Assembly: GCF_000024205.1 (NCBI RefSeq)
Contig: NC_013216.1
Location: 682,001 to 746,000 of the forward strand
DNA from: Desulfofarcimen acetoxidans DSM 771
GTDB lineage: Bacteria; Bacillota; Desulfotomaculia; Desulfotomaculales; Desulfofarciminaceae
Length of the DNA stretch: 64,000 bases
Direction of reading: 5' to 3'
The position numbers and the translations under genes were made by a program. The notes under the pieces were generated by a model. The model did not search any database. It was not told where the DNA came from and saw only the letters and a list, made by a program, of their open reading frames with translations. Positions within the stretch are counted from its first letter, which is position 1. The number at the start of each line of letters is the position of its first letter. Shown in pieces: positions 1-64,000 of the stretch.

Positions 1-7
1 TAGTCTA

Positions 8-696
8 ATGACAAAAATAAAGGTTCTGGTAGTTGATGATTCCGCGCTGATCCGTAATTTAATCAGCCGCCTGTTGGAAGAGCAGGGTGAATTTCAGGTT
101 ATCGGGACGGCACGCAACGGTAAAGAGGCTTTGGAGCGTATTCCCCAGTTAAAGCCTGATGTTGTGACTATGGATGTAGAAATGCCTGAAATGGATGGGT
201 TAGTCCGGCTGCCGTGGTTCTGGTGCAGCGTTTTCCGGTAGGTTTCAGCCAGGCTCTGGCCGAAAGCCTGGGCCGGAAATGCCGGCTTACAGTGAGTCAT
301 GCCGTTCACGGGGAAGCTGTGCGGCCGGGTCATGTTTTGGTGGCCCCTGCCGGTATGGAATTTACTTTTCAGGGCAGGCCGGGATCTGTCACAGTAAATC
401 TAAGCCACGGCAAAGCTCCTGTGTCGCTGGGCAGTTTTCGCCCTTCCGTGGATGTGGTTATGACATCGGCAGCCAGGACGTACGGGGACAGGGTAATGGG
501 AGTTTTATTGACCGGTATGGGGAGAGACGGGGCCCAGGGTATGCTGGAGATTAAAAAGGTTAGAGGCAGAACTATTGCTCAGGATGAAAGCACCTGTGTT
601 GTTTTCGGAATGCCCAAGGAAGCTATTAAGTTAGGTGCGGCGGATAAAGTAAGTCCCTTGCCGGAAATTCCGGCGGATATTTTGAATATGCTGTAA
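8..696 (+). pseudogene. cheB: cheB, chemotaxis methylesterase, internal deletion
   Basis: Remnant of the chemoreceptor methylesterase/deamidase CheB. The first 65 residues are a normal receiver start: acidic pair D10-D11, phospho-acceptor D56, ending in MPEMDGL. Near 200 the sequence jumps to the middle of the methylesterase domain, in a different reading frame (continuing from about 203 as AAVVLVQRFPVGF). About 115-125 codons are missing against the usual ~350 aa, including the rest of the receiver, the linker and the catalytic serine motif. The expected catalytic histidine (QHMP in the family) reads QRFP. The aspartate in LLTGMGRDG remains. It cannot make active CheB. The first ATG lies eight bases into the window, so its promoter is not visible. 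Confidence 0.9.
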
Positions 697-705
697 AGAT
701 AACTC

Positions 706-740
706 AAGCCTGAACCGTACGGTTCAGGCTTTTTATTTTG
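706..740 (+). terminator. Terminator after cheB remnant
   Basis: A 12-bp perfect stem, AAGCCTGAACCG pairing with CGGTTCAGGCTT around a TA centre, is followed by TTTATTTT. It isolates the flagellin gene from upstream transcription. Confidence 0.85.
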
Positions 741-769
741 GCTAAAAGATAAAAATTCTATACTGTCAC

Positions 770-796
770 TAAAGTTAAATAAAAACCTGTCGATAA
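770..796 (+). promoter_or_regulatory. SigD promoter of flagellin gene
   Basis: TAAA at 770-773, a 15-base spacer, then GTCGATAA at 789-796. The consensus for the flagellar sigma factor SigD/FliA is TAAA-N15-GCCGATAA, so one base differs. Transcription should begin near 803, giving a leader of about 70 bases. Confidence 0.85.
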
Positions 797-801
797 TATG
801 A

Positions 802-864
802 TTAAGAAGCTAAGTTGGTAGCTTTCTTAAATGGCATGGATGCCAAAATTATTTTTCAGGGAGG
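802..864 (+). promoter_or_regulatory. Flagellin mRNA leader with likely CsrA sites
   Basis: Three elements are visible. A 5' hairpin (802-812 with 819-830, one bulged A) sits at the predicted transcript start. A small hairpin at 832-845 has 5-bp arms TGGCA/TGCCA and a TGGA loop, the form CsrA prefers (GGA in a loop). A second GGA site, AGGGAGGA, overlaps the Shine-Dalgarno at about 858-865. This two-site layout resembles the B. subtilis hag leader, where CsrA blocks translation unless FliW binds it. csrA and fliW are both encoded nearby at 7.9-8.7 kb. Confidence 0.6.
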
Positions 865-874
865 AATGCATAGT

Positions 875-3364
875 ATGATTATTAACCACAATATTGCGGC
901 GCTTAACACTTATCGCCAGATGTCTGCAGCAAGTAGTTTATCTCAGAAGAATATGTCCAGGTTGTCATCCGGTTTGCGTATCAACAGTGCATCTGACGAT
1001 GCTGCCGGTCTGTCGATTTCAGAGAAAATGCGCGCTCAAATCAGAGGTTTAGACCAGGCCAGTAAGAATGCCCAGGACGGTATTTCCCTCTTACAAACAG
1101 CTGAGGGTGGATTAACCGAGGTTCATAGCATTTTAGACCGTATGAAGGAATTGGCTACTCAGTCAGCTAACGATACTAACACAGATAAAGACCGTGTTGC
1201 GCTTCAGAATGAAATGAACCAGCTGACCTCTGAAATTAACCGTATTGGTAATACTACTGAGTTTAACGACACAAAGGTGCTTAATGGTGGCGGAACTGAT
1301 CCGACGGCAGCTGTAAAGGTTTCAGGGAATGGTTTGACGGTACCTGGTATGAGTGGCGGTGAGGGTGCGGCAGAACAATTAGCGAGTGCTGATATTACGT
1401 TTGTCACCCCAACTACTGCCGGTGACTATAAGGACAAATCCTTTACTATCACAATAGGCACAAGAACACTTACTGTTAATACTACTGCTAAGAATACCGG
1501 TGCTGTGGGAGTAACCGCTTCGTCATCTGGTGATACAATTACACTTGCGACCTCTAATGATGGTACTAACTATACAACTGGTAAAGATGTTGCAGCTGCT
1601 TTAAAAGATGAAATTAGTAGAATAATCTCTGCAGATAGCAATTTAAAAGGTAATTATACTGCTGCAGCAGATGTTACGGGTAAACTTACGATCTCGACTA
1701 CAGCACTTACTATGGATGAAAACGGAAAACTACAGGGTATTGGTACTTCAGGTAAGGTTTCACTTGACAAAGGAACACTAGTAGTAACGGAATTTTCAGC
1801 TATTAGTAATACTGGTGCAATCGGTAAAAATGCTACTTCGGTAATAGATTTTTCGAATGCAACTACCAAAGATTTGGTTGGTTCCGGTATCGTAATTAAC
1901 GGTAAGAAAGTAGACTTCTATGATAGTGCGGACGGTAAGTATACGGGAAGTGCGGATTTTGCTATTGACTTAAATGTTGCAAGGAACCCAGAGCAAATTG
2001 TGGATAGAATTGTTGATGCTTTGTCAGGAAAAAGCGCTACTCCTGTTAAGGCTGCTACAGGTACCTTAAATTACAATGTAGATAACAGTGCTATAGATAA
2101 TGTGTTTATTACTAAATCCGGAACAGACAAACTATTGATAACTGCTAAAACTGCTGGCGTTAGCGGCAATGACTATCAGATTGGCAATAATGCAGCGGTG
2201 ACTGTTACCAATACTTACCAAAACGATAAGGTATCTGATGAAGGTGTTGTTTCTGCCAGGGGCTTGGCTGATGGGGAACATAAGATAGTAATAGAAAATA
2301 AGGGTAAAACCGCAACTGTCAGCAAGACGGACGGTGGTATTGATGATAATGATTCCTTGACAATAGATGGTGATGCAGCCCTTGAGAATGGAAAGTATAG
2401 ATTAATAAGTACTGGAACAGTTAATACACCTGCTCTTGAAAAACTAAATGCAGATGGATCATGGACAACACTTGATGATGCAGCAAATGCTGCTGTAGTA
2501 GTAAATGGTGGTGCTACATTTACAGTAAATGGTGCCGACGTAACAATACACCTTGCTGATTATGCTCTTACCGATTTTAATACCACTGCAGGAGCAGACT
2601 ATGTAGAATTTAGTGTCAGTACAAAATATGAAGCAAAACTATATGAGGCAGGGAGTGTTGACAAAAACGGTAACCCTGTTGCAGGTTTAGAAGTTAATGT
2701 AGCTAACGGGCAAAGTTCTGTCAAATTAAATGCGCATGATGGTGTAGGTGAAGTTGTAGTTAATATTGGAACATTTGACCCAAGTAAGTTTGATACCTTA
2801 AACGATACAATTACCTGGTCCTTTGAAACAAAATCTCAAACAGAAACCAGTTCCGAAGTAGTCGGCGGTACATTCACAACTAAGCTGCAAATCGGAGCCA
2901 GTACTGGTCAGGGCTTCCAAATTGATATTACAGATATGCGTGCTCGGGCCCTGGGTGTCTCCGGATCAACTGCCGGCGGAAATGCTGCCGATGTAAAGGG
3001 AGCTAAATATAGATCAATGCAAGAAGTTACTAATGGTACTGACAATACCGGTATTGAATATGCACTGGATATATCCACTCACGATACGGCAACCGCGGCA
3101 TTAACGGTAATAGATAATGCTATTGCGGCAGTATCTAAACAGCGCTCACAGATAGGTGCTTATCAAAACCGTTTGGATCACACTATTAATAACCTGAATG
3201 CTTCTTCTCAGAACTTGACTACAGCTGAATCCAACATTCGTGACGTAAATATGGCTAAAGAGATGATGGAATTCACTAAGAATAATATTTTGAGTCAGGC
3301 CGGTCAGGCCATGCTGGCTCAAGCCAACCAGCAGCCCCAGCAAGTACTTCAACTCCTCAGGTAA
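875..3364 (+). CDS. hag: Flagellin, unusually large (829 aa)
   Basis: Filament subunit exported by the flagellar secretion system. Residues 1 to ~137 are the conserved D0/D1 helices (MIINHNIAALNTYRQ, SSGLRINSASDDAAGL); the last ~110 residues are the matching C-terminal helices ending in QPQQVLQLLR. Between them lies a ~580-residue Thr/Ala/Gly/Asp-rich variable region that would form a large surface domain. Many Firmicute flagellins are about 270-400 aa. The start at 875 is chosen because MIINHNIAA is the family N-terminus and AGGGAGG lies ten bases upstream; an in-frame GTG at 815 falls inside the leader. No HExxH protease motif was seen in the insert. The next gene, fliB, probably methylates its lysines. 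Confidence 0.95.
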   Translation: MIINHNIAALNTYRQMSAASSLSQKNMSRLSSGLRINSASDDAAGLSISEKMRAQIRGLDQASKNAQDGISLLQTAEGGLTEVHSILDRMKELATQSANDTNTDKDRVALQNEMNQLTSEINRIGNTTEFNDTKVLNGGGTDPTAAVKVSGNGLTVPGMSGGEGAAEQLASADITFVTPTTAGDYKDKSFTITIGTRTLTVNTTAKNTGAVGVTASSSGDTITLATSNDGTNYTTGKDVAAALKDEISRIISADSNLKGNYTAAADVTGKLTISTTALTMDENGKLQGIGTSGKVSLDKGTLVVTEFSAISNTGAIGKNATSVIDFSNATTKDLVGSGIVINGKKVDFYDSADGKYTGSADFAIDLNVARNPEQIVDRIVDALSGKSATPVKAATGTLNYNVDNSAIDNVFITKSGTDKLLITAKTAGVSGNDYQIGNNAAVTVTNTYQNDKVSDEGVVSARGLADGEHKIVIENKGKTATVSKTDGGIDDNDSLTIDGDAALENGKYRLISTGTVNTPALEKLNADGSWTTLDDAANAAVVVNGGATFTVNGADVTIHLADYALTDFNTTAGADYVEFSVSTKYEAKLYEAGSVDKNGNPVAGLEVNVANGQSSVKLNAHDGVGEVVVNIGTFDPSKFDTLNDTITWSFETKSQTETSSEVVGGTFTTKLQIGASTGQGFQIDITDMRARALGVSGSTAGGNAADVKGAKYRSMQEVTNGTDNTGIEYALDISTHDTATAALTVIDNAIAAVSKQRSQIGAYQNRLDHTINNLNASSQNLTTAESNIRDVNMAKEMMEFTKNNILSQAGQAMLAQANQQPQQVLQLLR

Positions 3365-3378
3365 TTTGACTTAACTGG

Positions 3379-3410
3379 AAAGCCAACCGCTTACGGTTGG
3401 CTTTCTTTCT
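3379..3410 (+). terminator. Flagellin terminator
   Basis: An 11-bp stem AAAGCCAACCG/CGGTTGGCTTT with a four-base loop is followed by CTTTCT, directly after the flagellin stop codon. Confidence 0.85.
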
Positions 3411-3438
3411 CAATATGATATGGGAAGGAGGGATTAAT

Positions 3439-4719
3439 ATGCCGGGCAAACATTTTCTTGTTCCGGATTATGTCCTTAACTTTCAATGCGAGTGTTGTAC
3501 CGAGTGCTGCAAACGCTGGAGCATCATTATAGATAAGCACACAGTAAAGAAATACGAGCAGTTGGCTGCTCGGGATAAGGAACTGTCCGCCATGCTGCCC
3601 GAAAGCTTGAAGATAGACAAGAGCGGCAAAGCGTCTGTCCGGCTGAAAAACAGGATCAAGAGCCTGCATGTAGAAAAGAAGGGTGCGGAAAGGGAAGAAA
3701 TTGATGCTGCGGTCTGCCCCTTTTTGGACGGACAAGGGTTATGCGCTATACAGAGGAAACATGGAATCGAAGCCTTATCCGACACCTGCAAAATATTTCC
3801 TCGCAATATTTTCCTGACCGAGCGTGGGTATGAAATATCTCTTACCTATGCCTGCCCGGCTGCTGCCAAAACGCTAAAGAATAAAAATATAGTGGAGTTT
3901 TACCAGGATCCGGAGGGGTTTGACTTCCCCGATTTGCACGGGCAGTACGGTAAAATAGGGAGCTTGCTGGAAAGGAAAAAGGCAGGTAAAGGCAATTATT
4001 ATGAGGCGGAAGAATTGCTTATAGATATAATGCAATACCGGGAGATGGATATAGATACCAGACTCACCCTCAGCGGTATGATAGTAAATAAGCTTAAGGA
4101 CGGTGATCTTTCCGGTATCAGAAGGTATTTGGTAAATCTGGACGGAAGCCTTATCAGACAGCTGCAATCATTGCCCGGCCAGCCCGTATACATGTTGAAG
4201 CTGATTAAGGAAGCTGTGGACAGGAGATTGCTCAGCCGGATCACCGAAAAAAACATGGCCGGCCTGTTAAATATAGCCTATAATGAGCTAAGGTTTTTGG
4301 ATAAGTCTGTTATTACCGGTGATAAGGTGCAGAAGTTGCTGGATGGCTACAATAAGCATTACCTGCCTTATGAAAACGGCATCCGTCATATTTATGAAAA
4401 CTATTTCGTAAATTTTATCTTCTCCAAGAAGTATTACACGCATAAGTACATTGATGCCTATTTTTTGATGATATTCTTTTATATACTCATCCGGTTTTTC
4501 GGTGTATGTGCTTGTTTATCTGAAGAGCGCAATTTGGATGAAGGTATGGTTGTTAAGGTAATCAGCGCTATAGAACGCTCGATAGGCCACAGCCAATCAT
4601 TTTACGAGAGTATACTGCAGTTGGTTAAAAAGGGCGATTACCATCGGCTGCCCTATGTAATTTCGTTGATTAATTTGAATTATCAGCCAATCGCCCTGGA
4701 TAAGGCGGAAAACGGATAA
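3439..4719 (+). CDS. fliB: Flagellin lysine-N-methylase FliB
   Basis: Methylates lysine side chains of flagellin. The N-terminus carries the family's cysteine cluster (Cys17, 19, 20, 23, 24 in FQCECCTECC), followed by a second conserved block with CPFLDGQGLC and DTCKIFPR, typical of the FliB/YkgJ cysteine-rich fold thought to bind a metal or Fe-S cluster. At 426 aa it has normal family length. The start at 3439 follows GGAAGGAGGG; an upstream ATG at 3397 lies in the flagellin terminator. Its place right behind flagellin supports the substrate. A terminator separates the two, so it depends on read-through or its own unseen promoter. Confidence 0.88.
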   Translation: MPGKHFLVPDYVLNFQCECCTECCKRWSIIIDKHTVKKYEQLAARDKELSAMLPESLKIDKSGKASVRLKNRIKSLHVEKKGAEREEIDAAVCPFLDGQGLCAIQRKHGIEALSDTCKIFPRNIFLTERGYEISLTYACPAAAKTLKNKNIVEFYQDPEGFDFPDLHGQYGKIGSLLERKKAGKGNYYEAEELLIDIMQYREMDIDTRLTLSGMIVNKLKDGDLSGIRRYLVNLDGSLIRQLQSLPGQPVYMLKLIKEAVDRRLLSRITEKNMAGLLNIAYNELRFLDKSVITGDKVQKLLDGYNKHYLPYENGIRHIYENYFVNFIFSKKYYTHKYIDAYFLMIFFYILIRFFGVCACLSEERNLDEGMVVKVISAIERSIGHSQSFYESILQLVKKGDYHRLPYVISLINLNYQPIALDKAENG

Positions 4720-4721
4720 CG

Positions 4722-5012
4722 ATGGTAACCAAAATAAAAGGAGTGCTCGGCCAGATAACTACCTGTATAGAGGTAGGCGAGCACTCCGCCGCCATGCGGG
4801 CTGTTTTGCATTTTACGGTATTATTTGACCAATTTTTGTGCCGGAATAAACATTATTTATTCGAGCATGAAGTGGTAAGCCTTAATATCTGTATGAAAGA
4901 AATGCTTGGTTTTATGGAAGATAAGAATTACCGGGGTTTAATGGAAACCATCCAGTCAACTTTTATCAATCTGCTGGATGACTGGGATTTTAATCATAAG
5001 ATATACAATTAG
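4722..5012 (+). CDS. Small hypothetical protein after fliB
   Basis: A 96-residue, mostly helical protein of unknown function. Its ATG follows the fliB stop by two bases, so it is translationally coupled. I recognise no domain. There are no signal peptide or membrane segments; Cys, Met and Leu are frequent and the C-terminus is acidic and aromatic. Size and position near fliD, fliT and fliS would suit a secretion chaperone or a methylase partner, but that rests on neighbourhood alone. Confidence 0.65.
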   Translation: MVTKIKGVLGQITTCIEVGEHSAAMRAVLHFTVLFDQFLCRNKHYLFEHEVVSLNICMKEMLGFMEDKNYRGLMETIQSTFINLLDDWDFNHKIYN

Positions 5013-5075
5013 TTAAGGGTCGGGTACCTCAGCCATCTTCTTTAATCTATTTAGCCGGGCTATAGACCGATGCAT

Positions 5076-5447
5076 CTACTTCTTATTGTCTAAAAATAAG
5101 CCCTCCGCAAGGGGGGCTTTTTTTCTGTACAAATGCAATGAGGCCTTGTGCCGCTGTATTTCTGCCACAGCATCCCGCAGCTTTTGATGCTTTGCTTTTA
5201 CTTTTTCTTTTAGCTGACTGTCTAAATCCGAAATCTTTTTAACCAGGCTAATATCATAACCGGTTTCGTTAATCTCACCGGCAGGCAGTTGTTCAAACCG
5301 GCTCATTGCCTGTTGACGCTGTTCCAAGAGGTTTAATAGATCCTCATAGTTTTCCTCCGGGGATTCTATTATTTCCAGCATTTTTACGGTCAGCTTTTCT
5401 ATTTCAGCCAGCGGTTCCTGCCGATCGATTGCTTTTTTTTCTATCAT
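5076..5447 (-). CDS. fliT: FliT-like flagellar chaperone
   Basis: A 123-residue, charged, all-helical protein directly downstream of fliD (12-base gap). FliT proteins are small helical chaperones that hold the cap protein FliD before export. Sequence conservation in this family is poor; the call rests on size, helical heptad-like character (LLEQRQQAMSRFEQL; KISDLDSQLKEKVKAK) and the fliD-fliT order. A Lys-rich tail ends the protein. It is transcribed with fliD from the SigD-type promoter near 7020. Confidence 0.65.
   Translation of the reverse strand: MIEKKAIDRQEPLAEIEKLTVKMLEIIESPEENYEDLLNLLEQRQQAMSRFEQLPAGEINETGYDISLVKKISDLDSQLKEKVKAKHQKLRDAVAEIQRHKASLHLYRKKAPLAEGLFLDNKK
5098..5124 (+). 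terminator. Terminator of fliB unit
   Basis: A 9-bp stem AAGCCCTCC/GGGGGGCTT (one G-T pair) closed by a GCAA tetraloop is followed by seven T. It lies inside the 3' coding end of the opposing fliT-like gene and would stop plus-strand transcripts from fliB. Confidence 0.75.
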
Positions 5448-5459
5448 TGCAATATCCTT

Positions 5460-6974
5460 TTACTTTCCGCCGAGCATCTGGGTAATCCAGGCGCTTTGCT
5501 GGCTTAATTTACTAAGGGCCTCTTCCATGACAGAAAACTTTTTATAATAACGGTCCTCTATATCTTCCAGGTGGTCTTCCATAGTAGTTATCCTATTGCT
5601 TACATCTTTTATTTGCTTGCCTACCACACTGTCATCCACCAGGCTGTCAGAACTGCCCGCCTTAGCGATGACGGAATCCATGGCATTGGTTATATCATCA
5701 TAGAGACGACCGGCCAATCCTTTTTCTTTATAGGTATCACCCGATTTAGTGAAAAGATCCATTACCCCGTCGGGATCCTTTTGAATAGCTTCTTTTAGCT
5801 TTTTTTCACTAATAATTAATTTACCGTTATCTTGATATGAACCGGTAGTGATGCCGATTTTAGTCAAGTTGTTATAGTTCTCTGTGCTGCTAACATTATC
5901 AACGGCACTATTTAGTGTGCTTCTAAATTTACTGAGAGAACTGCCCAGCAAAGAATCAAATCGCAGCATTCCGCTGCGTGCTTTCTCTTCCCATTTCTCT
6001 TCCTGATCATCAGAAAGACTTTCTCTCATTGTGTCGGTAAGAGGTCGATAATCAGTGTATCGATCTTCGTAGTACTCTTTATTAACTTTCTCTATCGTCT
6101 CATTATACTTATCCACAAACTCTTTAATAGCATTATAAACTGCATCGGTATTACGGGAGACAGTAACCGTGGTTGGGGTGGGATCTCCGCCGCTGTCTTT
6201 TGCACTGACACCCTTTATGTCTAAAGTTAATCCATTAATAGTTACGGTATTAGTGGCAGCTTCCAGATCAACGCCGTTAAGCTTATAATTTGCGTTTTGC
6301 CCGGAAGAGTAAGCAAAATTCCCGCTGGTAAGCTTTAGAGCCTGGGCCAGTTCTCCTTCTTCCACAGCTATGGTCTGATCGGCGCCGGTGTCTTTGGTCA
6401 TGAGAAACAGCCGGTCATTAACTGCATCGTAGCTGGCACGCACACCCCATGTATTACCGCTGTCATCCAGGCCGGAATTAATTTCGGCAACCAGGTCGGC
6501 CATTTTGGCTGTATCAGTATCAACGGTAATAGTTTTCTTGGTTCCGTTAGGCCCGTTAATTACTAGCGTCTTTTCTCCGCCCTCAGTCAAATTAAGCTGA
6601 GATTTAAGGTTTGCGGTGTTGCCGGAGTTAATTTTATCGCCGGTTAAATAAGCCCCTTTAGCCAGTTGACTGACTGATACTTCGTAAGTACCGTCAACCG
6701 CACTTGTGCCGGTGGTAACCTTAACCACTGACTCGTTATTTGAGGTAGCCTGGCGGGATAAAAACGTACCTTGCAGTTTCATATTAAAGGTTGCATCACG
6801 AAGAGAACGCAGTAAGCTATTAACAGTACGGTAGTCTTCTTGCTGCCACTCTAGTGTTTGCTTCTTCTGAGTTAGTGTATCCAATCGCATGCGTTCTGCT
6901 TTCATGAGTTGTTTAACCATGCTGTCGATATCCATTCCGCTGGCTAAACCGCTTATGCGAAGGCTTGATGACAT
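5460..6974 (-). CDS. fliD: Flagellar hook-associated protein 2 (filament cap)
   Basis: Forms the cap at the growing filament tip and folds incoming flagellin. The N-terminus RISGLASGMDIDSMVKQLM is diagnostic, followed by the coiled-coil QKKQTLEWQQEDYR. The C-terminal third has the second FliD domain with long helices (ITTMEDHLEDIEDRYYKKF, MEEALSKLSQQSAWI). At 504 aa it has normal length for Firmicutes. The start at 6974 is preceded by AGGAGGTGG. It heads a two-gene minus-strand unit with the fliT-like gene, divergent from fliS. Confidence 0.95.
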   Translation of the reverse strand: MSSSLRISGLASGMDIDSMVKQLMKAERMRLDTLTQKKQTLEWQQEDYRTVNSLLRSLRDATFNMKLQGTFLSRQATSNNESVVKVTTGTSAVDGTYEVSVSQLAKGAYLTGDKINSGNTANLKSQLNLTEGGEKTLVINGPNGTKKTITVDTDTAKMADLVAEINSGLDDSGNTWGVRASYDAVNDRLFLMTKDTGADQTIAVEEGELAQALKLTSGNFAYSSGQNANYKLNGVDLEAATNTVTINGLTLDIKGVSAKDSGGDPTPTTVTVSRNTDAVYNAIKEFVDKYNETIEKVNKEYYEDRYTDYRPLTDTMRESLSDDQEEKWEEKARSGMLRFDSLLGSSLSKFRSTLNSAVDNVSSTENYNNLTKIGITTGSYQDNGKLIISEKKLKEAIQKDPDGVMDLFTKSGDTYKEKGLAGRLYDDITNAMDSVIAKAGSSDSLVDDSVVGKQIKDVSNRITTMEDHLEDIEDRYYKKFSVMEEALSKLSQQSAWITQMLGGK

Positions 6975-7008
6975 TCAACCACCTCCTATAATTTTAAGAT
7001 TATTAATG

Positions 7009-7035
7009 TTCTCGGCATTTAATGGTTAAACTTTA
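7009..7035 (-). promoter_or_regulatory. SigD promoter of fliD
   Basis: On the minus strand: TAAA (7035-7032), a 15-base spacer, then GCCGAGAA (7016-7009), seven of eight bases of the SigD -10 consensus. It lies about 35 bases from the fliD start codon. Confidence 0.75.
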
Positions 7036-7090
7036 TAATAAACCGCAGTGAAAATTATTTCTGAAAAACGCAATAAAAAATATTTTTAAC

Positions 7091-7118
7091 TCAAGTTTGC
7101 CGGAGTTATTGACGATAA
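7091..7118 (+). promoter_or_regulatory. Possible SigD promoter of fliS
   Basis: GACGATAA at 7111-7118 matches seven of eight consensus -10 bases. The best -35 is TCAA at 7091 with a 16-base spacer, one mismatch and one base longer than ideal. It lies 60 bases before fliS. Confidence 0.45.
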
Positions 7119-7177
7119 ATAATATTAAGCAGGTGCTAATTTAGCAAAGAGAGATTCTTTAAAAGGAGTGAATATAT

Positions 7178-7549
7178 ATGGCAGTATTTAATCCCTATCA
7201 GCAATACCAGCAAAACTCTATCACCAGCGCCAAACCGGGGCAATTAACCCTGATGTTATATAACGGGGCTATTAAGTTTATTAAAACAGCTATCCTTGGT
7301 ATGGAAAAAAAGGATATTGGGACTGCCAATGGTGCCGTTATCAGGGCACAGGAGATAATCCGTTACCTTGATCATACATTAGATCCTCAATATGAAATAT
7401 CGCAAAACTTAAGCAGCTTATACGATTACATCTACCGCCGTTTGGTGGAGGCAAATATAAATAAAAATGCCGCTGTTTTGGAGGAAGTAGTCTCCATGGT
7501 TGAAGAACTCAGAGATACCTGGATGAGTGTTCTTAAAAAAACAAGCTAA
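7178..7549 (+). CDS. fliS: Flagellin export chaperone FliS
   Basis: Cytosolic four-helix chaperone that wraps the C-terminus of flagellin and prevents premature polymerisation. It shows the family pattern: NPYQQYQQNSITSAKPGQLTLMLYNGAIKFI at the start and DYIYRRLVEANINKN in the middle. Length is 123 aa, as usual. AAGGAGTG lies eight bases before the ATG. In B. subtilis FliS also antagonises FliW, so it connects to the FliW-CsrA control expected here. It is alone on the plus strand between fliD and flaG. Confidence 0.93.
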   Translation: MAVFNPYQQYQQNSITSAKPGQLTLMLYNGAIKFIKTAILGMEKKDIGTANGAVIRAQEIIRYLDHTLDPQYEISQNLSSLYDYIYRRLVEANINKNAAVLEEVVSMVEELRDTWMSVLKKTS

Positions 7550-7559
7550 GTATTTAAAG

Positions 7560-7584
7560 AGCCTGCGGGAGTGCAGGCTTCTTT
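7560..7584. terminator. Shared terminator of fliS and flaG
   Basis: A 6-7-bp stem (AGCCTGC/GCAGGCT) between the convergent fliS and flaG genes, flanked by short T-rich runs on both strands. It is modest in strength and probably bidirectional. Confidence 0.55.
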
Positions 7585-7585
7585 A

Positions 7586-7939
7586 CTATGCTTTTTTATC
7601 AATGATTAAACCAACCATTTTACCGATCCGGGCTTCCATGTCCAGTACTTCTTCAGGAGGTATTTGTTTGATCACTTCACCTGATTCCTGGTTAACAATC
7701 TGGACTACTAGCTGTTTAGTTTCTTCATGTACCTTAAATTGCAGACCCTGGTTATATAGATCTGAAGTTTTATTTAAGTTTTCTACAGCCTTAATCAACT
7801 GATCGGGATTTACTTGAGCCTGACTGCTGTCAACAGCATCATCCGCATTCGGGATCGGTTCACTTTTTTCTGTTTTTCGGAGAGAAGTCGTAAGATCCTG
7901 TGTTGCCAAAGCTTCTAAACCACCGCCACCAACTTTCAT
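7586..7939 (-). CDS. flaG: FlaG family protein
   Basis: A 117-residue FlaG/YvyC-type protein, associated with filament length control. The conserved half is C-terminal: LKFKVHEETKQLVVQIVNQ, then GEVIKQIPPEEVLDMEARIG, ending in GLIIDKKA. The N-terminal 50 residues are low-complexity. It lies 19 bases after csrA and ends the minus-strand late operon flgM-flgN-flgK-flgL-fliW-csrA-flaG. Confidence 0.88.
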   Translation of the reverse strand: MKVGGGGLEALATQDLTTSLRKTEKSEPIPNADDAVDSSQAQVNPDQLIKAVENLNKTSDLYNQGLQFKVHEETKQLVVQIVNQESGEVIKQIPPEEVLDMEARIGKMVGLIIDKKA

Positions 7940-7958
7940 AAGCTTACCCCCTCTTTCT

Positions 7959-8198
7959 TTATTGGCCTTTGTTCATTTCTTGCAGCTTCCTCAGTTGCTC
8001 AAGTACTGACTGTTTTACCAGGGCGGCCCTGGTATTTTCCTCTCTTACTGCCTGGTAGAGTTCACTGCGTAACACAGTCAACTCCTTAGGAGCCTCAATA
8101 CCGATTTTTATGCTGTCACCGCGAATATCCAATACTGTAATTTTAATTTCTTCACCTAGCATAATGCTCTCATTTTTTTTACGGGTAAGGATTAACAT
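7959..8198 (-). CDS. csrA: Carbon storage regulator CsrA
   Basis: RNA-binding translational regulator that recognises GGA in hairpin loops. The family start MLILTRKKNESIMLGEEIKI and the VLDIRGDSIKIGIEAPKEL core are intact, with an extended helical tail (79 aa). It overlaps fliW by seven bases. The fliW-csrA pair is the Firmicute system in which FliW sequesters CsrA until flagellin titrates FliW; the flagellin leader at 802-864 carries matching GGA sites. Confidence 0.95.
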   Translation of the reverse strand: MLILTRKKNESIMLGEEIKITVLDIRGDSIKIGIEAPKELTVLRSELYQAVREENTRAALVKQSVLEQLRKLQEMNKGQ

Positions 8199-8671
8199 TT
8201 TGTTTCCCCCTTGCCCTGAGCAACGCTGGTTTCTTTTTTTGCTGCCCCGGTAAAAAGCAGGTGTTTGGTTGAGTAGGAAGTGCCTGTCAGAATAACCTGT
8301 TTAGCCTGCTTAAGCCTGGTGTTAATTACTATAGGTCCCACCAGATTAGCGGTTGTTTCAGTTACCCGGTTCCTGGGAATGGAAATAATATTAACAACCA
8401 AAATTTCCTCGGGGTTTTGTATATCTAAATTCTTAATTTCTTCATCGGGCAAATCAAAGCTGTAACCGGGAAAGAAAATGAAGGGATTTGTTGCCAGAAA
8501 TGCTACTGCAGGCTCATCAACTGATTGCAGCCAGTAAAAAGCATCCATATCTTCTTCCGGCAACAGCATAAAACGCTTTAGTTCTTCAAAACCGGGAATT
8601 CCGGTAGGAAAAGCTATGATATTTTCCTGCTCAACTATTAAGTTGCTGCTATTAGTAGTTTTAACCTGCAC
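8192..8671 (-). CDS. fliW: Flagellar assembly factor FliW
   Basis: Protein antagonist of CsrA that also binds flagellin. Conserved features: IAFPTGIPGFEELKRF near the N-terminus, FYWLQSVDEPAVAFLATNPF in the middle, and VNIISIPRNRVTETTANLVGPIVIN. The 159-residue length suits a FliW with a Cys-ending tail. It overlaps csrA and follows flgL by 12 bases, so stoichiometry with CsrA is probably set by translational coupling. Confidence 0.93.
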   Translation of the reverse strand: MQVKTTNSSNLIVEQENIIAFPTGIPGFEELKRFMLLPEEDMDAFYWLQSVDEPAVAFLATNPFIFFPGYSFDLPDEEIKNLDIQNPEEILVVNIISIPRNRVTETTANLVGPIVINTRLKQAKQVILTGTSYSTKHLLFTGAAKKETSVAQGKGETKC

Positions 8672-8683
8672 CTAATTCATCTC

Positions 8684-9601
8684 CTACCTCAGATAATCCA
8701 GAATATTGGTTTGCAATATTTTTGCACTTATAGCCAGGGAAGCCTCATAGGCCATTTTATTTTCGGCAAGTTGTATAGTAGTCTCAGCTGTATCAACACC
8801 CTGTAAATTTTCTAACAGGGTTTGCATATTTAATGATTGGTTATCCATCTGTTCCTGCATGTTTTCTAAATGTTTAATTTTACCGCCAACAGCTGTTCTT
8901 TCTTGGACAAGGCTGTCATGGTTTTGATCCAGTTTATCCAGCAATTCTGAAACCTTATCTTTATCTCCGCTTTCAAGCGCACTCTTTAAATCTGTCAAAT
9001 TTTTAAATATATTGTTCTCACCCTTAACAAACACTTCTCCCGATACATTTACTTGCATGGTGATACCGGTTGCTATTTCTTTTCTAATCTTCCCGGTTGC
9101 TTCACCATGATAGTACAACTGCGGGTCGGTTCCTTCGATTAAATAGCCATTCTCCGGATTGTTGTCAACAAACTTGTTGTCAGTTTGAATACCGGCAAAA
9201 ATATAGCTTCGCCCCAAAACAGTATTAGTATTTGCCGTTAACTGCTCGATAATAACACCTACCTCAGCAGACATAGCTTTCATATCTGTTTCTCCAACTC
9301 CTAGGTTTCCCACCTCTAACACCAAATCCCGTGCACTTAATACGAGTTCCGCCGAATCTGCCAAGGCTGTTTCGGTTTGATTCATCCAGCCTATTGCATT
9401 ATCAATATTGCTTTTATATTGTTCCTGTTTATCTAAGGAGGTTTTCAAAGCCATGGCTTTTCCTAAATCACTGGGGTTTTCACTTAAGGTACTTAGCTTC
9501 TTGCCGGAGGAGATATCTAATTGGTTTTGAGCAATATCTCTCATTTGTCTTTCTATATTTTTTTTCAGGTTATGGCTTACTATCTGACTGGTGACACGCA
9601 T
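8684..9601 (-). CDS. flgL: Hook-filament junction protein FlgL
   Basis: Second hook-filament junction protein (HAP3), exported and polymerised between FlgK and flagellin. The N-terminus RVTSQIVSHNLKKNIERQM and the flagellin-like IATNQLDISSGKK-type segment (QLDISSGKKLSTLSENP) are characteristic, as is the C-terminal helix ANKM-type block (QLAENKMAYEASLAISAKI) ending in LDYLR. Length 305 aa is normal. GGAGGG stands before the ATG; flgK ends 12 bases upstream. Confidence 0.93.
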   Translation of the reverse strand: MRVTSQIVSHNLKKNIERQMRDIAQNQLDISSGKKLSTLSENPSDLGKAMALKTSLDKQEQYKSNIDNAIGWMNQTETALADSAELVLSARDLVLEVGNLGVGETDMKAMSAEVGVIIEQLTANTNTVLGRSYIFAGIQTDNKFVDNNPENGYLIEGTDPQLYYHGEATGKIRKEIATGITMQVNVSGEVFVKGENNIFKNLTDLKSALESGDKDKVSELLDKLDQNHDSLVQERTAVGGKIKHLENMQEQMDNQSLNMQTLLENLQGVDTAETTIQLAENKMAYEASLAISAKILQTNILDYLR

Positions 9602-9613
9602 TGTATTCCCTCC

Positions 9614-10906
9614 TTACCTGATAATGCCAAGTAAAGTTTCCAGCATTTGATCGATAGTGGTAATGATTTTAGAAGCGGCCTGGTAGCCATACTGGTACTG
9701 CAGTAAATTGGTCATTTCCTCTTCTATGGACACACCGGATACAGATTCACGCTGGGCAAATAACTGGTCCCCGATAGCCTCGTAGGTTTCCAGCAGTTGA
9801 CCGGCTGAATTGCTTTCCTCACCAATGGTAACCATTAAATCCTGGTAATATGATTCGAAAGTAATGCCTTCATCTTCACCCAGGCTGTCAATCTTCTTGT
9901 TGCGCAATTGCGCAGCTTCTAAAGCAATCTGGGGATCAACGGAAGCATTGTCATCCAGTTCAATAATTTTATTGTTGTTTAGAGTTTTACTATCTGAAGC
10001 ATTCGACAGGTCTTTAAAAAATTTACCTTCCCCAGTGTATAGTCCGTTTATTTCTTCGGCAATAGCATTAGCCAGTTTTTCAAGCTTTTCTTTATAATTA
10101 TCAATCCGGGATCCGGTGTTTATAAGACTGCCAACTGAACCGCCCACGTCCGGCGTATCGAAATTAGCTGCGTTAAAATTGTTTGCAGTCCCGGTAATTA
10201 AAGCAACGCCGTTAACACTTACATCAACTAAAGCTTTGTTATCATTATTCATTGTTGCATCTATTTTTACCAATTTAGCCAGTCTATCTAAGAGCAGATC
10301 CCGTTCATCCAGCAGGACATTGTTATTTTCTGCATGGCTTTTGGCAATAGATTCGTTGACCTTTACAATTCGTTCGGTTAGCTTTCCTACCTGACTGACT
10401 AGATCGGTATGCTCCGTGTCAACATCTTTCCTAATGATGCCTAACTGTTCATAGGACTGGTTCATGGCGGCAGCCAGAGCCTTCCCTTTTTCGAGTACTC
10501 CAGCCTGTATACCCTTATCCAGCGGGTTTTCATTTACTTCCTGCCAGCCGTTAAAAAAATCGTTGAGATATACTTGCATGCCTTCATTGACCGAATACGG
10601 AAACAAAGCTTCTACCTTCTGCAAGACATTTTGTTCCTTTTCCTGATAGCCGATTTGACTCAGGTTGCTTCTCACCTGTCCGTCGATATAGTTATTTCTG
10701 ATGCGCTCAATATCCCCTACATTAACGCCGGTTCCAAGCTGATAACCGCTTCCGGTATACGGTGGCCCGGTAACGAGGTTTACCCTTTGGCGGCTGTAGC
10801 CTGTAGTGTTGGCATTGGCTACGTTGTTGCCGGTAACATCCATGCCCGTTTTATTTGCTTGGAGGGCCCGTTTGCCTATTTCCAGGCCGAAAAAGGTTCC
10901 GCTCAT
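9614..10906 (-). CDS. flgK: Hook-associated protein FlgK
   Basis: First hook-filament junction protein (HAP1). The rod/hook N-terminal motif is clear (TFFGLEIGKRALQANK, then NNVANANTTGYSRQRV), and the C-terminus has the matching YQYGYQAASKIITTIDQM ending in LLGIIR. At 430 aa it is shorter than many enterobacterial FlgK, reflecting a smaller central domain. The start at 10906 is preceded by AAGGGGGC; the open frame extends to 10945 without a ribosome site. A hairpin lies in the gap to flgN. Confidence 0.93.
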   Translation of the reverse strand: MSGTFFGLEIGKRALQANKTGMDVTGNNVANANTTGYSRQRVNLVTGPPYTGSGYQLGTGVNVGDIERIRNNYIDGQVRSNLSQIGYQEKEQNVLQKVEALFPYSVNEGMQVYLNDFFNGWQEVNENPLDKGIQAGVLEKGKALAAAMNQSYEQLGIIRKDVDTEHTDLVSQVGKLTERIVKVNESIAKSHAENNNVLLDERDLLLDRLAKLVKIDATMNNDNKALVDVSVNGVALITGTANNFNAANFDTPDVGGSVGSLINTGSRIDNYKEKLEKLANAIAEEINGLYTGEGKFFKDLSNASDSKTLNNNKIIELDDNASVDPQIALEAAQLRNKKIDSLGEDEGITFESYYQDLMVTIGEESNSAGQLLETYEAIGDQLFAQRESVSGVSIEEEMTNLLQYQYGYQAASKIITTIDQMLETLLGIIR

Positions 10907-10948
10907 TACAATGCCCCCTTCTTTGTTAAACTTAATTATATACATAAA

Positions 10949-10970
10949 GCCTAAACCGTCAGGTTTAGGC
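10949..10970 (-). other. Hairpin overlapping the flgN stop
   Basis: A perfect 9-bp stem GCCTAAACC/GGTTTAGGC with a four-base loop spans the flgN stop codon and is followed on the minus strand by TTTATGTAT. It could be a weak attenuator or RNA processing site between flgN and flgK; the T run is too poor for a confident terminator. Confidence 0.5.
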
Positions 10971-11442
10971 GCGAAATACCGGGCTGTTTCTCATCTATGA
11001 CTCCGTTTTCCTTATAGGTCAGCCTTTGTTTGGGCAGGAGAATATTGATTAATCGCTCATTAAAAGATAAGGCATTTTGGGTTAGTATATTATTGATTTC
11101 ATTGATGTCTTGTATCTTGACAAATAAATTCCTTAACTCCTGAATTAAAGTGAGCAGTTCATGACTTAAAAAACCCGGAGCAGATTCTGACAAAGCACTT
11201 AAAGCCGTACCGGCAGGCAACCCGAGCTCATTTTTAATTTCATCCTGTAAGCCGGAGCAGGTATTTTGAATTTTAACCAATTCCCCTGTTAAAATTTCTT
11301 GCCTGCCTGCAGTAGCTTTTATGTCTGTATGATTATTTCTCTTTAAAGCTTCCAAGTGCTGCTGAGAAGCTTTAAATAACTTTATGGCAATATTTTTTTG
11401 TATATTTAGGCAGTCTCGCAGCTGTTGAAATAAATTTTGCAT
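10951..11442 (-). CDS. flgN: FlgN-type chaperone
   Basis: Cytosolic chaperone for FlgK and FlgL. The 163-residue protein is almost wholly helical (LRDCLNIQKNIAIKLFKASQ, LLTLIQELRNLFVKIQDIN), typical of FlgN/YvyG. Position between flgM and flgK is the standard order and carries much of the assignment, because FlgN sequence is weakly conserved. The C-terminal tail is a predicted strand with Asn-Leu-Thr-Val. Confidence 0.82.
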   Translation of the reverse strand: MQNLFQQLRDCLNIQKNIAIKLFKASQQHLEALKRNNHTDIKATAGRQEILTGELVKIQNTCSGLQDEIKNELGLPAGTALSALSESAPGFLSHELLTLIQELRNLFVKIQDINEINNILTQNALSFNERLINILLPKQRLTYKENGVIDEKQPGISRLNLTV

Positions 11443-11453
11443 AAGCCCACCCT

Positions 11454-11747
11454 TTAAACTTGTTTATCCAAAAGTCTCTCCTCAATAATCCCATCCGCAA
11501 TCTTTTCTCCGCTGGACTTGTATGTGCCGTCCTGAATACGCTGCTTCAATTCGGCCACCAGGTCTTCGCGTACACTTGGCAGCTCAGCTATTTTTGAGCG
11601 AACCATTTGTATTTCTTTGGCCTGTGAGGAAATCTCCAATTTATCTGCCTGTACATTACCGGTAGCCGGCTGTTTAATCTTGTCTTTTTCTTTTACTAAT
11701 GATGTATAGGCTTTTATGGGGTTAAATCCGTTCTGTGATATTTTCAT
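11454..11747 (-). CDS. flgM: Anti-sigma-D factor FlgM
   Basis: Binds and silences SigD until hook completion lets FlgM be secreted. N-terminal MKISQNGFNPIKAYTSL is intrinsically disordered as in the family; the C-terminal SigD-binding half has DKLEISSQAKEIQ, then VREDLVAELKQRIQDGTYKSSGEKIADGII. At 97 aa the size is normal. The start at 11747 follows GAGGTGGGG; the frame opens at 11771 without a ribosome site. It heads the late minus-strand operon; its target sigD is at 39.3 kb. Confidence 0.93.
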   Translation of the reverse strand: MKISQNGFNPIKAYTSLVKEKDKIKQPATGNVQADKLEISSQAKEIQMVRSKIAELPSVREDLVAELKQRIQDGTYKSSGEKIADGIIEERLLDKQV

Positions 11748-11785
11748 CTGCCCCACCTCATTTAAACACAAATACTTTTATTATT

Positions 11786-11812
11786 ATTTCGGTATATTTA
11801 CCCCAAACTTTA
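11786..11812 (-). promoter_or_regulatory. Candidate SigD promoter of flgM operon
   Basis: On the minus strand: TAAA (11812-11809), exactly 15 bases, then ACCGAAAT (11793-11786), five of eight -10 consensus bases. It lies about 40 bases from the flgM start. SigD control of flgM is common, but the -10 here is only moderate. Confidence 0.5.
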
Positions 11813-12019
11813 GAGAATGGTGAAATTTTTTAAAAAAATTTTAATAGAAGTTTAGAATTTATTTTACCATATTGTACTTTGATTGTCAGCAGAGATTGAA
11901 ATAGTTCTGAAAAGTATGAAAATTATGTAATAAAATAGTTAACACGGTGCTGTTGCCAGGAGAATTTGCTGAATTCCAAATTAATTTAAAGGATTATTTG
12001 CAAAAATATCTCTTTAACT

Positions 12020-12046
12020 TAAAGGAATTAAAGAAAAAGTCGATAA
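12020..12046 (+). promoter_or_regulatory. SigD promoter of SLH protein gene
   Basis: TAAA at 12020-12023, a 15-base spacer, GTCGATAA at 12039-12046: identical in both boxes and spacing to the flagellin promoter. The start codon is about 50 bases downstream of the expected transcript start. The rest of the 11.75-12.1 kb gap is AT-rich and shows no other gene. Confidence 0.8.
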
Positions 12047-12103
12047 TTACTTATATATAGCAGGTGTAGTAAATTATAAAACTAAAAGGAGGATGCGGAA
12101 AAA

Positions 12104-13639
12104 GTGTTGGCAAAATGTGAGAAAAAATATCCGGCTTTATTTGTCATCTTGGGATTGCTTGTTCTGGCGGGACTTTCTGTGTTTGTGAATATTGTGGAAG
12201 CTGCTGATGTATCTGCTGATGTAAGTGTAAGTATGTATATCTATAGCCCGAGCGATGGCTCAAATAAGGAACTGACAGCCGTAACTGATTCTGTTACAGG
12301 GGATGAGTACTACAATACCTACAGCAACCTTATTTTTTTATCAGTAACAATTGATTCGGACAATAGTGTTAATAAGATAACTGTGAACAGTAAGGCGCTG
12401 GCCGAGGATGAGACGGGTACTTATATATTCCTGACAAAAACAGGCGAAAATAATATAACAGTCAAGGTTGATTTTGAGGGGGCTTCGTCTGTATCAAAAA
12501 GTTATAAGATAAACTATTATAATGATACTGCACCGCAAAATACGACTTATACATTGAGCATACCTCCTTCCGGGGTTATAACAAATCTATTTGACGGTAG
12601 CATAAAGCTGTATTTGCCTAAGAATACCTTTATTGTAAATGATGACGGGCCGACGGATTCACAATATATTATGATTATCGCAAGCAAGGAGCCAAGTGAT
12701 AGACGTTATCGGGATGATTATGCCGAATTGCCGCCTAATTCCAAGTCGTTTGATATTAGGCCGGTTGTAATCAGTGACGATGAAATTGAATTTGCGGACG
12801 ATAGCATACTGTCGTCCAATGGCACAATTACACTGGGTTATGATGAGAATATAATACGACCGGAGATTTTAACGGTTTATTATAATGCCGGCAATGGTTG
12901 GAAAAATATAGGTGGCCTGGTGAGTGAAAAAAATAAGACCATTTCAGCACAGTTTAACGGTTTCGGTGAGTATGTAGTTATGGCAAGATCGAATAATTTT
13001 AGTGAATTTACTAAAAAGATTTCTGAGATAGATACATCAGTCAGTTGGTCTAAGCAATATGTAGATGTGCTTTATGCAAGGGGAATAATGGAACCCAATA
13101 AAAATTTAAGTGATGGAAGATTTGGTTTAATAAATGACGCAGGTGAAGAGGAAAATGCTACGCGCTTTGATTTTGCTAAAGCAGTTGTAAAAGGTCTTGG
13201 TCTTCAGTTAGTTGTTGATATTACAACACCACCGGGTTTGGATGGGGGTTGGGAATCAGGGAGTTCTGCTTCCTTTACTGATTCTACTGAAATAGCGATA
13301 ATGAAAACAGCTTATACAAACGGTATTTTACAGGGTACAGTTAAAGGTGGTAAAAAGTATTTTGAACCCGGAGATTCTCTTACAAGAGCACAGGCAGCGG
13401 TTATTTTAGCCAGGGTATTAAAGCTGAAAACTGATACTGACCAGGATAAGGTAATTGCTCAGTTGAATAAGTCCTACAGTGATTCTTGTGACATCGAGGC
13501 TTGGGCTGCACCAAGTGTTCTGGCCGTCAGTAAGGCTAAAATCTTTACCAATAAAGAGTTTAAGCCTGCTGAATCTCTGACATGCGCACAGTTGGCAAAA
13601 ATAACCTATATTATGCTGCAAAAAGTCGGTAAGTTGTAA
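12104..13639 (+). CDS. Secreted S-layer homology (SLH) domain protein
   Basis: A 511-residue exported protein. A signal peptide is visible (charged start, LFVILGLLVLAGLSVFVN core, VEAADVS cleavage region). The central part is beta-rich without a recognised domain. From about residue 310, three SLH-type repeats follow (WSKQYVDVLYARGIM; IAIMKTAYTNGILQG with LTRAQAAVILARVL; WAAPSVLAVSKAKIF with LTCAQLAKITYIML), which would anchor it to secondary cell-wall polymer. GTG start, AAAGGAGG eleven bases upstream. The SigD promoter links it to motility; it may be a surface factor made together with flagella. It does not resemble a flagellar structural protein. Confidence 0.85.
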   Translation: MLAKCEKKYPALFVILGLLVLAGLSVFVNIVEAADVSADVSVSMYIYSPSDGSNKELTAVTDSVTGDEYYNTYSNLIFLSVTIDSDNSVNKITVNSKALAEDETGTYIFLTKTGENNITVKVDFEGASSVSKSYKINYYNDTAPQNTTYTLSIPPSGVITNLFDGSIKLYLPKNTFIVNDDGPTDSQYIMIIASKEPSDRRYRDDYAELPPNSKSFDIRPVVISDDEIEFADDSILSSNGTITLGYDENIIRPEILTVYYNAGNGWKNIGGLVSEKNKTISAQFNGFGEYVVMARSNNFSEFTKKISEIDTSVSWSKQYVDVLYARGIMEPNKNLSDGRFGLINDAGEEENATRFDFAKAVVKGLGLQLVVDITTPPGLDGGWESGSSASFTDSTEIAIMKTAYTNGILQGTVKGGKKYFEPGDSLTRAQAAVILARVLKLKTDTDQDKVIAQLNKSYSDSCDIEAWAAPSVLAVSKAKIFTNKEFKPAESLTCAQLAKITYIMLQKVGKL

Positions 13640-13720
13640 TACCGTGAAAAAATATATTACAAGGATTTGAATAATAAATTGATGGAATAAGATGCAATTC
13701 TTATAATTGAAGATTGTTAA

Positions 13721-13765
13721 CCAACTCCCCCGAAGGGTGAAGACTGACGGGGGAGTTGGTTTTTT
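13721..13765 (+). terminator. Terminator after SLH gene
   Basis: An 11-bp stem CCAACTCCCCC/GGGGGAGTTGG with a 17-base loop, followed by TTTTTT. Confidence 0.85.
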
Positions 13766-13800
13766 ACACGGCATAACACTTTTTATTTTAAAAAATACAC

Positions 13801-13832
13801 GGAACCACTACAATATCTAGTGGTTCCTTTGT
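13801..13832. terminator. Inverted repeat, likely bidirectional terminator
   Basis: A perfect 10-bp stem GGAACCACTA/TAGTGGTTCC with a 7-base loop followed by TTTGTTATCTTT. It lies at the 3' end of the minus-strand Rpn fragment and at the left edge of the accessory block. Confidence 0.65.
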
Positions 13833-13842
13833 TATCTTTAAA

Positions 13843-13977
13843 CTAATTGTGGTAGCGTTTTACAAAAAATAAGTCTTTTTCAGTGGCCTCCAAGGCAGCA
13901 ATGGCGGTTTTTTCTAAACCTTCTCTTAAACCTTCCTCTCGGCCTTCTTCACGGATCCACTGTTCTATTTGAGTCAT
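13843..13977 (-). CDS. Surviving C-terminal Rpn ORF (possible RpnS)
   Basis: A 44-residue ORF beginning MTQIEQWIREEGREEG. GGAGGTG lies six bases before its ATG, identical to the internal site in the two full type A genes. E. coli Rpn proteins are reported to encode a small antitoxin (RpnS) from an internal start covering the C-terminal part; this would be an orphan RpnS-like ORF. Whether it is expressed is unknown; no promoter is evident. Confidence 0.4.
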   Translation of the reverse strand: MTQIEQWIREEGREEGLREGLEKTAIAALEATEKDLFFVKRYHN

Positions 13978-14025
13978 GCGCAGCACCTCCAGAAGTTTTT
14001 TTCTTTTACTTCTATTACAGATAAA
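13843..14025 (-). pseudogene. Rpn-family nuclease (type A) fragment
   Basis: A collapsed copy of the gene at 17009-17896. From the 3' end it matches the C-terminal coding part, then at a T-run near 13997 it jumps about 480 bases to the segment around Glu59-Lys61 of the full gene (TTCTTTTACTTCTA), so most of the nuclease core is lost. The 5' end is cut off by the repeat starting at 14026. The last residues (EATEKDLFFVKRYHN) also differ from the full copies. The frame through the small C-terminal ORF stays open. Confidence 0.85.
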
Positions 14026-14174
14026 TGAGGATTGCGACTGATTATATTTCGCCACATTATGGAGAATTGGGCAACCATTATATTGTTAAATCTATCCGGT
14101 AGGAAAAACAACAATAGTCATAGAAATACACAGACATTGTGGTAAAATATATACAAAGAAGGTGATCAAAGACA

Positions 14175-15094
14175 ATGCCCAAAATAGACTTGCCAATCAA
14201 ACGCTTGTTGCAGCAAAGACCTGCCGACTGGGTCAAGTACATCCTCCCCCTGACTGTCGGGAGGAATGGATCAAGCCCTATTGCACGGAATTTGTACCAA
14301 AACAAGAATCCCGGCTGGATAAAGTCATAGAGGTAGATGACCCCAGGGGAACGTACTTAATCAATTTTGAGCCTATGGGGTACTACGACATAAAATTGCC
14401 GGCTCGGATGCTGCGCTACCGGGGGGACATTTGGGAATATACCCTGTCTAAAGGCAAAGGAATCCCACCCATAAAGCAAATAGTCATATTTTTCTATTCC
14501 GAGCATGACAGCAAAAACCATCTCTTGACAGATTACTGGGGAGAATCAACTATGTTAAGGTATACCTATCGGGTTATCCATGTCTGGGAAGAGTCAAGGC
14601 AACAGGTAATAGACAAAGAATTGGTCGGACTTTATCCCCTGTTACCTCTGATGAAAGGAGAAAAAGGGGATGAAAAGTCAGAAGAGGTCCTTCAGCAAAG
14701 CATATCTATCATACAGAAAGTGAAAGACATATCCTTGCAACAGGATCTATTGGCCACAATGGCCGTATTGGTATCTCACAAGTACCCAGCAGCTCTTGTA
14801 TTGTCAATGATAGGGAGGGAAATGATTATGGAATCACCGGTTTACCAAGAATGGGTGAAGGAGGCTGAAGCTAAGGGTAGGATTGAAGGCAAGGCTGAAG
14901 GAAAGGCTGAAGCTATATGCAAGCTCTTAAGCAAAAGATTTGGCCTCAAATCCTTAATTATGCAGGATAAAGTTAATAGTATAACAAATAAAACGGTTTT
15001 GGATTGGATATTTGATGAAATCATCGACATTACAGACCTAAAAGTTGCTCAAAATATTATAGATGATGCAATTAAGCAGATAATGCAACAATGA
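14175..15094 (+). pseudogene. Rpn-family protein (type B), frameshifted copy
   Basis: Near-identical to the intact gene at 15660-16589. The ATG at 14175 with AGAAGGTGA upstream matches the intact start, but a run of five C at 14246-14250 (three in the other copy) adds two bases and shifts the frame after about 25 codons. An alternative GTG at 14162 reads through in the downstream frame with an unrelated N-terminus, but has no proper ribosome site. The downstream ~285 codons are open and match the intact copy, with one fewer EGRA-type repeat. Either a real frameshift or a sequencing error at the C run. Confidence 0.75.
14828..15094 (+). CDS. Intragenic C-terminal ORF of Rpn type B
   Basis: An 88-residue ORF, MESPVYQEWVKEAEAKG onward, in frame with the larger gene. 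GGAGGG lies eight bases before the ATG (14828). It covers the GKAEGKAE repeats and the C-terminal helical domain. In this copy the upstream nuclease part is frameshifted, so this may be the only product. Inferred by analogy to E. coli RpnS. Confidence 0.45.
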   Translation: MESPVYQEWVKEAEAKGRIEGKAEGKAEAICKLLSKRFGLKSLIMQDKVNSITNKTVLDWIFDEIIDITDLKVAQNIIDDAIKQIMQQ

Positions 15095-15134
15095 TCGGAA
15101 ATGTTCGGGTCGATTTTAGGAAGAAAGCATAGAG

Positions 15135-15170
15135 ATTGGAAGTAATAAAAAGACGTTATTTCCAATTTCT
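15135..15170. terminator. Hairpin between convergent ORFs
   Basis: An 11-bp stem (ATTGGAAGTAA with TTATTTCCAAT, one G-T pair) around TAAAAAGACG, followed by TTCTTTCT. It separates the Rpn gene from the opposing MazE-like ORF; copy b is at 16629. Confidence 0.55.
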
Positions 15171-15275
15171 TTCTAGGGTCTGTCCCCTATAAAAAAATGG
15201 TAATAGAATTATTATGTCCAAGGCTGAGTTCCTAACTGAACACTAGTCCACATGCGCCGGATTTTTTGCCTGGTG

Positions 15276-15440
15276 TTATATCTGGGGAAATAACCAACGC
15301 TGGTTAGTGTCCTCCGACTTGCCGCTATCTGCTTCCTTATAAATATTTTCGGTCTTAGCTTTGGACAATAAATCTTCCGGGCTATATTTTTTTCGTCGGA
15401 TAATAAGAGTATCATTTCCAGCTTGGTAAGGTTGTGCCAT
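15276..15440 (-). pseudogene. Truncated MazE/AbrB-like antitoxin, copy 1
   Basis: A 54-residue ORF, MAQPYQAGNDTLIIRRKKYS onward. The stretch from LIIRR through the EDLL, TENIYKEADSGKSED and final W block resembles the C-terminal half of MazE-type antitoxins (strand, then YTLEDLL, then a HGEVDTG-like toxin-binding tail). The DNA-binding AbrB half is absent. This could be a fragment or a mini-antitoxin; no adjacent MazF was found. Confidence 0.55.
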
Positions 15441-15659
15441 CGTTAACACCTTTAAAATTTTTGACTTCTCATGCTTCTTTATCCACCCATAGCTATGACA
15501 ATATTGTATTTGAGGATTGTGACTGATTATATTTTGCCACATTATGGAGAATTGGGCAACCATTATATTGTTGAATCTATCCGGTAGGAAAAACAACAAT
15601 AGTCATAGAAATGCACAGACATTGTGGTAAAATATATACAAAGAAGGTGATCAAAGACA

Positions 15660-16589
15660 ATGCCCAAAATAGACTTGCTAATCAAACGCTTGTTGCAGCA
15701 AAGACCTGCCGACTGGGTCAAGTACATCCTCCCTGACTGTCAGGAAGAATGGATCAAGCCCTATTGCACGGAATTTGTACCAAAACAAGAATCCCGACTG
15801 GATAAAGTCATAGAGGTAGATGACCCCAGGGGAACGTACTTAATCAATTTTGAGCCTATGGGGTACTACGACATAAAATTGCCGGCTCGGATGCTGCGCT
15901 ACCGGGGGGACATTTGGGAATATACCCTGTCTAAAGGCAAAGGAATCCCACCTATAAAGCAAATAGTCATATTTTTCTATTCCGAGCATGACAGCAAAAA
16001 CCATCTCTTGACAGATTACTGGGGAGAATCAACTATGTTAAGGTATACCTATCGGGTTATCCATGTCTGGGAAGAGTCAAGGCAACAGGTAATAGACAAA
16101 GAATTGGTCGGACTTTATCCCCTGTTACCTCTGATGAAAGGAGAAAAAGGGGATGAAAAGTCAGAAGAGGTTCTTCAGCAAAGCATATCTATCATACAGA
16201 AAGTGAAAGACATATCCTTGCAACAGGATCTATTGGCCACGATGGCCGTATTGGTATCTCACAAGTACCCAGCAGCTCTTGTATTGTCAATGATAGGGAG
16301 GGAAATGATTATGGAATCACCGGTTTACCAAGAATGGGTGAAGGAGGCTGAAGCTAAGGGTAGGATTGAAGGCAAGGCTGAAGGTAGAGCTGAAGGCAAG
16401 GCTGAAGCTATATGCAAGCTCTTAAGTAAAAGATTTGGCCTCAAATCCTTAATTATGCAGGATAAAGTTAATAGTATAACAAATAAAACGGTTTTGGATT
16501 GGATATTTGATGAAATCATCGACATTACAGACCTAAAAGTTGCTCAAAATATTATAGATGATGCAATTAAGCAGATAATGCAACAATGA
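15660..16589 (+). CDS. Rpn-family protein, type B (309 aa)
   Basis: Resembles the Rpn/YhgA-like PD-(D/E)XK nuclease proteins often annotated as putative transposases. Residues 1-120 carry the nuclease-like fold (LDKVIEVDDPRG; LPARMLRYRGDIWEYTL), but the expected Glu-x-Gln motif reads N63-F-E65-P, so catalysis is doubtful. A helical linker follows, then GRIEGKAEGRAEGKAE repeats and a C-terminal helical domain (ICKLLSKRFGL). Start at 15660 with AGAAGGTGA upstream. A strong internal ribosome site precedes M218. E. coli Rpn proteins are DNA nucleases linked to recombination and phage defence; the role here is inferred. Confidence 0.75.
   Translation: MPKIDLLIKRLLQQRPADWVKYILPDCQEEWIKPYCTEFVPKQESRLDKVIEVDDPRGTYLINFEPMGYYDIKLPARMLRYRGDIWEYTLSKGKGIPPIKQIVIFFYSEHDSKNHLLTDYWGESTMLRYTYRVIHVWEESRQQVIDKELVGLYPLLPLMKGEKGDEKSEEVLQQSISIIQKVKDISLQQDLLATMAVLVSHKYPAALVLSMIGREMIMESPVYQEWVKEAEAKGRIEGKAEGRAEGKAEAICKLLSKRFGLKSLIMQDKVNSITNKTVLDWIFDEIIDITDLKVAQNIIDDAIKQIMQQ
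16311..16589 (+). CDS. Intragenic C-terminal ORF of Rpn type B, copy b
   Basis: A 92-residue in-frame ORF from M218 of the larger protein. GGAGGG is eight bases before the ATG at 16311. It contains three KAEG/RAEG repeat units and the C-terminal domain, the layout expected for an RpnS-type intragenic antitoxin. Confidence 0.5.
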   Translation: MESPVYQEWVKEAEAKGRIEGKAEGRAEGKAEAICKLLSKRFGLKSLIMQDKVNSITNKTVLDWIFDEIIDITDLKVAQNIIDDAIKQIMQQ

Positions 16590-16628
16590 TCGGAAATGTT
16601 CGGGTCAATTTCAGGAAGTGCTCGAATA

Positions 16629-16670
16629 GAAATTGGAAATAATAAAAAGACGTTATTTCCAATTTCTTCT
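16629..16670. terminator. Hairpin between convergent ORFs, copy b
   Basis: A perfect 14-bp stem GAAATTGGAAATAA/TTATTTCCAATTTC around TAAAAAGACG, followed by TTCTC. Probably a bidirectional terminator. Confidence 0.6.
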
Positions 16671-16727
16671 CAGGATCTGGCCCCCATAAAAAAATGGTAA
16701 TAAATTACTATGTCCAAGGCTGAGTTC

Positions 16728-16940
16728 CTAACTGAACACTAGTCCACATGCGCCGGATTTTTTGCCTGGTGTTATATGATTCTGGGGAAATAACCAACGC
16801 TGGTTAGTGTCCTCCGACTTGCCGCTATCTGCTTCCTTATAAATATTTTCGGTCTTAGCTTGGGACAATAAATCTTCCAGGCTATATTCTTTTCGTCGGA
16901 TAATAAGAGTATCATTTCCGGCTTGGTAAGGTTGTGCCAT
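16728..16940 (-). pseudogene. Truncated MazE/AbrB-like antitoxin, copy 2
   Basis: Second copy of the MazE C-terminal-like ORF (MAQPYQAGNDTLIIRRKEYS). A three-base insertion near 16778 removes the stop seen in copy 1, so the frame runs 70 residues. It lies 68 bases downstream of the type A Rpn gene on the same strand. Confidence 0.5.
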
Positions 16941-17008
16941 CGTTAACACCTTTAAAATTTTTGACTTCTCATGCTTCTTTATCCACCCATAGCTATGGCA
17001 ATATTGTA

Positions 17009-17206
17009 TTAATGAATTTTCTTCTTAAGTGATAATACCTCTTCTTTAGAAAGATTGGTGATTTTGACAATAGTTTCAACATCAAAACCTTCCCTCAAGG
17101 CTGCAATAGCGGTTTTTTCTAAACCTTCTCTTAAACCTTCCTTTAAACCTTCCTTTAAACCTTCCTCTCGGCCTTCTTCACGGATCCACTGTTCTATTTG
17201 AGTCAT
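17009..17206 (-). CDS. Intragenic C-terminal ORF of Rpn type A, copy 1
   Basis: A 65-residue in-frame ORF from M231 (MTQIEQWIREEGREEG). GGAGGTG (17219-17213) lies six bases before the ATG, an almost ideal Shine-Dalgarno inside a coding region. It spans the KEGL repeats and the C-terminal domain. Proposed RpnS-type antitoxin by analogy. Confidence 0.5.
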   Translation of the reverse strand: MTQIEQWIREEGREEGLKEGLKEGLREGLEKTAIAALREGFDVETIVKITNLSKEEVLSLKKKIH

Positions 17207-17896
17207 GCGCAGCACCTCCAGAAGTCTTTTTTTATATTCTTCAGTCAAAAAATTATCACTTACAGCTACAATTGCCCCAATTGTAAAGGCTCTGATAGGT
17301 TCATTAGGTATTTCCTTAGCCAGTTCTGCTGCCTGGATAGCCATTTCATCCTCTGATTTTTCTTTGCTTTTCATTAAAGGCAGAAAGATTAGTCTTTGAA
17401 TATCTACCTCATCCAGGGGTTTCTTGTTTTTAATTTTTTCATAAATTCGTTTATATTCAGCATCACCGTCAAATTTTTTCATGTAAATATTTTTTACTTT
17501 ATAAGTGAGAGAGCCTTTTCTTAGCAATCTCGGTGCAGATTCTATCTTGCCAGAATAAATGACTACTGTATTTACATCTTGGTCATACTTTTCCACCAGT
17601 CTTGATCCATATGTGACCATTCGTATTAGTATGTCTTTGGGTATGGTGGTTTGGAATTCTAAGTGCAGGATACTGTTATCTTTTAGTAGGAAAACGAAGT
17701 CTATTCTTTTTTCTTTTACTTCTACTACAGGTAAAACTGTAGGCATAACTGAAACTATACGAGCGGTTTTAAGGCCAATTGCTGACAGCGTTTTATCAGT
17801 AAACAGTTGTGAAACTGCCTTCATGATAACATCGTTATTTTGACGTGTAATTACTAAGGCTGCATCGTTGCTTTCTTCTGCCAATTTATAATTCAC
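17009..17896 (-). CDS. Rpn-family nuclease, type A, copy 1 (295 aa)
   Basis: A PD-(D/E)XK nuclease-fold protein of the Rpn family. Residues 50-90 hold the active-site pattern: D66 in KRIDFVFLLKD, then E80-F-Q82 in ILHLEFQTT, followed by the conserved RMVTYGSRLVEKYDQDVNTVVIYSG. A helical middle (PLMKSKEKSEDEMAIQ) leads to charged repeats (EEGLKEGLKEGLREG) and a short C-terminal helix-turn-helix-like tail (VETIVKITNLSKEEVLSLKK). The catalytic residues are intact, unlike type B. AGAAGGTGA precedes the ATG. An internal ribosome site precedes M231. Probably DNA cleavage in recombination or phage defence, by family. Confidence 0.82.
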   Translation of the reverse strand: MNYKLAEESNDAALVITRQNNDVIMKAVSQLFTDKTLSAIGLKTARIVSVMPTVLPVVEVKEKRIDFVFLLKDNSILHLEFQTTIPKDILIRMVTYGSRLVEKYDQDVNTVVIYSGKIESAPRLLRKGSLTYKVKNIYMKKFDGDAEYKRIYEKIKNKKPLDEVDIQRLIFLPLMKSKEKSEDEMAIQAAELAKEIPNEPIRAFTIGAIVAVSDNFLTEEYKKRLLEVLRMTQIEQWIREEGREEGLKEGLKEGLREGLEKTAIAALREGFDVETIVKITNLSKEEVLSLKKKIH

Positions 17897-18038
17897 CTTC
17901 TATTTAATCTCATTAAATTCATTTTATCATAGTTACAGTTTGATTGTCAGTCAGCAATAAAAAATATCTGTGCGGATCGATTTGTGGATAATGAAATTTT
18001 AGGGGTAATACATGAGGCTTTAATTTTTATGATAAAAA

Positions 18039-18071
18039 CCACCTGAATAGCTAAATTTCAGGTGGTTTTTT
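18039..18071. terminator. Bidirectional terminator upstream of Rpn A copy 1
   Basis: A perfect 9-bp stem CCACCTGAA/TTCAGGTGG, preceded by an A run and followed by TTTTTT, so it can work in both directions. It is repeated at 20207. Confidence 0.75.
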
Positions 18072-18212
18072 GTTAGCACCTACGATATACTTAAAACATT
18101 ATGAGTGCGGTAGAATGTTTGTAAAAAACAACGAGATAATTTGTTATTCATAAAAATTAGACGTTGGTTTTTGATAATTTTCCATATCCCAAAGCAGGGA
18201 TATTAGTCCTTT

Positions 18213-18425
18213 TTGTCAAATATTATAGCAAGGGATAACATTTACCTATTTAAGTGGCTAAACTTTTTTTTATTACCATAATTTATTTATAAAAATATAA
18301 TAAAGTGCCTTGATAATGCAATTATTTATGCCATTGGCTTCTAAAGTGCAATTTAAGATTAGAGCAGTCCGGTGGCCAAATCAGGTATTTCTACCCTCTT
18401 TGGTCGACCGGTAGGGTAGTTTTTT
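18213..18425 (+). promoter_or_regulatory. Duplicated flgB-type promoter and leader
   Basis: A copy of the flgB control region. Promoter-like TTGTCA (18213) and TAACAT (18236) are 17 bases apart. The leader element is identical to that before flgB: stem CCGGT-GG-CCAAA (18369-18380) with TTTGG-TCG-ACCGG (18400-18411), and CTACCCT (18391-18397) with AGGGTAG (18413-18419) followed by six T. Downstream there is no flgB but a 60-codon ORF, so this is a displaced copy made by the R2 duplication. Confidence 0.65.
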
Positions 18426-18432
18426 GTTTAGG

Positions 18433-18606
18433 ATGTGTATTTGTGTTATGGAATCTATTTTACTGTTCCTATTTAGTATAGGATTTATGATGACATTTTT
18501 TGCTTCTCTTTATTACATAGTAAGTAAGGACAAATATAAATGGCTAATATTGAGTTTTATAAGTGGCATTTTCTTAGCTTTGCTTATTCCGTTTATAGCA
18601 ATGTGA
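18433..18606 (+). CDS. Possible small membrane protein
   Basis: A 57-residue ORF from ATG 18433 (or 49 residues from ATG 18448, MESILLFLFSIGFMMTFF). Two hydrophobic segments separated by VSKDKYKW suggest two membrane helices. TAGGA precedes it closely. I recognise no family. It sits where flgB would be behind the duplicated leader and lies in the unique segment between the two R2 copies. It may be a chance ORF. Confidence 0.4.
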   Translation: MCICVMESILLFLFSIGFMMTFFASLYYIVSKDKYKWLILSFISGIFLALLIPFIAM

Positions 18607-18913
18607 ATGCTAAAATAAAGTGTACCCAAAACGCTAATGAAAAGTGTGCCATTAAAATAAGTCATTATCTATAAAAATTACTATGTCCAAGGCTAAGTTC
18701 CCAACTGAACACTAATTCATTACATCCATAGATGTGAGTTAGTGCATTGGGAGATGCTGTCGCTCAGTCAGATACATCAATTAGCAATAAATAAAAATGA
18801 GCAATATTCATTTAGTGAATTGCTCATCATATATGTTCCGGGTATCCACTCACTATATAATTCCGGCAGAGAACACCACACGCGCCGGATTTTTTGCCTG
18901 GTGTTATATGATT
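18607..18913. other. Unique/rearranged spacer between R2 copies
   Basis: No gene is seen. It contains two similar 10-mers (AAAGTGTACC at 18618 and AAAGTGTGCC about 20 bases on), the left end of R2 copy b at 18675, a ~155-base piece (about 18718-18873) absent from the other two MazE-like segments, and an imperfect inverted repeat (ATGAGCAAT...TTCA / TGAATTGCTCAT) near 18797-18827. Confidence 0.5.
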
Positions 18914-19072
18914 CTAGGGAAATAACCAACGCTGGGTAGTGTCCTCCAGCTTGCCGCTATCTGCTTCCTTATAAATATTTTCGGTCTTAACTTGGCACAA
19001 TAAATCTTCCAGGCTATATTCTTTTCGTCGGATAATAAGAGGATCATTTTCGGCTTGATAAGGTTGTGCCAT
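18914..19072 (-). pseudogene. Truncated MazE/AbrB-like antitoxin, copy 3
   Basis: A 52-residue ORF, MAQPYQAENDPLIIRRKEYS onward, ending TTQRWLFP. It is the most diverged of the three copies, yet the frame stays open and the toxin-binding-like pattern (EDLL, ENIYKEADSG, W) is kept. It follows Rpn A copy 2 on the same strand. Confidence 0.5.
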
Positions 19073-19140
19073 CCTTAACATCTTCAAAATTTTTGACTTC
19101 TCAGTCTTCTTTATCCACCCATAGCTACGGCAATATTGTA

Positions 19141-19374
19141 TTAATGAATTTTCTTCTTAAGTGATAATATCTCTTCTTTGGAAAGATTGGTAATTTTGAC
19201 AATAGTTTCAATATCAAAACCTTCTCGCAAGGCTGCAATGGCAGTTTTTTCTAAACCTTCTCTTAAACCTTCCTTTAAGCCTTCCTTTAAACCTTCCTCT
19301 CGACCTTCTTTTAAACCTTCTTTTAAACCTTCCTCTCGGCCTTCTTCACGGATCCACTGTTCTATTTGAGTCAT
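19141..19374 (-). CDS. Intragenic C-terminal ORF of Rpn type A, copy 2
   Basis: A 77-residue in-frame ORF from M231 with GGAGGTG six bases upstream, as in copy 1. It carries the longest repeat tract of the three type A loci. Confidence 0.5.
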   Translation of the reverse strand: MTQIEQWIREEGREEGLKEGLKEGREEGLKEGLKEGLREGLEKTAIAALREGFDIETIVKITNLSKEEILSLKKKIH

Positions 19375-20064
19375 GCGCAGCACCTCCAGAAGTCTTTTTT
19401 TATATTCTTCAGTCAAAAAATTATCACTTATAGCTACAATTGCTCCGATTGTAAAGGCTCTGATAGGTTCATTAGGTATTTCCTTGGCCAGTTCTGCTGC
19501 CTGGATAGCCATTTCATCCTCTGATTTTTCTTTGCTTTTCATTAAAGGCAGAAAGATTAGTCTTTGAATATCTATCTCATCCAGGGGTTTCTTGTTTTTG
19601 ATTTTTTCATAAATTCGTTTATACTCAGCATCACCGTCGAATTTTTTCATGTAAATATTTTTTACTTTATAAGTGAGAGAGCCTTTTCTTAGCAATCTCG
19701 GTGCAGATTCTATCTTGCCAGAATAAATGACTACCGTATTTACATCTTGGTCATACTTTTCCACCAGTCTTGATCCATATGTGACCATTCGTATTAGTAT
19801 GTCTTTGGGTATGGTGGTTTGGAATTCTAAGTGCAGGATACTGTTATCTTTTAGTAGGAAAACGAAGTCTATTCTTTTTTCTTTTACTTCTACTACAGGT
19901 AAAACTGTAGGCATAACTGAAACTATACGAGCGGTTTTGAGGCCAATTGCTGACAGCGTTTTATCAGTAAACAGTTGTGAAACTGCCTTCATGATAACAT
20001 CGTTATTTTGCCGTGTAATTACTAAGGCTGCATCGTTGCTTTCTTCTGCCAATTTATAATTCAC
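19141..20064 (-). CDS. Rpn-family nuclease, type A, copy 2 (307 aa)
   Basis: Nearly identical to the gene at 17009-17896, with the same D66/E80/Q82 active-site pattern. The difference is 12 extra residues in the charged repeat tract (additional EGREEGLKEGLK units) plus a few conservative changes (V to I). AGAAGGTGA precedes the ATG. The internal start M231 is conserved. It is divergent from flgB with ~550 bases between. Confidence 0.82.
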   Translation of the reverse strand: MNYKLAEESNDAALVITRQNNDVIMKAVSQLFTDKTLSAIGLKTARIVSVMPTVLPVVEVKEKRIDFVFLLKDNSILHLEFQTTIPKDILIRMVTYGSRLVEKYDQDVNTVVIYSGKIESAPRLLRKGSLTYKVKNIYMKKFDGDAEYKRIYEKIKNKKPLDEIDIQRLIFLPLMKSKEKSEDEMAIQAAELAKEIPNEPIRAFTIGAIVAISDNFLTEEYKKRLLEVLRMTQIEQWIREEGREEGLKEGLKEGREEGLKEGLKEGLREGLEKTAIAALREGFDIETIVKITNLSKEEILSLKKKIH

Positions 20065-20206
20065 CTTCTATTTAATCTCATTAAGTTCATTTTATCATAG
20101 TTACAGTTTGATTGTCAGTCAGCAATAAAAAATATCTGTACGGATCGATTTGTGGATAATGAAATTTTAGGAGTAATAAATGAGGCTTTAATTTTTATGA
20201 TAAAAA

Positions 20207-20239
20207 CCACCTGAATAGCTAAATTTCAGGTGGTTTTTT
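20207..20239. terminator. Bidirectional terminator, copy b
   Basis: Same CCACCTGAA/TTCAGGTGG stem as at 18039, followed by TTTTTT. It lies upstream of the flgB promoter. Confidence 0.75.
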
Positions 20240-20380
20240 GTTAGTACCTACGATATACTTAAAACATTATGAGTGCAGTAGAGTGTTTGTAAAAAACAAC
20301 GAGATAATTTGTTATTCGCAAAAATTAGACACTGGTTTTTGATAATTTTCCATATCCCAAAGCAGGGATATTAGTCCTTT

Positions 20381-20409
20381 TTGTCAAATATTATAGCAAG
20401 GGATAACAT
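20381..20409 (+). promoter_or_regulatory. Candidate promoter of flgB operon
   Basis: TTGTCA (20381-20386), 17 bases, TAACAT (20404-20409): a plausible housekeeping-sigma promoter. A second, weaker SigD-like match lies downstream: TAAA at 20458, 15 bases, CTTGATAA at 20477-20484 (five of eight). Either would give a 100-200 base leader before flgB. Confidence 0.5.
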
Positions 20410-20536
20410 TTACCTATTTAAGTGGCTAAACCTTTTTTTATTACCATAATTTATTTATAAAAATATAATAAAGTGCCTTGATAATGCAATTATTTATGCC
20501 ATTGGCTTCTAAAGTGCAATTTAAGATTAGAGCAGT

Positions 20537-20597
20537 CCGGTGGCCAAATCAGGTATTTCTACCCTCTTTGGTCGACCGGTAGGGTAGTTTTTTGTTT
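20537..20597 (+). promoter_or_regulatory. flgB leader: pseudoknot or terminator switch
   Basis: Stem 1 pairs CCGGT-GG-CCAAA (20537-20548) with TTTGG-TCG-ACCGG (20567-20579). Stem 2 pairs CTACCCT (20559-20565), in the loop of stem 1, with AGGGTAG (20581-20587), followed by TTTTTTG. Stem 2 alone is a classic intrinsic terminator just before flgB; both together make an H-type pseudoknot. This suggests transcription attenuation of the flagellar operon. I could not match it to a known riboswitch class. Confidence 0.6.
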
Positions 20598-20611
20598 AGG
20601 AGTGATTACCT

Positions 20612-21016
20612 TTGGATCTTTTTAATAACAAATCTTTAAGACTGCTGGAAAAAGCTATTGATGCCGGGTCTTTAAGGCAGCGTGTTATCGCTAATAATAT
20701 TGCTAATATAAATACTCCAGGGTTTAAAAAATCTTCTGTGGCTTTTGAGTCTATTTTAAAAAAGAATTTGAACACGGGCAGGATTCCTCTGAAATATTCG
20801 GACAGCAGGCATTTTGGCGCTGCTGACTCGCTTGACGCCATCAATCCGACAGTAGTCAAAGAGAATACTACGTCAATGAGGTCAGACGGGAATAATGTGG
20901 ATGTTGAACAGGAAATGGTCAGGTTGGTGCTAAATACAATTAATTATAATGCTGATATTCAGGAATTGAACAATCGCTTGAATTCACTGGGAGTTGTTAT
21001 TAGGGGGGGTAATTAA
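20612..21016 (+). CDS. flgB: Flagellar rod protein FlgB
   Basis: Proximal rod subunit. The 134-residue protein has the rod signature RVIANNIANINTPGFKKSSV near the N-terminus and a C-terminal helical part (VDVEQEMVRLVLNTINYNADIQEL). The TTG start at 20612 follows TTTAGGAGTG. It is the first gene of an operon that runs without a clear break to fliY. flgC starts two bases after its stop. Confidence 0.95.
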   Translation: MDLFNNKSLRLLEKAIDAGSLRQRVIANNIANINTPGFKKSSVAFESILKKNLNTGRIPLKYSDSRHFGAADSLDAINPTVVKENTTSMRSDGNNVDVEQEMVRLVLNTINYNADIQELNNRLNSLGVVIRGGN

Positions 21017-21018
21017 AA

Positions 21019-21441
21019 ATGAGCCTGTATGATTCTTTTTCTATCAGTTCCTCCGGTATGTCGGCGGAAAGGCTTTGGCTTGATATTATTTCCAATAATA
21101 TAGCTAATCTCAATACTACCCGTACTGCTAAAGGCGGCCCGTATAAAAGGCAGATGCCGGTGTTTTCCCAGCGTTTGCAGTCCGTTGTTGACAGTGCAAA
21201 AACCCGCGCGGGCGGCGTTGAGGTAAACCGTGTGGTGCAGGACAATGCTCCGCCCCGTATGGTCTATGATCCTTCTCACCCGGATGCTGATCAGGAGGGT
21301 AATGTGGCTTATCCGAATATAAATATAGTTAATGAAATGGTTAATATGATGGCTGCCCGGAGAGCCTATGAGGCCAATGCCACTGCCTTGGAAGCGTCAA
21401 AATCAATGGCCATGAAGGCGCTGGAAATCGGACGGGGTTAA
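21019..21441 (+). CDS. flgC: Flagellar rod protein FlgC
   Basis: Rod subunit, 140 aa. The N-terminal motif LDIISNNIANLNTTRTAKGGPY and the C-terminal NIVNEMVNMMAARRAYEANATALEAS block are those of FlgC. Start ATG at 21019, two bases after the flgB stop. Confidence 0.95.
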   Translation: MSLYDSFSISSSGMSAERLWLDIISNNIANLNTTRTAKGGPYKRQMPVFSQRLQSVVDSAKTRAGGVEVNRVVQDNAPPRMVYDPSHPDADQEGNVAYPNINIVNEMVNMMAARRAYEANATALEASKSMAMKALEIGRG

Positions 21442-21491
21442 TATTATCTAAAACTTTGAATTAACGTTAACTTTTAGGGAGGCATGGTATT

Positions 21492-21791
21492 ATGATAGTA
21501 TCTCCGGCCAAATTACCTTTGCTTATGCCCATGTCAGAGCAGCAGGAAAGCCAAAATGACGGTTCCTCAAAAAGTGATTTCAGTACTTTTTTAGCCGAAG
21601 CAGTAAATAAATTGAATAGCTCACAGGTTGACGCGGATAATCTCAGTGAAAAATTTTTGACAGGTGAGGTGGATAATTTACATCAGGTCACTATAGCCAT
21701 GGAAAAAGCTAAACTTTCCATGCAGTTAGCCATGCAGGTTCGTAATAAATTCGTGGAAGCTTATCAGGAGATTTCCCGTATGCAAATTTAA
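21492..21791 (+). CDS. fliE: Hook-basal body complex protein FliE
   Basis: Links the MS ring to the rod. 99 aa; the conserved C-terminal part reads VDNLHQVTIAMEKAKLS, then QVRNKFVEAYQEISRMQI. The N-terminal third is Ser/Gln-rich. AGGGAGG precedes the ATG. It lies between flgC and fliF in standard order. Confidence 0.95.
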   Translation: MIVSPAKLPLLMPMSEQQESQNDGSSKSDFSTFLAEAVNKLNSSQVDADNLSEKFLTGEVDNLHQVTIAMEKAKLSMQLAMQVRNKFVEAYQEISRMQI

Positions 21792-21817
21792 GGGGTTGTT
21801 GTTGAGGATGTGGACTC

Positions 21818-23356
21818 ATGACTCCGCGTGAACTGCTGGACCGGTTAAAACAGCGCTGGCAGAGTTTAAGCCAGGTAAAGAAGGCTTTTGTTATTATTGC
21901 CGGTACCGGTATATTGGCGGCGACATTATATTTGATTACATTTTTAACTCAAACATCTTATACTCCGCTTATGACAAACCTTGAACCCAGAGATGCCGGT
22001 GCTATTGAGGAAAAACTGAAATCGTTGAAATATGAAGACTTTAAGCTGGCTGATCAGGGTACAACTATTATGGTGCCTAAAGAACAGGTCTATGAGATAC
22101 GCATAAAACTGGCCAGCAGCGGGGTTTTGCAGGGGGGCGGTTTGGGGTTTGAGTTGTTTGATCAAAACCAAATGGGCGTATCTGATTTTGAGCAGCAGGT
22201 GGATTATCAGAGGGCGCTGCAGGAGGAGTTAAGGCGGACAATCATTCAGTTGGAAGAAGTTGAGCAGGCCCGTGTGCATTTGGTTCTTCCCCAAAAAAGT
22301 GTTTTTGTGGATGAACAGGAGCCCGCTTCTGTTTCTATAGCTCTAAAATTAAAGCCTCTGGCTAAATTAAAGCCTGAGCAAGTAAAGGGAATTGCTGATC
22401 TGGCGGTTGGCAGTATACAGGGACTTAAGCTGGAAAACGTGCATATTATAGATATGCAGGGACATATTTTAAGCGACACTATTGACACTGAAAATGATGA
22501 AGACTCCTCTCAAGTCATTAATAAACAGCAGCAGGTTAGGCGCGAGTATGAAAAAGAACTGGAGAAGCGTATTCAAAACGTTTTGGATAGGGTTTTAGGT
22601 ACGGACAAGGCAGTTTCCATGGTAACTGCGGAAATGGATTTTAATAAACAGGAAATTAATACGACTACTCACGGGCCGGGTCAGAAAGTCAGTGAGCAGC
22701 TTATAAATGAAAAGAGCCAGGGTACGGGTCTTGGAGGTGTAACCGGTACAGATGCTCAAAACACGCAGACCTACCCAACAGGCACAGACAATGTGGAAAG
22801 CGCTTCACGGGATGAGTCAATAACTAACTATCAGGTTGACACTACACAGCAAAAAGTAGTCCAGCCTCCCGGCACGATTAAGAAACTGTCTACATCCGTG
22901 GTGGTGGACGGCAAACTGTCCGCTACCCGTATTCAACAGATAGAATCCCTTGTATCAACGGCTATCGGCTATGATCAGGCCAGAGGAGATCAAATTAATG
23001 TTACCAACATAGCTTTTGACACCAGTTATCAGGATAAGATGCAAGCTGAAATGGGTAAGGAAGAAACTTTGGCTGCGCAAAAACAGCGCCAGCAGCTCAT
23101 ATACTTTGCTATTGCAGGAGCGGTAATTTTTCTCATAATGTCCGCGTTTTTGATTGCTTACATGCGCAGGCGCAGGAGACAGCAGCAGGAAGACACTCTG
23201 GAAGAAAGTATCAAAAGCGTGCAGGATCTGATTGAAGAAGAGCAGGAATTAGAGGTTAAATATATAGATGTGAAGCATGATCAGATTAAAAAGCTTGCTA
23301 AGGAAAGGCCGCAGGATATAGCTGAGATTCTTAAGATATGGCTGTCCGAGGGATAG
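21818..23356 (+). CDS. fliF: Flagellar MS-ring protein FliF
   Basis: Inner-membrane ring and base of the motor. Two membrane helices, near residues 26-46 (FVIIAGTGILAATLYLITF) and 427-448 (IYFAIAGAVIFLIMSAFLIAY), bracket a periplasm-side region with the secretin-like domains (YTPLMTNLEPRDAGAIEEKL; VDYQRALQEELRRTI; ARVHLVLPQKSVF). The cytoplasmic C-terminal tail would bind FliG. 512 aa is typical. The start at 21818 is a weakly supported ATG 27 bases after fliE. Confidence 0.95.
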   Translation: MTPRELLDRLKQRWQSLSQVKKAFVIIAGTGILAATLYLITFLTQTSYTPLMTNLEPRDAGAIEEKLKSLKYEDFKLADQGTTIMVPKEQVYEIRIKLASSGVLQGGGLGFELFDQNQMGVSDFEQQVDYQRALQEELRRTIIQLEEVEQARVHLVLPQKSVFVDEQEPASVSIALKLKPLAKLKPEQVKGIADLAVGSIQGLKLENVHIIDMQGHILSDTIDTENDEDSSQVINKQQQVRREYEKELEKRIQNVLDRVLGTDKAVSMVTAEMDFNKQEINTTTHGPGQKVSEQLINEKSQGTGLGGVTGTDAQNTQTYPTGTDNVESASRDESITNYQVDTTQQKVVQPPGTIKKLSTSVVVDGKLSATRIQQIESLVSTAIGYDQARGDQINVTNIAFDTSYQDKMQAEMGKEETLAAQKQRQQLIYFAIAGAVIFLIMSAFLIAYMRRRRRQQQEDTLEESIKSVQDLIEEEQELEVKYIDVKHDQIKKLAKERPQDIAEILKIWLSEG

Positions 23357-23368
23357 GGGGTATGAGTT

Positions 23369-24385
23369 ATCTCTGTTAAAAATGGAAAATTGACGGGGTA
23401 TCAGAAAGCCGCTATTCTGTTAATCAGCATGGGTTCGGATCTTTCATCAGTTATTTTGAAAGAAGACTTTTACGAAAAAGATATAGAACGGTTATCTGTG
23501 GAAATATCTAAGTTTGATAGAATTCCCGCCGAGATAATGGAGTCGGTATTAAGCGAATTCAATGATTTGTACCAGGCCCGTCAATATCTATTGCTTGGCG
23601 GAGTAAAATACGCGCAGGATATTTTGGAGAAGACGCTGGGTACACAAAAGGCCCTGGATATCATGAAGAAACTGGCAGGCAGAGACAGCAACATTCCCTT
23701 TGCTTCCCTGCGAAAAACCGATCCCCGTCATTTAATGAGTTACCTTCAGGATGAGCATCCGCAGATAGTCGCTCTGATACTGGCATATTTGGAATCCGAG
23801 CAGAGTTCCGCCATACTGTCCGCCCTGCCCCATGACGTGCAGAGTGATATATCTAAACGGATAGCTACCATGGGTCGCCCTTCACCGGAGGTGGTCAAAG
23901 AAGTTGAGCGTGTTTTAGCGCATAAAATGTCCGAAGTGCTTGATAAAGATAATGCCGAGATTGGCGGCGTAAAAACTCTGGTTAATATTCTTAACATGGT
24001 GGACAGAAGCACAGAGCGAAGTATATTAAAAGATTTGGAAGAAGAGGATCCGATGCTGGCTGAAGAAATTCGCAAGCGCATGTTTGTCTTTGAAAACATT
24101 GTCAAGCTTAGCGACTCAGATGTTCAAAGGGTTCTCAGGGATGTCAATCCAAAAGATTTGGCTGTTGCTCTCAGGGGCGCCAGCGAGGAAGTAAGCAACA
24201 AAATTTTTAAAAACCAGTCAAAAAGATCTGCCGGCATGTTGAAAGAGGAAATTGATTTAATGGGCCCGGTGCGTTTAAAGGTTGTTGAGGAATCCCAGCA
24301 AAAAATTGTTAAAATCATACGTACTTTAGAGGATGCGGGAGAAGTAACAATTTCACAGGGTGAAGAAGATGCAGTTGTCTTATAA
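23369..24385 (+). CDS. fliG: Flagellar motor switch protein FliG
   Basis: Torque-generating rotor protein that binds FliF, FliM and the stator. All domains are present: N-terminal KLTGYQKAAILLISMG, middle DEHPQIVALILAYLESEQ with the PHDVQSDI segment, and the C-terminal charged torque helix region (VLRDVNPKDLAVALRGASEEV, IDLMGPVRLKVVEESQQKI). The start is odd. The first ATG/GTG/TTG in frame is TTG at 23390, which has no ribosome site and cuts into the conserved N-terminus. GGGGG at 23356-23360 points to the ATC at 23369 (ISVKNGKLTGYQ). A rare ATC/ATT-type start or a base error is likely. Confidence 0.93.
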   Translation: MSVKNGKLTGYQKAAILLISMGSDLSSVILKEDFYEKDIERLSVEISKFDRIPAEIMESVLSEFNDLYQARQYLLLGGVKYAQDILEKTLGTQKALDIMKKLAGRDSNIPFASLRKTDPRHLMSYLQDEHPQIVALILAYLESEQSSAILSALPHDVQSDISKRIATMGRPSPEVVKEVERVLAHKMSEVLDKDNAEIGGVKTLVNILNMVDRSTERSILKDLEEEDPMLAEEIRKRMFVFENIVKLSDSDVQRVLRDVNPKDLAVALRGASEEVSNKIFKNQSKRSAGMLKEEIDLMGPVRLKVVEESQQKIVKIIRTLEDAGEVTISQGEEDAVVL

Positions 24386-25118
24386 TAAAATTATTAAAAA
24401 AGCCACTGTCAGCGAAAACGATGCGCTTCATTTGCAGCTTCGCAAAGAATTTGCCAAAGAAGCAGCGCGTGAGTCGGCGGACGCGGAAGTGCAAAAGATA
24501 TTGTCTGCCACTCGTGAGAAGGCTGCTCAGATTTTAGAACAGGCAGATGAAAAGGCAAAGCAAATTACCGAAAAAGCGCAACAGATGTATGAAGGAGCCC
24601 ACCAGGAAGGGTTTGAAAAGGGTTACCGCGAGGGCTATGATAAAGCCTACCGTGATGCCAGGGAAAAGGTTGATGCCGAAGCTATAAATGTCAGAAATTC
24701 CGCTTGGGAAATGTTAAGAAGCGCTGAAGCGGAACGCAAAATAACTTTATCTGAGATCGAAGAGGAAGTTCTTGCTCTGTCTGTTCAGATAGCGGAGAAG
24801 TTAGTCGCTAAACAATTGGATATTGACCGGGAAACTGTTTTGAGTATTGTTCAGGAGGCGGTACTCCTGCTGTCTGACAGGGATAGTTTTATTATTGTTG
24901 CCAATCCCGCGGATGTTGAAATAATCAGGCAGAATAAGCATATGTTTATGAAATTTTTAACAGAGGCTGCCGGTTTAAAAATAATCGGTGATCCTGATAT
25001 AGATCCTGGTGGCTGCCGGGTGAAAACCGAGCGGGGACAGATTGACTCCACTCTGGAATCACGCTGGCAGATCCTCTTGCAGTCGCTTCACGCTCAGGCC
25101 GGTGATGAAGATGAGTGA
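24369..25118 (+). CDS. fliH: Flagellar assembly protein FliH
   Basis: Stator-like regulator of the export ATPase FliI. 249 aa from the ATG at 24369 (MQLSYNKIIKKATV, matching the family start). Residues ~40-100 form a long Ala/Glu/Lys/Gln helix with GFEKGYREGYDKAYR GxxxG-like repeats, then the conserved C-terminal domain (VLALSVQIAEKLVAKQLDID, DPDIDPGGCRVKTERGQID). It overlaps fliG by 17 bases and fliI by 8. Confidence 0.92.
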   Translation: MQLSYNKIIKKATVSENDALHLQLRKEFAKEAARESADAEVQKILSATREKAAQILEQADEKAKQITEKAQQMYEGAHQEGFEKGYREGYDKAYRDAREKVDAEAINVRNSAWEMLRSAEAERKITLSEIEEEVLALSVQIAEKLVAKQLDIDRETVLSIVQEAVLLLSDRDSFIIVANPADVEIIRQNKHMFMKFLTEAAGLKIIGDPDIDPGGCRVKTERGQIDSTLESRWQILLQSLHAQAGDEDE

Positions 25119-26430
25119 GATCATTATTGATTTTGCACGTTGGAGCCGCAGGGTGCGGAAAAGCCGTGTAGCTGTTGTCAGCGGTGAGGTAACCAGGGTG
25201 GTGGGGCTTACTGTTGAGGTTGTGGGTATAAAAGCCTCAATAGGGGAAGTTTGCCATGTTATTGTGCCGGGGCGCAGCCGGCCTATTGTCGCTGAAGTAG
25301 TGGGTTTTATGCAGGGTGCGTCTATATTGATGCCGCTGGGTGAATTACAGGGTATACAGCCGGGCAACCAAGTTGTACCTACGGGACGGAACCTAACCGT
25401 TGAGGTTAGCGATGATATGCTTGGTTCTGTATTGGATGGTCTGGGCAGACAGATTGGAGGCAAAACCGCGGGAGAGCAAAAGACTAAGTTTCCGGTTGAT
25501 AATCAACCTCCTAACCCGTTGACCAGACAGCGTATAGCTCAGGTGCTGCCGACAGGCGTGCGGGCTATCGATTCAGTGCTTACATGTGGTCAGGGACAGC
25601 GTATCGGCATTTTTGCCGGGAGCGGTGTAGGAAAGAGCACTTTGCTGGGCATGATTGCTAAGTATGGTAAAGCTGATGTGAACGTTATCGGTCTGATAGG
25701 GGAACGGGGACGGGAGGTTAAGGATTTTATTGAGACTGATCTGGGGGAAGAAGGTTTAAGCCGTTCCGTGGTAGTGGCTGCTACCTCTGATCAACCGGCT
25801 TTAATCCGCCTGAAAGGTGCTATGGTGGCAACAGCTTTGGCAGAGTATTTCAGAAACAAGGGCCTGAATGTGATGCTGCTGATGGATTCCGTAACCCGTT
25901 TTGCTATGGCTCAGCGCGAGGTTGGTCTGGCTGTTGGAGAGCCTCCGGCTACTAAGGGATATACGCCTTCTGTTTTCGCACTGCTGCCGAAGCTGCTGGA
26001 GAGATCGGGCATGTCGGTTGAGGGATCTATTACCGCCTTTTACACTGTGCTGGTTGACGGTGACGATATGAATGAGCCGATTGCGGACGCGGTGAGAGGA
26101 ATATTGGACGGGCACATAGTTCTTACCAGACGGCTGGCAGCTAAGAACCATTATCCTGCCATTGATGTTCTGTCCAGTGTAAGCCGGGTAATGTCCGATA
26201 TTGTAAATCCGGAGCATTTATCCCGGGCAGCCAGGCTTAGGGAACTATTGTCGACTTATTTACAGGCTGAAGATTTGATCAGTATAGGTGCCTATAACTT
26301 TGGAGCAAATCCCAAGATTGACGATGCTATTCGACACTATGACAATATCATTGAATTTTTGCGACAGCACCCTGAAGAGCCGTATGAATTCTCCGAAACA
26401 ATTGATTGGCTGCGCAGGTTGGGCGATTAG
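25111..26430 (+). CDS. fliI: Flagellum-specific ATPase FliI
   Basis: Hexameric ATPase that unloads export substrates at the flagellar gate; F1-beta-like. Walker A GSGVGKST is at residues 170-177, with the family signature IGLIGERGREVKDFIE after it, Walker B VMLLMDSVTRFAMAQREVGL, and the ATPase alpha/beta signature FALLPKLLERSG. 439 aa, typical. ATG 25111 follows GGTGA by five bases; an ATG at 25105 is also possible. The open frame extends further upstream inside fliH. Confidence 0.95.
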   Translation: MSEIIIDFARWSRRVRKSRVAVVSGEVTRVVGLTVEVVGIKASIGEVCHVIVPGRSRPIVAEVVGFMQGASILMPLGELQGIQPGNQVVPTGRNLTVEVSDDMLGSVLDGLGRQIGGKTAGEQKTKFPVDNQPPNPLTRQRIAQVLPTGVRAIDSVLTCGQGQRIGIFAGSGVGKSTLLGMIAKYGKADVNVIGLIGERGREVKDFIETDLGEEGLSRSVVVAATSDQPALIRLKGAMVATALAEYFRNKGLNVMLLMDSVTRFAMAQREVGLAVGEPPATKGYTPSVFALLPKLLERSGMSVEGSITAFYTVLVDGDDMNEPIADAVRGILDGHIVLTRRLAAKNHYPAIDVLSSVSRVMSDIVNPEHLSRAARLRELLSTYLQAEDLISIGAYNFGANPKIDDAIRHYDNIIEFLRQHPEEPYEFSETIDWLRRLGD

Positions 26431-26441
26431 GAGGAGAAGAC

Positions 26442-26891
26442 ATGGCCGGTTTTCGCTTTAGGCTGGAACAAGTATTAAATCACCGCCGCATGGAGGAGAA
26501 AAAAGCTAAAGACGAACTCACTTTAGCAAGAGCAGAACAACAAAAGGCAGTTAACGCTTTAGAAGCTGCTCGTCAGATGCTGCAGCAAAGTTTAAACGCC
26601 GCTGATGAAACCGGAAGGCTGGATTTGCAGCAAGCGCTCAATGGTTTTTTCTTTCGTGAGCAGTTAAGTGCCAAAGTATTAAAATTACAGGAAAACTTGA
26701 AAAAGGCTGCCCGTGCGGTAGAAGAAAAGAAAAATAGATTGATCTTAGCCAGACAAAAAACTATGGTGCTGGAAAAACTGAAAGAAAAGCAAAAGGAGGA
26801 GTTTGTCTACCTGGAGAATTTAGAGGAGCAAAAACAAATAGACGAACTGGCCCTGGCTATGTTTATACGAAATAAGGACGAAACAATGTGA
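26442..26891 (+). CDS. fliJ: Flagellar export protein FliJ
   Basis: Coiled-coil stalk of the export ATPase and chaperone escort. 149 aa, starts MAGFRFRLEQVLNHRRMEEK as in the family, then continuous heptad-rich helix (KAKDELTLARAEQQKAV; VLKLQENLKKAARAVEEKK). GGAGGAGA lies before ATG 26442, 11 bases after the fliI stop. Confidence 0.93.
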   Translation: MAGFRFRLEQVLNHRRMEEKKAKDELTLARAEQQKAVNALEAARQMLQQSLNAADETGRLDLQQALNGFFFREQLSAKVLKLQENLKKAARAVEEKKNRLILARQKTMVLEKLKEKQKEEFVYLENLEEQKQIDELALAMFIRNKDETM

Positions 26892-28471
26892 AACGGGGTG
26901 AGAAATTGAGTACGGCAGTTGAGGTAAGATCAAGAACAGGCGATTTTTTCGCTCAGAAATTCCCTTTTTCACAAAAAGACTCAATCGGCGATAACTTCAA
27001 GGATATTTTACTCCTGTTTGCCGGTAATGATTTAGAGAGTAATAAGTCTGTTACTGCAGTTGTTAAACCGGCGGATAATAAAGCTGCTAAGCTTAATCAG
27101 GATGAGCAGAATGAGCAGCAGGCATCTGACAGTAATCAGGGCAATAATGCCGGATTGCCATACGAAGACTGCGTGTCATTCATGAGTATCCCCGTGATGC
27201 AAGAAGTCGCTGCAAGTCGAAGTGCTTTGTATAGTCAAGCCAATGTTGCAGATATTCAGGCCGAGCCTGCTTTGACGCTTGGTGACCCAATAACAGCAGC
27301 CCAGGCTAAGAGTAACTGTGTAGAGAATAATAATGCGCAAAAGTTATCGTATGATATAAATCATGCAGAGAATGTCCTTTTACCTGATGCTGGAGCAAAA
27401 AAACAGATCTCATCAATAGACAGAACAGATATATCACAGCAGAAAACTATTTTGCAAAAGCTTCCTGACGCGGTAAAGGTGGGGGTAAATAATGTTAGGG
27501 CAGTTGGAGACTCAGGGCCGGTTATATCAGTAAGTAAGGCAGAAGAGAATATTAAACAAGAAGTTATTGCAAGTCGAGGTGTTTGTCATAGTCAAGACGA
27601 TATCACAAATGTACAGCCTGAGCAAAAAACTGTTATGCAAAAGCCTTTGGGTGTGCCAAAGGCAGAGATAGACAATATTTGGGTGTCCGGCGGTAAGTCA
27701 GAACCTGCTGTATCACTAAGTAAAGCGGAGGGGACTGCTAAACGGGAAGTCGCTGCAATTCGGAGCACTTTGCACAGTCATGCCGATATCACAGATTTCC
27801 AATTTGATTCAGCGGTGGATAAAACAACAGCGGGCCGGGTTAAAAGCGACTGTCCGGATAGTGACAAGGCAGAAAAATTATCAGATCAAAGAGAAGCTCG
27901 ATTTAAAGTAAATCCTGACGGAACCGGGGTAAATAATGCGGTAAAAGTGGCAGAGCCTGTGATGGGAGAATATTTGCCGGTAAACGCGGTTTCAAAAAAC
28001 TTGATTGGCTCAAAAAAACCTGTATCCATACCGGAATTGCCGCAAGAAGTATCGAAATTGTTCGAGCAAGCGAAAGCAAATGACCAGAATAAGCCGATAT
28101 TTTTACAGCTTAAACTTGAACCGGAGCAGTTGGGGAAATTGGTGATTAAGTTGACCTATAAAAAAGGGGAAATATCAGCCCAGTTTATTGCCAGCAGCCT
28201 TCAGGCCAAAGAGGCATTGGAAAACACTATGACACAGCTTAAAGATGCTCTGGCCAAGCACCAGATAATACTGCATGAACCTGTAGTATCGTTTGGTTTC
28301 AGCGGTGAGCAGGCAATGCCTCACAACAGGCAGGATTTTAACGGGAAAAAGAACAATCAGGGCTATTACAAATCAAGTGGTTATATGGGTGAATTTGAGG
28401 ATGAAATCGAGGAAGTGCCCGGGCATAATGGAGTGTTAATACCGGGTAAAGGAGTAGATTATATTATATAG
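26888..28471 (+). CDS. fliK: Flagellar hook-length control protein FliK
   Basis: Secreted ruler that measures the hook and switches export specificity. 527 aa. Residues 1-370 are low-complexity, Lys/Ala/Asp/Ser-rich, with two loosely repeated segments (around 27530-27600 and 27710-27790). The C-terminal 130 residues carry the FliK domain: PIFLQLKLEPEQLGKLVIKL, ISAQFIASSLQAKEALEN, LKDALAKHQIILHEPVVSF. GTG 26888 overlaps fliJ by four bases; TTG 26906 behind GGGGTGA is an alternative. Confidence 0.88.
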   Translation: MKRGEKLSTAVEVRSRTGDFFAQKFPFSQKDSIGDNFKDILLLFAGNDLESNKSVTAVVKPADNKAAKLNQDEQNEQQASDSNQGNNAGLPYEDCVSFMSIPVMQEVAASRSALYSQANVADIQAEPALTLGDPITAAQAKSNCVENNNAQKLSYDINHAENVLLPDAGAKKQISSIDRTDISQQKTILQKLPDAVKVGVNNVRAVGDSGPVISVSKAEENIKQEVIASRGVCHSQDDITNVQPEQKTVMQKPLGVPKAEIDNIWVSGGKSEPAVSLSKAEGTAKREVAAIRSTLHSHADITDFQFDSAVDKTTAGRVKSDCPDSDKAEKLSDQREARFKVNPDGTGVNNAVKVAEPVMGEYLPVNAVSKNLIGSKKPVSIPELPQEVSKLFEQAKANDQNKPIFLQLKLEPEQLGKLVIKLTYKKGEISAQFIASSLQAKEALENTMTQLKDALAKHQIILHEPVVSFGFSGEQAMPHNRQDFNGKKNNQGYYKSSGYMGEFEDEIEEVPGHNGVLIPGKGVDYII

Positions 28472-28486
28472 CGGGAGGTGTTATTT

Positions 28487-28891
28487 GTGATTAACAGTAC
28501 TTCAGGTGTTAACGGCAGCGCGTCTACTGCCGGCAGTACAAATGCATCCGGCATGGTTTTGGACAAAGAAGCTTTTTTAAAATTATTTATTGAGCAGCTA
28601 AAAAACCAGGATCCGTTGAGCCCGCAAGATCCTAATGCTTTTATGAATCAAATGGCACAGTTTAGCGTTATGGAGCAGCTTATGAATTTGAATACATCAA
28701 TAACACAGCTGATTGATCTGCAAAACCTCACGGAAGCGGCGTCATTAGTAGGTCGCACGGTAATGGTAACGGGAGCTGACGGTACTGAAATAAGCGGAAC
28801 TGTGGAGAAAGTTCAGATTCGGCAGAATGCTAATAAGATTGTCATTGACGGTGAATCCTACGATATATCACAGATTGCACAAATAGGTTAA
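28487..28891 (+). CDS. flgD: Flagellar hook scaffold protein FlgD
   Basis: Hook-cap protein needed to polymerise FlgE. 134 aa, the short Gram-positive form: LDKEAFLKLFIEQLKNQDPL, then NAFMNQMAQFSVMEQLMNLN, and a small C-terminal strand-rich part (TEAASLVGRTVMVTGADG). The GTG start at 28487 follows GGGAGG by eight bases. Confidence 0.93.
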   Translation: MINSTSGVNGSASTAGSTNASGMVLDKEAFLKLFIEQLKNQDPLSPQDPNAFMNQMAQFSVMEQLMNLNTSITQLIDLQNLTEAASLVGRTVMVTGADGTEISGTVEKVQIRQNANKIVIDGESYDISQIAQIG

Positions 28892-28898
28892 GGAATTT

Positions 28899-29303
28899 AT
28901 GATGAACAGTAAAGGTAATAGCCTAAGCATATTTAAACAGCCGTTAGTACCTAACCCGACTAAACCGGTAAGACGTGATTTTGCAGAAAATAAACAGGCT
29001 TCGTTTAGTGATATTCTAACGCAAAATATACAACAAAAGCAAAGCGCGGTAAGATTCTCCGCTCATGCTGAAAGAAGGCTGCAGGAACGTAATATCAGTC
29101 TGGCCCAGGAAGATATAGCAAAAATAGGCCGCGCCATGCAGCAGGCTTCCTTAAAAGGGGCACGTGATTCATTGCTATTGTATGGCAACCTGGCGTTAAT
29201 AGCCAGTATTAAAAATAATACTGTAGTAACTGCGCTCGACAGCGATGCTTTGCAAGGTGAACAAGTATTTACCAATATCGACAGCGCGGTAATTATAAAA
29301 TAA
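28899..29303 (+). CDS. Flagellar operon protein (TIGR02530 type)
   Basis: A 134-residue protein of the small family found between flgD and flgE in Firmicutes; precise role unknown. The conserved part is VRFSAHAERRLQERNISLAQ, SLKGARDSLLLYGNLALIAS, and the ending EQVFTNIDSAVIIK. Two adjacent ATGs (28899, 28902). Position between flgD and flgE agrees with the family. Confidence 0.82.
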   Translation: MMNSKGNSLSIFKQPLVPNPTKPVRRDFAENKQASFSDILTQNIQQKQSAVRFSAHAERRLQERNISLAQEDIAKIGRAMQQASLKGARDSLLLYGNLALIASIKNNTVVTALDSDALQGEQVFTNIDSAVIIK

Positions 29304-29370
29304 CAGCCGGTCCGCAAGGGGGCTGTGGCTGCCGACCGACGGAAGCAGCCGGTAAAAAGGAGGAAGTTAA

Positions 29371-30162
29371 ATGATTAGATCATTATATTCCGGTGTTTCA
29401 GGTATGAAAAACCACCAAACCCGCATGGATGTTATCGGCAATAATATTGCAAACGTCAATACTACCGGGTATAAGTCCAGCAGGGTGCAATTCAAAGATG
29501 TTTTAGGTCAGACAATTGCGGGAGGTCAGGTTGCAAGCGGTGTAACGATAGCCGGTATAAATAAAGATTTTACTCAAGGCAGCCAAACAGCTACTGAAAA
29601 CTCAACTGATTTATATATTCATGGTAACGGCTTTTTTATTGTTCAAGATCCGGGTGATCCTTCTATACTGTACTATACAAGGGATGGTTCTTTTCATGTT
29701 GACGATACTGGCCAACTAGTTAATAGTTTAGGTTACAAAGTATGTTCTAGTGACGGTAGTACTGAGATTGATCCTTTTACAGTGCCTTTAGATAGTATTA
29801 ATATTGATATGAATGGGAAAATTTCCTATTGTACTGGTGGAAGCACAACACCAGAAGATGGTGGTCAAATTGGATTAGCAATGTTTAATGATTTAAACAG
29901 ACTTATCAATAAAGGTAATAACCTGTACCAATATGATAATAAGCCTAATACTGATGGCAGTGATCCTGCTGAACCTATCTTCGGTGCTCCGGGATCAATA
30001 GGTTTGGGCACAGTAATCTCAAACAACCTGGAAATGTCCAATGTTGATCTAACTAATGAGTTTTCCAACATGATTATAACCCAGCGTGGTTACCAGGCAA
30101 ATTCAAAGGTGATTACTACTTCCGATGAGATGCTGCAGGAATTAATAGGATTAAAACGTTAA
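29371..30162 (+). CDS. flgE: Flagellar hook protein FlgE
   Basis: Hook subunit, 263 aa, the compact type found in B. subtilis (264 aa). N-terminal MIRSLYSGVSGMKNHQTRMD and NIANVNTTGYKSSRVQFKD, middle NGFFIVQDPG, and C-terminal NNLEMSNVDLTNEFSNMIIT with QRGYQANSKVITTSDEML. AAGGAGGAAG lies before the ATG. Order flgD-TIGR02530-flgE-fliL supports hook rather than distal rod. A FlbD gene, common after flgE, is absent. Confidence 0.9.
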   Translation: MIRSLYSGVSGMKNHQTRMDVIGNNIANVNTTGYKSSRVQFKDVLGQTIAGGQVASGVTIAGINKDFTQGSQTATENSTDLYIHGNGFFIVQDPGDPSILYYTRDGSFHVDDTGQLVNSLGYKVCSSDGSTEIDPFTVPLDSINIDMNGKISYCTGGSTTPEDGGQIGLAMFNDLNRLINKGNNLYQYDNKPNTDGSDPAEPIFGAPGSIGLGTVISNNLEMSNVDLTNEFSNMIITQRGYQANSKVITTSDEMLQELIGLKR

Positions 30163-30177
30163 TTAAAGGGTGAAACC

Positions 30178-30651
30178 ATGGCCACCGAAAAACCCGAAAA
30201 AAAGTCTGAGGGACAGGAAACCAAGAAATCTAAAAATAAACTAATTATAATTATCATAGCTATTGTTGTGTTGCTGGCCAGTGCTGCCGGTTCCTACTAT
30301 TTCTTTGTTATCAAAGCGCATTCTTCTAAAGAGACTAAAAAGGAAGAACCCAAACCGGAAATCAGCACATTTGAACTCGGCAGTATTGTAGTTAATCTGG
30401 CTGATCAGGGGCACTTTCTTAGGGTTTCGCCTGTTTTGGAGTATGAAAAAGATGAAAAAATGGCTGAAGAAGTTAAGACCAGGAAATCTGAAATTATTGA
30501 TCAAGTGATCACAATATTGCGGAAAAAGTCCGTAGAAAACTGCAGCAAGTCACTGGAAAGTATAAAAGAAGAGATTATTGCCGCCGCCAATAAAAGTATG
30601 GAGGAGCCGGTGTTTAAGAGATTGTACTTTGTGGAACTCTTAGTTCAGTAA
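30178..30651 (+). CDS. fliL: Flagellar basal-body protein FliL
   Basis: Membrane protein surrounding the stator at the MS ring. 157 aa: Lys-rich cytoplasmic start, one membrane helix (LIIIIIAIVVLLASAAGSYYF, residues 21-42), then the extracytoplasmic domain with FELGSIVVNLADQGHFLRVS and the closing VFKRLYFVELLVQ. AAGGGTGA before the ATG. Confidence 0.92.
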   Translation: MATEKPEKKSEGQETKKSKNKLIIIIIAIVVLLASAAGSYYFFVIKAHSSKETKKEEPKPEISTFELGSIVVNLADQGHFLRVSPVLEYEKDEKMAEEVKTRKSEIIDQVITILRKKSVENCSKSLESIKEEIIAAANKSMEEPVFKRLYFVELLVQ

Positions 30652-30678
30652 TGCCTGAAAAAGAGGGGGTAAACTGTT

Positions 30679-31065
30679 ATGATGACAGAAGAACAAATCA
30701 GCGCCTTTTTATCCGGGAATAAAAGCGAGAAGACAGCAGTGCAAAAGCTACGGTTTACACCCTTGACTCCGGGCGGTGAACAGAGGATTAAAACCAGTAT
30801 CAAACATATAGAGGATGTACCGGTTATTGTCACGGCAGAGCTTGGCGGGGCAGCCCTGACAGTCCGGGAGGTATTAAACTTATCTCCCGGGATGTTAATT
30901 AAGCTGGATGTTTTAGCCGGTGAACTGGTAACAATGAGCATAAATAATCAAAAGTTCGGGCGCGGTGAAGTAATGGTGATTAATGATAATTACGGTATTA
31001 GAATTACTTCCGTGTTTAAGCCTCATTCCTTTGAAAAGGAGGAGGCGGTGACCGGTGAGCAGTGA
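30679..31065 (+). CDS. fliN: FliN-type switch protein (single SpoA domain)
   Basis: A 128-residue protein with one SpoA/FliN domain: IEDVPVIVTAELGGAALTVR, VLNLSPGMLIKLD, VTMSINNQKFGRGEVMVIN, then YGIRITSVF. A FliY with its own C-terminal FliN domain is at 45.5 kb, so two SpoA-FliN proteins are encoded. It lies between fliL and fliO, where it may act in the C-ring or as an export docking component. The role split with FliY is not known. Confidence 0.85.
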   Translation: MMTEEQISAFLSGNKSEKTAVQKLRFTPLTPGGEQRIKTSIKHIEDVPVIVTAELGGAALTVREVLNLSPGMLIKLDVLAGELVTMSINNQKFGRGEVMVINDNYGIRITSVFKPHSFEKEEAVTGEQ

Positions 31066-31441
31066 TATTTACTGGTATTTGTTGAAATTGATTTTTGCCC
31101 TTCCCGTGGTGCTGTTTTTGGCTTATTACATCGTAAAGTTTGGGTTGTCCCGTCGCTTTCATGTAACCGGCAGGGGCAGGAGCATGCAGATTATCGAACA
31201 ATTGCCTCTGGGGCCTAAGTCTGTACTAAGTATTGTGCAGGTAGGGAAATTTTATTACCTGTTGGCACAGCAGGAAAACGGTATAGTAATGTTGGAGAAA
31301 ACAGATCGTTTGCCGGAAACGGTAATAACCAACTGTCATTTGCAGGAGAGTTGGCCAAATAATTTTAAAACAGTACTGGCAGAAAAACTATCCGCATGGA
31401 GTGGGAAAGACTTAAAGGATGAAAAAAAACGTGAAGAATAA
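31055..31441 (+). CDS. fliO: Flagellar biosynthetic protein FliO
   Basis: Assists assembly of the FliP export-gate ring. 128 aa, one membrane helix near the N-terminus (LLKLIFALPVVLFLAYYIV), then the small cytoplasmic domain MQIIEQLPLGPKSVLSIVQV and YYLLAQQENGIVMLE. GTG start overlapping the fliN-type gene by 11 bases; overlaps fliP by 23. Confidence 0.88.
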   Translation: MSSDIYWYLLKLIFALPVVLFLAYYIVKFGLSRRFHVTGRGRSMQIIEQLPLGPKSVLSIVQVGKFYYLLAQQENGIVMLEKTDRLPETVITNCHLQESWPNNFKTVLAEKLSAWSGKDLKDEKKREE

Positions 31442-32201
31442 AGATTTGTTTATAATTGCAGCTATTGCATCGACCATAGTTTTTTCCGCGGTTTTATTGC
31501 CCCGGTTGGCCTGGGCTGAGCCGATTCCCATACCCAATATTAATTTAAATGTCGGTCAAAGCGAGAACCCCGCTCAGGTAGTTGACAGTATAAAGCTGCT
31601 GGTTCTTCTTACTATTCTGTCCCTGATACCTGCCATACTGCTTATGATGACCTCCTTTACCAGGATTGTCATAGTGCTTTCATTTTTGCGCAATGCTCTT
31701 GGCACCCAGCAGACCCCACCCAACCAGGTGTTGATTGGCTTGGCCTTATTTTTAACTGTTTTCATTATGAAACCGGTCTATAATGATTTGAACGAGCAGG
31801 CTCTCAAACCCTATCTGGCTAATCAAATAACTCAAGAAGAAGCGCAGAACAGGGCTGCCGGACCTTTAAAGGAATTTATGTTAAAACAAACCAGAGAAAG
31901 TGATCTGGCTTTATTTATTGGTGTGGCTAAAGCTCAAAAGCCTCAAAACAGAAATGACGTTCCGCTGCATTTAGTAATCCCGGCATTTATCATAAGTGAG
32001 TTGAAAACATCCTTTCAAATGGGATTTTTAATTTATATACCATTTTTAGTAATAGATGCTGTAGTTGCCAGCACCTTAATGTCCATGGGTATGTTTATGC
32101 TGCCTCCGGCAATGTTTTCTTTGCCCTTTAAGCTTTTGTTGTTTGTTATGGTTGACGGCTGGTATCTGGTGGTCAAGTCTCTGGTGGAAAGTTTCCATTA
32201 A
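31419..32201 (+). CDS. fliP: Flagellar export gate protein FliP
   Basis: Core of the export channel (FliP5FliQ4FliR1). 260 aa with a cleavable N-terminal signal-like helix (IAAIASTIVFSAVLLPRLAWA), then four membrane helices. Signature blocks: MMTSFTRIVIVLSFLRNALG, QTPPNQVLIGLALFLT, VIPAFIISELKTSFQMGFLI, MGMFMLPPAMFSLPFKLLLF. Followed by fliQ after 15 bases. Confidence 0.95.
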   Translation: MKKNVKNKDLFIIAAIASTIVFSAVLLPRLAWAEPIPIPNINLNVGQSENPAQVVDSIKLLVLLTILSLIPAILLMMTSFTRIVIVLSFLRNALGTQQTPPNQVLIGLALFLTVFIMKPVYNDLNEQALKPYLANQITQEEAQNRAAGPLKEFMLKQTRESDLALFIGVAKAQKPQNRNDVPLHLVIPAFIISELKTSFQMGFLIYIPFLVIDAVVASTLMSMGMFMLPPAMFSLPFKLLLFVMVDGWYLVVKSLVESFH

Positions 32202-32216
32202 GAAAGGGCGTAAGAG

Positions 32217-32486
32217 ATGACTCAGACATTTGCCATTCATATGGCCAGGGAAGCGTTTATTATGATGCTAATCTTAGCGCTGCCTCCTATAGGGGCCGGC
32301 TTGCTGGTTGGGCTGGTTGTCAGCGTGTTTCAGGCGGTTACTCAGATACAGGAGCAGACTTTAAGCTTTGTTCCCAAACTGCTGGCCGTTTTTGTGGTGC
32401 TTCTCTTGTTTAGTTCCTGGATGCTTAACATGATGATAGACTTTACATCGGATATTTTTAAGCAGCTGCCTAATATTACTAAATAG
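32217..32486 (+). CDS. fliQ: Flagellar export gate protein FliQ
   Basis: Small gate subunit, 89 aa, two membrane helices (REAFIMMLILALPPIGAGLL; LAVFVVLLLFSSWMLNMMI) joined by the conserved VFQAVTQIQEQTLSFVPK. Standard position between fliP and fliR. Confidence 0.95.
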   Translation: MTQTFAIHMAREAFIMMLILALPPIGAGLLVGLVVSVFQAVTQIQEQTLSFVPKLLAVFVVLLLFSSWMLNMMIDFTSDIFKQLPNITK

Positions 32487-32500
32487 GGAGACGGGCTGTC

Positions 32501-33268
32501 TTGATAGATATGGATTTGTTAGTGGTCTTCTTTTTAGTTTTTATAAGGATAACCGCTTTTATGATGACCGCACCGTTTTTTGAGTATCGCAATATACCCA
32601 ATCTGCTGAAGATAGGTTTTTCTCTGTTGCTGGCAGGGATTGTTTTTCCTGTTATAAAAACATCCGGTTTTAGTGTGCCCGGTGGAGTTTTGGGCTATAT
32701 CCTGGCTGTAATGGCGGAGGCAGGTGTAGGCTTGATGCTTGGTTTGATAGCCTCTTTCATTTTTCACGGCATTCGTATGGCCGGTCAGCTCATAGATCTT
32801 CAGATAGGCTTTGCCATGGCCATGGTTTTTGACCCGTTAAGTGAAATGCAGACAACTATTATAGCCAGATTTTTAAATCTTTTGGCTTTAATATTTTTTC
32901 TTAATGTAAACGGTCATTACTATTTGATTGAGAGTTTGGTCAAAAGCTATGATCTGGTGCCTCTGACAGCAATGGCAATAAAGTCGGGTGTCGTTCTCAC
33001 TGTAGTTAAGTTTTTCAGCGGGATGTTTGCCCTGGCTTTTCAGATAAGCGCGCCAATTATAGCCGTATTGGTGATTATAGATTTATCATTGGGGTTTGTT
33101 TCCAGAACAGTTCCGCAGTTGAATGTTTTTATGTTAGGTTTTCCCGTGAAGATTGTGGTGGGGATTTTAACACTCAGTGTTGTTGTTCCTGTGCTGGGCA
33201 CATTGCTGCAGGACGTTTTTAAAACTATGCATAATAATATGTTAATCTTATTGCGGGGTCTTACATAA
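32501..33268 (+). CDS. fliR: Flagellar export gate protein FliR
   Basis: Single-copy gate subunit, 255 aa with about six membrane helices. Conserved segments: FLVFIRITAFMMTAPFF, MAGQLIDLQIGFAMAMVFDP, ALAFQISAPIIAVLVIIDLS, FVSRTVPQLNVFMLGFPVKI. The start is TTG 32501 or ATG 32510. It is followed directly by flhB (one base after the stop). Confidence 0.94.
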   Translation: MIDMDLLVVFFLVFIRITAFMMTAPFFEYRNIPNLLKIGFSLLLAGIVFPVIKTSGFSVPGGVLGYILAVMAEAGVGLMLGLIASFIFHGIRMAGQLIDLQIGFAMAMVFDPLSEMQTTIIARFLNLLALIFFLNVNGHYYLIESLVKSYDLVPLTAMAIKSGVVLTVVKFFSGMFALAFQISAPIIAVLVIIDLSLGFVSRTVPQLNVFMLGFPVKIVVGILTLSVVVPVLGTLLQDVFKTMHNNMLILLRGLT

Positions 33269-33269
33269 T

Positions 33270-34334
33270 ATGGCACAGGGTGGTCAGGAAAAAACCGAAA
33301 AGGCGACGCCGCGGAAACTGCTGCAAGCCAGGCGTAAAGGACAGGTAGCGAAAAGCTCGGATTTAAACGCGGCTGTCTTAATGTTAGCTGTGGTGCTGCT
33401 TTTTTATTCCATAAAGCAGCAGCAGCTCAGTTCTATGTATAAGTATTTTTCCTGGTATTTAGCTAATTTTACTCAATACCGGGAGAGTCAAGTGAGTTTA
33501 ATGCAGCTAATGGTTAGTTTTTCTATCTACTACATAAAACTTATGGCACCTGTTTTAATAGTGGTTGTCATTGTTGCTCTATTAATTAATTTTATGCAGG
33601 TTGGTCTTGTTTTTTCTTCTGAATCAATAAAACCTCAGCTTAAGCGGGCCAATCCAATTGAGGGATTTAAACGTATTTTTACGGTCAGAAGTCTGGTTGA
33701 ACTGGCTAAGAATATATTTAAGCTTCTGGTTATCGGGGGAATAACTTACAACCTGATATCAGGCAGATTTAACGAGTTATTATTGATCTTTTATGCAACA
33801 CCTGCAATGATTTTTCAGACAGTCAGCGGGTTTATTCTTCGGATATTGGGTTGGGGCGGTATAGTTTATTTTGCCATGGCCCTGTTGGATTATTTGTACC
33901 AGCGCTACGAGTTCCAAAAGAGTATGCGTATGAGCAAACAGGATATTAAGGATGAATATAAGCAAACAGAAGGGGATCCTTTACTGAAGTCAAAACTGAG
34001 GGAAATGCAGCGAAAAATGTCACTCAGCAGGATCAGAGAGGAGATGCCTCGCGCGACTGTGGTTGTAACTAACCCCACTCACTTTGCTGTGGCCTTGAGA
34101 TATAGTGAAGGCGATGCGGACGTTCCGCTGGTAACGGCTAAGGGTGCCGATTATCTGGCTTTACGTATGAGAGAAATGGCTAAAGAGTATAATGTGCCCG
34201 TGATCGAGCAAAGGGAGTTAGCGAGGCTGCTTTATGACCGGGTAGAAGTCGGAACGGAAATCCCCTACGAACTTTACCAGTCGGTAGCAGAAATATTGGC
34301 TATGGTCTATAAAAAGAAATCTTTGTATTTATAA
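33270..34334 (+). CDS. flhB: Flagellar export switch protein FlhB
   Basis: Controls the change of export substrate from hook to filament. 354 aa: N-terminal KTEKATPRKLLQARRKGQVA, four membrane helices, then a cytoplasmic domain with the autocleavage motif N268-P-T-H271 (TVVVTNPTHFAVALRY). The C-terminal part VPVIEQRELARLLYDRVEVG is complete. Confidence 0.95.
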   Translation: MAQGGQEKTEKATPRKLLQARRKGQVAKSSDLNAAVLMLAVVLLFYSIKQQQLSSMYKYFSWYLANFTQYRESQVSLMQLMVSFSIYYIKLMAPVLIVVVIVALLINFMQVGLVFSSESIKPQLKRANPIEGFKRIFTVRSLVELAKNIFKLLVIGGITYNLISGRFNELLLIFYATPAMIFQTVSGFILRILGWGGIVYFAMALLDYLYQRYEFQKSMRMSKQDIKDEYKQTEGDPLLKSKLREMQRKMSLSRIREEMPRATVVVTNPTHFAVALRYSEGDADVPLVTAKGADYLALRMREMAKEYNVPVIEQRELARLLYDRVEVGTEIPYELYQSVAEILAMVYKKKSLYL

Positions 34335-34375
34335 AATATTTGTTTTAAAATGGTATGAGGAGGGGATTGCTGCAT

Positions 34376-36442
34376 ATGGCGGCTCCGTCGACAATGAGTA
34401 TGCTTAAACAGAATACTGATTTGATTGTTGCCGCTTTTATCATAGGTATAATTTTAATGATTATTATACCGCTTTCCCCCCTGCTTTTAGATGTGCTTTT
34501 GACTATCAGTATAACTGTTGGTCTGGTTATTTTACTGATCACAATGTTTACAACCGAACCGCTGCAGTTTTCTGTATTTCCGACGTTGCTGTTAATAACC
34601 ACATTATATAGGTTGGCGCTTAATATTTCTTCTACCAGGCTTATTCTAAGCACCGGAGCGGCAGGTAATGTTATTGATGCATTTGGCAACTTTGTGACTC
34701 AAGGAAATTATGTTGTTGGACTGGTAGTATTTATTATAATAACTGTTATTCAATTTATGGTTATTACCAGTGGCGCCGGGCGGGTATCTGAGGTAGCCGC
34801 CCGTTTTACACTGGATGCTATGCCCGGAAAGCAGATGAGTATTGACGCTGATTTCAATTCGGGCCTGATTACTGAGGGGGAGGCCAGAGAGAGAAGGAAG
34901 CGGCTGCAGCGCGAGGCTGATTTTTTTGGGTCTATGGACGGTGCCAGCAAGTTTGTGCGCGGTGATGCTGTTGCCGGCATAATTATCATACTCATTAATA
35001 TTATCGGGGGCTTTATTATAGGTGTAGTACAGCAGAACATGCAGTTTGTGCAGGCTTTGCAAACTTTTACCGTTTTATCTATAGGTGACGGTTTGGTTAG
35101 TCAGCTGCCCGCCCTTTTAATTTCAACAGCCTCCGGTATTCTTGTAACCAGATCCACATCGGAAAATAGCCTGGGTGGGGATCTCTCGCAGCAGTTCCTG
35201 AATTTCCCCCGTGTTTTATATTTGGCTGCCGCAATTTTGCTTATACTGGGTCTAATACCTGCCATGCCGAATATTCTGTTTATCATGCTTTCTATCGGTA
35301 CTGCCTTTGCTGCTTACATTATTACGAAAGAAGACTTGAAAAAGCTTGCTTCTGAGCAGGAAGCCAGCGCGCGGCAGGCTCAGGAGCAGCGCCGCGAGCC
35401 GGAAAATGTGCTGAACTATTTTCAAGTTGACCAGTTGGAAATCGAAATAGGCTATAACCTGATTACCCTGACTGATGAATCACGTGGAGGTGACCTGCTG
35501 CAGAGGGTGGCTGCCGTGAGGAGGCAGTGTGTTCTGGAGACAGGCATTTATGTGCGGCCGATTCGTATCAGAGACAATTTGCAGTTATCTTCAAATTCCT
35601 ATGTATTTAAAATAAAAGGCAATGTTATTGTTGAAGGAGAAGTAATGCCCGGTTATTTTCTGGCCATGGATCCTGTTGGTATGAATGTTGATGTGCCCGG
35701 TATCTCTACTATTGAACCTACCTTTGGGCTGCCGGCCTGGTGGGTATCGGAGAACGACCGGGAGCAGGTTGAGCTGTCCGGTTTGACAGTGGTAGACTGT
35801 TCAACTGTACTGATCACTCACTTAACGGAATTTATTAAACAAAATGCCCACGAACTTTTGGGACGTCAGGAAATCAAGGAATTACTGGATGTAGTGCGGG
35901 AGAGTAACACGGCACTGGTAGATGAGCTGGTCCCGGGATATCTTTCTATGGGAGAAATACAGAAAGTCCTGCAGAATTTGCTGAAAGAAAGAGTATCCAT
36001 AAGGGATTTAACGACTATTTTGGAATCATTATCAGAAAGCGCCCGTTTTACTAAAGATCCTGATTTTTTATCGGAGAATGCCCGTCAAGCTCTGGGGCGT
36101 ACTATCTGTCAGCCATTGGAAGGGCCGGGACATACCTTATCGGTAATTACACTGCATCCCAAATTAGAGCAAATTATATCAGATTCGATACAAGATACCA
36201 GAATGGGAACTTATCCTGTGCTTGACCCACAAATGGCTGCAAAAATAATGGAAAAGACCAGTGAAGTTGTGGAAAGGGTTATGCTAAAGGGCATTAATCC
36301 CGTGATTCTTTGCTCGGCCCGCGTGAGATTGCCGTTTAGGCGACTAACGGAAAGAGCGCTGCCTAATATATCTGTACTCTCAATTAACGAAGTACCCTCC
36401 AATCTAGGGGTTGAAGCGGTTGGGACGGTGATAATGGATTGA
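34376..36442 (+). CDS. flhA: Flagellar export protein FlhA
   Basis: Nonameric export gate and proton-driven motor of secretion. 688 aa: eight N-terminal membrane helices, the conserved FHIPEP-type cytoplasmic loop (RFTLDAMPGKQMSIDADFN, GLITEGEARERRKRLQREA, FFGSMDGASKFVRGDA), and the C-terminal substrate-docking domain. ATG 34376 lies ten bases after AGGAGGGG; an in-frame ATG at 34355 precedes that site and is rejected. Confidence 0.95.
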   Translation: MAAPSTMSMLKQNTDLIVAAFIIGIILMIIIPLSPLLLDVLLTISITVGLVILLITMFTTEPLQFSVFPTLLLITTLYRLALNISSTRLILSTGAAGNVIDAFGNFVTQGNYVVGLVVFIIITVIQFMVITSGAGRVSEVAARFTLDAMPGKQMSIDADFNSGLITEGEARERRKRLQREADFFGSMDGASKFVRGDAVAGIIIILINIIGGFIIGVVQQNMQFVQALQTFTVLSIGDGLVSQLPALLISTASGILVTRSTSENSLGGDLSQQFLNFPRVLYLAAAILLILGLIPAMPNILFIMLSIGTAFAAYIITKEDLKKLASEQEASARQAQEQRREPENVLNYFQVDQLEIEIGYNLITLTDESRGGDLLQRVAAVRRQCVLETGIYVRPIRIRDNLQLSSNSYVFKIKGNVIVEGEVMPGYFLAMDPVGMNVDVPGISTIEPTFGLPAWWVSENDREQVELSGLTVVDCSTVLITHLTEFIKQNAHELLGRQEIKELLDVVRESNTALVDELVPGYLSMGEIQKVLQNLLKERVSIRDLTTILESLSESARFTKDPDFLSENARQALGRTICQPLEGPGHTLSVITLHPKLEQIISDSIQDTRMGTYPVLDPQMAAKIMEKTSEVVERVMLKGINPVILCSARVRLPFRRLTERALPNISVLSINEVPSNLGVEAVGTVIMD

Positions 36443-37755
36443 AAGTAAAAAAATACCTGGTAAATGATATGAAAGAGGCACTGTACCTTATAAAAAAAGA
36501 CCTTGGTCCCGAGGCAATGATTATTAACAGCAGAAAAGTCAGACGCAAAGGTTTGTTGGGCTTTTTCATTAAGCGTAAGCTGGAGGTTACCGCTGCAGTG
36601 GATGAACCTGTGGTAAATGAGAAGAGGCAGGAATTAAGCCAGGCTGTGGGAGCGGGTCCGGTCAGCTCACCCGCGCCGGTGGAAAGGGTAATGCGAGGTG
36701 AAGCTGCTGCCCGTACCAGAGCTCAGTTAGCTTACAATATTGCCGGTACAACGGTTGGAAAAGCGAGGGAAAGCGGTTTTTCAACCGGCGGTACAATAAA
36801 CAGTCCCGGCAGCAGTTCAGTTAGCAGCTTGTCTCTGCGCGATAAAAATATTCAGCCGGTTAACTCCGAAAGTAAGTTGCATAACGAGTTATCTGAAGTA
36901 AAACTGCTGCTAAATCGTATAATGAGGGATAAAGATACTTCTCATGAGGACATTTTTATCAGTAAATGGCGGCAAATTCTTCTGGATACTGATATGGACG
37001 AGGTGCTTGTTGAGCGCTTGCTGGAAGACGCCAATGACAGGTATGACAGCGGACGTTCAGATCGGGATGAAATGCTTAAGGTTAACTTAATTAATAAAAT
37101 AACCGGCTTGATAGAGCCTGCCTATCAGGATATAAGTTTTGGTAAGGTATACGCTTTTATAGGACCGACCGGAGTCGGTAAAACTACTACATTAGCTAAG
37201 CTGGCCGCCCAATTTTCACTTTTTTATCAGAAGGACATAGCGTTAATTACTATAGATACTTACCGTATAGGAGCTGTCGAACAACTGAAGACCTACGGTG
37301 AAATTATAGGTGTTTCGCTGGATGTAGTTATGACGCCTGAGGATCTGCACAGGGTTATTATGCGGCACAAAGACAAGGATATAATATTGATTGATACTGC
37401 CGGTCATCCCTCGAATAATGCCGTGTATGTGCAGGAATTAAAGGGCTTTTTAGACGTTATCAGCCTGCCGTTGGATATTTTCTTGGTTTTAAGTGCGACA
37501 ACAAAGAATAAGGATATGTTTAAGATTATTGACGAATTCGGCAGAAAGGATATTTCAAAAATCATATTCACTAAAATAGATGAGACAGAATCTTTAGGCG
37601 CTATGTTAAATATAATTTATCGCACTAATATACCAATTTACTATGTGACGGACGGGCAAAGTGTTCCTGATGATATTGAACAGGTATACCCCAAGAAACT
37701 GGCAAAACTTCTCTTAAAGGGGGTGAGCAATCAAAATGATGGACCAGGCTTCTAA
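36439..37755 (+). CDS. flhF: Flagellar SRP-like GTPase FlhF
   Basis: Places flagella and recruits early components. 438 aa: N-terminal basic/linker region (KVKKYLVNDMKEALYLIKKD; Ser/Gly/Pro-rich 60-150), then the SRP-type NG domains with P-loop GPTGVGKTTT at 242-251, TIDTYRIGAVEQLKTYGEI, DTAGHPSNN, and FTKIDETESLGAMLNI. TTG start overlaps the flhA stop by four bases. It is paired with flhG. Confidence 0.94.
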   Translation: MKVKKYLVNDMKEALYLIKKDLGPEAMIINSRKVRRKGLLGFFIKRKLEVTAAVDEPVVNEKRQELSQAVGAGPVSSPAPVERVMRGEAAARTRAQLAYNIAGTTVGKARESGFSTGGTINSPGSSSVSSLSLRDKNIQPVNSESKLHNELSEVKLLLNRIMRDKDTSHEDIFISKWRQILLDTDMDEVLVERLLEDANDRYDSGRSDRDEMLKVNLINKITGLIEPAYQDISFGKVYAFIGPTGVGKTTTLAKLAAQFSLFYQKDIALITIDTYRIGAVEQLKTYGEIIGVSLDVVMTPEDLHRVIMRHKDKDIILIDTAGHPSNNAVYVQELKGFLDVISLPLDIFLVLSATTKNKDMFKIIDEFGRKDISKIIFTKIDETESLGAMLNIIYRTNIPIYYVTDGQSVPDDIEQVYPKKLAKLLLKGVSNQNDGPGF

Positions 37756-38608
37756 GCTTCGCGCTTTAGCCAATGATGCAAATGTGGAGTTTGCTGCTAA
37801 ACCTGAGAGAGGGCCACGCATCATAACTGTTACCAGTGGCAAGGGCGGTGTCGGTAAGACTAATTTTGTAGTGAACCTTGGATTGTGTTTAGCTAAAATG
37901 AAGCAGCGGGTAGTCATTTTTGATGCTGATTTGGGTTTATCTAATGTAGATGTCTTGATGGGTGTGACTCCTCCCGGCAATTTATATGAGTTGTTATACA
38001 ATAATAAAAACATAAAAGAAATTATAGCACAGGGACCGATAAATTTACGTTTTATTTCCGGAGGCTCCGGATTTCATGAGTTATCAAATCTGGATCAAAA
38101 ACAGCGTCAAAACCTCATTAACAGTTTGAATTATTTCCAGAGTGAAACCGATTTTGTATTAATAGATACAGGAGCGGGAATATCCAAAAATGTTTTAGGT
38201 TTTGTGGCCGCGGCGGAAGAGGTTATTGTAATCGTTACTCCTGAACCGACTTCTTTGGCGGATGCCTACAGTTTAATTAAAATTATGTCCAAATTTAATG
38301 TGCAATCGGAAGTTAACCTAATTGTTAACATGGCTTCTAATATACGGGAAGGGCAGCAGACTGCTGATAAAATAATAATGATTGCTAACCGGTTTTTGCA
38401 GATAAAAGTAACCTTTTTAGGTTCCATATGTACGAATCCGGTGGTTGTCCAGGCAGTAAAAAGCCAGAATCCGTTTGTGCTTTCCCATCCTTATTCTACA
38501 GCCACTAAGAGTTTAACGGTTATTGCCGAAAACTTAATTAATGGTTACCAACAGCCGGTTAAGGGAGTATCTGGATTTATAGGTAAACTAATTAGTCTTT
38601 TCGGCTAG
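37736..38608 (+). CDS. flhG: Flagellar number regulator FlhG
   Basis: MinD/ParA-type ATPase that partners FlhF (also FleN or YlxH). 290 aa. The N-terminal DQASKLRALAN helix is the FlhF-activating motif; the deviant Walker A KGGVGKT is at 36-42; FDADLGLSNVDVLMGV, DTGAGIS and VTPEPTSLADAYSLIK follow. The C-terminus ends in a hydrophobic/basic helix (GFIGKLISLFG), the membrane-targeting sequence. Start overlaps flhF by 20 bases. Confidence 0.94.
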   Translation: MMDQASKLRALANDANVEFAAKPERGPRIITVTSGKGGVGKTNFVVNLGLCLAKMKQRVVIFDADLGLSNVDVLMGVTPPGNLYELLYNNKNIKEIIAQGPINLRFISGGSGFHELSNLDQKQRQNLINSLNYFQSETDFVLIDTGAGISKNVLGFVAAAEEVIVIVTPEPTSLADAYSLIKIMSKFNVQSEVNLIVNMASNIREGQQTADKIIMIANRFLQIKVTFLGSICTNPVVVQAVKSQNPFVLSHPYSTATKSLTVIAENLINGYQQPVKGVSGFIGKLISLFG

Positions 38609-38619
38609 GGGGTAACATC

Positions 38620-39288
38620 TTGGGTGAAAGCATATTAAAAATCAATACCAGAATCGAAATAGCAAAAGTAGGAAGCCTTGAATATTATACCTCTTCGATT
38701 CAAGATATAAAGGATGACGTGTTATATATAGGCATGCCGACTCTTTGCTCAGATCCGTTGGTTTTGACACCGGGGCAAAAGGTGACAGTACGTTTTCCCG
38801 GTATTTCTGAAAGGTATCAATTTAGCAGTACTTTCTTAAGTTTCGTTAAAGACCCCATAGTATTATATCGTTTAACTATGCCAAATGAGATAAAGAGAAT
38901 TCAGCAAAGAAATTATTTCCGCGTGGATACGCTATTAGAAGTATTTGTATCAGAAATTCCCGAAATTGGTGAAGAGGAGAATTATATCAAGGCAAATGCT
39001 CTTGATATAAGCGGCGGCGGCATGAAGTTATTGATTAAATTATTGCCTGATCAGACTTATCATGTTGGCAAAGAGCTTTTGGTAAAATTTAATATAACAG
39101 CTAATAATGATGAACTGGTTGAGATCAAAACCAGAGTTCGTATAGTAAGAGAAGACCAATTGGCGACACAAACAAGACCAGGGCAGCGATTAGGGTGTTA
39201 TGGTGTTTCATTTGTGGGATTAAGTGAGAAGTTTAGAGAAAAAATCATTAGTTTTATTTTTCGCATAATGGCTGTAAGAAATAAATAA
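38620..39288 (+). CDS. PilZ-domain c-di-GMP receptor (YcgR/MotI-like)
   Basis: A 222-residue protein with an N-terminal YcgR-type domain and a C-terminal PilZ domain. The c-di-GMP binding residues are present: R97-NYF-R101 (RxxxR) and D129-I-S-G-G-G134. In B. subtilis the homologue MotI (YpfA/DgrA) binds the stator and slows the motor when c-di-GMP rises. TTG start. It lies between flhG and sigD; a diguanylate cyclase is encoded at 53.6 kb. Confidence 0.88.
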   Translation: MGESILKINTRIEIAKVGSLEYYTSSIQDIKDDVLYIGMPTLCSDPLVLTPGQKVTVRFPGISERYQFSSTFLSFVKDPIVLYRLTMPNEIKRIQQRNYFRVDTLLEVFVSEIPEIGEEENYIKANALDISGGGMKLLIKLLPDQTYHVGKELLVKFNITANNDELVEIKTRVRIVREDQLATQTRPGQRLGCYGVSFVGLSEKFREKIISFIFRIMAVRNK

Positions 39289-39313
39289 GCTACAGGTAGG
39301 TGATTGCCCCCGA

Positions 39314-40063
39314 ATGGAGCCGAAAAAGCTGTGGGAAGCGTACATCAGTAACCGTGATAAAAAAGCCCGCGAAAAGCTTATTTTAATGTATCTCCCTCTT
39401 GTTAAGCATTTGTCGGGTCGGTTGGCGGTAAGACTACCTATCGGCATCAGTTATGAGGATCTGGAGGGGTATGGGGTAGTCGGTCTGATTGAATCGATTG
39501 AGAAGTTTAATCCTGCCAAAGGTGTTAGCTTTGAGACTTTTGCCTACCGTCGTATACGGGGAGCAATCATTGATGAAGTCAGAAAACTTTACTGGGTACC
39601 CAGAACTCTCTGGCAGAAATTTCAGGCAGTTAACGCAGAGAGAGAACGTTTGCGAAGAATAAACGGTGACAATGTAACTGATGAGCAGGTTGCTGCTTCA
39701 TTAAACATATCAATAGCAGAACTGCATAAAACTTCTAATTGCTACAACCAATTGAATATGAATTCACTGGATGAAGTATTAACTTCTTCTGACGGTGATT
39801 CTGTGAGGCTGGGTAATTTGATACCTGATCCGAACAGTCCTGATCCTCTTGATGTGGTTGAGGAGCAGGATGGTCGTCGTATTCTGGCAGAAGCAGTGAA
39901 TTCTTTAAATGAGAAAGATCGCTTAGTTATGGCCCTTTATTACCAGGAGAGATTAACTTTGAAAGAAATCGGACAGGTTTTGGAAGTATCAGAATCAAGA
40001 GTTTGTCAGCTTCATGCCCGTGCGATGTCCAGGTTAAGGCAGAAAATTAAGGAGATGCTTTAA
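39314..40063 (+). CDS. sigD: Flagellar sigma factor SigD (FliA)
   Basis: RNA polymerase sigma factor for late flagellar and chemotaxis genes. 249 aa: region 2 (LPLVKHLSGRLAVRLP; YEDLEGYGVVGLIESIEKF; FETFAYRRIRGAIIDEVRKL), region 3, and region 4 helix-turn-helix (RLTLKEIGQVLEVSESRVCQ). Candidate targets in this window have TAAA-N15-GCCGATAA-like boxes. FlgM at 11.5 kb is its antagonist. It lies late in the flgB operon, as in B. subtilis. Confidence 0.95.
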   Translation: MEPKKLWEAYISNRDKKAREKLILMYLPLVKHLSGRLAVRLPIGISYEDLEGYGVVGLIESIEKFNPAKGVSFETFAYRRIRGAIIDEVRKLYWVPRTLWQKFQAVNAERERLRRINGDNVTDEQVAASLNISIAELHKTSNCYNQLNMNSLDEVLTSSDGDSVRLGNLIPDPNSPDPLDVVEEQDGRRILAEAVNSLNEKDRLVMALYYQERLTLKEIGQVLEVSESRVCQLHARAMSRLRQKIKEML

Positions 40064-40064
40064 T

Positions 40065-40541
40065 GTGCAGGATTTACCCGGTTGGTTAACCCGTTTATTG
40101 GTAAATAACTTGTTTTGGATATCATGCGGGGTGCTTTTTTCAGTTGTTATTGCCTGTTTAGTATTTTTCTTTATAAAAAAGAGCTCTGCATTCAAAAAAC
40201 GTCATTTCGCCAGAAAAATGGCCGAATTAACTTCTAATATACAACCTAATGCAGATTTTGAGATGTACTTAAAGAATATTGAGTCCCGGTTAGACACGCT
40301 TGTTTCTGTAAATCGTGAAATGCGTGATAAGATATCCTGGTTGGAAGGGCAAATCAGAGTTTTGCTCACGTGCAAGGAAACTGCGGAATCTCCTAAAAGC
40401 GTTGAAGATCTGATATATGAGGCTTGCGAAGGAGGTAAGCCTGTAATGGAGGTAGCCAGGGCATTTGGGAGAGATAAAGGAGAAATAGAGTTAATCTTAA
40501 ATATTCGGAGGTTAAAAAATAACCGGGAGGAAGCATTATGA
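40065..40541 (+). CDS. SwrB-like membrane protein (DUF6115 type)
   Basis: A 158-residue protein with one N-terminal membrane helix (LFWISCGVLFSVVIACLVFFF), a coiled coil (FEMYLKNIESRLDTLVSVNR) and a C-terminal small helical motif (EDLIYEACEGGKPVMEVARA, DKGEIELILNIRRLK). B. subtilis swrB (ylxL), which promotes basal body completion, also follows sigD. Function is inferred from position and architecture. GTG start; overlaps flgF by four bases. Confidence 0.72.
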   Translation: MQDLPGWLTRLLVNNLFWISCGVLFSVVIACLVFFFIKKSSAFKKRHFARKMAELTSNIQPNADFEMYLKNIESRLDTLVSVNREMRDKISWLEGQIRVLLTCKETAESPKSVEDLIYEACEGGKPVMEVARAFGRDKGEIELILNIRRLKNNREEAL

Positions 40542-41305
40542 TTAGAGGTATTTATAGCGGGGCGGCCGGGATGAATGTATTGCAGGAAAAAATGAATGTA
40601 ATGGCAAATAACCTGGCTAATGTTAATACAAACGGTTTTAAAATGGATCAGGCTGTAGTTAAGAGTTTTAATGAGCAGTTAATTAATTTGATCGATACCG
40701 GTAAAGATATTCGTAAGCTTCGCCCTATCGGTAACTTTTGTCATGGTGTGACTGTTGACGAAATTAATACTTATTTTACTCAGGGTGTTTTTCAGCAGAC
40801 AGGTCATGATACCGATTTGGCCTTAGACGGTGAAGGGTTTTTCAGGGTTAGCGGAGCGGAAGGCGATTATTATACCAGAGATGGGGCGTTTTCACTGGAC
40901 AATGAAGGGTATCTTGTTACTTCACGTGGATACACGCTTATGGGACAGAACGGGCCGGTAATGACAGAACCCGGTAAAAATCTTAAAATAGGATCTGACG
41001 GTAAGATATATTTGGACGGCGTGGAGCAGGATACGCTGGATATTAAGAATTTTGATGATCTCCAGAAGTTGAAAAAAGAAGGGGATAATTTTTTCAGGGT
41101 TGAAAATGAGGCTGACGCGGGTGTGTATGATGCAACAAATTTTACCTTGAAGCAGGGTTTTTTAGAAAAGTCTAATGTTGAACTGGTGAATGAGATGACT
41201 GATATAATAGCCGTATCCCGCGCTTATGAAACAAGCCAGAAACTTATGCAGGTGCAGGATGAACTTTTGGGTAAAGCCGTAAACAATATCGGTACGATAA
41301 AATAG
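40538..41305 (+). CDS. flgF: Flagellar rod protein FlgF
   Basis: Rod subunit, 255 aa: MIRGIYSGAAGMNVLQEKMN, NNLANVNTNGFKMDQAV, DGEGFFRVSG and a C-terminal LEKSNVELVNEMTDIIAVS with RAYETSQKLMQ. First of two adjacent FlgF/FlgG-type genes; which of them is FlgF or FlgG follows B. subtilis order (flhO-flhP) and is not certain. Confidence 0.85.
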   Translation: MIRGIYSGAAGMNVLQEKMNVMANNLANVNTNGFKMDQAVVKSFNEQLINLIDTGKDIRKLRPIGNFCHGVTVDEINTYFTQGVFQQTGHDTDLALDGEGFFRVSGAEGDYYTRDGAFSLDNEGYLVTSRGYTLMGQNGPVMTEPGKNLKIGSDGKIYLDGVEQDTLDIKNFDDLQKLKKEGDNFFRVENEADAGVYDATNFTLKQGFLEKSNVELVNEMTDIIAVSRAYETSQKLMQVQDELLGKAVNNIGTIK

Positions 41306-41335
41306 ATTTTAAATAACTGCCAGAGGTGAGTACAT

Positions 41336-42124
41336 ATGATAAAAACCCTGGGGATCGGTGCGTCTGCTTTGAATGCCAATCAAACTTACATAGATTCAGC
41401 GGCTAACAACATAGCCAATGTTAATACAGATGAGTACAAAGCTGAAAGGACAAGATTTACTGATTTATTATATAATTATTATTATCGCGGTACTACTTAT
41501 CCTGCTCCTACAGTTGATGAGAAAGCAACTGAGTCATCGGGAAACGGAGTTCGCATTGGTGAGGTGAAAAAGGTTTTTGAACCCGGAACAATAAAAGAAA
41601 CCTCTAATTCTATGGATTTGGCCATAGACGGTGCCGGTTTCATAAAGGTAATTTCACCGGACGGGGAAGAACTTTTTTCCCGTGGAGGTGTATTGAAGGT
41701 AAATTCGGACGGGGTAATTGAGGATGCGGCCGGAAACATAATTGAGCCGGAAATACAGCTTCCGGAAGGGCTGCAAAATTTCAGCATATCACCCTCTGGA
41801 CAGGTGACTGTAATTAACGGTGCGGGGATGAAAGAGGAAATTGCAAATATTTCTATTTATAACTTTATTAATCCGGCAGGTTTAATCGCGCAAGACAATA
41901 AACTCTATTTACAGACTGAGCAAAGCGGTGAAGCTGCTGAGGGGGCTCCCGGAACTGACGGTTATGGCTCTTTACGTCAGGGTTTTACTGAGATGTCTAA
42001 CGTGGATTTAATTCAGGAAATGGTTAGGCTGATAGAGGCACAGCGGGCTTATGAAATTAATGCACGCTCAATCAAAACTGCCGATGACATGTGGGGTATG
42101 GCCAACAGTTTAAGCAGTAGATAA
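41336..42124 (+). CDS. flgG: Flagellar rod protein FlgG
   Basis: Distal rod-type subunit, 262 aa: NANQTYIDSAANNIANVNTD, LAIDGAGFIKVISPDGEELF, and a C-terminal LRQGFTEMSNVDLIQEMVRL with EAQRAYEINARSIKTAD. AGAGGTGAG before the ATG. Second of the rod pair after flgF. Confidence 0.87.
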   Translation: MIKTLGIGASALNANQTYIDSAANNIANVNTDEYKAERTRFTDLLYNYYYRGTTYPAPTVDEKATESSGNGVRIGEVKKVFEPGTIKETSNSMDLAIDGAGFIKVISPDGEELFSRGGVLKVNSDGVIEDAAGNIIEPEIQLPEGLQNFSISPSGQVTVINGAGMKEEIANISIYNFINPAGLIAQDNKLYLQTEQSGEAAEGAPGTDGYGSLRQGFTEMSNVDLIQEMVRLIEAQRAYEINARSIKTADDMWGMANSLSSR

Positions 42125-42160
42125 TTGACTTTGTGTAGATGTTAAGGAGGGAAAAAGTTT

Positions 42161-42655
42161 CTGGCTAAGGATTATGAAGAATTGCAGGTTGGTATTGCTG
42201 AATATAAAATTACTGCCGGTCCAAATCGCTTGATTACTTTAGGACTCGGTTCATGCGTTGGGGTTTCGATGTATGATCCTGTTTTGAAACTGGGAGGGCT
42301 TCTACATATAATGCTTCCGGACAGCACTCAGTTTAAAGATGTGTCAAAACCTGCTAAATTCGCGGATTTAGGTATACCGCTTTTAATAAGTGATTTAAAA
42401 CGCCGGGGTGGCAATGTATTAAGATTTCAGTCCAAGTTGGTTGGAGGGGCGCAAATGTTCAGTGGGATGGATAAGAAAATAATATTAAATATAGGTGAGC
42501 GTAACTATAAGGCGGCCAGGCAGATATTGAACGACTTAAGGATAAGAATATTAGCCGAAGAACTTGGGGGAAATCGCGGGCGAACCATGATATTCGATAC
42601 TGCTAACGGTGATGTCTTTATCAGGACTTTGGGCGGTGTTAACAGGGTGATATAG
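42161..42655 (+). CDS. cheD: Chemoreceptor glutamine deamidase CheD
   Basis: Deamidates chemoreceptors and, bound to CheC, controls CheY-P dephosphorylation. The catalytic residues are visible: TLGLGSCVGVSMYDP (Cys) and GGLLHIMLPDS (His), with KLVGGAQMF after. The start is unusual. The ribosome site TAAGGAGGG (42142-42150) points to CTG at 42161 (giving MAKDYEELQVGIAEYK); the first standard start in frame is TTG 42182, which is too far from it. About 164 aa from CTG. Confidence 0.9.
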   Translation: MAKDYEELQVGIAEYKITAGPNRLITLGLGSCVGVSMYDPVLKLGGLLHIMLPDSTQFKDVSKPAKFADLGIPLLISDLKRRGGNVLRFQSKLVGGAQMFSGMDKKIILNIGERNYKAARQILNDLRIRILAEELGGNRGRTMIFDTANGDVFIRTLGGVNRVI

Positions 42656-43426
42656 ATGGATTTCAATACTTTTAAAGATAAGATGTATAACAACTTTAGA
42701 TTAGATTTGCACAGCTACAAAGAAAATCAGCTCAAAAGACGTATGGAAAGTCTTTTATCCAGAATGAATATGGGTACCGACTATGAAAAGTTTTATAAAG
42801 CTATAAGCACTGACAGGGAAATGTATATAAAGTTTTTGGACACATTGACTATCAATGTTACTGAGTTTTTTAGGGATACCAATATATTTAAGTCCCTGGA
42901 AACAAAGGTTTTGCCGGAACTGCTGCAGAAGAAAAAACAATTGAAAATATGGAGTGCTGCCTGTTCTAACGGTGCTGAACCGTATTCATTAGCGATACTG
43001 ATGGATGAACTGGTGCCCGGTGTCAAATTCGAACTGGAAGCGACTGATATAGATGATAAAATTCTGAGTCAAGCTATGGCCGGTATTTATACCGCTGAGC
43101 AGGTGCGTAATATCAGTGCAAACAGATTAAATAAATATTTTCGTAAGCAGGCTAATAACTACTATGTCATTGAAAGTATAAAAAATAAAGTGAAATTCAA
43201 AAAACATGATTTATTGCTTGATAAGTACGGTTTTGGTTATAATTTGATCGTTTGCCGTAATGTCACTATATATTTTACCAGAGATGCGCAGAATTTAGTG
43301 AATGAGAAATTCTCCAAGGCTTTAAACCAGGGGGGGTATTTATTTATAGGTGGCAGTGAAATGATTTTTAACTACAAAAGTTATGGCTACGAAAAGTCTC
43401 TTCCCTGTTTCTATAAAAAAACATAA
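42656..43426 (+). CDS. cheR: Chemoreceptor methyltransferase CheR
   Basis: SAM-dependent methylation of receptor glutamates. 256 aa: helical N-domain (YKENQLKRRMESLLSRM), TINVTEFFRD, the SAM-binding core LKIWSAACSNGAEPYSLAIL (the usual GCSTGEE-type motif reads ACSNGAE), ATDIDDKILSQAM, and NLIVCRNVTIYFTRDAQ. The start follows the cheD stop directly. Its opposing enzyme CheB is broken in this window. Confidence 0.94.
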   Translation: MDFNTFKDKMYNNFRLDLHSYKENQLKRRMESLLSRMNMGTDYEKFYKAISTDREMYIKFLDTLTINVTEFFRDTNIFKSLETKVLPELLQKKKQLKIWSAACSNGAEPYSLAILMDELVPGVKFELEATDIDDKILSQAMAGIYTAEQVRNISANRLNKYFRKQANNYYVIESIKNKVKFKKHDLLLDKYGFGYNLIVCRNVTIYFTRDAQNLVNEKFSKALNQGGYLFIGGSEMIFNYKSYGYEKSLPCFYKKT

Positions 43427-43457
43427 AATAACTTGGTATTTGAGAAGGGATGGAAAT

Positions 43458-44081
43458 ATGATTGATTTTCAAAACTATGGCCCGATTCAAATGGATGTTC
43501 TGTCTGAAATAGGGAATATTGGGATTGGCAATGCAGCTACTTCTCTTTCCAAGCTTGTAAATGATCGGATAGATATGACAGTGCCAAAGGCATGTTTTTT
43601 ACCCTATGAGGAAATTATTGCTCTGGTTGGGGGACCTGAAGAAATTGTCGGCTGTATAGTCCTTCGCTTGGAAGGAGACGTGCCGGGAACAATTATATAT
43701 ATTTTCCACCAGGAGAGTATGTTTTCTTTAGTAGATATGTTGTTGGGTCTTGAACTGGGAACAACTAATGAATTGGATGAAATGGCTGAGTCCGTGGTCA
43801 TGGAAATCGGCAATATATTAACCGGTTCCTTTATCAGTGCTATTAGTATGATGTCTCAGTTGCATATGGTGACCACCGTTCCTCTGTTTGCCTATGATAT
43901 GCTGGCAGCCGTGTTGATGACAAGCTTAATTGACACGGGTTATATTGAGGATCAAGTTTTGTTGATAGAAACTAAATTGTCGCAGAAGGATAAGGAGATA
44001 AAAGGAAACTTTTTTTTATTCACTGATCCGGGAGCGCTGGAAAAAGTTTTTATGTCCCTGGGAATAAGCATGGAAATATAA
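43458..44081 (+). CDS. cheC: CheY-P phosphatase CheC
   Basis: 207 aa, CheC/FliY phosphatase family. Both active-site motifs are present: DVLSEIGNIGIGNAATSLS (first E-I-G-N) and AESVVMEIGNILTGSF (second E-I-G-N). Works with CheD. ATG 43458 follows AGAAGGGAT; the open frame begins inside cheR without a ribosome site. Confidence 0.93.
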   Translation: MIDFQNYGPIQMDVLSEIGNIGIGNAATSLSKLVNDRIDMTVPKACFLPYEEIIALVGGPEEIVGCIVLRLEGDVPGTIIYIFHQESMFSLVDMLLGLELGTTNELDEMAESVVMEIGNILTGSFISAISMMSQLHMVTTVPLFAYDMLAAVLMTSLIDTGYIEDQVLLIETKLSQKDKEIKGNFFLFTDPGALEKVFMSLGISMEI

Positions 44082-44111
44082 TAAGATATAAATAGGTGGG
44101 AGGGAAGAATC

Positions 44112-44477
44112 TTGACAAAACGGATTCTTATTGTAGATGATGCCGCTTTTATGCGGATGATGATAAAGAACATTGTTGTTAAACACGGTTATGAGGTAGT
44201 AGGGGAAGCTGAGAACGGCTTACAGGCGATTCAACTGTATAAAGAGGTTTCGCCTGATCTTGTGACAATGGACATCACTATGCCGGAAATGGACGGCATA
44301 CAAGGGGTTAAAGAAATTCGCAAAATAGATCCAAATGCCAATATAATTGTTTGCAGTGCCATGGGGCAACAGGCCATGGTTTTAGAAGCCATTCAATCCG
44401 GTGCAAAAGACTTTGTAGTCAAACCTTTCCAACAAGACCGAATTATTCAGGCTATTGAACGAGTACTTGGTAGGTAA
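44112..44477 (+). CDS. cheY: Chemotaxis response regulator CheY
   Basis: 121-residue single receiver domain. D9-D10 acidic pair, phospho-acceptor D54 (VTMDITMPEMDG), switch Ser in VCSAMGQQ and conserved Lys in DFVVKPF. TTG start after GGTGGGAGGG. It lies between cheC and fliM as in Bacillus; the nearby FliM and FliY N-termini carry CheY-binding peptides. Confidence 0.95.
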   Translation: MTKRILIVDDAAFMRMMIKNIVVKHGYEVVGEAENGLQAIQLYKEVSPDLVTMDITMPEMDGIQGVKEIRKIDPNANIIVCSAMGQQAMVLEAIQSGAKDFVVKPFQQDRIIQAIERVLGR

Positions 44478-44510
44478 CGGTAATTATGACTTAGGAAAGG
44501 CGGGCATAAT

Positions 44511-45515
44511 TTGTCTGATGTTTTATCACAAAAGGAGATTGACAGGTTATTAGATGGTCTGAAATCCGGAATAATAAAAGCGGAAGATCTAAAAGAAGCA
44601 GAAATACAGGAACTGCGGATGAGATATAAGAGCTATGATTTCAGACGTCCAAATAAGTTTTCCGAAAATCAGTTAAGAACTCTTCAGATGCTGCATGAGG
44701 GATATGGCCGCCTGTTGTCGAGCTATTTAACAGGTTATTTAAGAGCCAGCATAGTAGTACGTGTAATTTCGGTGGATCAATTTACCTTTGATGACTTTGT
44801 CGGCTCGGTGCCCAGCCCTACTCTTTTGACAGTTTTTTCATTACCGCCGCTTACGGGTCCGGCAGTTTTAGAGACAAATCCGCAATTCCTTTTTCCCATT
44901 ATTGATTTGTTGTTTGGCGGAACCGGGAAAATGTCAGACCGGGTACGTGAGTTAACTGATATTGAACTGTCAGTAATAAAAAAACTGATTCCTAAATTGC
45001 TGGAACAGCTTGTTCTCGCATGGCAAGATCTTTATGAAGTAACTGCCGAGCTGCAAAGTATAGAAACTAATCCTCGTTTGATGCAGGTAATGAACCCGGG
45101 TGAGATAATAGCCTTGTTAACTTTTAGCACGGTTATCGGCGGTACATCCAGGGGCTTGATTAATCTTTGCTTGCCTTATTTAATGCTGGAACCTGTTTTG
45201 TCTAAATTGTCCATACATTACCGCAATACCAGGAAGGATATGGCTAAAGAGGATGACCTGCGTCGGCTGGAATACTGGATGGGACAGGCTGAATTAACAC
45301 TAACCGCTGTTGCCGGAGAAACTAAAATATCCGTGCGGGATTTCTTACAACTTCAGGAAGGTGATGTGTTGACACTGGACAGGCGCATTGACGAGGATGT
45401 AGACCTTTTTTTAGAGGAAAAATTAAAATACAAGGTGCAGCCCGGTACAATGGGGCGTTTTATGGCAGTTCAAATTACCTCCTTGACTGAAGGAGGAGTG
45501 GCTATTGAGCAATAA
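44511..45515 (+). CDS. fliM: Flagellar motor switch protein FliM
   Basis: C-ring protein bound by CheY-P. 334 aa: N-terminal CheY-binding peptide LSQKEIDRLLDGL, CheC-like middle domain (without the phosphatase motifs; FSENQLRTLQMLHEGYGRLL, VDQFTFDDFVGSVPSPT, LETNPQFLFPIIDLLFGG), and a C-terminal SpoA domain. TTG start. Overlaps fliY by 11 bases. Confidence 0.95.
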   Translation: MSDVLSQKEIDRLLDGLKSGIIKAEDLKEAEIQELRMRYKSYDFRRPNKFSENQLRTLQMLHEGYGRLLSSYLTGYLRASIVVRVISVDQFTFDDFVGSVPSPTLLTVFSLPPLTGPAVLETNPQFLFPIIDLLFGGTGKMSDRVRELTDIELSVIKKLIPKLLEQLVLAWQDLYEVTAELQSIETNPRLMQVMNPGEIIALLTFSTVIGGTSRGLINLCLPYLMLEPVLSKLSIHYRNTRKDMAKEDDLRRLEYWMGQAELTLTAVAGETKISVRDFLQLQEGDVLTLDRRIDEDVDLFLEEKLKYKVQPGTMGRFMAVQITSLTEGGVAIEQ

Positions 45516-47223
45516 TGGAGGCAAACTGTTAAGTCAGGAAGAAATAGATGCGCTTCTAAGCAGTTCCGGTCAGACTGAACCTGTCATTGTTGAAGAACAG
45601 GTGCTAAGATCCGATGAAATAGATGCCCTTGGTGAAGTATCTAATATTTCTATGGGCACATCTTCAACAACACTTTCTTCCTTGTTAAACCAGCAGGTGC
45701 AAATATCCGGTGCCAGTATAAGTATTATGTCTGAAGAGGAGTTTATGTCTTCTTACAGAGCTTCTTATATGGCCGTTAGAGTTCAGTTTGTCAAAGGCCT
45801 GAGCGGCTTTAACCTCTGGCTTGTGAAATTGCACGATGCCTTGGTAATGGCTAATTTGATGATGGGAGTAGAAGGAACTCCCGTGACTGGTGAAATAAAC
45901 GAGCTGGAAATCAGTGCCGCATCAGAAGCAATGAACCAGATGATTTCTACGTCGGTAACCGGTTTGGCAGGCATGTTCAACCGAACGATTGATATTTCCC
46001 CGCCTCAAACAAGGATTATTAATGAAGGGGATACTCTGGAAGAATTGGTTGTTGAAGGGCCTTTTGTAGTATTGTTTTTTAAAATGACAGTGGGCGATAT
46101 GTTAGACACGGAGATTATACAGATAATATCAGTGGAAACCGCCAAGGAAGCAGTATCGTCATTGATGAACGCAATGGATGTTTCTGCCGGTGTCTCTTTG
46201 GAGAATATTCTCGAATCGCAGGAGAAGGACGCTTTAGGTGAGGTTGGTAATATATCTACCGGATCTGCTTCAACGACCCTTTCAGCACTGTTAAATCAAC
46301 GAGTGCAAATTACCAGTCCACGTATTTCTATACTTACTGAGACGGAGCTTTTGTCGTCTTTTGAGCTTCCGTTTATGACGGTTAAGGTTCAGTACACAGA
46401 GGGAATTATTGGATTTAATCTTTGGGTTGTGACATTGCGTGACGCTTTGATCATAGCTGACTTAATGATGGGTGGGGAAGGTATCCCGGCTTCAAATGAG
46501 ATAACCGAACTGGAAATCAGTGCTGCGTCAGAAGCGATGAACCAGATGATCGGAACCGCTGCAACCAGTTTGGCTGCCATCTTCAACCGGATCATAAATA
46601 TTTCTCCTCCCGAAACCCATATTATAAGAGCAAGAGAAAATCTGGGAGAAATTATTGACACACATCCTTTAGTGGTTATTTCTTTTCGCATGATTGTCGG
46701 TGATGTTATGGATACTGAGATTATGCAGATTATGTCGGTAGAAACCGCCAAGTATGAGGTAGGATTGCTGTTGAGCGGTTTGGAGCCTGCCGCACCTGAA
46801 ATGGCTGTTAGAGTTGAAGAACCCGTACCGTCTACTGAACCGGTTACTAATAAGCCGCCTGAAAATTTGTCGCCAATGGCTGCCGGCGGGCAAAATCAGA
46901 CCGGTTATCAGTCCGTGCCGGAAGAACGTGTTTCTCAAACGCCGGCTGATGTCAATTGGGATAAGATCAATCTTATACTTGATGTTCCTCTAAATGTTAC
47001 TGTGGTGCTCGGTAAAACAAAGAAACCGATTAAGGATGTGCTCGGTCTTACTCCCGGTTCCGTGGTGGAATTGGGCGCGCTGGTGGAAGAACCGGTTGAG
47101 GTTTTAGTTAACGGTACTCTGGTAGCCAGAGGGGAAGTTGTCGTTGTTAATGAGAATTTTGGCGTGCGGATAACCAATGTGATAACTCCGCAGGAAAGAA
47201 TACAATACCTTATAGGACATTAA
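45505..47223 (+). CDS. fliY: Switch phosphatase FliY with two CheC domains
   Basis: C-ring CheY-P phosphatase. A usual FliY (~380 aa) has a CheY-binding peptide, one CheC domain and a FliN domain; this one is 572 aa with two CheC domains in tandem. N-terminal peptide LLSQEEIDALLSS. Domain 1 (~36-225) has E44-V-S-N47 and E141-A-M-N144; domain 2 (~237-430) has E246-V-G-N249 and E343-A-M-N346. The repeats align closely (NISMGTSSTTLSSLLNQ with NISTGSASTTLSALLNQ). A Pro-rich linker leads to the SpoA/FliN domain (~485-570). All four motifs look intact. Last gene before a terminator. Confidence 0.93.
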   Translation: MSNNGGKLLSQEEIDALLSSSGQTEPVIVEEQVLRSDEIDALGEVSNISMGTSSTTLSSLLNQQVQISGASISIMSEEEFMSSYRASYMAVRVQFVKGLSGFNLWLVKLHDALVMANLMMGVEGTPVTGEINELEISAASEAMNQMISTSVTGLAGMFNRTIDISPPQTRIINEGDTLEELVVEGPFVVLFFKMTVGDMLDTEIIQIISVETAKEAVSSLMNAMDVSAGVSLENILESQEKDALGEVGNISTGSASTTLSALLNQRVQITSPRISILTETELLSSFELPFMTVKVQYTEGIIGFNLWVVTLRDALIIADLMMGGEGIPASNEITELEISAASEAMNQMIGTAATSLAAIFNRIINISPPETHIIRARENLGEIIDTHPLVVISFRMIVGDVMDTEIMQIMSVETAKYEVGLLLSGLEPAAPEMAVRVEEPVPSTEPVTNKPPENLSPMAAGGQNQTGYQSVPEERVSQTPADVNWDKINLILDVPLNVTVVLGKTKKPIKDVLGLTPGSVVELGALVEEPVEVLVNGTLVARGEVVVVNENFGVRITNVITPQERIQYLIGH

Positions 47224-47256
47224 AGGCACCTACATGGACAAGTAAGGTGCCTTTAA
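47222..47256. terminator. Terminator of flagellar operon
   Basis: A 10-bp stem AAAGGCACCT/AGGTGCCTTT with a 13-base loop between the convergent fliY and DUF1015 genes. A on one side and T on the other suit bidirectional use. Confidence 0.8.
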
Positions 47257-47259
47257 TGA

Positions 47260-48636
47260 TTACAATTTATTTATTACCAATCCTGTGATCAGCTTGGGAT
47301 AAAAAAAGGTGGATTTCTGGGGCATCTTTTCACCGTTGGAAGCTACTGCCGTTACTTCTTCAACTCTGGTGGGATTCATGAAAAAGGCCAGCTGGTATTC
47401 TCCTTTGTCTACTTTTTCCAGTGCTCCTGCCTCTTCTCTGGTATAGGTGAGATTTGCTTCATTGGCCCTCTGTTCTCCTCCTATACCCAGATAATTTTCC
47501 ATAATCAGGGAGTGTAGGACTGAAACATCCAATCCCCGCCAGTCGGAAGACTTGTCGCCGGGCATATAATCGGACAGATTAGTGGTTTCTTTTAAAATAA
47601 TGATATACAGGCTCTGGCCTGTGTATAAGCCAAAAGCATGTTTGTGTTGGGACTGATCCATTTCCCCCAGTTGAGCCATACGCTCTAAGAACTGAGAAAA
47701 ATTGCTTTTATCCTGGTTTAAACAGAATTCCTCCAGGTCAAAGTTTTGCGTAATTTTCTTTAAAAAGTTTTCCAGGTCAAAAGAGTCTATATTTTTTACC
47801 AGACGATGGGTGGGAAATACCACCAATCCCGGATCGTAAAGGTTAACCAGTGTCATCATAATATAGTTGTAGGGGGCTGCCGGGTATTCATCGTTTATAG
47901 GTTCCTGCAGTTTATTGTCAGGTGTGCCGGAAATTGATTCATCCTCATTTCTTCGCTCGTTGCGGTAGTTTAAGGATGTTTCATAACGGTGGTGACCGTC
48001 AGCAATGAATATACGCTGCTCGCTCATGGCTTCCTGCACTTTTTGTACTGTGTCTGTGTCTGAAATTACCCACAGGCGATGCATTAGTCCTGACTCGTCA
48101 GTGAAATCTACATCTGCCGGCCTGTTTTTGGCTGTTTTTAACAGGCTGTCGACTTTCATGCTGCTGTCGGCGAAAAGACCAAAGATGGGGCTGAAATTAG
48201 CCCGGCAGGCGTGCATGAGAGCCAGACGGTCTGCTTTGTGCTTTGGCAGTGTTTCTTCATGGGGAAGTACTACTCCGTTTGCATATGGTTCTATCTTTAC
48301 GCCGGCGATAAAGCCTGTTCGCACTTTCTTTTCACCTGCTGCGGTAAATTCCTGTTCGTAAAGGTACAGCGACGGTTTCTCTTCAGGCACGAGTATTTTT
48401 TCTTGAAGCCATTCTGTAAAATCTTTGGCCGCTCTGGTATAACGGTTATTGAAGTTGTTGTCTTGTGGGTATTTTTTCCCATATTCCAGGCGAATGACGT
48501 TGTAGGGGTTGATCCTGTAGTAGCTGTCCTGTGCCTTTTCATCGATGACATCATAAGGCGGTGTTACCAGTGAGTTCATACTGCCTGCCAGGCTTTGATT
48601 ATAGCGTAATCCTTTAATGGGGATTATGGTGGCCAA
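47260..48636 (-). CDS. DUF1015 family protein
   Basis: 458 aa, soluble, family of unknown function. Recognised by IIPIKGLRYNQSLAGSM, LVTPPYDVIDEKAQDSYYRI, NPYNVIRLEYGK, the central FIADGHHRYETSLNYRNER and MMTLVNLYDPGLVVFPTHRL. These blocks are conserved in DUF1015; the DGHHRY segment looks like an active or binding site. GGAGGATACC precedes the ATG. No operon partner is evident. Confidence 0.85.
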   Translation of the reverse strand: MATIIPIKGLRYNQSLAGSMNSLVTPPYDVIDEKAQDSYYRINPYNVIRLEYGKKYPQDNNFNNRYTRAAKDFTEWLQEKILVPEEKPSLYLYEQEFTAAGEKKVRTGFIAGVKIEPYANGVVLPHEETLPKHKADRLALMHACRANFSPIFGLFADSSMKVDSLLKTAKNRPADVDFTDESGLMHRLWVISDTDTVQKVQEAMSEQRIFIADGHHRYETSLNYRNERRNEDESISGTPDNKLQEPINDEYPAAPYNYIMMTLVNLYDPGLVVFPTHRLVKNIDSFDLENFLKKITQNFDLEEFCLNQDKSNFSQFLERMAQLGEMDQSQHKHAFGLYTGQSLYIIILKETTNLSDYMPGDKSSDWRGLDVSVLHSLIMENYLGIGGEQRANEANLTYTREEAGALEKVDKGEYQLAFFMNPTRVEEVTAVASNGEKMPQKSTFFYPKLITGLVINKL

Positions 48637-48747
48637 TAAGGTATCCTCCTTTAATTCTATCTATTTATTGTGCTAGGAAAATTCTATTATATAATGAGGG
48701 GAATTACAACTTTGTTTGCAAATAATCAGGGATAGGATTGTAGAAAT

Positions 48748-49152
48748 TTAGCCTGAAGCTATCTGCAAAAATTCAGGAGCCCTCAATATTTGTATTCCTT
48801 TATACTCATGCAATTGTAAAAGATGCTTATCACCGGAAATAATATAATTTGATTTTCCTTCAATGGCACATTCAATAATTTTGTTATCATCCGGGTCTGC
48901 CGAAATAACATTAATTTTGTTTGTGGGACTTGCAAAAACAATATGGGGCAATAATCTTCCTACGAAACCATCGGTTTCCTGATCTGTAAAGCCAAGTTTG
49001 GGGTATTTGACAACCCTGTAAAACTCACTCAGAATTTGTGCAGAAAGGCACAGTTCCAGGGTGGATTCCAATACCATCTTGATAATGGCTGCTTCCGCAC
49101 CGTTCCATCCCAGGGCTGAAATAAGGACATTGGTATCAACTGTTATCCTCAT
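48748..49152 (-). CDS. PIN-domain toxin
   Basis: 134-residue PIN-family ribonuclease-type toxin. N-terminal MRITVDTNVLISALGW gives the first catalytic Asp; SADPDDNKIIECAIEGKSNYIISGDKHLL gives the others. The ATG overlaps the stop of the upstream antitoxin (ATGA). This is the standard antitoxin-toxin pair layout; the toxin would cleave RNA when free. Confidence 0.88.
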   Translation of the reverse strand: MRITVDTNVLISALGWNGAEAAIIKMVLESTLELCLSAQILSEFYRVVKYPKLGFTDQETDGFVGRLLPHIVFASPTNKINVISADPDDNKIIECAIEGKSNYIISGDKHLLQLHEYKGIQILRAPEFLQIASG

Positions 49153-49412
49153 TTTTTGCTTTCTCCCCGTGCCCACTTTATCGCTTCCTCAACATCATCA
49201 GAGGTTATTCCTTCCCTCTCAAATCTTTCCCTAATCGGTCTCGCAAAATTATCGAAATCATTGGGAGGCATCATCTTCTTAATTTCCACTCGAGGCCCTT
49301 TTTTTTCAAAAAGGATGTAATCCCCTTCTTTAACATTAAGTGCTTTCCTTAGTTCCAGGGGAACTGTTATCTGCCCTTTAGTGGTTATTCTAGCAATGTA
49401 AAATTGATCCAT
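49149..49412 (-). CDS. AbrB/MazE-type antitoxin
   Basis: 87-residue DNA-binding antitoxin paired with the PIN toxin. SpoVT/AbrB N-terminal fold: YIARITTKGQITVPLELRKA and LNVKEGDYILFEKKGPRVEI; the C-terminal helix (DVEEAIKWARGESKK) would bind the toxin. The start at 49412 follows AGAGGTG; the frame opens three codons earlier. Unlike the truncated MazE-like ORFs at 15-19 kb, this one has the DNA-binding half. Confidence 0.87.
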   Translation of the reverse strand: MDQFYIARITTKGQITVPLELRKALNVKEGDYILFEKKGPRVEIKKMMPPNDFDNFARPIRERFEREGITSDDVEEAIKWARGESKK

Positions 49413-49496
49413 AATAAACACCTCTGCGGTAATAATATCTTACTTTATACTATAATATCTCTAATCTTACATGTCAAACACTGCCTTAATCCTAAT

Positions 49497-49820
49497 TTAA
49501 TTCTTTTTTATAGGTGTCCAACGGTTTTTGTCCCTTTGCCTGTATTTGTTCATCATGTTGATGAAGGCTTCCTCTATATCAATGTTTAGAGAGTTGGCGT
49601 AGCAAATTATAATGAACAGTATATCTGCCAGTTCACTGGCCAGATCACCTGGTTGTTCTTCCGGTTTCTTAGGCTTTTGACCATAACGGTGGTTTACTTC
49701 TCTGGCCAGTTCACCTACTTCTTCTGTTAACCGGGCCAGCATGGACAAGGGATGCCAGTAGCCTTCTTCGAATTGGCTGATCCAGCCGTCCACTTCCTTT
49801 TGCATATCTTTAATATCCAC
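49497..49820 (-). CDS. MazG-like nucleotide pyrophosphohydrolase
   Basis: 107 aa. The MazG fold metal-binding motif is present: ARLTEEVGELAREVN (ExxE) and SELADILFIIICYANSLNID (ExxD). Would hydrolyse (d)NTPs to NMP and PPi. The GTG start at 49820 follows GGGAGGTC; the frame extends upstream without a ribosome site. Single gene, no operon. Confidence 0.85.
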   Translation of the reverse strand: MDIKDMQKEVDGWISQFEEGYWHPLSMLARLTEEVGELAREVNHRYGQKPKKPEEQPGDLASELADILFIIICYANSLNIDIEEAFINMMNKYRQRDKNRWTPIKKN

Positions 49821-49998
49821 GTTATAAGACCTCCCTTGGTTTACCTTTTGATTATATATAAAACAGATTTTAAATTCCACCAAAAGTAAGCATTGTTTAG
49901 TCATATTTCCATTCTACAGACAATACTATTTTATAACGTGTTTTGATGTTGTAAAAATAAGGTGTGTGTTATTGAACAACAGTAAAGGGAGTGGTATT

Positions 49999-50694
49999 AT
50001 GCAGCGATCTCAATGGTTCATATTTAATAAGAAGCAAATTTTAGGTGCTGTTGGTTTATTGATTTTTCTGGGCAGTTTAGCTGCTGCCGGTTTTATGTTT
50101 ATGTTTAAGCAGCGTCCTCAGTTATCAGGGGAAGAATTATGGTCCACCGCTTTGGATCGTACCAGGGCTTGCAAGACATATCGTTATCAGGTTGAGGTAT
50201 TGTATAACGGCAAAACTAATATGCGGGGAGAGGGGGAACGGGTTTTTCCGGATAGGGTGCATTTGACGGGCAGTATGGCCAATACTAAGCTGGAGTTTAT
50301 TCAGATTGGGGAAAAGGGTTTTATGAAGGATCCCTATACTAAGCAATGGATAAAGTTAGAGGGCAACCAGTTGTCTCAATCTGAATTATTTATTACGGAA
50401 CTGAATCCTCTGGGTATGTTCAATTTTAAAGATATTCCCCAGATCAAAAACTTGGGTAAGGTGAAAGACAAGGAGCAGGAGTATGTGGAACTGCTTTTAC
50501 AACCGAATTTAGCTAACCCCTTTATGGAGAATTTTATTAACTTTGAGTATCATATCAGAATAAGCCCCGATGATTATCTGATCAAACAGGCTGATATCAG
50601 CGCATTGTCTAAAGGGCATGAACAAGTAAAGTTTAATCTTAGATTGAAGTTCAGTGACTATGATAAAGACATTACTATAAACCCGCCGTTATAA
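49999..50694 (+). CDS. Membrane-anchored protein of unknown function
   Basis: 231 aa. One N-terminal membrane helix (ILGAVGLLIFLGSLAAAGFMF) followed by an outside domain of beta-strand character resembling the LolA/LppX-like fold in pattern only: YRYQVEVLYNGKTNMRGEGE, IQIGEKGFMKDPYTKQWIKL. I do not recognise a named family with confidence. ATG 49999 with GGGAGTGG six bases upstream. Confidence 0.7.
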   Translation: MQRSQWFIFNKKQILGAVGLLIFLGSLAAAGFMFMFKQRPQLSGEELWSTALDRTRACKTYRYQVEVLYNGKTNMRGEGERVFPDRVHLTGSMANTKLEFIQIGEKGFMKDPYTKQWIKLEGNQLSQSELFITELNPLGMFNFKDIPQIKNLGKVKDKEQEYVELLLQPNLANPFMENFINFEYHIRISPDDYLIKQADISALSKGHEQVKFNLRLKFSDYDKDITINPPL

Positions 50695-50702
50695 AAATAG
50701 TT

Positions 50703-50729
50703 AAGCCCTCACCTATGGTGGGGGTTTAA
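50703..50729 (+). terminator. Terminator after 49999-50694 gene
   Basis: An 8-bp stem CCCTCACC/GGTGGGGG (one G-T) with a TAT loop, flanked by A/T pairs and followed by TTTAATT. Confidence 0.6.
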
Positions 50730-50760
50730 TTGTATCGGTACTGTTAATTTATGTATTTCA

Positions 50761-50790
50761 TTGACACAACACGCTGTTTTTTGATATAAT
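50761..50790 (+). promoter_or_regulatory. Housekeeping promoter of hpt
   Basis: TTGACA (50761-50766), an 18-base spacer, TATAAT (50785-50790): both hexamers are exact consensus. The start codon is 48 bases downstream. Confidence 0.85.
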
Positions 50791-50837
50791 ACCCCGGATT
50801 TTAATGAATTATTTATTATGGAACCGGAGGGATAAGC

Positions 50838-51374
50838 ATGCATCCTGATCTGGATAAGGTTTTGATAACTGAACAAGAAGTACAAAAAAGGATAAGGGAA
50901 TTGGGAGAACAGATATCCTGTGATTATGCGGGAAAAGAAATACTGGTGGTTGGTATTTTAAAGGGAGCCGCAGTTTTTTTGGCTGATTTAGTGCGGTATA
51001 TCAGTATACCTGTCTATTTTGATTTTATGGCTGTATCCAGCTATGGTGCGGGGAGCGCTTCTTCCGGTGTGGTGCGTATTTTAAAAGATTTGGATCGGCC
51101 GATAGAAGGACGTCATGTTATAATTGTAGAAGACATTGTTGATACAGGTTTGACTTTGAATTACCTGGTGCAGAGCTTGCAATCCCGTAATCCGGCCAGC
51201 CTCAAAGTCTGCACCCTGTTGGATAAGCCTGAACGTCGAGTAGCAAAGGTCAAGGTTGATTATAACGGTTTCGATATACCGGATCAATTTGTGGTTGGCT
51301 ACGGGCTTGATTACAATGAGCGCTATCGCAATTTTCCCTATATCGGAGTATTGAAGCGCAGTGTTTATACTTAA
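50838..51374 (+). CDS. hpt: Hypoxanthine phosphoribosyltransferase
   Basis: Salvages hypoxanthine/guanine with PRPP to IMP/GMP. 178 aa. PRPP-binding motif VIIVEDIVDTGLTLNYL, N-terminal LVVGILKGAAVFLADLVR, and C-terminal PDQFVVGYGLDYNERYRNFP are diagnostic. GGAGGG before the ATG. Followed by guaA. Confidence 0.95.
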   Translation: MHPDLDKVLITEQEVQKRIRELGEQISCDYAGKEILVVGILKGAAVFLADLVRYISIPVYFDFMAVSSYGAGSASSGVVRILKDLDRPIEGRHVIIVEDIVDTGLTLNYLVQSLQSRNPASLKVCTLLDKPERRVAKVKVDYNGFDIPDQFVVGYGLDYNERYRNFPYIGVLKRSVYT

Positions 51375-51424
51375 GTTTCCTTTTGATTATTTAGTTATAA
51401 GTGGCGAAGTGAGGTGTGTTGTTT

Positions 51425-52957
51425 TTGGAAAATGAAATGGTGCTGATTTTGGATTTCGGTGGACAGTATACGCAGTTGATAGCCAGACGTATTCGGGAAT
51501 GTAAAGTCTATTGTGAGATATTGCCTTTCAGCACGCCTTTGGAAAAAATAACGGCGGGTAAGCCAAAGGGGATTGTATTTTCAGGCGGGCCTTCCAGCGT
51601 TTATTCAGACCGGGCGCCGTCAGCTGACCCAAAGTTGTATGAGTTAGGCATTCCTGTTTTGGGTATCTGTTATGGCATGCAGCTTATGGCACACCAGTTG
51701 GGAGGCAAGGTGTCTCCTGCCAGGCAGCGTGAGTATGGTAAATCTGTAATAAATGTTCTGTCCAAAGATGAATTGCTGACCGGCTTGGAGGATGCGGAGC
51801 CCTGCTGGATGAGCCACGGGGATTTGGTGGAGTCGCCACCTCCGGGTTTCGGAGTTTCCGCCTGTACTTCACTTGCTCCGGTTGCCGCTATGTCGAACCG
51901 GGCACAAAAGCTCTATGCGGTGCAGTTTCACCCCGAGGTGGTGCATACACCGAAAGGTATGGATATACTGAAAAACTTTTTATACAATATCTGTGGCTGC
52001 CATGCTTCTTGGACAATGGAATCTTTTCTGGAAACTGAAGTGGCGGAAGTTCATAAAACTGTCGGTAACAGGCAGGTTCTCTGTGCACTTAGCGGCGGGG
52101 TTGATTCTTCAGTGGCGGCGGTATTGGTGCACAGGGCTATCGGTGATCAATTGACTTGTGTTTTTGTGGATCACGGGCTTTTGCGGAAAGGTGAGGCCGA
52201 GCAGGTTATAAGCACTTTCCGGGATAAGTTTCATATAAATCTCATTGCAGTGGATGCTGAAGAGAGGTTTTTAAGCCGTTTGCAGGGTGTGACCGATCCG
52301 GAGCGCAAGCGAAAGATTATCGGGGAAGAGTTCATCCGTGTTTTTGAGGAAGAGGCGGCTAAGCTGGGACAGATAGACTACCTGGTGCAGGGAACTCTTT
52401 ACCCGGATGTGGTGGAGAGCGGTACGGCTACGGCAGCAGTTATCAAGTCGCACCATAATGTGGGCGGTTTGCCTGAGGATATGAAGTTAAAGCTGATTGA
52501 GCCGCTGCGCTGGCTGTTTAAGGATGAGGTGCGCGTACTGGGTGAGGAATTGGGTATACCGGAAGAAGTGGTCTGGCGTCAGCCATTCCCCGGTCCTGGT
52601 TTGGCTATTCGTATTCTGGGTGAGATCACTAAGGACAAGCTGGAAGTGCTGCGTGAAGCGGATGCAATAGTGTTGGATGAGATCAAAAAGGCCGGGCTGT
52701 ATAGGTCTATCTGGCAGGCCTTTGCTGTGCTGCCCCAGATGAAGAGTGTCGGGGTGATGGGGGACGAGCGGACTTATGCCTATACCGCAGTGCTTAGGGC
52801 TGTGCAGAGTAATGACGGTATGACGGCTGACTGGGTGCGTTTGCCCTATGAAGTGCTTGAGTCGATATCTTCAAGGATAGTTAACGAATTAAAAGAAATT
52901 AACCGGGTAGTTTATGATATAACCTCCAAACCCCCTGGGACTATTGAGTGGGAGTGA
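51425..52957 (+). CDS. guaA: GMP synthase (glutamine-hydrolysing)
   Basis: Converts XMP to GMP using glutamine. ~510 aa: class I amidotransferase ([17 protein letters not shown]; catalytic Cys in [24 protein letters not shown]), ATP-pyrophosphatase with [12 protein letters not shown], and the dimerisation domain ([15 protein letters not shown], ending PPGTIEWE). TTG 51425 sits eight bases after GAGGTG; GTG 51416 and ATG 51437 are alternatives. Confidence 0.95.
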
Positions 52958-52965
52958 TGGTGTAA

Positions 52966-53010
52966 AGCCTCTAAACCCTGTGAAATAAAGGGTTTAGAGG
53001 CTCAATTTTC
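52966..53010 (+). terminator. guaA terminator
   Basis: A 13-bp stem AGCCTCTAAACCC/GGGTTTAGAGGCT with an 11-base loop, followed by CAATTTTC. Confidence 0.8.
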
Positions 53011-53034
53011 AACCCTGGCAACATTTTGAAAAAC

Positions 53035-53550
53035 TTATTTTTTAGCAGCAGTTGCTTCTCTTTTGCCCCATGGCTTAAATACAGAAATGAAGACCAGAAC
53101 AACTAAGAATGCTACTTGTATACTACCCCAAATATTGTTCATGTGCCTGTCATAAAGATAAGCGGTATTTTGAAGTGCATGAATTCTATCAGCATCAGCA
53201 ATAGCGGTAGCTCCATTTACCCAGGGACCTAGGAAGAAAGTGCCAAAAAGAATTTGAGCAACAGTTGCCGCCCATTTAACAATAACCCAGTTGAATTTGA
53301 TAAAACCCCAGTTTGTCAGCCAGCATATAAGCAACCCTGTTATCAAGCAACCAAAAGCTGAGGGTATTACGATGTAGTCATCCAATAATTTTATGGAGGC
53401 ATTAAATGCAAATAATTCATCACCATTGACTACATGAGTTTTCATGAGGCCAAGCAGAACCATTGATAAGCCTGTACCTACCCAGGTACAACAGAAGAAA
53501 ATGTGCAGACCTTTTAGCCATTGTCTGCCCTTTATACCTAGTTTCGGCAT
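53035..53550 (-). CDS. DUF2269-like membrane protein
   Basis: 171 aa with four membrane helices (LKGLHIFFCCTWVGTGLSMV; IVIPSAFGCLITGLLICWL; WAATVAQILFGTFFLGPWV; IQVAFLVVLVFISVFKPWG). The first helix has the His/Trp pattern of DUF2269/CopD-like integral membrane proteins. Function unknown. AGGAGGTAA before the ATG. Single gene. Confidence 0.65.
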   Translation of the reverse strand: MPKLGIKGRQWLKGLHIFFCCTWVGTGLSMVLLGLMKTHVVNGDELFAFNASIKLLDDYIVIPSAFGCLITGLLICWLTNWGFIKFNWVIVKWAATVAQILFGTFFLGPWVNGATAIADADRIHALQNTAYLYDRHMNNIWGSIQVAFLVVLVFISVFKPWGKREATAAKK

Positions 53551-53602
53551 ATTACTATTACCTCCTCATTTGTTTCGTTGCATTGATATTATAATTTGGA
53601 AC

Positions 53603-54313
53603 TTATATTGCCAGTAAACCCTCAATCAACCTCAGGTTGCCTCCTGTATAACCCAGGCTTACAACAGTGTTTCTTTTCTCTTTGGCTTTATATAAGGCTT
53701 TGTCAGCCTGAGCTACTAAAATATCTTTATCAATATGTCCATTAGTAGATGCAACACCTATACTGACAGTGACTTTGCCGCAAAACAGGTTGGTATCCTC
53801 AATAATGTTTCTTAATCTCTCGGCTGATGCTGCAGCTCCTTCTGTATTGGTTTCAGGAAGAATAACTGTAAATTCCTCGCCACCCCATCTAGATAGTATA
53901 TCCACACCTCTTAAGTTCTGGCGAAGGACATTGGTTAAAGCACTGATGACCTTATCACCCATTACATGACCGTAGTTGTCGTTAATCCCTTTAAAGTTAT
54001 CAATATCTATAATTAGAAGAGATAAAACAGAATTCGAGTTTTGGGTCTTCTTAAGTTCATTGGTTAGTTTTTTATTGAAATAGTTTTTGTTATATAGACC
54101 GGTTAAAAAATCCACGTAGGCTTGCTTATATAAATTATTAATAATTCTGCCCAATACCAATCCGGCAATTGTTTGAAAAAATATGAATAAAAACACCAGA
54201 TAGATAAAATTATCTTCATATTTTACTATGCAACAAATACCTACACCCGAAAGCAAACTGATAAAAGCAAGAATGTAGGATATATGCTTAACAATGAATT
54301 CCTTAAATAACAT
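53603..54313 (-). CDS. Diguanylate cyclase (GGDEF)
   Basis: 236 aa. Two N-terminal membrane helices (YILAFISLLSGVGICCIV; IYLVFLFIFFQTIAGLVLG) and a GGDEF domain: DFLTGLYNKNYF, IDIDNFKGINDNYGHVMGD, then the active site GGEEF. An inhibitory RxxD site (RGVD) lies five residues before it. It should make c-di-GMP from GTP. ATG 54313 follows GGAGGG. The PilZ protein in the flagellar operon is a candidate receptor for its product. Confidence 0.92.
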   Translation of the reverse strand: MLFKEFIVKHISYILAFISLLSGVGICCIVKYEDNFIYLVFLFIFFQTIAGLVLGRIINNLYKQAYVDFLTGLYNKNYFNKKLTNELKKTQNSNSVLSLLIIDIDNFKGINDNYGHVMGDKVISALTNVLRQNLRGVDILSRWGGEEFTVILPETNTEGAAASAERLRNIIEDTNLFCGKVTVSIGVASTNGHIDKDILVAQADKALYKAKEKRNTVVSLGYTGGNLRLIEGLLAI

Positions 54314-54365
54314 AATATATCCCTCCATAATATCGGGTAACTTGCATAATGGATATCTATTTTAC

Positions 54366-54373
54366 TTATCGAC
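54366..54373 (-). promoter_or_regulatory. Possible SigD -10 box before GGDEF gene
   Basis: GTCGATAA on the minus strand, the same -10 as the flagellin and SLH promoters, about 50 bases before the GGDEF start. The -35 at 15 bases reads TTCA (54392-54389), only half matching TAAA. A perfect palindrome TAGCATTAAAA-T-TTTTAATGCTA lies just upstream at 54399-54421. Confidence 0.3.
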
Positions 54374-54542
54374 ATCGTGGTTGAAAACTGAACACTTTTA
54401 GCATTAAAATTTTTAATGCTACGGGCAAGCAACGTGAAAGTCCTAACAAGCTTTCCTGCAGTTGCAAAATTGCTTCTTTAGCATTAATTTTTGCTATAAT
54501 AATCTAAAAATCCATGCTAATTAGTCTAATATAATTTTCTTG

Positions 54543-54572
54543 TTGACTTTTGTTGTTAAACTTTGTTAACAT
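54543..54572 (+). promoter_or_regulatory. Promoter of riboswitch-purine unit
   Basis: TTGACT at 54543-54548 and TAACAT at 54567-54572 (18-base spacer), or TTAACA with 17. It lies about 45 bases before the ykkC-like aptamer. Confidence 0.55.
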
Positions 54573-54607
54573 TAAAGTTAGATTGATGATTATGATGTTT
54601 TAATAGA

Positions 54608-54768
54608 GGAAAGTGTGCCTAGGGTTCCACATCCGCTTATGCAGGCGGTTGGTTTGGTCCGAGCGGTACAGGCGTTGTGCAGGGTGTTCCGGTATAATGC
54701 TACACCTAGAGGGATAAAAGCCCAGGCGGGTAGGTTTCACTCATGAAGCCTATCTGTCCGGGTTTTTT
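54608..54768 (+). ncRNA. ykkC-type riboswitch, probably PRPP-sensing, with terminator
   Basis: The conserved ykkC core is present: CTAGGGTTCC (54619-54628), a short stem CCGC/GCGG (54633-54648), GGTCCGAG (54656-54663), ACACCTAGAGGGATAAAAGCCC-type joint with GGGATAAAAGCCC at 54711-54723. A long terminator hairpin (54721-54761) that competes with the aptamer's GCCC end is followed by seven T. ykkC subtypes sense guanidine, ppGpp or PRPP. Downstream genes are a purine permease and the pur operon, which fits the PRPP subtype (on when PRPP is high). Confidence 0.82.
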
Positions 54769-54866
54769 TGTTAGCAATTATGACCTGTTTTAGTATGTTT
54801 TCCCTGCCTTATTAAAATAATAAACGGTAGGAAAAATCATAATAAATTTAAAAGGGAGGGTGTAAT

Positions 54867-56243
54867 GTGCTGGAAAGGATTTTTAAGCTAAGGCAGTATC
54901 ATACCGACGTGAGAACTGAGGTGATCGCCGGTACTACTACTTTTATGACTATGGCCTACATATTGTTTTTAAATCCTAATATTTTGTCCGCAACCGGTAT
55001 GAATAAGGATGCAGTATTTTTTGCCACAGCAGTTGCTGCCGGGATAGTGACTATTGCCATGGGTTTAATTGTTAACTTTCCTATTGCTCTGGCTCCGGGC
55101 ATGGGTTTAAATGCCTATTTTGCCGCAGTTGCTGCTCAAGGAGTCGGTATTCCCTGGCAGACGGCGCTGGGTGCTGTTTTTATTTCCGGTCTTATTTTTA
55201 TTATTCTTACTGTTACTAAAATACGCCAATTGCTGGTGGAAGCTGTGCCCAATTCCTTAAAAAGGGCGATTATTGTTGGTATCGGTTTGTTTATTACTAT
55301 TTTAGGCATCAAGATGTCAGAGATTATGGTTGTTAAAGCCGGTCCCGTTATTCCTCCCACTCTTGAAGGACTGCAGAAATCAGGTGGTGTTGCCACCCTA
55401 AAGTTTTTTGAGTGGAACATATTCATGGGCAGTTTTGCCAACCCGGCTACTTTACTGGCTCTGATCGGGCTGGTGATAACAGGCATATTGATGGCCAGGA
55501 AGGTTAAGGGTTCTTTGCTGCTGGGGATTCTGGCTGCCACTTTAATAGGTATTCCCCTGGGTGTTACGGTAGTGCCGCCCAATTTCAGCCCTTTTTCTCT
55601 GCCTGATTTCAGCCATCTGGCTGTAGGCAAAATGGATATAAAAGGCGCTTTGAATATGGGGCTCTTGACCGCTGTTTTCACCTTTACTTTTGTTGAGTTA
55701 TTCGATACCTTCGGCACCCTTATAGGTACTGCCGGTAAGGCCGGTTTGCTGGATGAAAAAGGACGATCCCCTCGCATTGGCCGGGCCATGCTGGTAGATG
55801 CTTTTGGCGTTTCTTTCGGAGCTTTAATGGGAACCAGTACAGTTACCGCTTATATTGAAAGTACTGCCGGTATCGGAGAAGGCGGGCGCACAGGTTTGAC
55901 AGCAGTTACCACAGGCGCTCTTTTCCTTTTGGCTTTGGTACTGGCCCCGATTGCCGGGTTAATACCCAGTGCGGCTACTGCTCCGGTATTGATTATTGTG
56001 GGCTTGTTAATGTGTTCAGCTGTTGCCGGAATAGATTTTGACAATATTTCTGACGGGCTGCCTGCTTTTTTGACTATGGTTATTATGCCTTTTACTTACA
56101 GTATAGCCAATGGTATTGCCGCAGGCATTATATTCTACACTGTATTAAAGGTAGCTACAGGCAGGATTAAAGAGGTACACTGGCTAATGTATATATTGTT
56201 CTTCCTGGTTATCGCACGCTATCTGTTTTTAGCCGGTGAATAA
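54867..56243 (+). CDS. NCS2/AzgA-type purine permease
   Basis: Proton-coupled hypoxanthine/guanine-type transporter (PbuG/PbuO/AzgA group). 458 aa, about 12-14 membrane segments. Signatures: TEVIAGTTTFMTMAYILFLN, ALAPGMGLNAYFAAVA, TFTFVELFDTFGTLIGTAGK, GTSTVTAYIESTAGIGEGGR. GTG start at 54867 after GGGAGGG. Directly behind the riboswitch terminator, so uptake and synthesis would be controlled together. Exact substrate not known. Confidence 0.9.
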   Translation: MLERIFKLRQYHTDVRTEVIAGTTTFMTMAYILFLNPNILSATGMNKDAVFFATAVAAGIVTIAMGLIVNFPIALAPGMGLNAYFAAVAAQGVGIPWQTALGAVFISGLIFIILTVTKIRQLLVEAVPNSLKRAIIVGIGLFITILGIKMSEIMVVKAGPVIPPTLEGLQKSGGVATLKFFEWNIFMGSFANPATLLALIGLVITGILMARKVKGSLLLGILAATLIGIPLGVTVVPPNFSPFSLPDFSHLAVGKMDIKGALNMGLLTAVFTFTFVELFDTFGTLIGTAGKAGLLDEKGRSPRIGRAMLVDAFGVSFGALMGTSTVTAYIESTAGIGEGGRTGLTAVTTGALFLLALVLAPIAGLIPSAATAPVLIIVGLLMCSAVAGIDFDNISDGLPAFLTMVIMPFTYSIANGIAAGIIFYTVLKVATGRIKEVHWLMYILFFLVIARYLFLAGE

Positions 56244-56337
56244 TGTTTTTATTTCTTTTATATTTCTATTAAGTTTTACAGGAAATCCTATGATAGTTCA
56301 GTAAAATACTATATCATTAAAGCTAATATATCAGGTT

Positions 56338-56367
56338 TTGATTAAATAAAATTTTTAGATTTATGAT
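56338..56367 (+). promoter_or_regulatory. Possible second promoter before purE
   Basis: TTGATT (56338) and TATGAT (56362) with an 18-base spacer in the 153-base gap between permease and purE. No terminator is visible in the gap, so read-through from the riboswitch unit is also likely. Confidence 0.35.
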
Positions 56368-56396
56368 ATTGTGTCTTATAATTAGGAGGGAAACCA

Positions 56397-56924
56397 ATGT
56401 CTCAACCAATGGTTGGCATTGTCATGGGCAGTGATTCCGATCTGCCGGTTATGAAGGCTTGTGCTGATATGTTGGATAAATTCGGCATAGCTTATGAAGT
56501 AATTATTTCTTCCGCTCACCGTGTTCCTGAAAAAACTGCCGCTTATGCGGCTTCTGCCGAATCAAGGGGCCTGGCGGTTATTGTCGCAGGTGCCGGTGGG
56601 GCCGCTCACCTGCCCGGTGTAATTGCCGCGCTGACACCCCTGCCGGTAATTGGTGTGCCTATAAAAAGCGGTGCTCTGGAAGGTGTGGATGCTCTCTATG
56701 CCATAGTGCAAATGCCGGCTGGTATTCCGGTGGCTACGGTTGCTATTAACGGTGCGCAAAATGCCGGCATTCTGGCTGCTCAAATTATCGGGACCGGTGA
56801 TGCCGGTGTAAGAGCCAGAGTGAAAGCGTATAAAGAGGATTTGTCCAGACATGTGGAGAGCAAGAATAAGCGGTTGTCGGAGATTGGAATAGAGGAGTAC
56901 CTGAAGGAGAAAACAGGAAGATAG
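56397..56924 (+). CDS. purE: N5-CAIR mutase PurE
   Basis: Converts N5-CAIR to CAIR in IMP synthesis. 175 aa: VGIVMGSDSDLPVMKACADM, SAHRVPEKTA (usually AHRTP), VAGAGGAAHLPGVIAALTPL and VPIKSGALEGVDALYAIVQM. Class I type, which normally needs PurK for N5-CAIR; no purK is next to it. AGGAGGG before the ATG. Confidence 0.95.
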   Translation: MSQPMVGIVMGSDSDLPVMKACADMLDKFGIAYEVIISSAHRVPEKTAAYAASAESRGLAVIVAGAGGAAHLPGVIAALTPLPVIGVPIKSGALEGVDALYAIVQMPAGIPVATVAINGAQNAGILAAQIIGTGDAGVRARVKAYKEDLSRHVESKNKRLSEIGIEEYLKEKTGR

Positions 56925-57030
56925 TTGTTATTATACTGTCTAAAGGGAACCGGATAAATGAAGTGGGTCAGACGGGATGGGCTGCAAATTTATACCGGTT
57001 AAGATAAATTATTGCACCGGAGGTAATTAG

Positions 57031-58323
57031 ATGATCGAACGTTATACTTTACCCGAAATGAAACGGATCTGGTCACAGGAAAATAAATTCAGAAAATGGC
57101 TGGATGTTGAGATTTATGCCTGTGAGGCTTTGAATGAAATGGGCCAGATCCCGGATGCCGCTTTAAAGGAGATTAAAGAAAAGGCTGACTTCAATGTTGA
57201 CAGGGTGTTGGAGATAGAGGAGATTACTAATCACGATGTGATCGCTTTTTTAACCTGCGTAGGTGAGTATGTTGGTGATTCCTCCAAATATATTCACATG
57301 GGACTGACTTCCTCCGACGTTGTGGATACAGCACAGGCAGTGCAGATTAAAGAATCCGGAGAGCAAATATTAGGCCGTTTAATAAAGCTCTATGAAGTGC
57401 TGCTGGAGAAAGCCAAAGAGCATCGCAATACTCTGATGATAGGGCGCACGCACGGCATTCATGCTGAGCCGATTACCTTTGGCCTGAAAATGCTGCTGTG
57501 GGCAGCTGAGACAGAGCGCAACATAGATCGTATGAAAGCTGCTGTTGCCACCGTCAGTGTCGGCAAGATTTCCGGCGCTGTAGGTACTTATGCTAATATT
57601 GACCCCAGAGTGGAAGCCCATGTCTGCAAAAGGCTTGGTTTGGACAGGGCTAAAGTTTCTACGCAGGTTATCCAGCGTGACCGCCACGCGGAATTTATGA
57701 GCACTCTGGCTGTTATCGCCAGTTCTTTGGACAAGTTTGCCACTGAGATACGCAGCCTGCAGCGCACTGATATTCTGGAAGCGGAGGAATTCTTTAAAAA
57801 AGGCCAGAAGGGTTCTTCAGCTATGCCGCACAAGAGAAACCCCATTGTTACCGAGAGGATTTGCGGCATGGCCCGCCTTGTCAGAGGCAATGCTCTGGCA
57901 GCCATGGAGAATGTGGCCTTGTGGCATGAGCGGGATATTTCTCATTCTTCAGTGGAAAGAGTGATTATTCCAGACAGCACCACGGCAGTTGATTATATGT
58001 TGTTTAAATTCATTAATATTATGGAGAACCTCCTGGTTTACCCGGAGAATATGAAACGCAATGTCGAGCGCACACACGGTTTAATCTTTTCCCAGCGTGT
58101 AATGCTGGCAATGGTGGATAAGGGTTTAAGCCGTGAGAGGTCTTACGAGCTGGTGCAGCGAAATGCTATGCCGTCCTGGAGTACCGGAGAGCCCTTTCAG
58201 GAGCTTTTGTTTAAAGATGAAGAAGTCATGAACGTGCTGAGCAAGGAAGAAATTACCGAACTATTTGACTATAGTTTTCACCTTCAATATATTGATGAAA
58301 TATACAGCCGATTTGGTCTGTAG
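57031..58323 (+). CDS. purB: Adenylosuccinate lyase
   Basis: Cleaves SAICAR and adenylosuccinate. 430 aa: ITNHDVIAFLTCVGEYVGD, HMGLTSSDVVDTAQAVQ, MIGRTHGIHAEPITFGLKML, and the fumarase-family signature GSSAMPHKRNPI. GGAGG before the ATG. Standard neighbour of purC. Confidence 0.95.
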   Translation: MIERYTLPEMKRIWSQENKFRKWLDVEIYACEALNEMGQIPDAALKEIKEKADFNVDRVLEIEEITNHDVIAFLTCVGEYVGDSSKYIHMGLTSSDVVDTAQAVQIKESGEQILGRLIKLYEVLLEKAKEHRNTLMIGRTHGIHAEPITFGLKMLLWAAETERNIDRMKAAVATVSVGKISGAVGTYANIDPRVEAHVCKRLGLDRAKVSTQVIQRDRHAEFMSTLAVIASSLDKFATEIRSLQRTDILEAEEFFKKGQKGSSAMPHKRNPIVTERICGMARLVRGNALAAMENVALWHERDISHSSVERVIIPDSTTAVDYMLFKFINIMENLLVYPENMKRNVERTHGLIFSQRVMLAMVDKGLSRERSYELVQRNAMPSWSTGEPFQELLFKDEEVMNVLSKEEITELFDYSFHLQYIDEIYSRFGL

Positions 58324-58339
58324 AAAGTGAGGAAATATC

Positions 58340-59080
58340 ATGCAGAAATTGCAAATGCTTTACGAAGGTAAAGCTAAAAGAGTATATAAAACAGATCATC
58401 CGGAATGCTTTTGGGTTGAGTTTAAGGATGATGCTACTGCCTTTAACGGGGCAAAAAAGGGTACCATCGACAATAAAGGTGTGTTGAATACACAGATTTC
58501 CGCCTATTTCTTTAATCTTTTGGCTGAAAAAGGGATTCCCAGTCATTTTGTCAGCCTGCAAGGCGACCGTGATATGATTGTTAAGGCTTTAAAAATTCTA
58601 ATGGTGGAAGTTGTTGTGCGCAATATAGCTGCCGGCAGTTTGTCCAAGCGTGTGGGTTTGCCGGAAGGTACGCTGCTGGATTTCCCTATTGTTGAGTTTT
58701 ATTACAAAAATGACAGTTTAAACGACCCGCTGATTAACGATGATCATGCCAGAGTTCTTAAACTTGCCACTCCTGAACAACTGCAGTTGATGCGTCAGAC
58801 AGGTTTGCAGGTGAATAGAATTTTGCTGGAGCACCTGTCCGACAAGGATATCTATCTGGTAGATTTTAAGCTGGAGTTCGGTATTCATAACGGTAAGTTT
58901 TTGTTGGGTGACGAAATATCGCCGGATACCTGCCGTTTTTGGGATAAGCACACAGGCGAAAAGCTGGACAAGGATCGTTTCCGCAGGGATCTGGGCGATG
59001 TTGAAGCAGCTTACCGGGAAATTTATAGAAGATTGACCGGAAATACATTCCAGATTAACGAGGTTCAAGGTAACCGGTAA
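58340..59080 (+). CDS. purC: SAICAR synthetase PurC
   Basis: ATP-dependent ligation of aspartate to CAIR. 246 aa: [29 protein letters not shown], the signature [20 protein letters not shown], and [30 protein letters not shown]. Follows purB after 16 bases. Confidence 0.95.
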
Positions 59081-59129
59081 GCTGGGAATGAAGGTGACCG
59101 ACCACCGAATTCGGAGGGAGATGGAACGC

Positions 59130-60566
59130 ATGGCGGGCCACTTTGAAAGTGATGAACCGGGCAGATGGGTAACTCATGATAAACCTAAGGATGAGTGCGG
59201 AGTATTTGGTATCTATGGCAGGGGTCTGGATGTAGCACGGTTGACGTATTACGGCCTTTATGCTTTGCAGCACAGAGGGCAGGAAAGCGCCGGTATTGCC
59301 GTGGCAGATGGCGACAGTGTCTTTTTGCAAAAAGGCATGGGCCTGGTTCCGGAGGTTTTTAACGGTGAGAACCTGGATAAATTTAAAGGGCATATCGCCA
59401 TTGGGCATGTCAGGTACTCCACTACCGGCTCCAGCCTGCCGATTAACGCCCAGCCTCTGGTCTTTCGTTACGCCGGGGGAATGATGGGGTTGGCGCACAA
59501 CGGCAATTTGACCAATGTTTCAGAACTTTGCCAGCAGCTTTTTTCTAACGGTGCGGTATTTCAATCTACGACTGACAGTGAAGTTATTGTTAATATGATA
59601 GCCAGAAATTATCAGAACAGTATGGAAGAAGCTGTTATGAAATGCATGATTGACCTTAAAGGTGCTTATTCCCTGGTAATTATTACTGAGAATAAATTGA
59701 TGGCCGTACGTGATCCTTTTGCTATAAGACCGCTTTGTATTGGCCGCCTGGGTGATGCCTGGGTGGTGACTTCCGAGTCCTGCGCTCTTGCTACTATAGG
59801 TGCGGAACTGGTGCGGGATATGGAACCAGGCGAGATAATTATTATTGATGATAACGGTTTGAATTCACTGCAGATGATGCGCCCGCGCAGGAAGGCACAC
59901 TGTATTTTTGAATATATTTATGTGGCCAGGCCGGACAGTACAATGGACGGTTATAATATAAACACTGTGCGCAGAGCTATGGGACGGCAGTTAGCCCGTG
60001 AATACAGGGTGGATGCAGATTTTGTCATCCCGGTACCTGACTCAGGAACTGCTGCAGCCCGTGGCTATGCCGAAGAATCAGGTATACCTTTTGAAGAGGG
60101 TCTGATGAAAAACCGCTACATTGGGCGTACCTTTATACAACCTAACCAGAGCATGAGAGATCTGGCTGTTCGTCTTAAGTTAAACCCGATTCGGGATATT
60201 TTGGCCGGCAAGCGAGTGGTTATGGTGGATGATTCGCTGGTACGCGGTACTACCAGCACTAAGTTGGTGGCTATGCTTCGCAACTGCGGGGTTGAAGAAG
60301 TCCATTTATGTCTCAGTTCCCCCCCGATTATTCGCTCCTGCTATTATGGTATCGACACCTCCAATGAGAGTGAATTGATTGCGGCCCGCAAGCAGGTCAG
60401 TGATATTAAGAACATAATTAAGGCCGACGGGCTTCATTACCTGAGTTTGGAGGGACTGTTGGACATATTCGGTGATAACCGGTGCAATTTTTGCACCGCC
60501 TGTTTTAGCGGTGAGTATCCTGTTGAGATACCGAAGAAGGCCGGAAAGTATGAGTTGGAAAGTTAA
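59130..60566 (+). CDS. purF: Amidophosphoribosyltransferase PurF
   Basis: First committed step, PRPP to phosphoribosylamine. B. subtilis type with propeptide: about 20 residues precede the nucleophile Cys in [11 protein letters not shown]. Glutaminase residues ([16 protein letters not shown]), the PRPP loop [18 protein letters not shown], and the Fe-S cysteines ([16 protein letters not shown]) are present. ATG 59130 sits 11 bases after GGAGGG; ATG 59088 or 59121 are alternatives in the same frame. Uses the same ligand, PRPP, that the upstream riboswitch probably senses. Confidence 0.95.
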
Positions 60567-60595
60567 CATGCAAATTGAAGGGGTGTCCCGGAGCA

Positions 60596-61636
60596 ATGGA
60601 TAATAAGCAGGAAGGTTTAACCTATGCCGGGGCCGGAGTAGATATAAGCGCCGGCAACAGATCGGTAAAGCTTATTAAAGAGTCGGTGCGCAGTACCTTT
60701 CGTCCCGGAGTGCTGACTGATATCGGGGGTTTTGGTGGGTTGTTTGCCCTGGATAAAGCCAGGTATCAAGAACCGGTACTGGTTTCAGGCACCGATGGAG
60801 TAGGAACGAAGTTAAGGGTGGCCATGCTGCTGGACAAGCATGATACCATAGGTATTGATGCGGTGGCCATGTGCGCTAACGATATTCTGGTGCAGGGAGC
60901 CGAGCCGCTGTTTTTTCTGGATTATTTAGCGGTGGGCAAGCTGGTTCCGGAAAAGGTGTCGGAAATTGTAGGCGGGGTGGCCGAGGGCTGTCTTCGGGCC
61001 GGCTGCGCTTTAATCGGAGGCGAGACGGCGGAGATGCCGGGCTTTTACGCTCCCGGTGAGTATGACATCGCCGGTTTTGTTGTAGGTGTGGTTGACAAAC
61101 ATAAAATTATAGACGGCAAACAGATTAAGCCGGGAGATAAGTTGATCGGCCTGTCCTCCTCCGGTCTGCACAGCAACGGCTATTCACTAGCCCGCAAAGC
61201 CTTGTGGGAAACTGCCGGTTACAAAGTTGACCGGTATCTGCCGGAGCTTGGCCGTACTGTGGGGGAAGAGATGCTGGAACCGACCCGCATCTATGTTAAA
61301 CAGGTACTGCCATTACTGAATAAGTATAATATAAAGGGACTGGCTCATATAACCGGCGGCGGGTTGACAGAAAATGTCCCCCGTATACTGCCGCCCGGCA
61401 CGGGCGCGGTGCTGGAGAGGAACTGGCCGGTTCCCGCCGTGTTTAATCTGATCCAGTCAGTGGGTAAAATAGCTGATGCGGAAATGCTGCGCACCTTCAA
61501 TATGGGTATTGGCCTGGTGCTGGTCGTTTCCGAAGGTGAAGTTGAATTGGTAATGTCTGAACTGTCAGCCATGGGGGAAAGGGCTTACTTAATTGGTGAG
61601 GTAAAAGCCGGAGACGGTGTTGTGGAATATATATAA
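60596..61636 (+). CDS. purM: AIR synthetase PurM
   Basis: Cyclises FGAM to AIR with ATP. 346 aa: [94 protein letters not shown] 60596; an in-frame TTG at 60575 is less likely. Confidence 0.95.
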
Positions 61637-61699
61637 AAGTTATAGTACTGAAAAATCTGAGTTAAAGTGATAATGTCATGGTTGTTAGGGGATAGAGAA

Positions 61700-62308
61700 A
61701 TGTCCGATTTTCGTTTGGGCGTACTGGCTTCGGGGCGAGGTTCTAACCTGCAGTCAATCATGGATGCCTGCGCCGCCAGGCAGCTTGAGGCGGAAGTGGT
61801 CCTGGTAATCAGCGATCAGGTTTCTGCTTATGCGCTGGAAAGAGCAAGAGCGGCAGGTATCCCGGCGGTTTATATTAACCCGGGGAATTATCAGAGCAGG
61901 CAGGATTACGATGCGGCTGTTGTGGAAATACTGCTGGCGCACGGGGTGGAGCTTGTTTGCCTGGCAGGTTATATGAGGCTGGTGGGTAAAGTAATGTTAG
62001 CTGCCTACCCCAATAAAATTATAAATATTCACCCGGCGCTTTTACCTGCTTTTCCGGGTCTTCATGCCCAGCGCCAGGCCTGCGAGTACGGTGTCAAGTA
62101 CAGCGGCTGTACAGTTCACATTGTGGATGAAGGCATGGATACAGGCCCGATTATTCTGCAGGCGGCGGTTCCGGTGTCGGACGGGGATGATGAGGACAGC
62201 CTGTCGGCCAGAATTTTAGAACAGGAACACCGTCTCTACCCGGAGGCCCTGCGATTGTTTGCAGAGGGTAGGATTGTAGTGGCGGGAAGAAAAGTAAGTA
62301 TAGTTTGA
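61700..62308 (+). CDS. purN: GAR formyltransferase PurN
   Basis: Formylates GAR using 10-formyl-THF. 202 aa: LGVLASGRGSNLQSIMDAC, VCLAGYMRLVG, NIHPALLPAFPGLHAQRQA with the catalytic N-x-H, and TVHIVDEGMDTGPIILQAAV. ATG 61700 after AGGGGATAG; the frame opens at 61667. Confidence 0.95.
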   Translation: MSDFRLGVLASGRGSNLQSIMDACAARQLEAEVVLVISDQVSAYALERARAAGIPAVYINPGNYQSRQDYDAAVVEILLAHGVELVCLAGYMRLVGKVMLAAYPNKIINIHPALLPAFPGLHAQRQACEYGVKYSGCTVHIVDEGMDTGPIILQAAVPVSDGDDEDSLSARILEQEHRLYPEALRLFAEGRIVVAGRKVSIV

Positions 62309-62338
62309 TCACTTAGTATAAAAGAAAGGTTGAGCCGA

Positions 62339-63880
62339 ATGAAAATAAAAAGAGCCTTAATCAGCGTTTCCAATAAAGAGGGAGTTGTAGAATTCGCTCG
62401 CGGCTTGGTAAACCTGGGTGTAGAGATTATTTCCACCGGTGGTACGGCTAAAACCATCAGAGAAGCCGGCTTACCGGTTACTTATGTTTCAGACGTAACC
62501 GGTTTTCCCGAAATACTGGATGGCCGGGTAAAAACCCTGCATCCTAAAGTGCACGGCGGCATACTGGCTTTACGCACGGAGGAGCACCTGGCCCAGTTGG
62601 ATAAACAGCAAATTGAGACGATCGACCTGGTAGCGGTAAACTTATATCCCTTTCGGGAAACTATAGCTAAACCGGGAGTGACTTTTGAGGAGGCTATTGA
62701 GAATATAGATATCGGGGGCCCGGCCATGGTGCGGGCAGCGGCTAAAAATCATAAATATGTTTTGACAGTGGTAAACCCTTATCGCTATGAGGAAGTTCTG
62801 ACAGCTTTGCAAACCGGGCAGGTAAGCGAGGATCTACGCTGTCTGCTGGCCCTGGAAGCTTTTGCTCATACCTCATCCTATGATTCTGCCATCACCGCCT
62901 ATTTGCAGAAGCTTTCCTGCGGTAATGAATTATTTCGCCAGAATATGACTGTTTCGGCTGAACTGGTACAGGTGCTTCGTTACGGTGAAAACCCGCACCA
63001 GAGGGCCGCTTTTTACCGTGATATGCTGAGCAGTGGGCCTTGTGTGGCTAATGCCATACAACTGCACGGCAAGTCCTTATCCTATAACAACATCTTGGAT
63101 ACCAATTCCGCGCTGGAATTGGTGCGTGAATTCAAGCAACCTGCCGCTGTGATTATTAAGCATAATAATCCCTGCGGTGCTGCTTGTGACGATGAATTGG
63201 CAGAAGCCTATAAGAAGGCTTTCGCCTGTGATCCTGTATCTGCTTTCGGCGGTATTGCCGCTTTTAACCGGACAGTTGATGCGGCTGCGGCTGCGGCTAT
63301 GAGCGAGGTATTCCTGGAAGTGGTTATCGCACCCGGCTTTTCCCGGGAGGCAATGGATATCCTGACTAAGAAGGAAGCGCTGCGTCTTTTGGAAGTGGGA
63401 CCCTTGGACACCCAGACCAATGACCTGAAAGAGGTGCGCCAGGTTAACGGAGGGTTCTTGATGCAGGATGCGGACAGGCAGGTGTTTAACCAGGAAGAGC
63501 TTAGGACTGTAACCAGCCGGCAGGTTTCTGACGAGCAAATGGCTGAATTGACTTTTGCCATGACTATAGTTAAGCATGTTAAATCCAATGCTATAGTTTT
63601 AACCAAAGACCGGCAGTTGGTCGGTATCGGTGCCGGGCAGATGAATAGGGTAGGTTCTGCCAGGATAGCCATAGAGCAGGCAGGTGAAAAAGCCAGCGGC
63701 GCTGTAATGGCTTCCGATGCTTTCTTCCCGTTTAGAGATACTCTGGATGAGGCGGCTAACGCCGGTGTGACAGCCATTATTCAGCCGGGCGGTTCAAACC
63801 GTGATGAGGAATCCATAGCAGCGGCCAATGAGCACGGCATGGCCATGGTTTTTACCGGCATGAGGCATTTTAAACACTAG
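62339..63880 (+). CDS. purH: Bifunctional AICAR transformylase/IMP cyclohydrolase
   Basis: Last two steps to IMP. 513 aa: N-terminal cyclohydrolase ([55 protein letters not shown]) and C-terminal transformylase ([59 protein letters not shown]). Both active sites look intact. ATG 62339 after AAAGGTTG. Confidence 0.95.

Positions 63881-64000
<120 letters not shown>

What the first reader, a model, noticed from the sequence alone, without database searches (positions are those of the whole stretch)
20537..20597. flgB leader forms a pseudoknot or a terminator: candidate new flagellar RNA switch
Stem 1 (20537-20548 with 20567-20579) and stem 2 (20559-20565 with 20581-20587) are interlocked. Stem 2 plus six T is a terminator directly before the flgB ribosome site, so the whole flagellar operon would be attenuated unless it is disrupted or held in the pseudoknot. 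The element is identical in the copy at 18369-18425. It does not match the c-di-GMP, preQ1, fluoride or ykkC consensus patterns I know.
Basis: partly seen in the sequence, partly recalled or inferred. Interest (0 to 1): 0.66.

Follow-up and report, generated by a model that had tools for sequence, protein, structure and literature searches.

The report
Eroded riboswitch before the flagellar operon
The RNA leader in front of this bacterium's flagellum genes can fold either into a stop signal or into a go-ahead hairpin, and it looks like a worn-down version of a known c-di-GMP-sensing switch found at the same place in many relatives, rather than a brand-new kind of switch.

Summary
Both stems are at the stated coordinates and exceed chance: 0 of 600 shuffles gave a terminator and a competing hairpin as strong. 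An interlocked pseudoknot is not credible: one unpaired base would have to span 12 bp. The stems read better as alternatives, stem 1 antiterminator, stem 2 terminator. The copy at 18369 lies in a duplication and adds no evidence. The finding misses a third hairpin upstream (20498-20544) that uses stem 1's 5' arm and would free the terminator; the two whole-leader states lie about 1-2 kcal/mol apart. In the order, 33 of 88 usable flgB leaders have a class-I c-di-GMP riboswitch upstream of flgB. The upstream hairpin resembles the P3 arm and 3' end of that aptamer, and the one held family relative scores weakly as one over full length. But the conserved 5' half is unrecognisable in the window, Rfam finds nothing, and several tests were negative. 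Best reading: a flgB attenuator descended from a c-di-GMP-I riboswitch, strongly diverged, perhaps ligand-blind. A new riboswitch class is possible but less likely.

The parts
20364..20388 (+). promoter-like motif AGGGAT-N-TGTCAAA (SigH-like by recall), possible start signal of the flgB transcript
   Evidence: same motif in the G034 leader, 16 bases TTTTGTCAAATATTAT identical; loose forms upstream of flgB in 36 of 90 leaders scanned. The sigma-factor name is recalled, not tested.
20450..20551 (+). region aligned full length to the flgB c-di-GMP-I model R1; putative strongly diverged aptamer
   Evidence: 3.4 bits, E=0.14 for 251 bases, not significant alone; the family relative has 10.7 bits, E=0.0029 for 251 bases at the homologous place
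20498..20544 (+). P3-like hairpin GCCATTGGC..TTCTAA / TTAGAG..GTCCGGTGGC; competes with stem 1 for its 5' arm
   Evidence: -15.8 kcal/mol, z -2.4, 5 of 200 shuffles; 5' arm like the aptamer P3 arm (74 of 2000 shuffles, first of 55 leaders without the riboswitch); 3' arm like the aptamer 3' end (23 of 3000 shuffles)
20537..20579 (+). stem 1: antiterminator hairpin (20537-20548 with 20567-20579)
   Evidence: -20.2 kcal/mol, z -3.0; joint test with stem 2, 0 of 600 shuffles
20559..20593 (+). stem 2: intrinsic terminator CTACCCT..AGGGTAG plus six T
   Evidence: -12.7 kcal/mol; a T-run terminator at the homologous place in G034
20598..20602 (+). flgB ribosome-binding site AGGAG
   Evidence: read from sequence; TTTTAGGAGTGG at the same place in the relative
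20612..21016 (+). flgB (TTG start), first gene of the flagellar operon
   Evidence: Pfam Flg_bb_rod 6.4e-9; flgC follows with Flg_bb_rod and Flg_bbr_C
18272..18433 (+). duplicate of the leader, in front of an orphan 60-aa ORF
   Evidence: 100% identical over 162 bases; part of the 16744-18441 / 18876-20607 duplication

Best explanation
The flgB leader is a transcription attenuator with three hairpins in series, of which neighbours exclude each other: an upstream P3-like hairpin (20498-20544), an antiterminator (stem 1, 20537-20579) and an intrinsic terminator (stem 2, 20559-20593). If the upstream hairpin holds the shared strand 20537-20544, stem 1 cannot form, the terminator folds and transcription stops before flgB. 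If stem 1 forms, it traps the terminator's 5' arm and RNA polymerase reads into the operon. The upstream hairpin is most likely the surviving 3' half of a class-I c-di-GMP riboswitch, the OFF-type flgB switch that many relatives keep at this place. Here the ligand-binding half has eroded or changed beyond recognition, so c-di-GMP sensing may be lost, weakened or altered. Shown: the pairings and their excess over chance, homology of the leader with its one held family relative, riboswitches at this position in other families. Inferred: attenuation in the cell, direction of the switch, riboswitch ancestry, loss of ligand binding.
For: Stems exact and beyond chance. Terminator-plus-P3 state against stem-1 state: -34.9 / -33.9 kcal/mol for 20470-20597, -34.9 / -36.1 for 20450-20597, -42.2 / -44.4 for 20392-20597, -43.0 / -44.4 for 20392-20605: near balance. 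W and G034 leaders align far above shuffles (83 against 33.2, sd 5.8, 0 of 2000; without the ribosome site 2 of 2000; core alone 0 of 2000), and G034 also has a T-run terminator there. Class-I riboswitches upstream of flgB in 33 of 88 usable leaders, 13 of the 33 having built the model. On the FlgB tree the rows nearest by path to W and G034, after each other, are L087, L088, L103, L095, all four with the riboswitch. R1 on G034: 10.7 bits, E=0.0029 in 251 bases; the best hit below the real riboswitches in 148,674 bases of 89 loci with default filters (E=1.7 there). The 20-nt aptamer 3'-end matrix has its best site in both leaders at the place R1 gave (W 23 of 3000 shuffles, G034 52 of 3000). 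W's P3 5' arm ranks first of 55 leaders without the riboswitch (74 of 2000 shuffles). C. difficile Cd1 is an OFF class-I riboswitch in the flgB 5' UTR (PMC6366702, PMC3649979; passages).
Against: No Rfam c-di-GMP-I match in the window, up to E=10 in 20380-20640, or up to E=10 in the G034 leader. R1 on the window is not significant alone (3.4 bits, E=0.14), and an antisense hit there is higher (4.3 bits). Without filters one of 51 loci lacking the riboswitch gives a higher R1 hit (L170, 17.2 bits, strand opposite to flgB). Two leaders without the riboswitch pass W in the 3'-end matrix (L105 12.2, L161 7.1 against W 5.9, G034 7.6). Alignment to the whole aptamer consensus is not significant (W 193 of 2000, rank 13 of 55; G034 557 of 2000, rank 22), nor is G034's P3 5' arm (1358 of 2000). 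A core matrix also hits G034 (2 of 2000 shuffles) in another register, about 40 nt downstream, which cannot be true together with R1's; the window is at chance there (p 0.67). The conserved 5' half is not seen in W. In G034 the terminator state is lower by 11 kcal/mol, so the balance is not conserved. The tree's weak fork (78) groups W and G034 with rows without the riboswitch. With two leaders, covariation cannot prove any stem.
Confidence: 0.52

Rival explanations
1. A distinct switch unrelated to c-di-GMP-I: the upstream hairpin is its own aptamer or sensor, and the terminator/antiterminator pair is its platform.
For: Near-balanced three-hairpin layout; no Rfam riboswitch match; aptamer core of c-di-GMP-I not recognisable in W.
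Against: No wider family seen: the W+G034 sequence model is convincing only in these two of 113 genomes (best other E 0.004 per genome); the region upstream differs much between W and G034; c-di-GMP-I-like arms at this place.
Confidence: 0.13
2. Attenuator without a ligand or with a protein regulator: the leader sets a fixed or protein-controlled fraction of read-through into the flagellar operon.
For: Terminator kept in both genomes while the upstream sequence is fluid; in a fold starting at 20530, stem 1 forms as soon as it is complete.
Against: No protein-binding motif was tested here; near balance of the two states suggests a regulated rather than fixed choice.
Confidence: 0.2
3. Plain terminator left before flgB, with stem 1 incidental, and flgB transcribed by read-through or from another start.
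For: Stem 2 has 7 pairs and a 15-nt loop; starts are uncertain (a TATAAT with a 4-of-6 first hexamer at 20441-20469, in a scan with 15 sites against 12.4 expected); G034 stem 1 is weak.
Against: The gene upstream runs on the other strand, so no upstream + strand operon is seen that needs stopping; 0 of 600 shuffles match both hairpins.
Confidence: 0.12
4. Interlocked H-type pseudoknot.
For: The four arms do follow each other in the order of a pseudoknot.
Against: One nucleotide (20580) would have to cross the 12-bp stem 1; most of stem 1 would have to open.
Confidence: 0.03

Closest known systems
Class-I c-di-GMP riboswitch (GEMM, RF01051) of flgB leaders, such as Cd1 / Cdi1_3 of Clostridioides difficile and those of order members such as L085, L095, L101
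   Same: place upstream of flgB, transcription terminator before flgB, aptamer-like 3' end overlapping the antiterminator strand, P3-like arm and 3' end resemblance
   Different: no GGGCAAAC core, no GNRA loop and no Rfam match in the window; ligand binding unknown
Hairpin-series attenuators of amino-acid operons (trp, his leaders; recalled)
   Same: works like 1:2, 2:3, 3:4 alternative pairing
   Different: a leader peptide with regulatory codons was not looked for; the gene is flagellar; only sub-threshold His_leader matches in the G034 stretch, E 3.1 and 8.1
H-type pseudoknot riboswitches (preQ1, SAM-II; recalled)
   Same: order of arms on paper
   Different: crossing loop too short for a real pseudoknot; no Rfam match

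Membership tests
c-di-GMP-I riboswitch RF01051 | score at or above the Rfam gathering score | tested here: not met
   no match in the window, none up to E=10 in 20380-20640; the genome's 4 matches lie elsewhere
c-di-GMP-I riboswitch RF01051 | conserved GGGCAAAC / CGCAAAGC core (G20, A47) and a GNRA tetraloop on P2 (GYRA in type II) | tested here: not met
   R1's alignment puts UAAUAAAG, AUUUAU and UGAUAA at these places in W; roles of A47, G20, C92 from PMC9049102 (which calls G20 and C92 less conserved than A47) and of the tetraloops from PMC11218506 (passages)
c-di-GMP-I riboswitch RF01051 | P3 arm and 3' end (GCCACGGGCCUAA..UAAGGCAGCCGGGUUGC) | tested here: inconclusive
   W 3' end 23 of 3000 shuffles, 5' arm 74 of 2000, pairing z -2.4; but whole consensus 193 of 2000
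c-di-GMP-I riboswitch RF01051 | binds c-di-GMP | not testable with these tools
   needs in-line probing or calorimetry
intrinsic transcription attenuator | terminator hairpin with U-tract and a competing antiterminator that traps one of its arms | tested here: met
   (computed structures only)
intrinsic transcription attenuator | both alternatives kept in a relative by compensatory change | tested here: inconclusive
   G034 keeps the terminator; its stem-1 pairing is weaker (-11.1 kcal/mol) and in another register
H-type pseudoknot | loops long enough to cross the helices | tested here: not met
   20580 alone would cross 12 bp (coordinates)

The most novel reading that the evidence does not exclude
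The leader is a descendant of the c-di-GMP-I riboswitch whose binding core has been rebuilt, so that the flagellar operon of this family now answers to a different signal through the inherited terminator/antiterminator.
Probability: 0.12. Interest if true: 0.65.

Novelty: new variant of a known kind. Interest (0 to 1): 0.36.

Why it matters
If right, it is a visible case of a riboswitch wearing away at a fixed place in the genome: relatives range from intact aptamers (33 of 88 usable leaders) through this half-recognisable form to leaders where none was found. It would let one ask whether an attenuator outlives its sensor, and whether motility in this family has been released from direct c-di-GMP control although the genome keeps four c-di-GMP-I riboswitches elsewhere.

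Tried and rejected
Rfam at gathering on the whole window, at E up to 10 on 20380-20640 and on the G034 leader stretch: no c-di-GMP-I or other riboswitch. DNA search of the family with 20440-20612: the two copies, and short AT-rich matches. Sequence-only model R2 of W+G034 in 113 genomes of the order: best other hits E 0.004 and 0.0096 per genome, about what 113 searches give by chance; L189 and L190 were not looked at further. The idea that GGTGGCAAAGTCACGGATCTACC of G034 is the aptamer core (matrix) was set behind the full-length R1 alignment; the two exclude each other and both are reported. Identity of the duplicated leader as a sign of selection: 12 differences in 20040-20432 against 0 in 20433-20600, too few to tell from chance or conversion. 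The 60-aa ORF behind copy 1: 52 residues searched in 113 genomes, best match outside the own genome E 0.003 with a stop inside; no Pfam family. The coarse terminator scan of leaders (16 of 33 riboswitch leaders, 8 of 55 others) used fixed lengths and missed the window's own terminator, so it is not used as evidence. FlgB tree: 133 columns for 90 rows, 36 of 87 inner branches open; used only for nearest rows.

Rows dropped: of 95 genomes with a FlgB match, leaders of 90 were taken (not G008, G044, G051, G106, G110); L152 (13 bases upstream) and L167 (mostly N) were dropped, leaving 88. R1 hits in L093 and L096 lie downstream of flgB and are not among the 33. In L151, L169, L171, L180 and L181 at least, the promoter-like motif lies between the riboswitch and flgB, so there the riboswitch may not belong to the flgB transcript.

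Mended on the second reading: coordinates and call of the duplicate leader; distance between the two registers in G034 (about 40 nt, not 70); further negative results (ranks, L105 and L161, the weak fork).

Full report
What is there. The window lies in a 4,545,624-bp single-contig genome; from memory that length is that of Desulfofarcimen (Desulfotomaculum) acetoxidans, which no call verified. FlgB starts at 20612 with TTG after AGGAG, followed by flgC (Pfam) and, by the look of the translations (recalled names), fliE, fliF, fliG and further flagellar genes. The long ORF before flgB is on the other strand (19141-20064).

Stem 1 is CCGGTGGCCAAA (20537-20548) with TTTGGTCGACCGG (20567-20579), one bulge. 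Stem 2 is CTACCCT (20559-20565) with AGGGTAG (20581-20587), then six T. Each is more stable than most shuffles (z -3.0, 0 of 200; z -2.0, 7 of 200). A joint test on 20450-20587 gave 1 of 600 shuffles with a terminal hairpin as stable as stem 2, and 0 of 600 with that and a competing hairpin as stable as stem 1. So the layout is not chance. It is, however, an either/or layout: position 20580 alone would have to cross the 12-bp stem 1 if both formed, so a pseudoknot is not credible (geometry, recalled knowledge of H-type pseudoknots).

The copy at 18369-18425 is no independent witness. It belongs to a 1.7-kb duplication, 16744-18441 / 18876-20607, at 95.1% identity; 162 bases of the leader are identical. 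From 20433 to 20600 there is no difference, while 20040-20432 has 12, too little to tell selection from chance or conversion. Copy 1 stands before an orphan 60-aa ORF without Pfam family or clear relatives.

The missing third hairpin. Upstream, 20498-20544 folds as GCCATTGGC..TTCTAA / TTAGAG..GTCCGGTGGC (-15.8 kcal/mol, z -2.4, 5 of 200 shuffles). It uses 20537-20544, the start of stem 1. So there are two states: upstream hairpin plus terminator, or antiterminator. For 20470-20597 the first has -34.9 and the second -33.9 kcal/mol; for 20450-20597 -34.9 and -36.1; for 20392-20597 -42.2 and -44.4; for 20392-20605 -43.0 and -44.4. The stem-1 state is thus slightly lower in three of the four stretches. 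This near balance is what a regulated attenuator would show, but it is a computed energy, not a measurement. The longer stretch 20470-20551 as a whole does not fold better than shuffles (z -0.1).

Start of the transcript. AGGGAT..TGTCAAA at 20364-20388 matches a motif in the G034 leader, with TTTTGTCAAATATTAT identical, and loose forms of it stand upstream of flgB in 36 of 90 leaders. It looks to me like a SigH-type promoter (recalled). A sigma-70-like site with TATAAT is at 20441-20469, in a scan that found 15 sites where 12.4 are expected. Either would put stem 1 and stem 2 in the transcript; only 5' mapping can settle it.

Relatives. Of 113 genomes of the order 95 have a FlgB match; leaders of 90 were taken and 88 were usable. 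Reading them showed c-di-GMP-I riboswitches in many (the second output was cut). A covariance model R1 from 13 of them finds such riboswitches at 44 bits or more upstream of flgB in 33 of the 88, the 13 included. RF01051 matches somewhere in 97 of 113 genomes, in the own genome at four places, none at flgB. In C. difficile the class-I riboswitch Cd1 / Cdi1_3 in the flgB 5' UTR stops transcription when c-di-GMP is high, and a terminated transcript of about 160 nt was seen (PMC6366702, PMC3649979; passages). PMC6366702 also says that non-functional riboswitches of that species are less well conserved.

The other genome held of the same family, G034, has a homologous leader (score 83 against 33.2, sd 5.8, 0 of 2000 shuffles; without the ribosome site 2 of 2000; the core alone 0 of 2000), with a terminator at the same place. 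There the terminator state is lower by 11 kcal/mol than the stem-1 state (-35.8 against -24.7), and stem 1 is weaker and in a shifted register. So the terminator is conserved, the antiterminator only loosely, and covariation cannot be shown with two sequences.

Is the upstream part a worn c-di-GMP-I aptamer? For: R1 aligns full length to G034 with 10.7 bits, E=0.0029 for the 251 bases, the best hit under the real riboswitches in 148,674 bases of 89 loci with default filters (E=1.7 there). Without filters, 51 loci lacking the riboswitch (70,353 bases) gave one higher hit (L170, 17.2 bits, on the strand opposite to flgB) and 17 lower ones up to E=10. R1 puts the window's homologous place at 3.4 bits, E=0.14. 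A matrix of the aptamer's last 20 bases, from 26 leaders, has its best site in both leaders at the place R1 gave: W 20525-20544 (23 of 3000 shuffles) and G034 (52 of 3000). The aptamer's P3 5' arm finds GCCATTGGCTTCTAAAG at 20498-20514, first of the 55 leaders without the riboswitch (74 of 2000 shuffles). These two arms are the ones that pair in the upstream hairpin. On the FlgB tree the rows nearest by path to W and G034, after each other, are L087, L088, L103 and L095, all with the riboswitch; in the 14-row group that holds these, 6 (L094, L098, L100, L102, L106, L111) have none.

Against: Rfam sees nothing of the kind. Alignment to the whole consensus is not significant (W 193 of 2000, rank 13 of 55; G034 557 of 2000, rank 22), nor is the P3 5' arm in G034 (1358 of 2000). 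In the 3'-end matrix two leaders without the riboswitch, L105 (12.2) and L161 (7.1), pass W (5.9), and L105 passes G034 (7.6). In the window R1's antisense hit is higher than its sense hit (4.3 against 3.4 bits). A different register in G034, about 40 nt downstream, also looks like the aptamer core (2 of 2000 shuffles); both cannot be right, and the window is at chance there. The GGGCAAAC / CGCAAAGC core and the tetraloop, whose roles are described in PMC9049102 and PMC11218506 (passages), are not recognisable in the window. The tree's own fork puts W and G034, with weak support (78), beside rows without the riboswitch. So I do not file it as a member of RF01051. I hold descent from it to be somewhat more likely than not, and ligand binding to be open.

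How it most likely works. Transcript from about 20392 (inferred). If the upstream hairpin keeps 20537-20544, the terminator at 20559-20593 stops transcription; if that strand is released, stem 1 forms and flgB and the operon behind it are read. In a live class-I OFF riboswitch c-di-GMP would favour the first state. Here the sensor half seems eroded, so the choice may be fixed, set by something else, or answer to a changed ligand.

Verdict. A non-random, computed attenuator before the flagellar operon; pseudoknot not supported; duplication not evidence; 'new switch' better read as a strongly diverged form of a known switch at its usual place. Searches for prior description listed, by title and start of abstract, nothing on this leader; only open-licence papers are held, and one search showed 12 of 32.

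Noticed in passing
14026-20607: Array of long direct duplications: 14026-15510 / 15511-17010 (96.5%) and 16744-18441 / 18876-20607 (95.1%), holding repeated genes with EEGLKEGL-type tails (look like Rpn/PD-(D/E)XK transposase relatives by recall; the two proteins scanned have no Pfam family over its cut-off).
   Followed up: partly
18424-18606: Orphan 60-aa membrane-protein-like ORF directly behind the duplicated flgB leader; the leader and its terminator may now act on it.
   Followed up: partly
20202-20240 and 18034-18072: Inverted repeat ACCACCTGAA..TTTCAGGTGGT followed by T6, in both copies, between the divergent gene and the flgB promoter-like motif; could insulate flgB from upstream transcription (seen in sequence).
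   Followed up: no
L098 (leader on minus strand): By eye another eroded c-di-GMP-I-like leader before flgB (GGGCAGG..CAAGAAATTGG..ATGCAAAG), close to riboswitch-bearing L085/L086 on the FlgB tree; aligns to the whole consensus at 22.0, third to fourth of 55.
   Followed up: no
L170:224-318 (-): Model R1 hit of 17.2 bits on the strand opposite to flgB, in a locus without a recognised riboswitch upstream of flgB.
   Followed up: no
flgB leaders of the order: Promoter-like motif upstream of flgB, AGG(A/G)A-N-TG(T/C)(C/T)(G/A)AA or AAGGATAA-N-TGTAGAAT forms, in 36 of 90 leaders, SigH-like by recall.
   Followed up: partly
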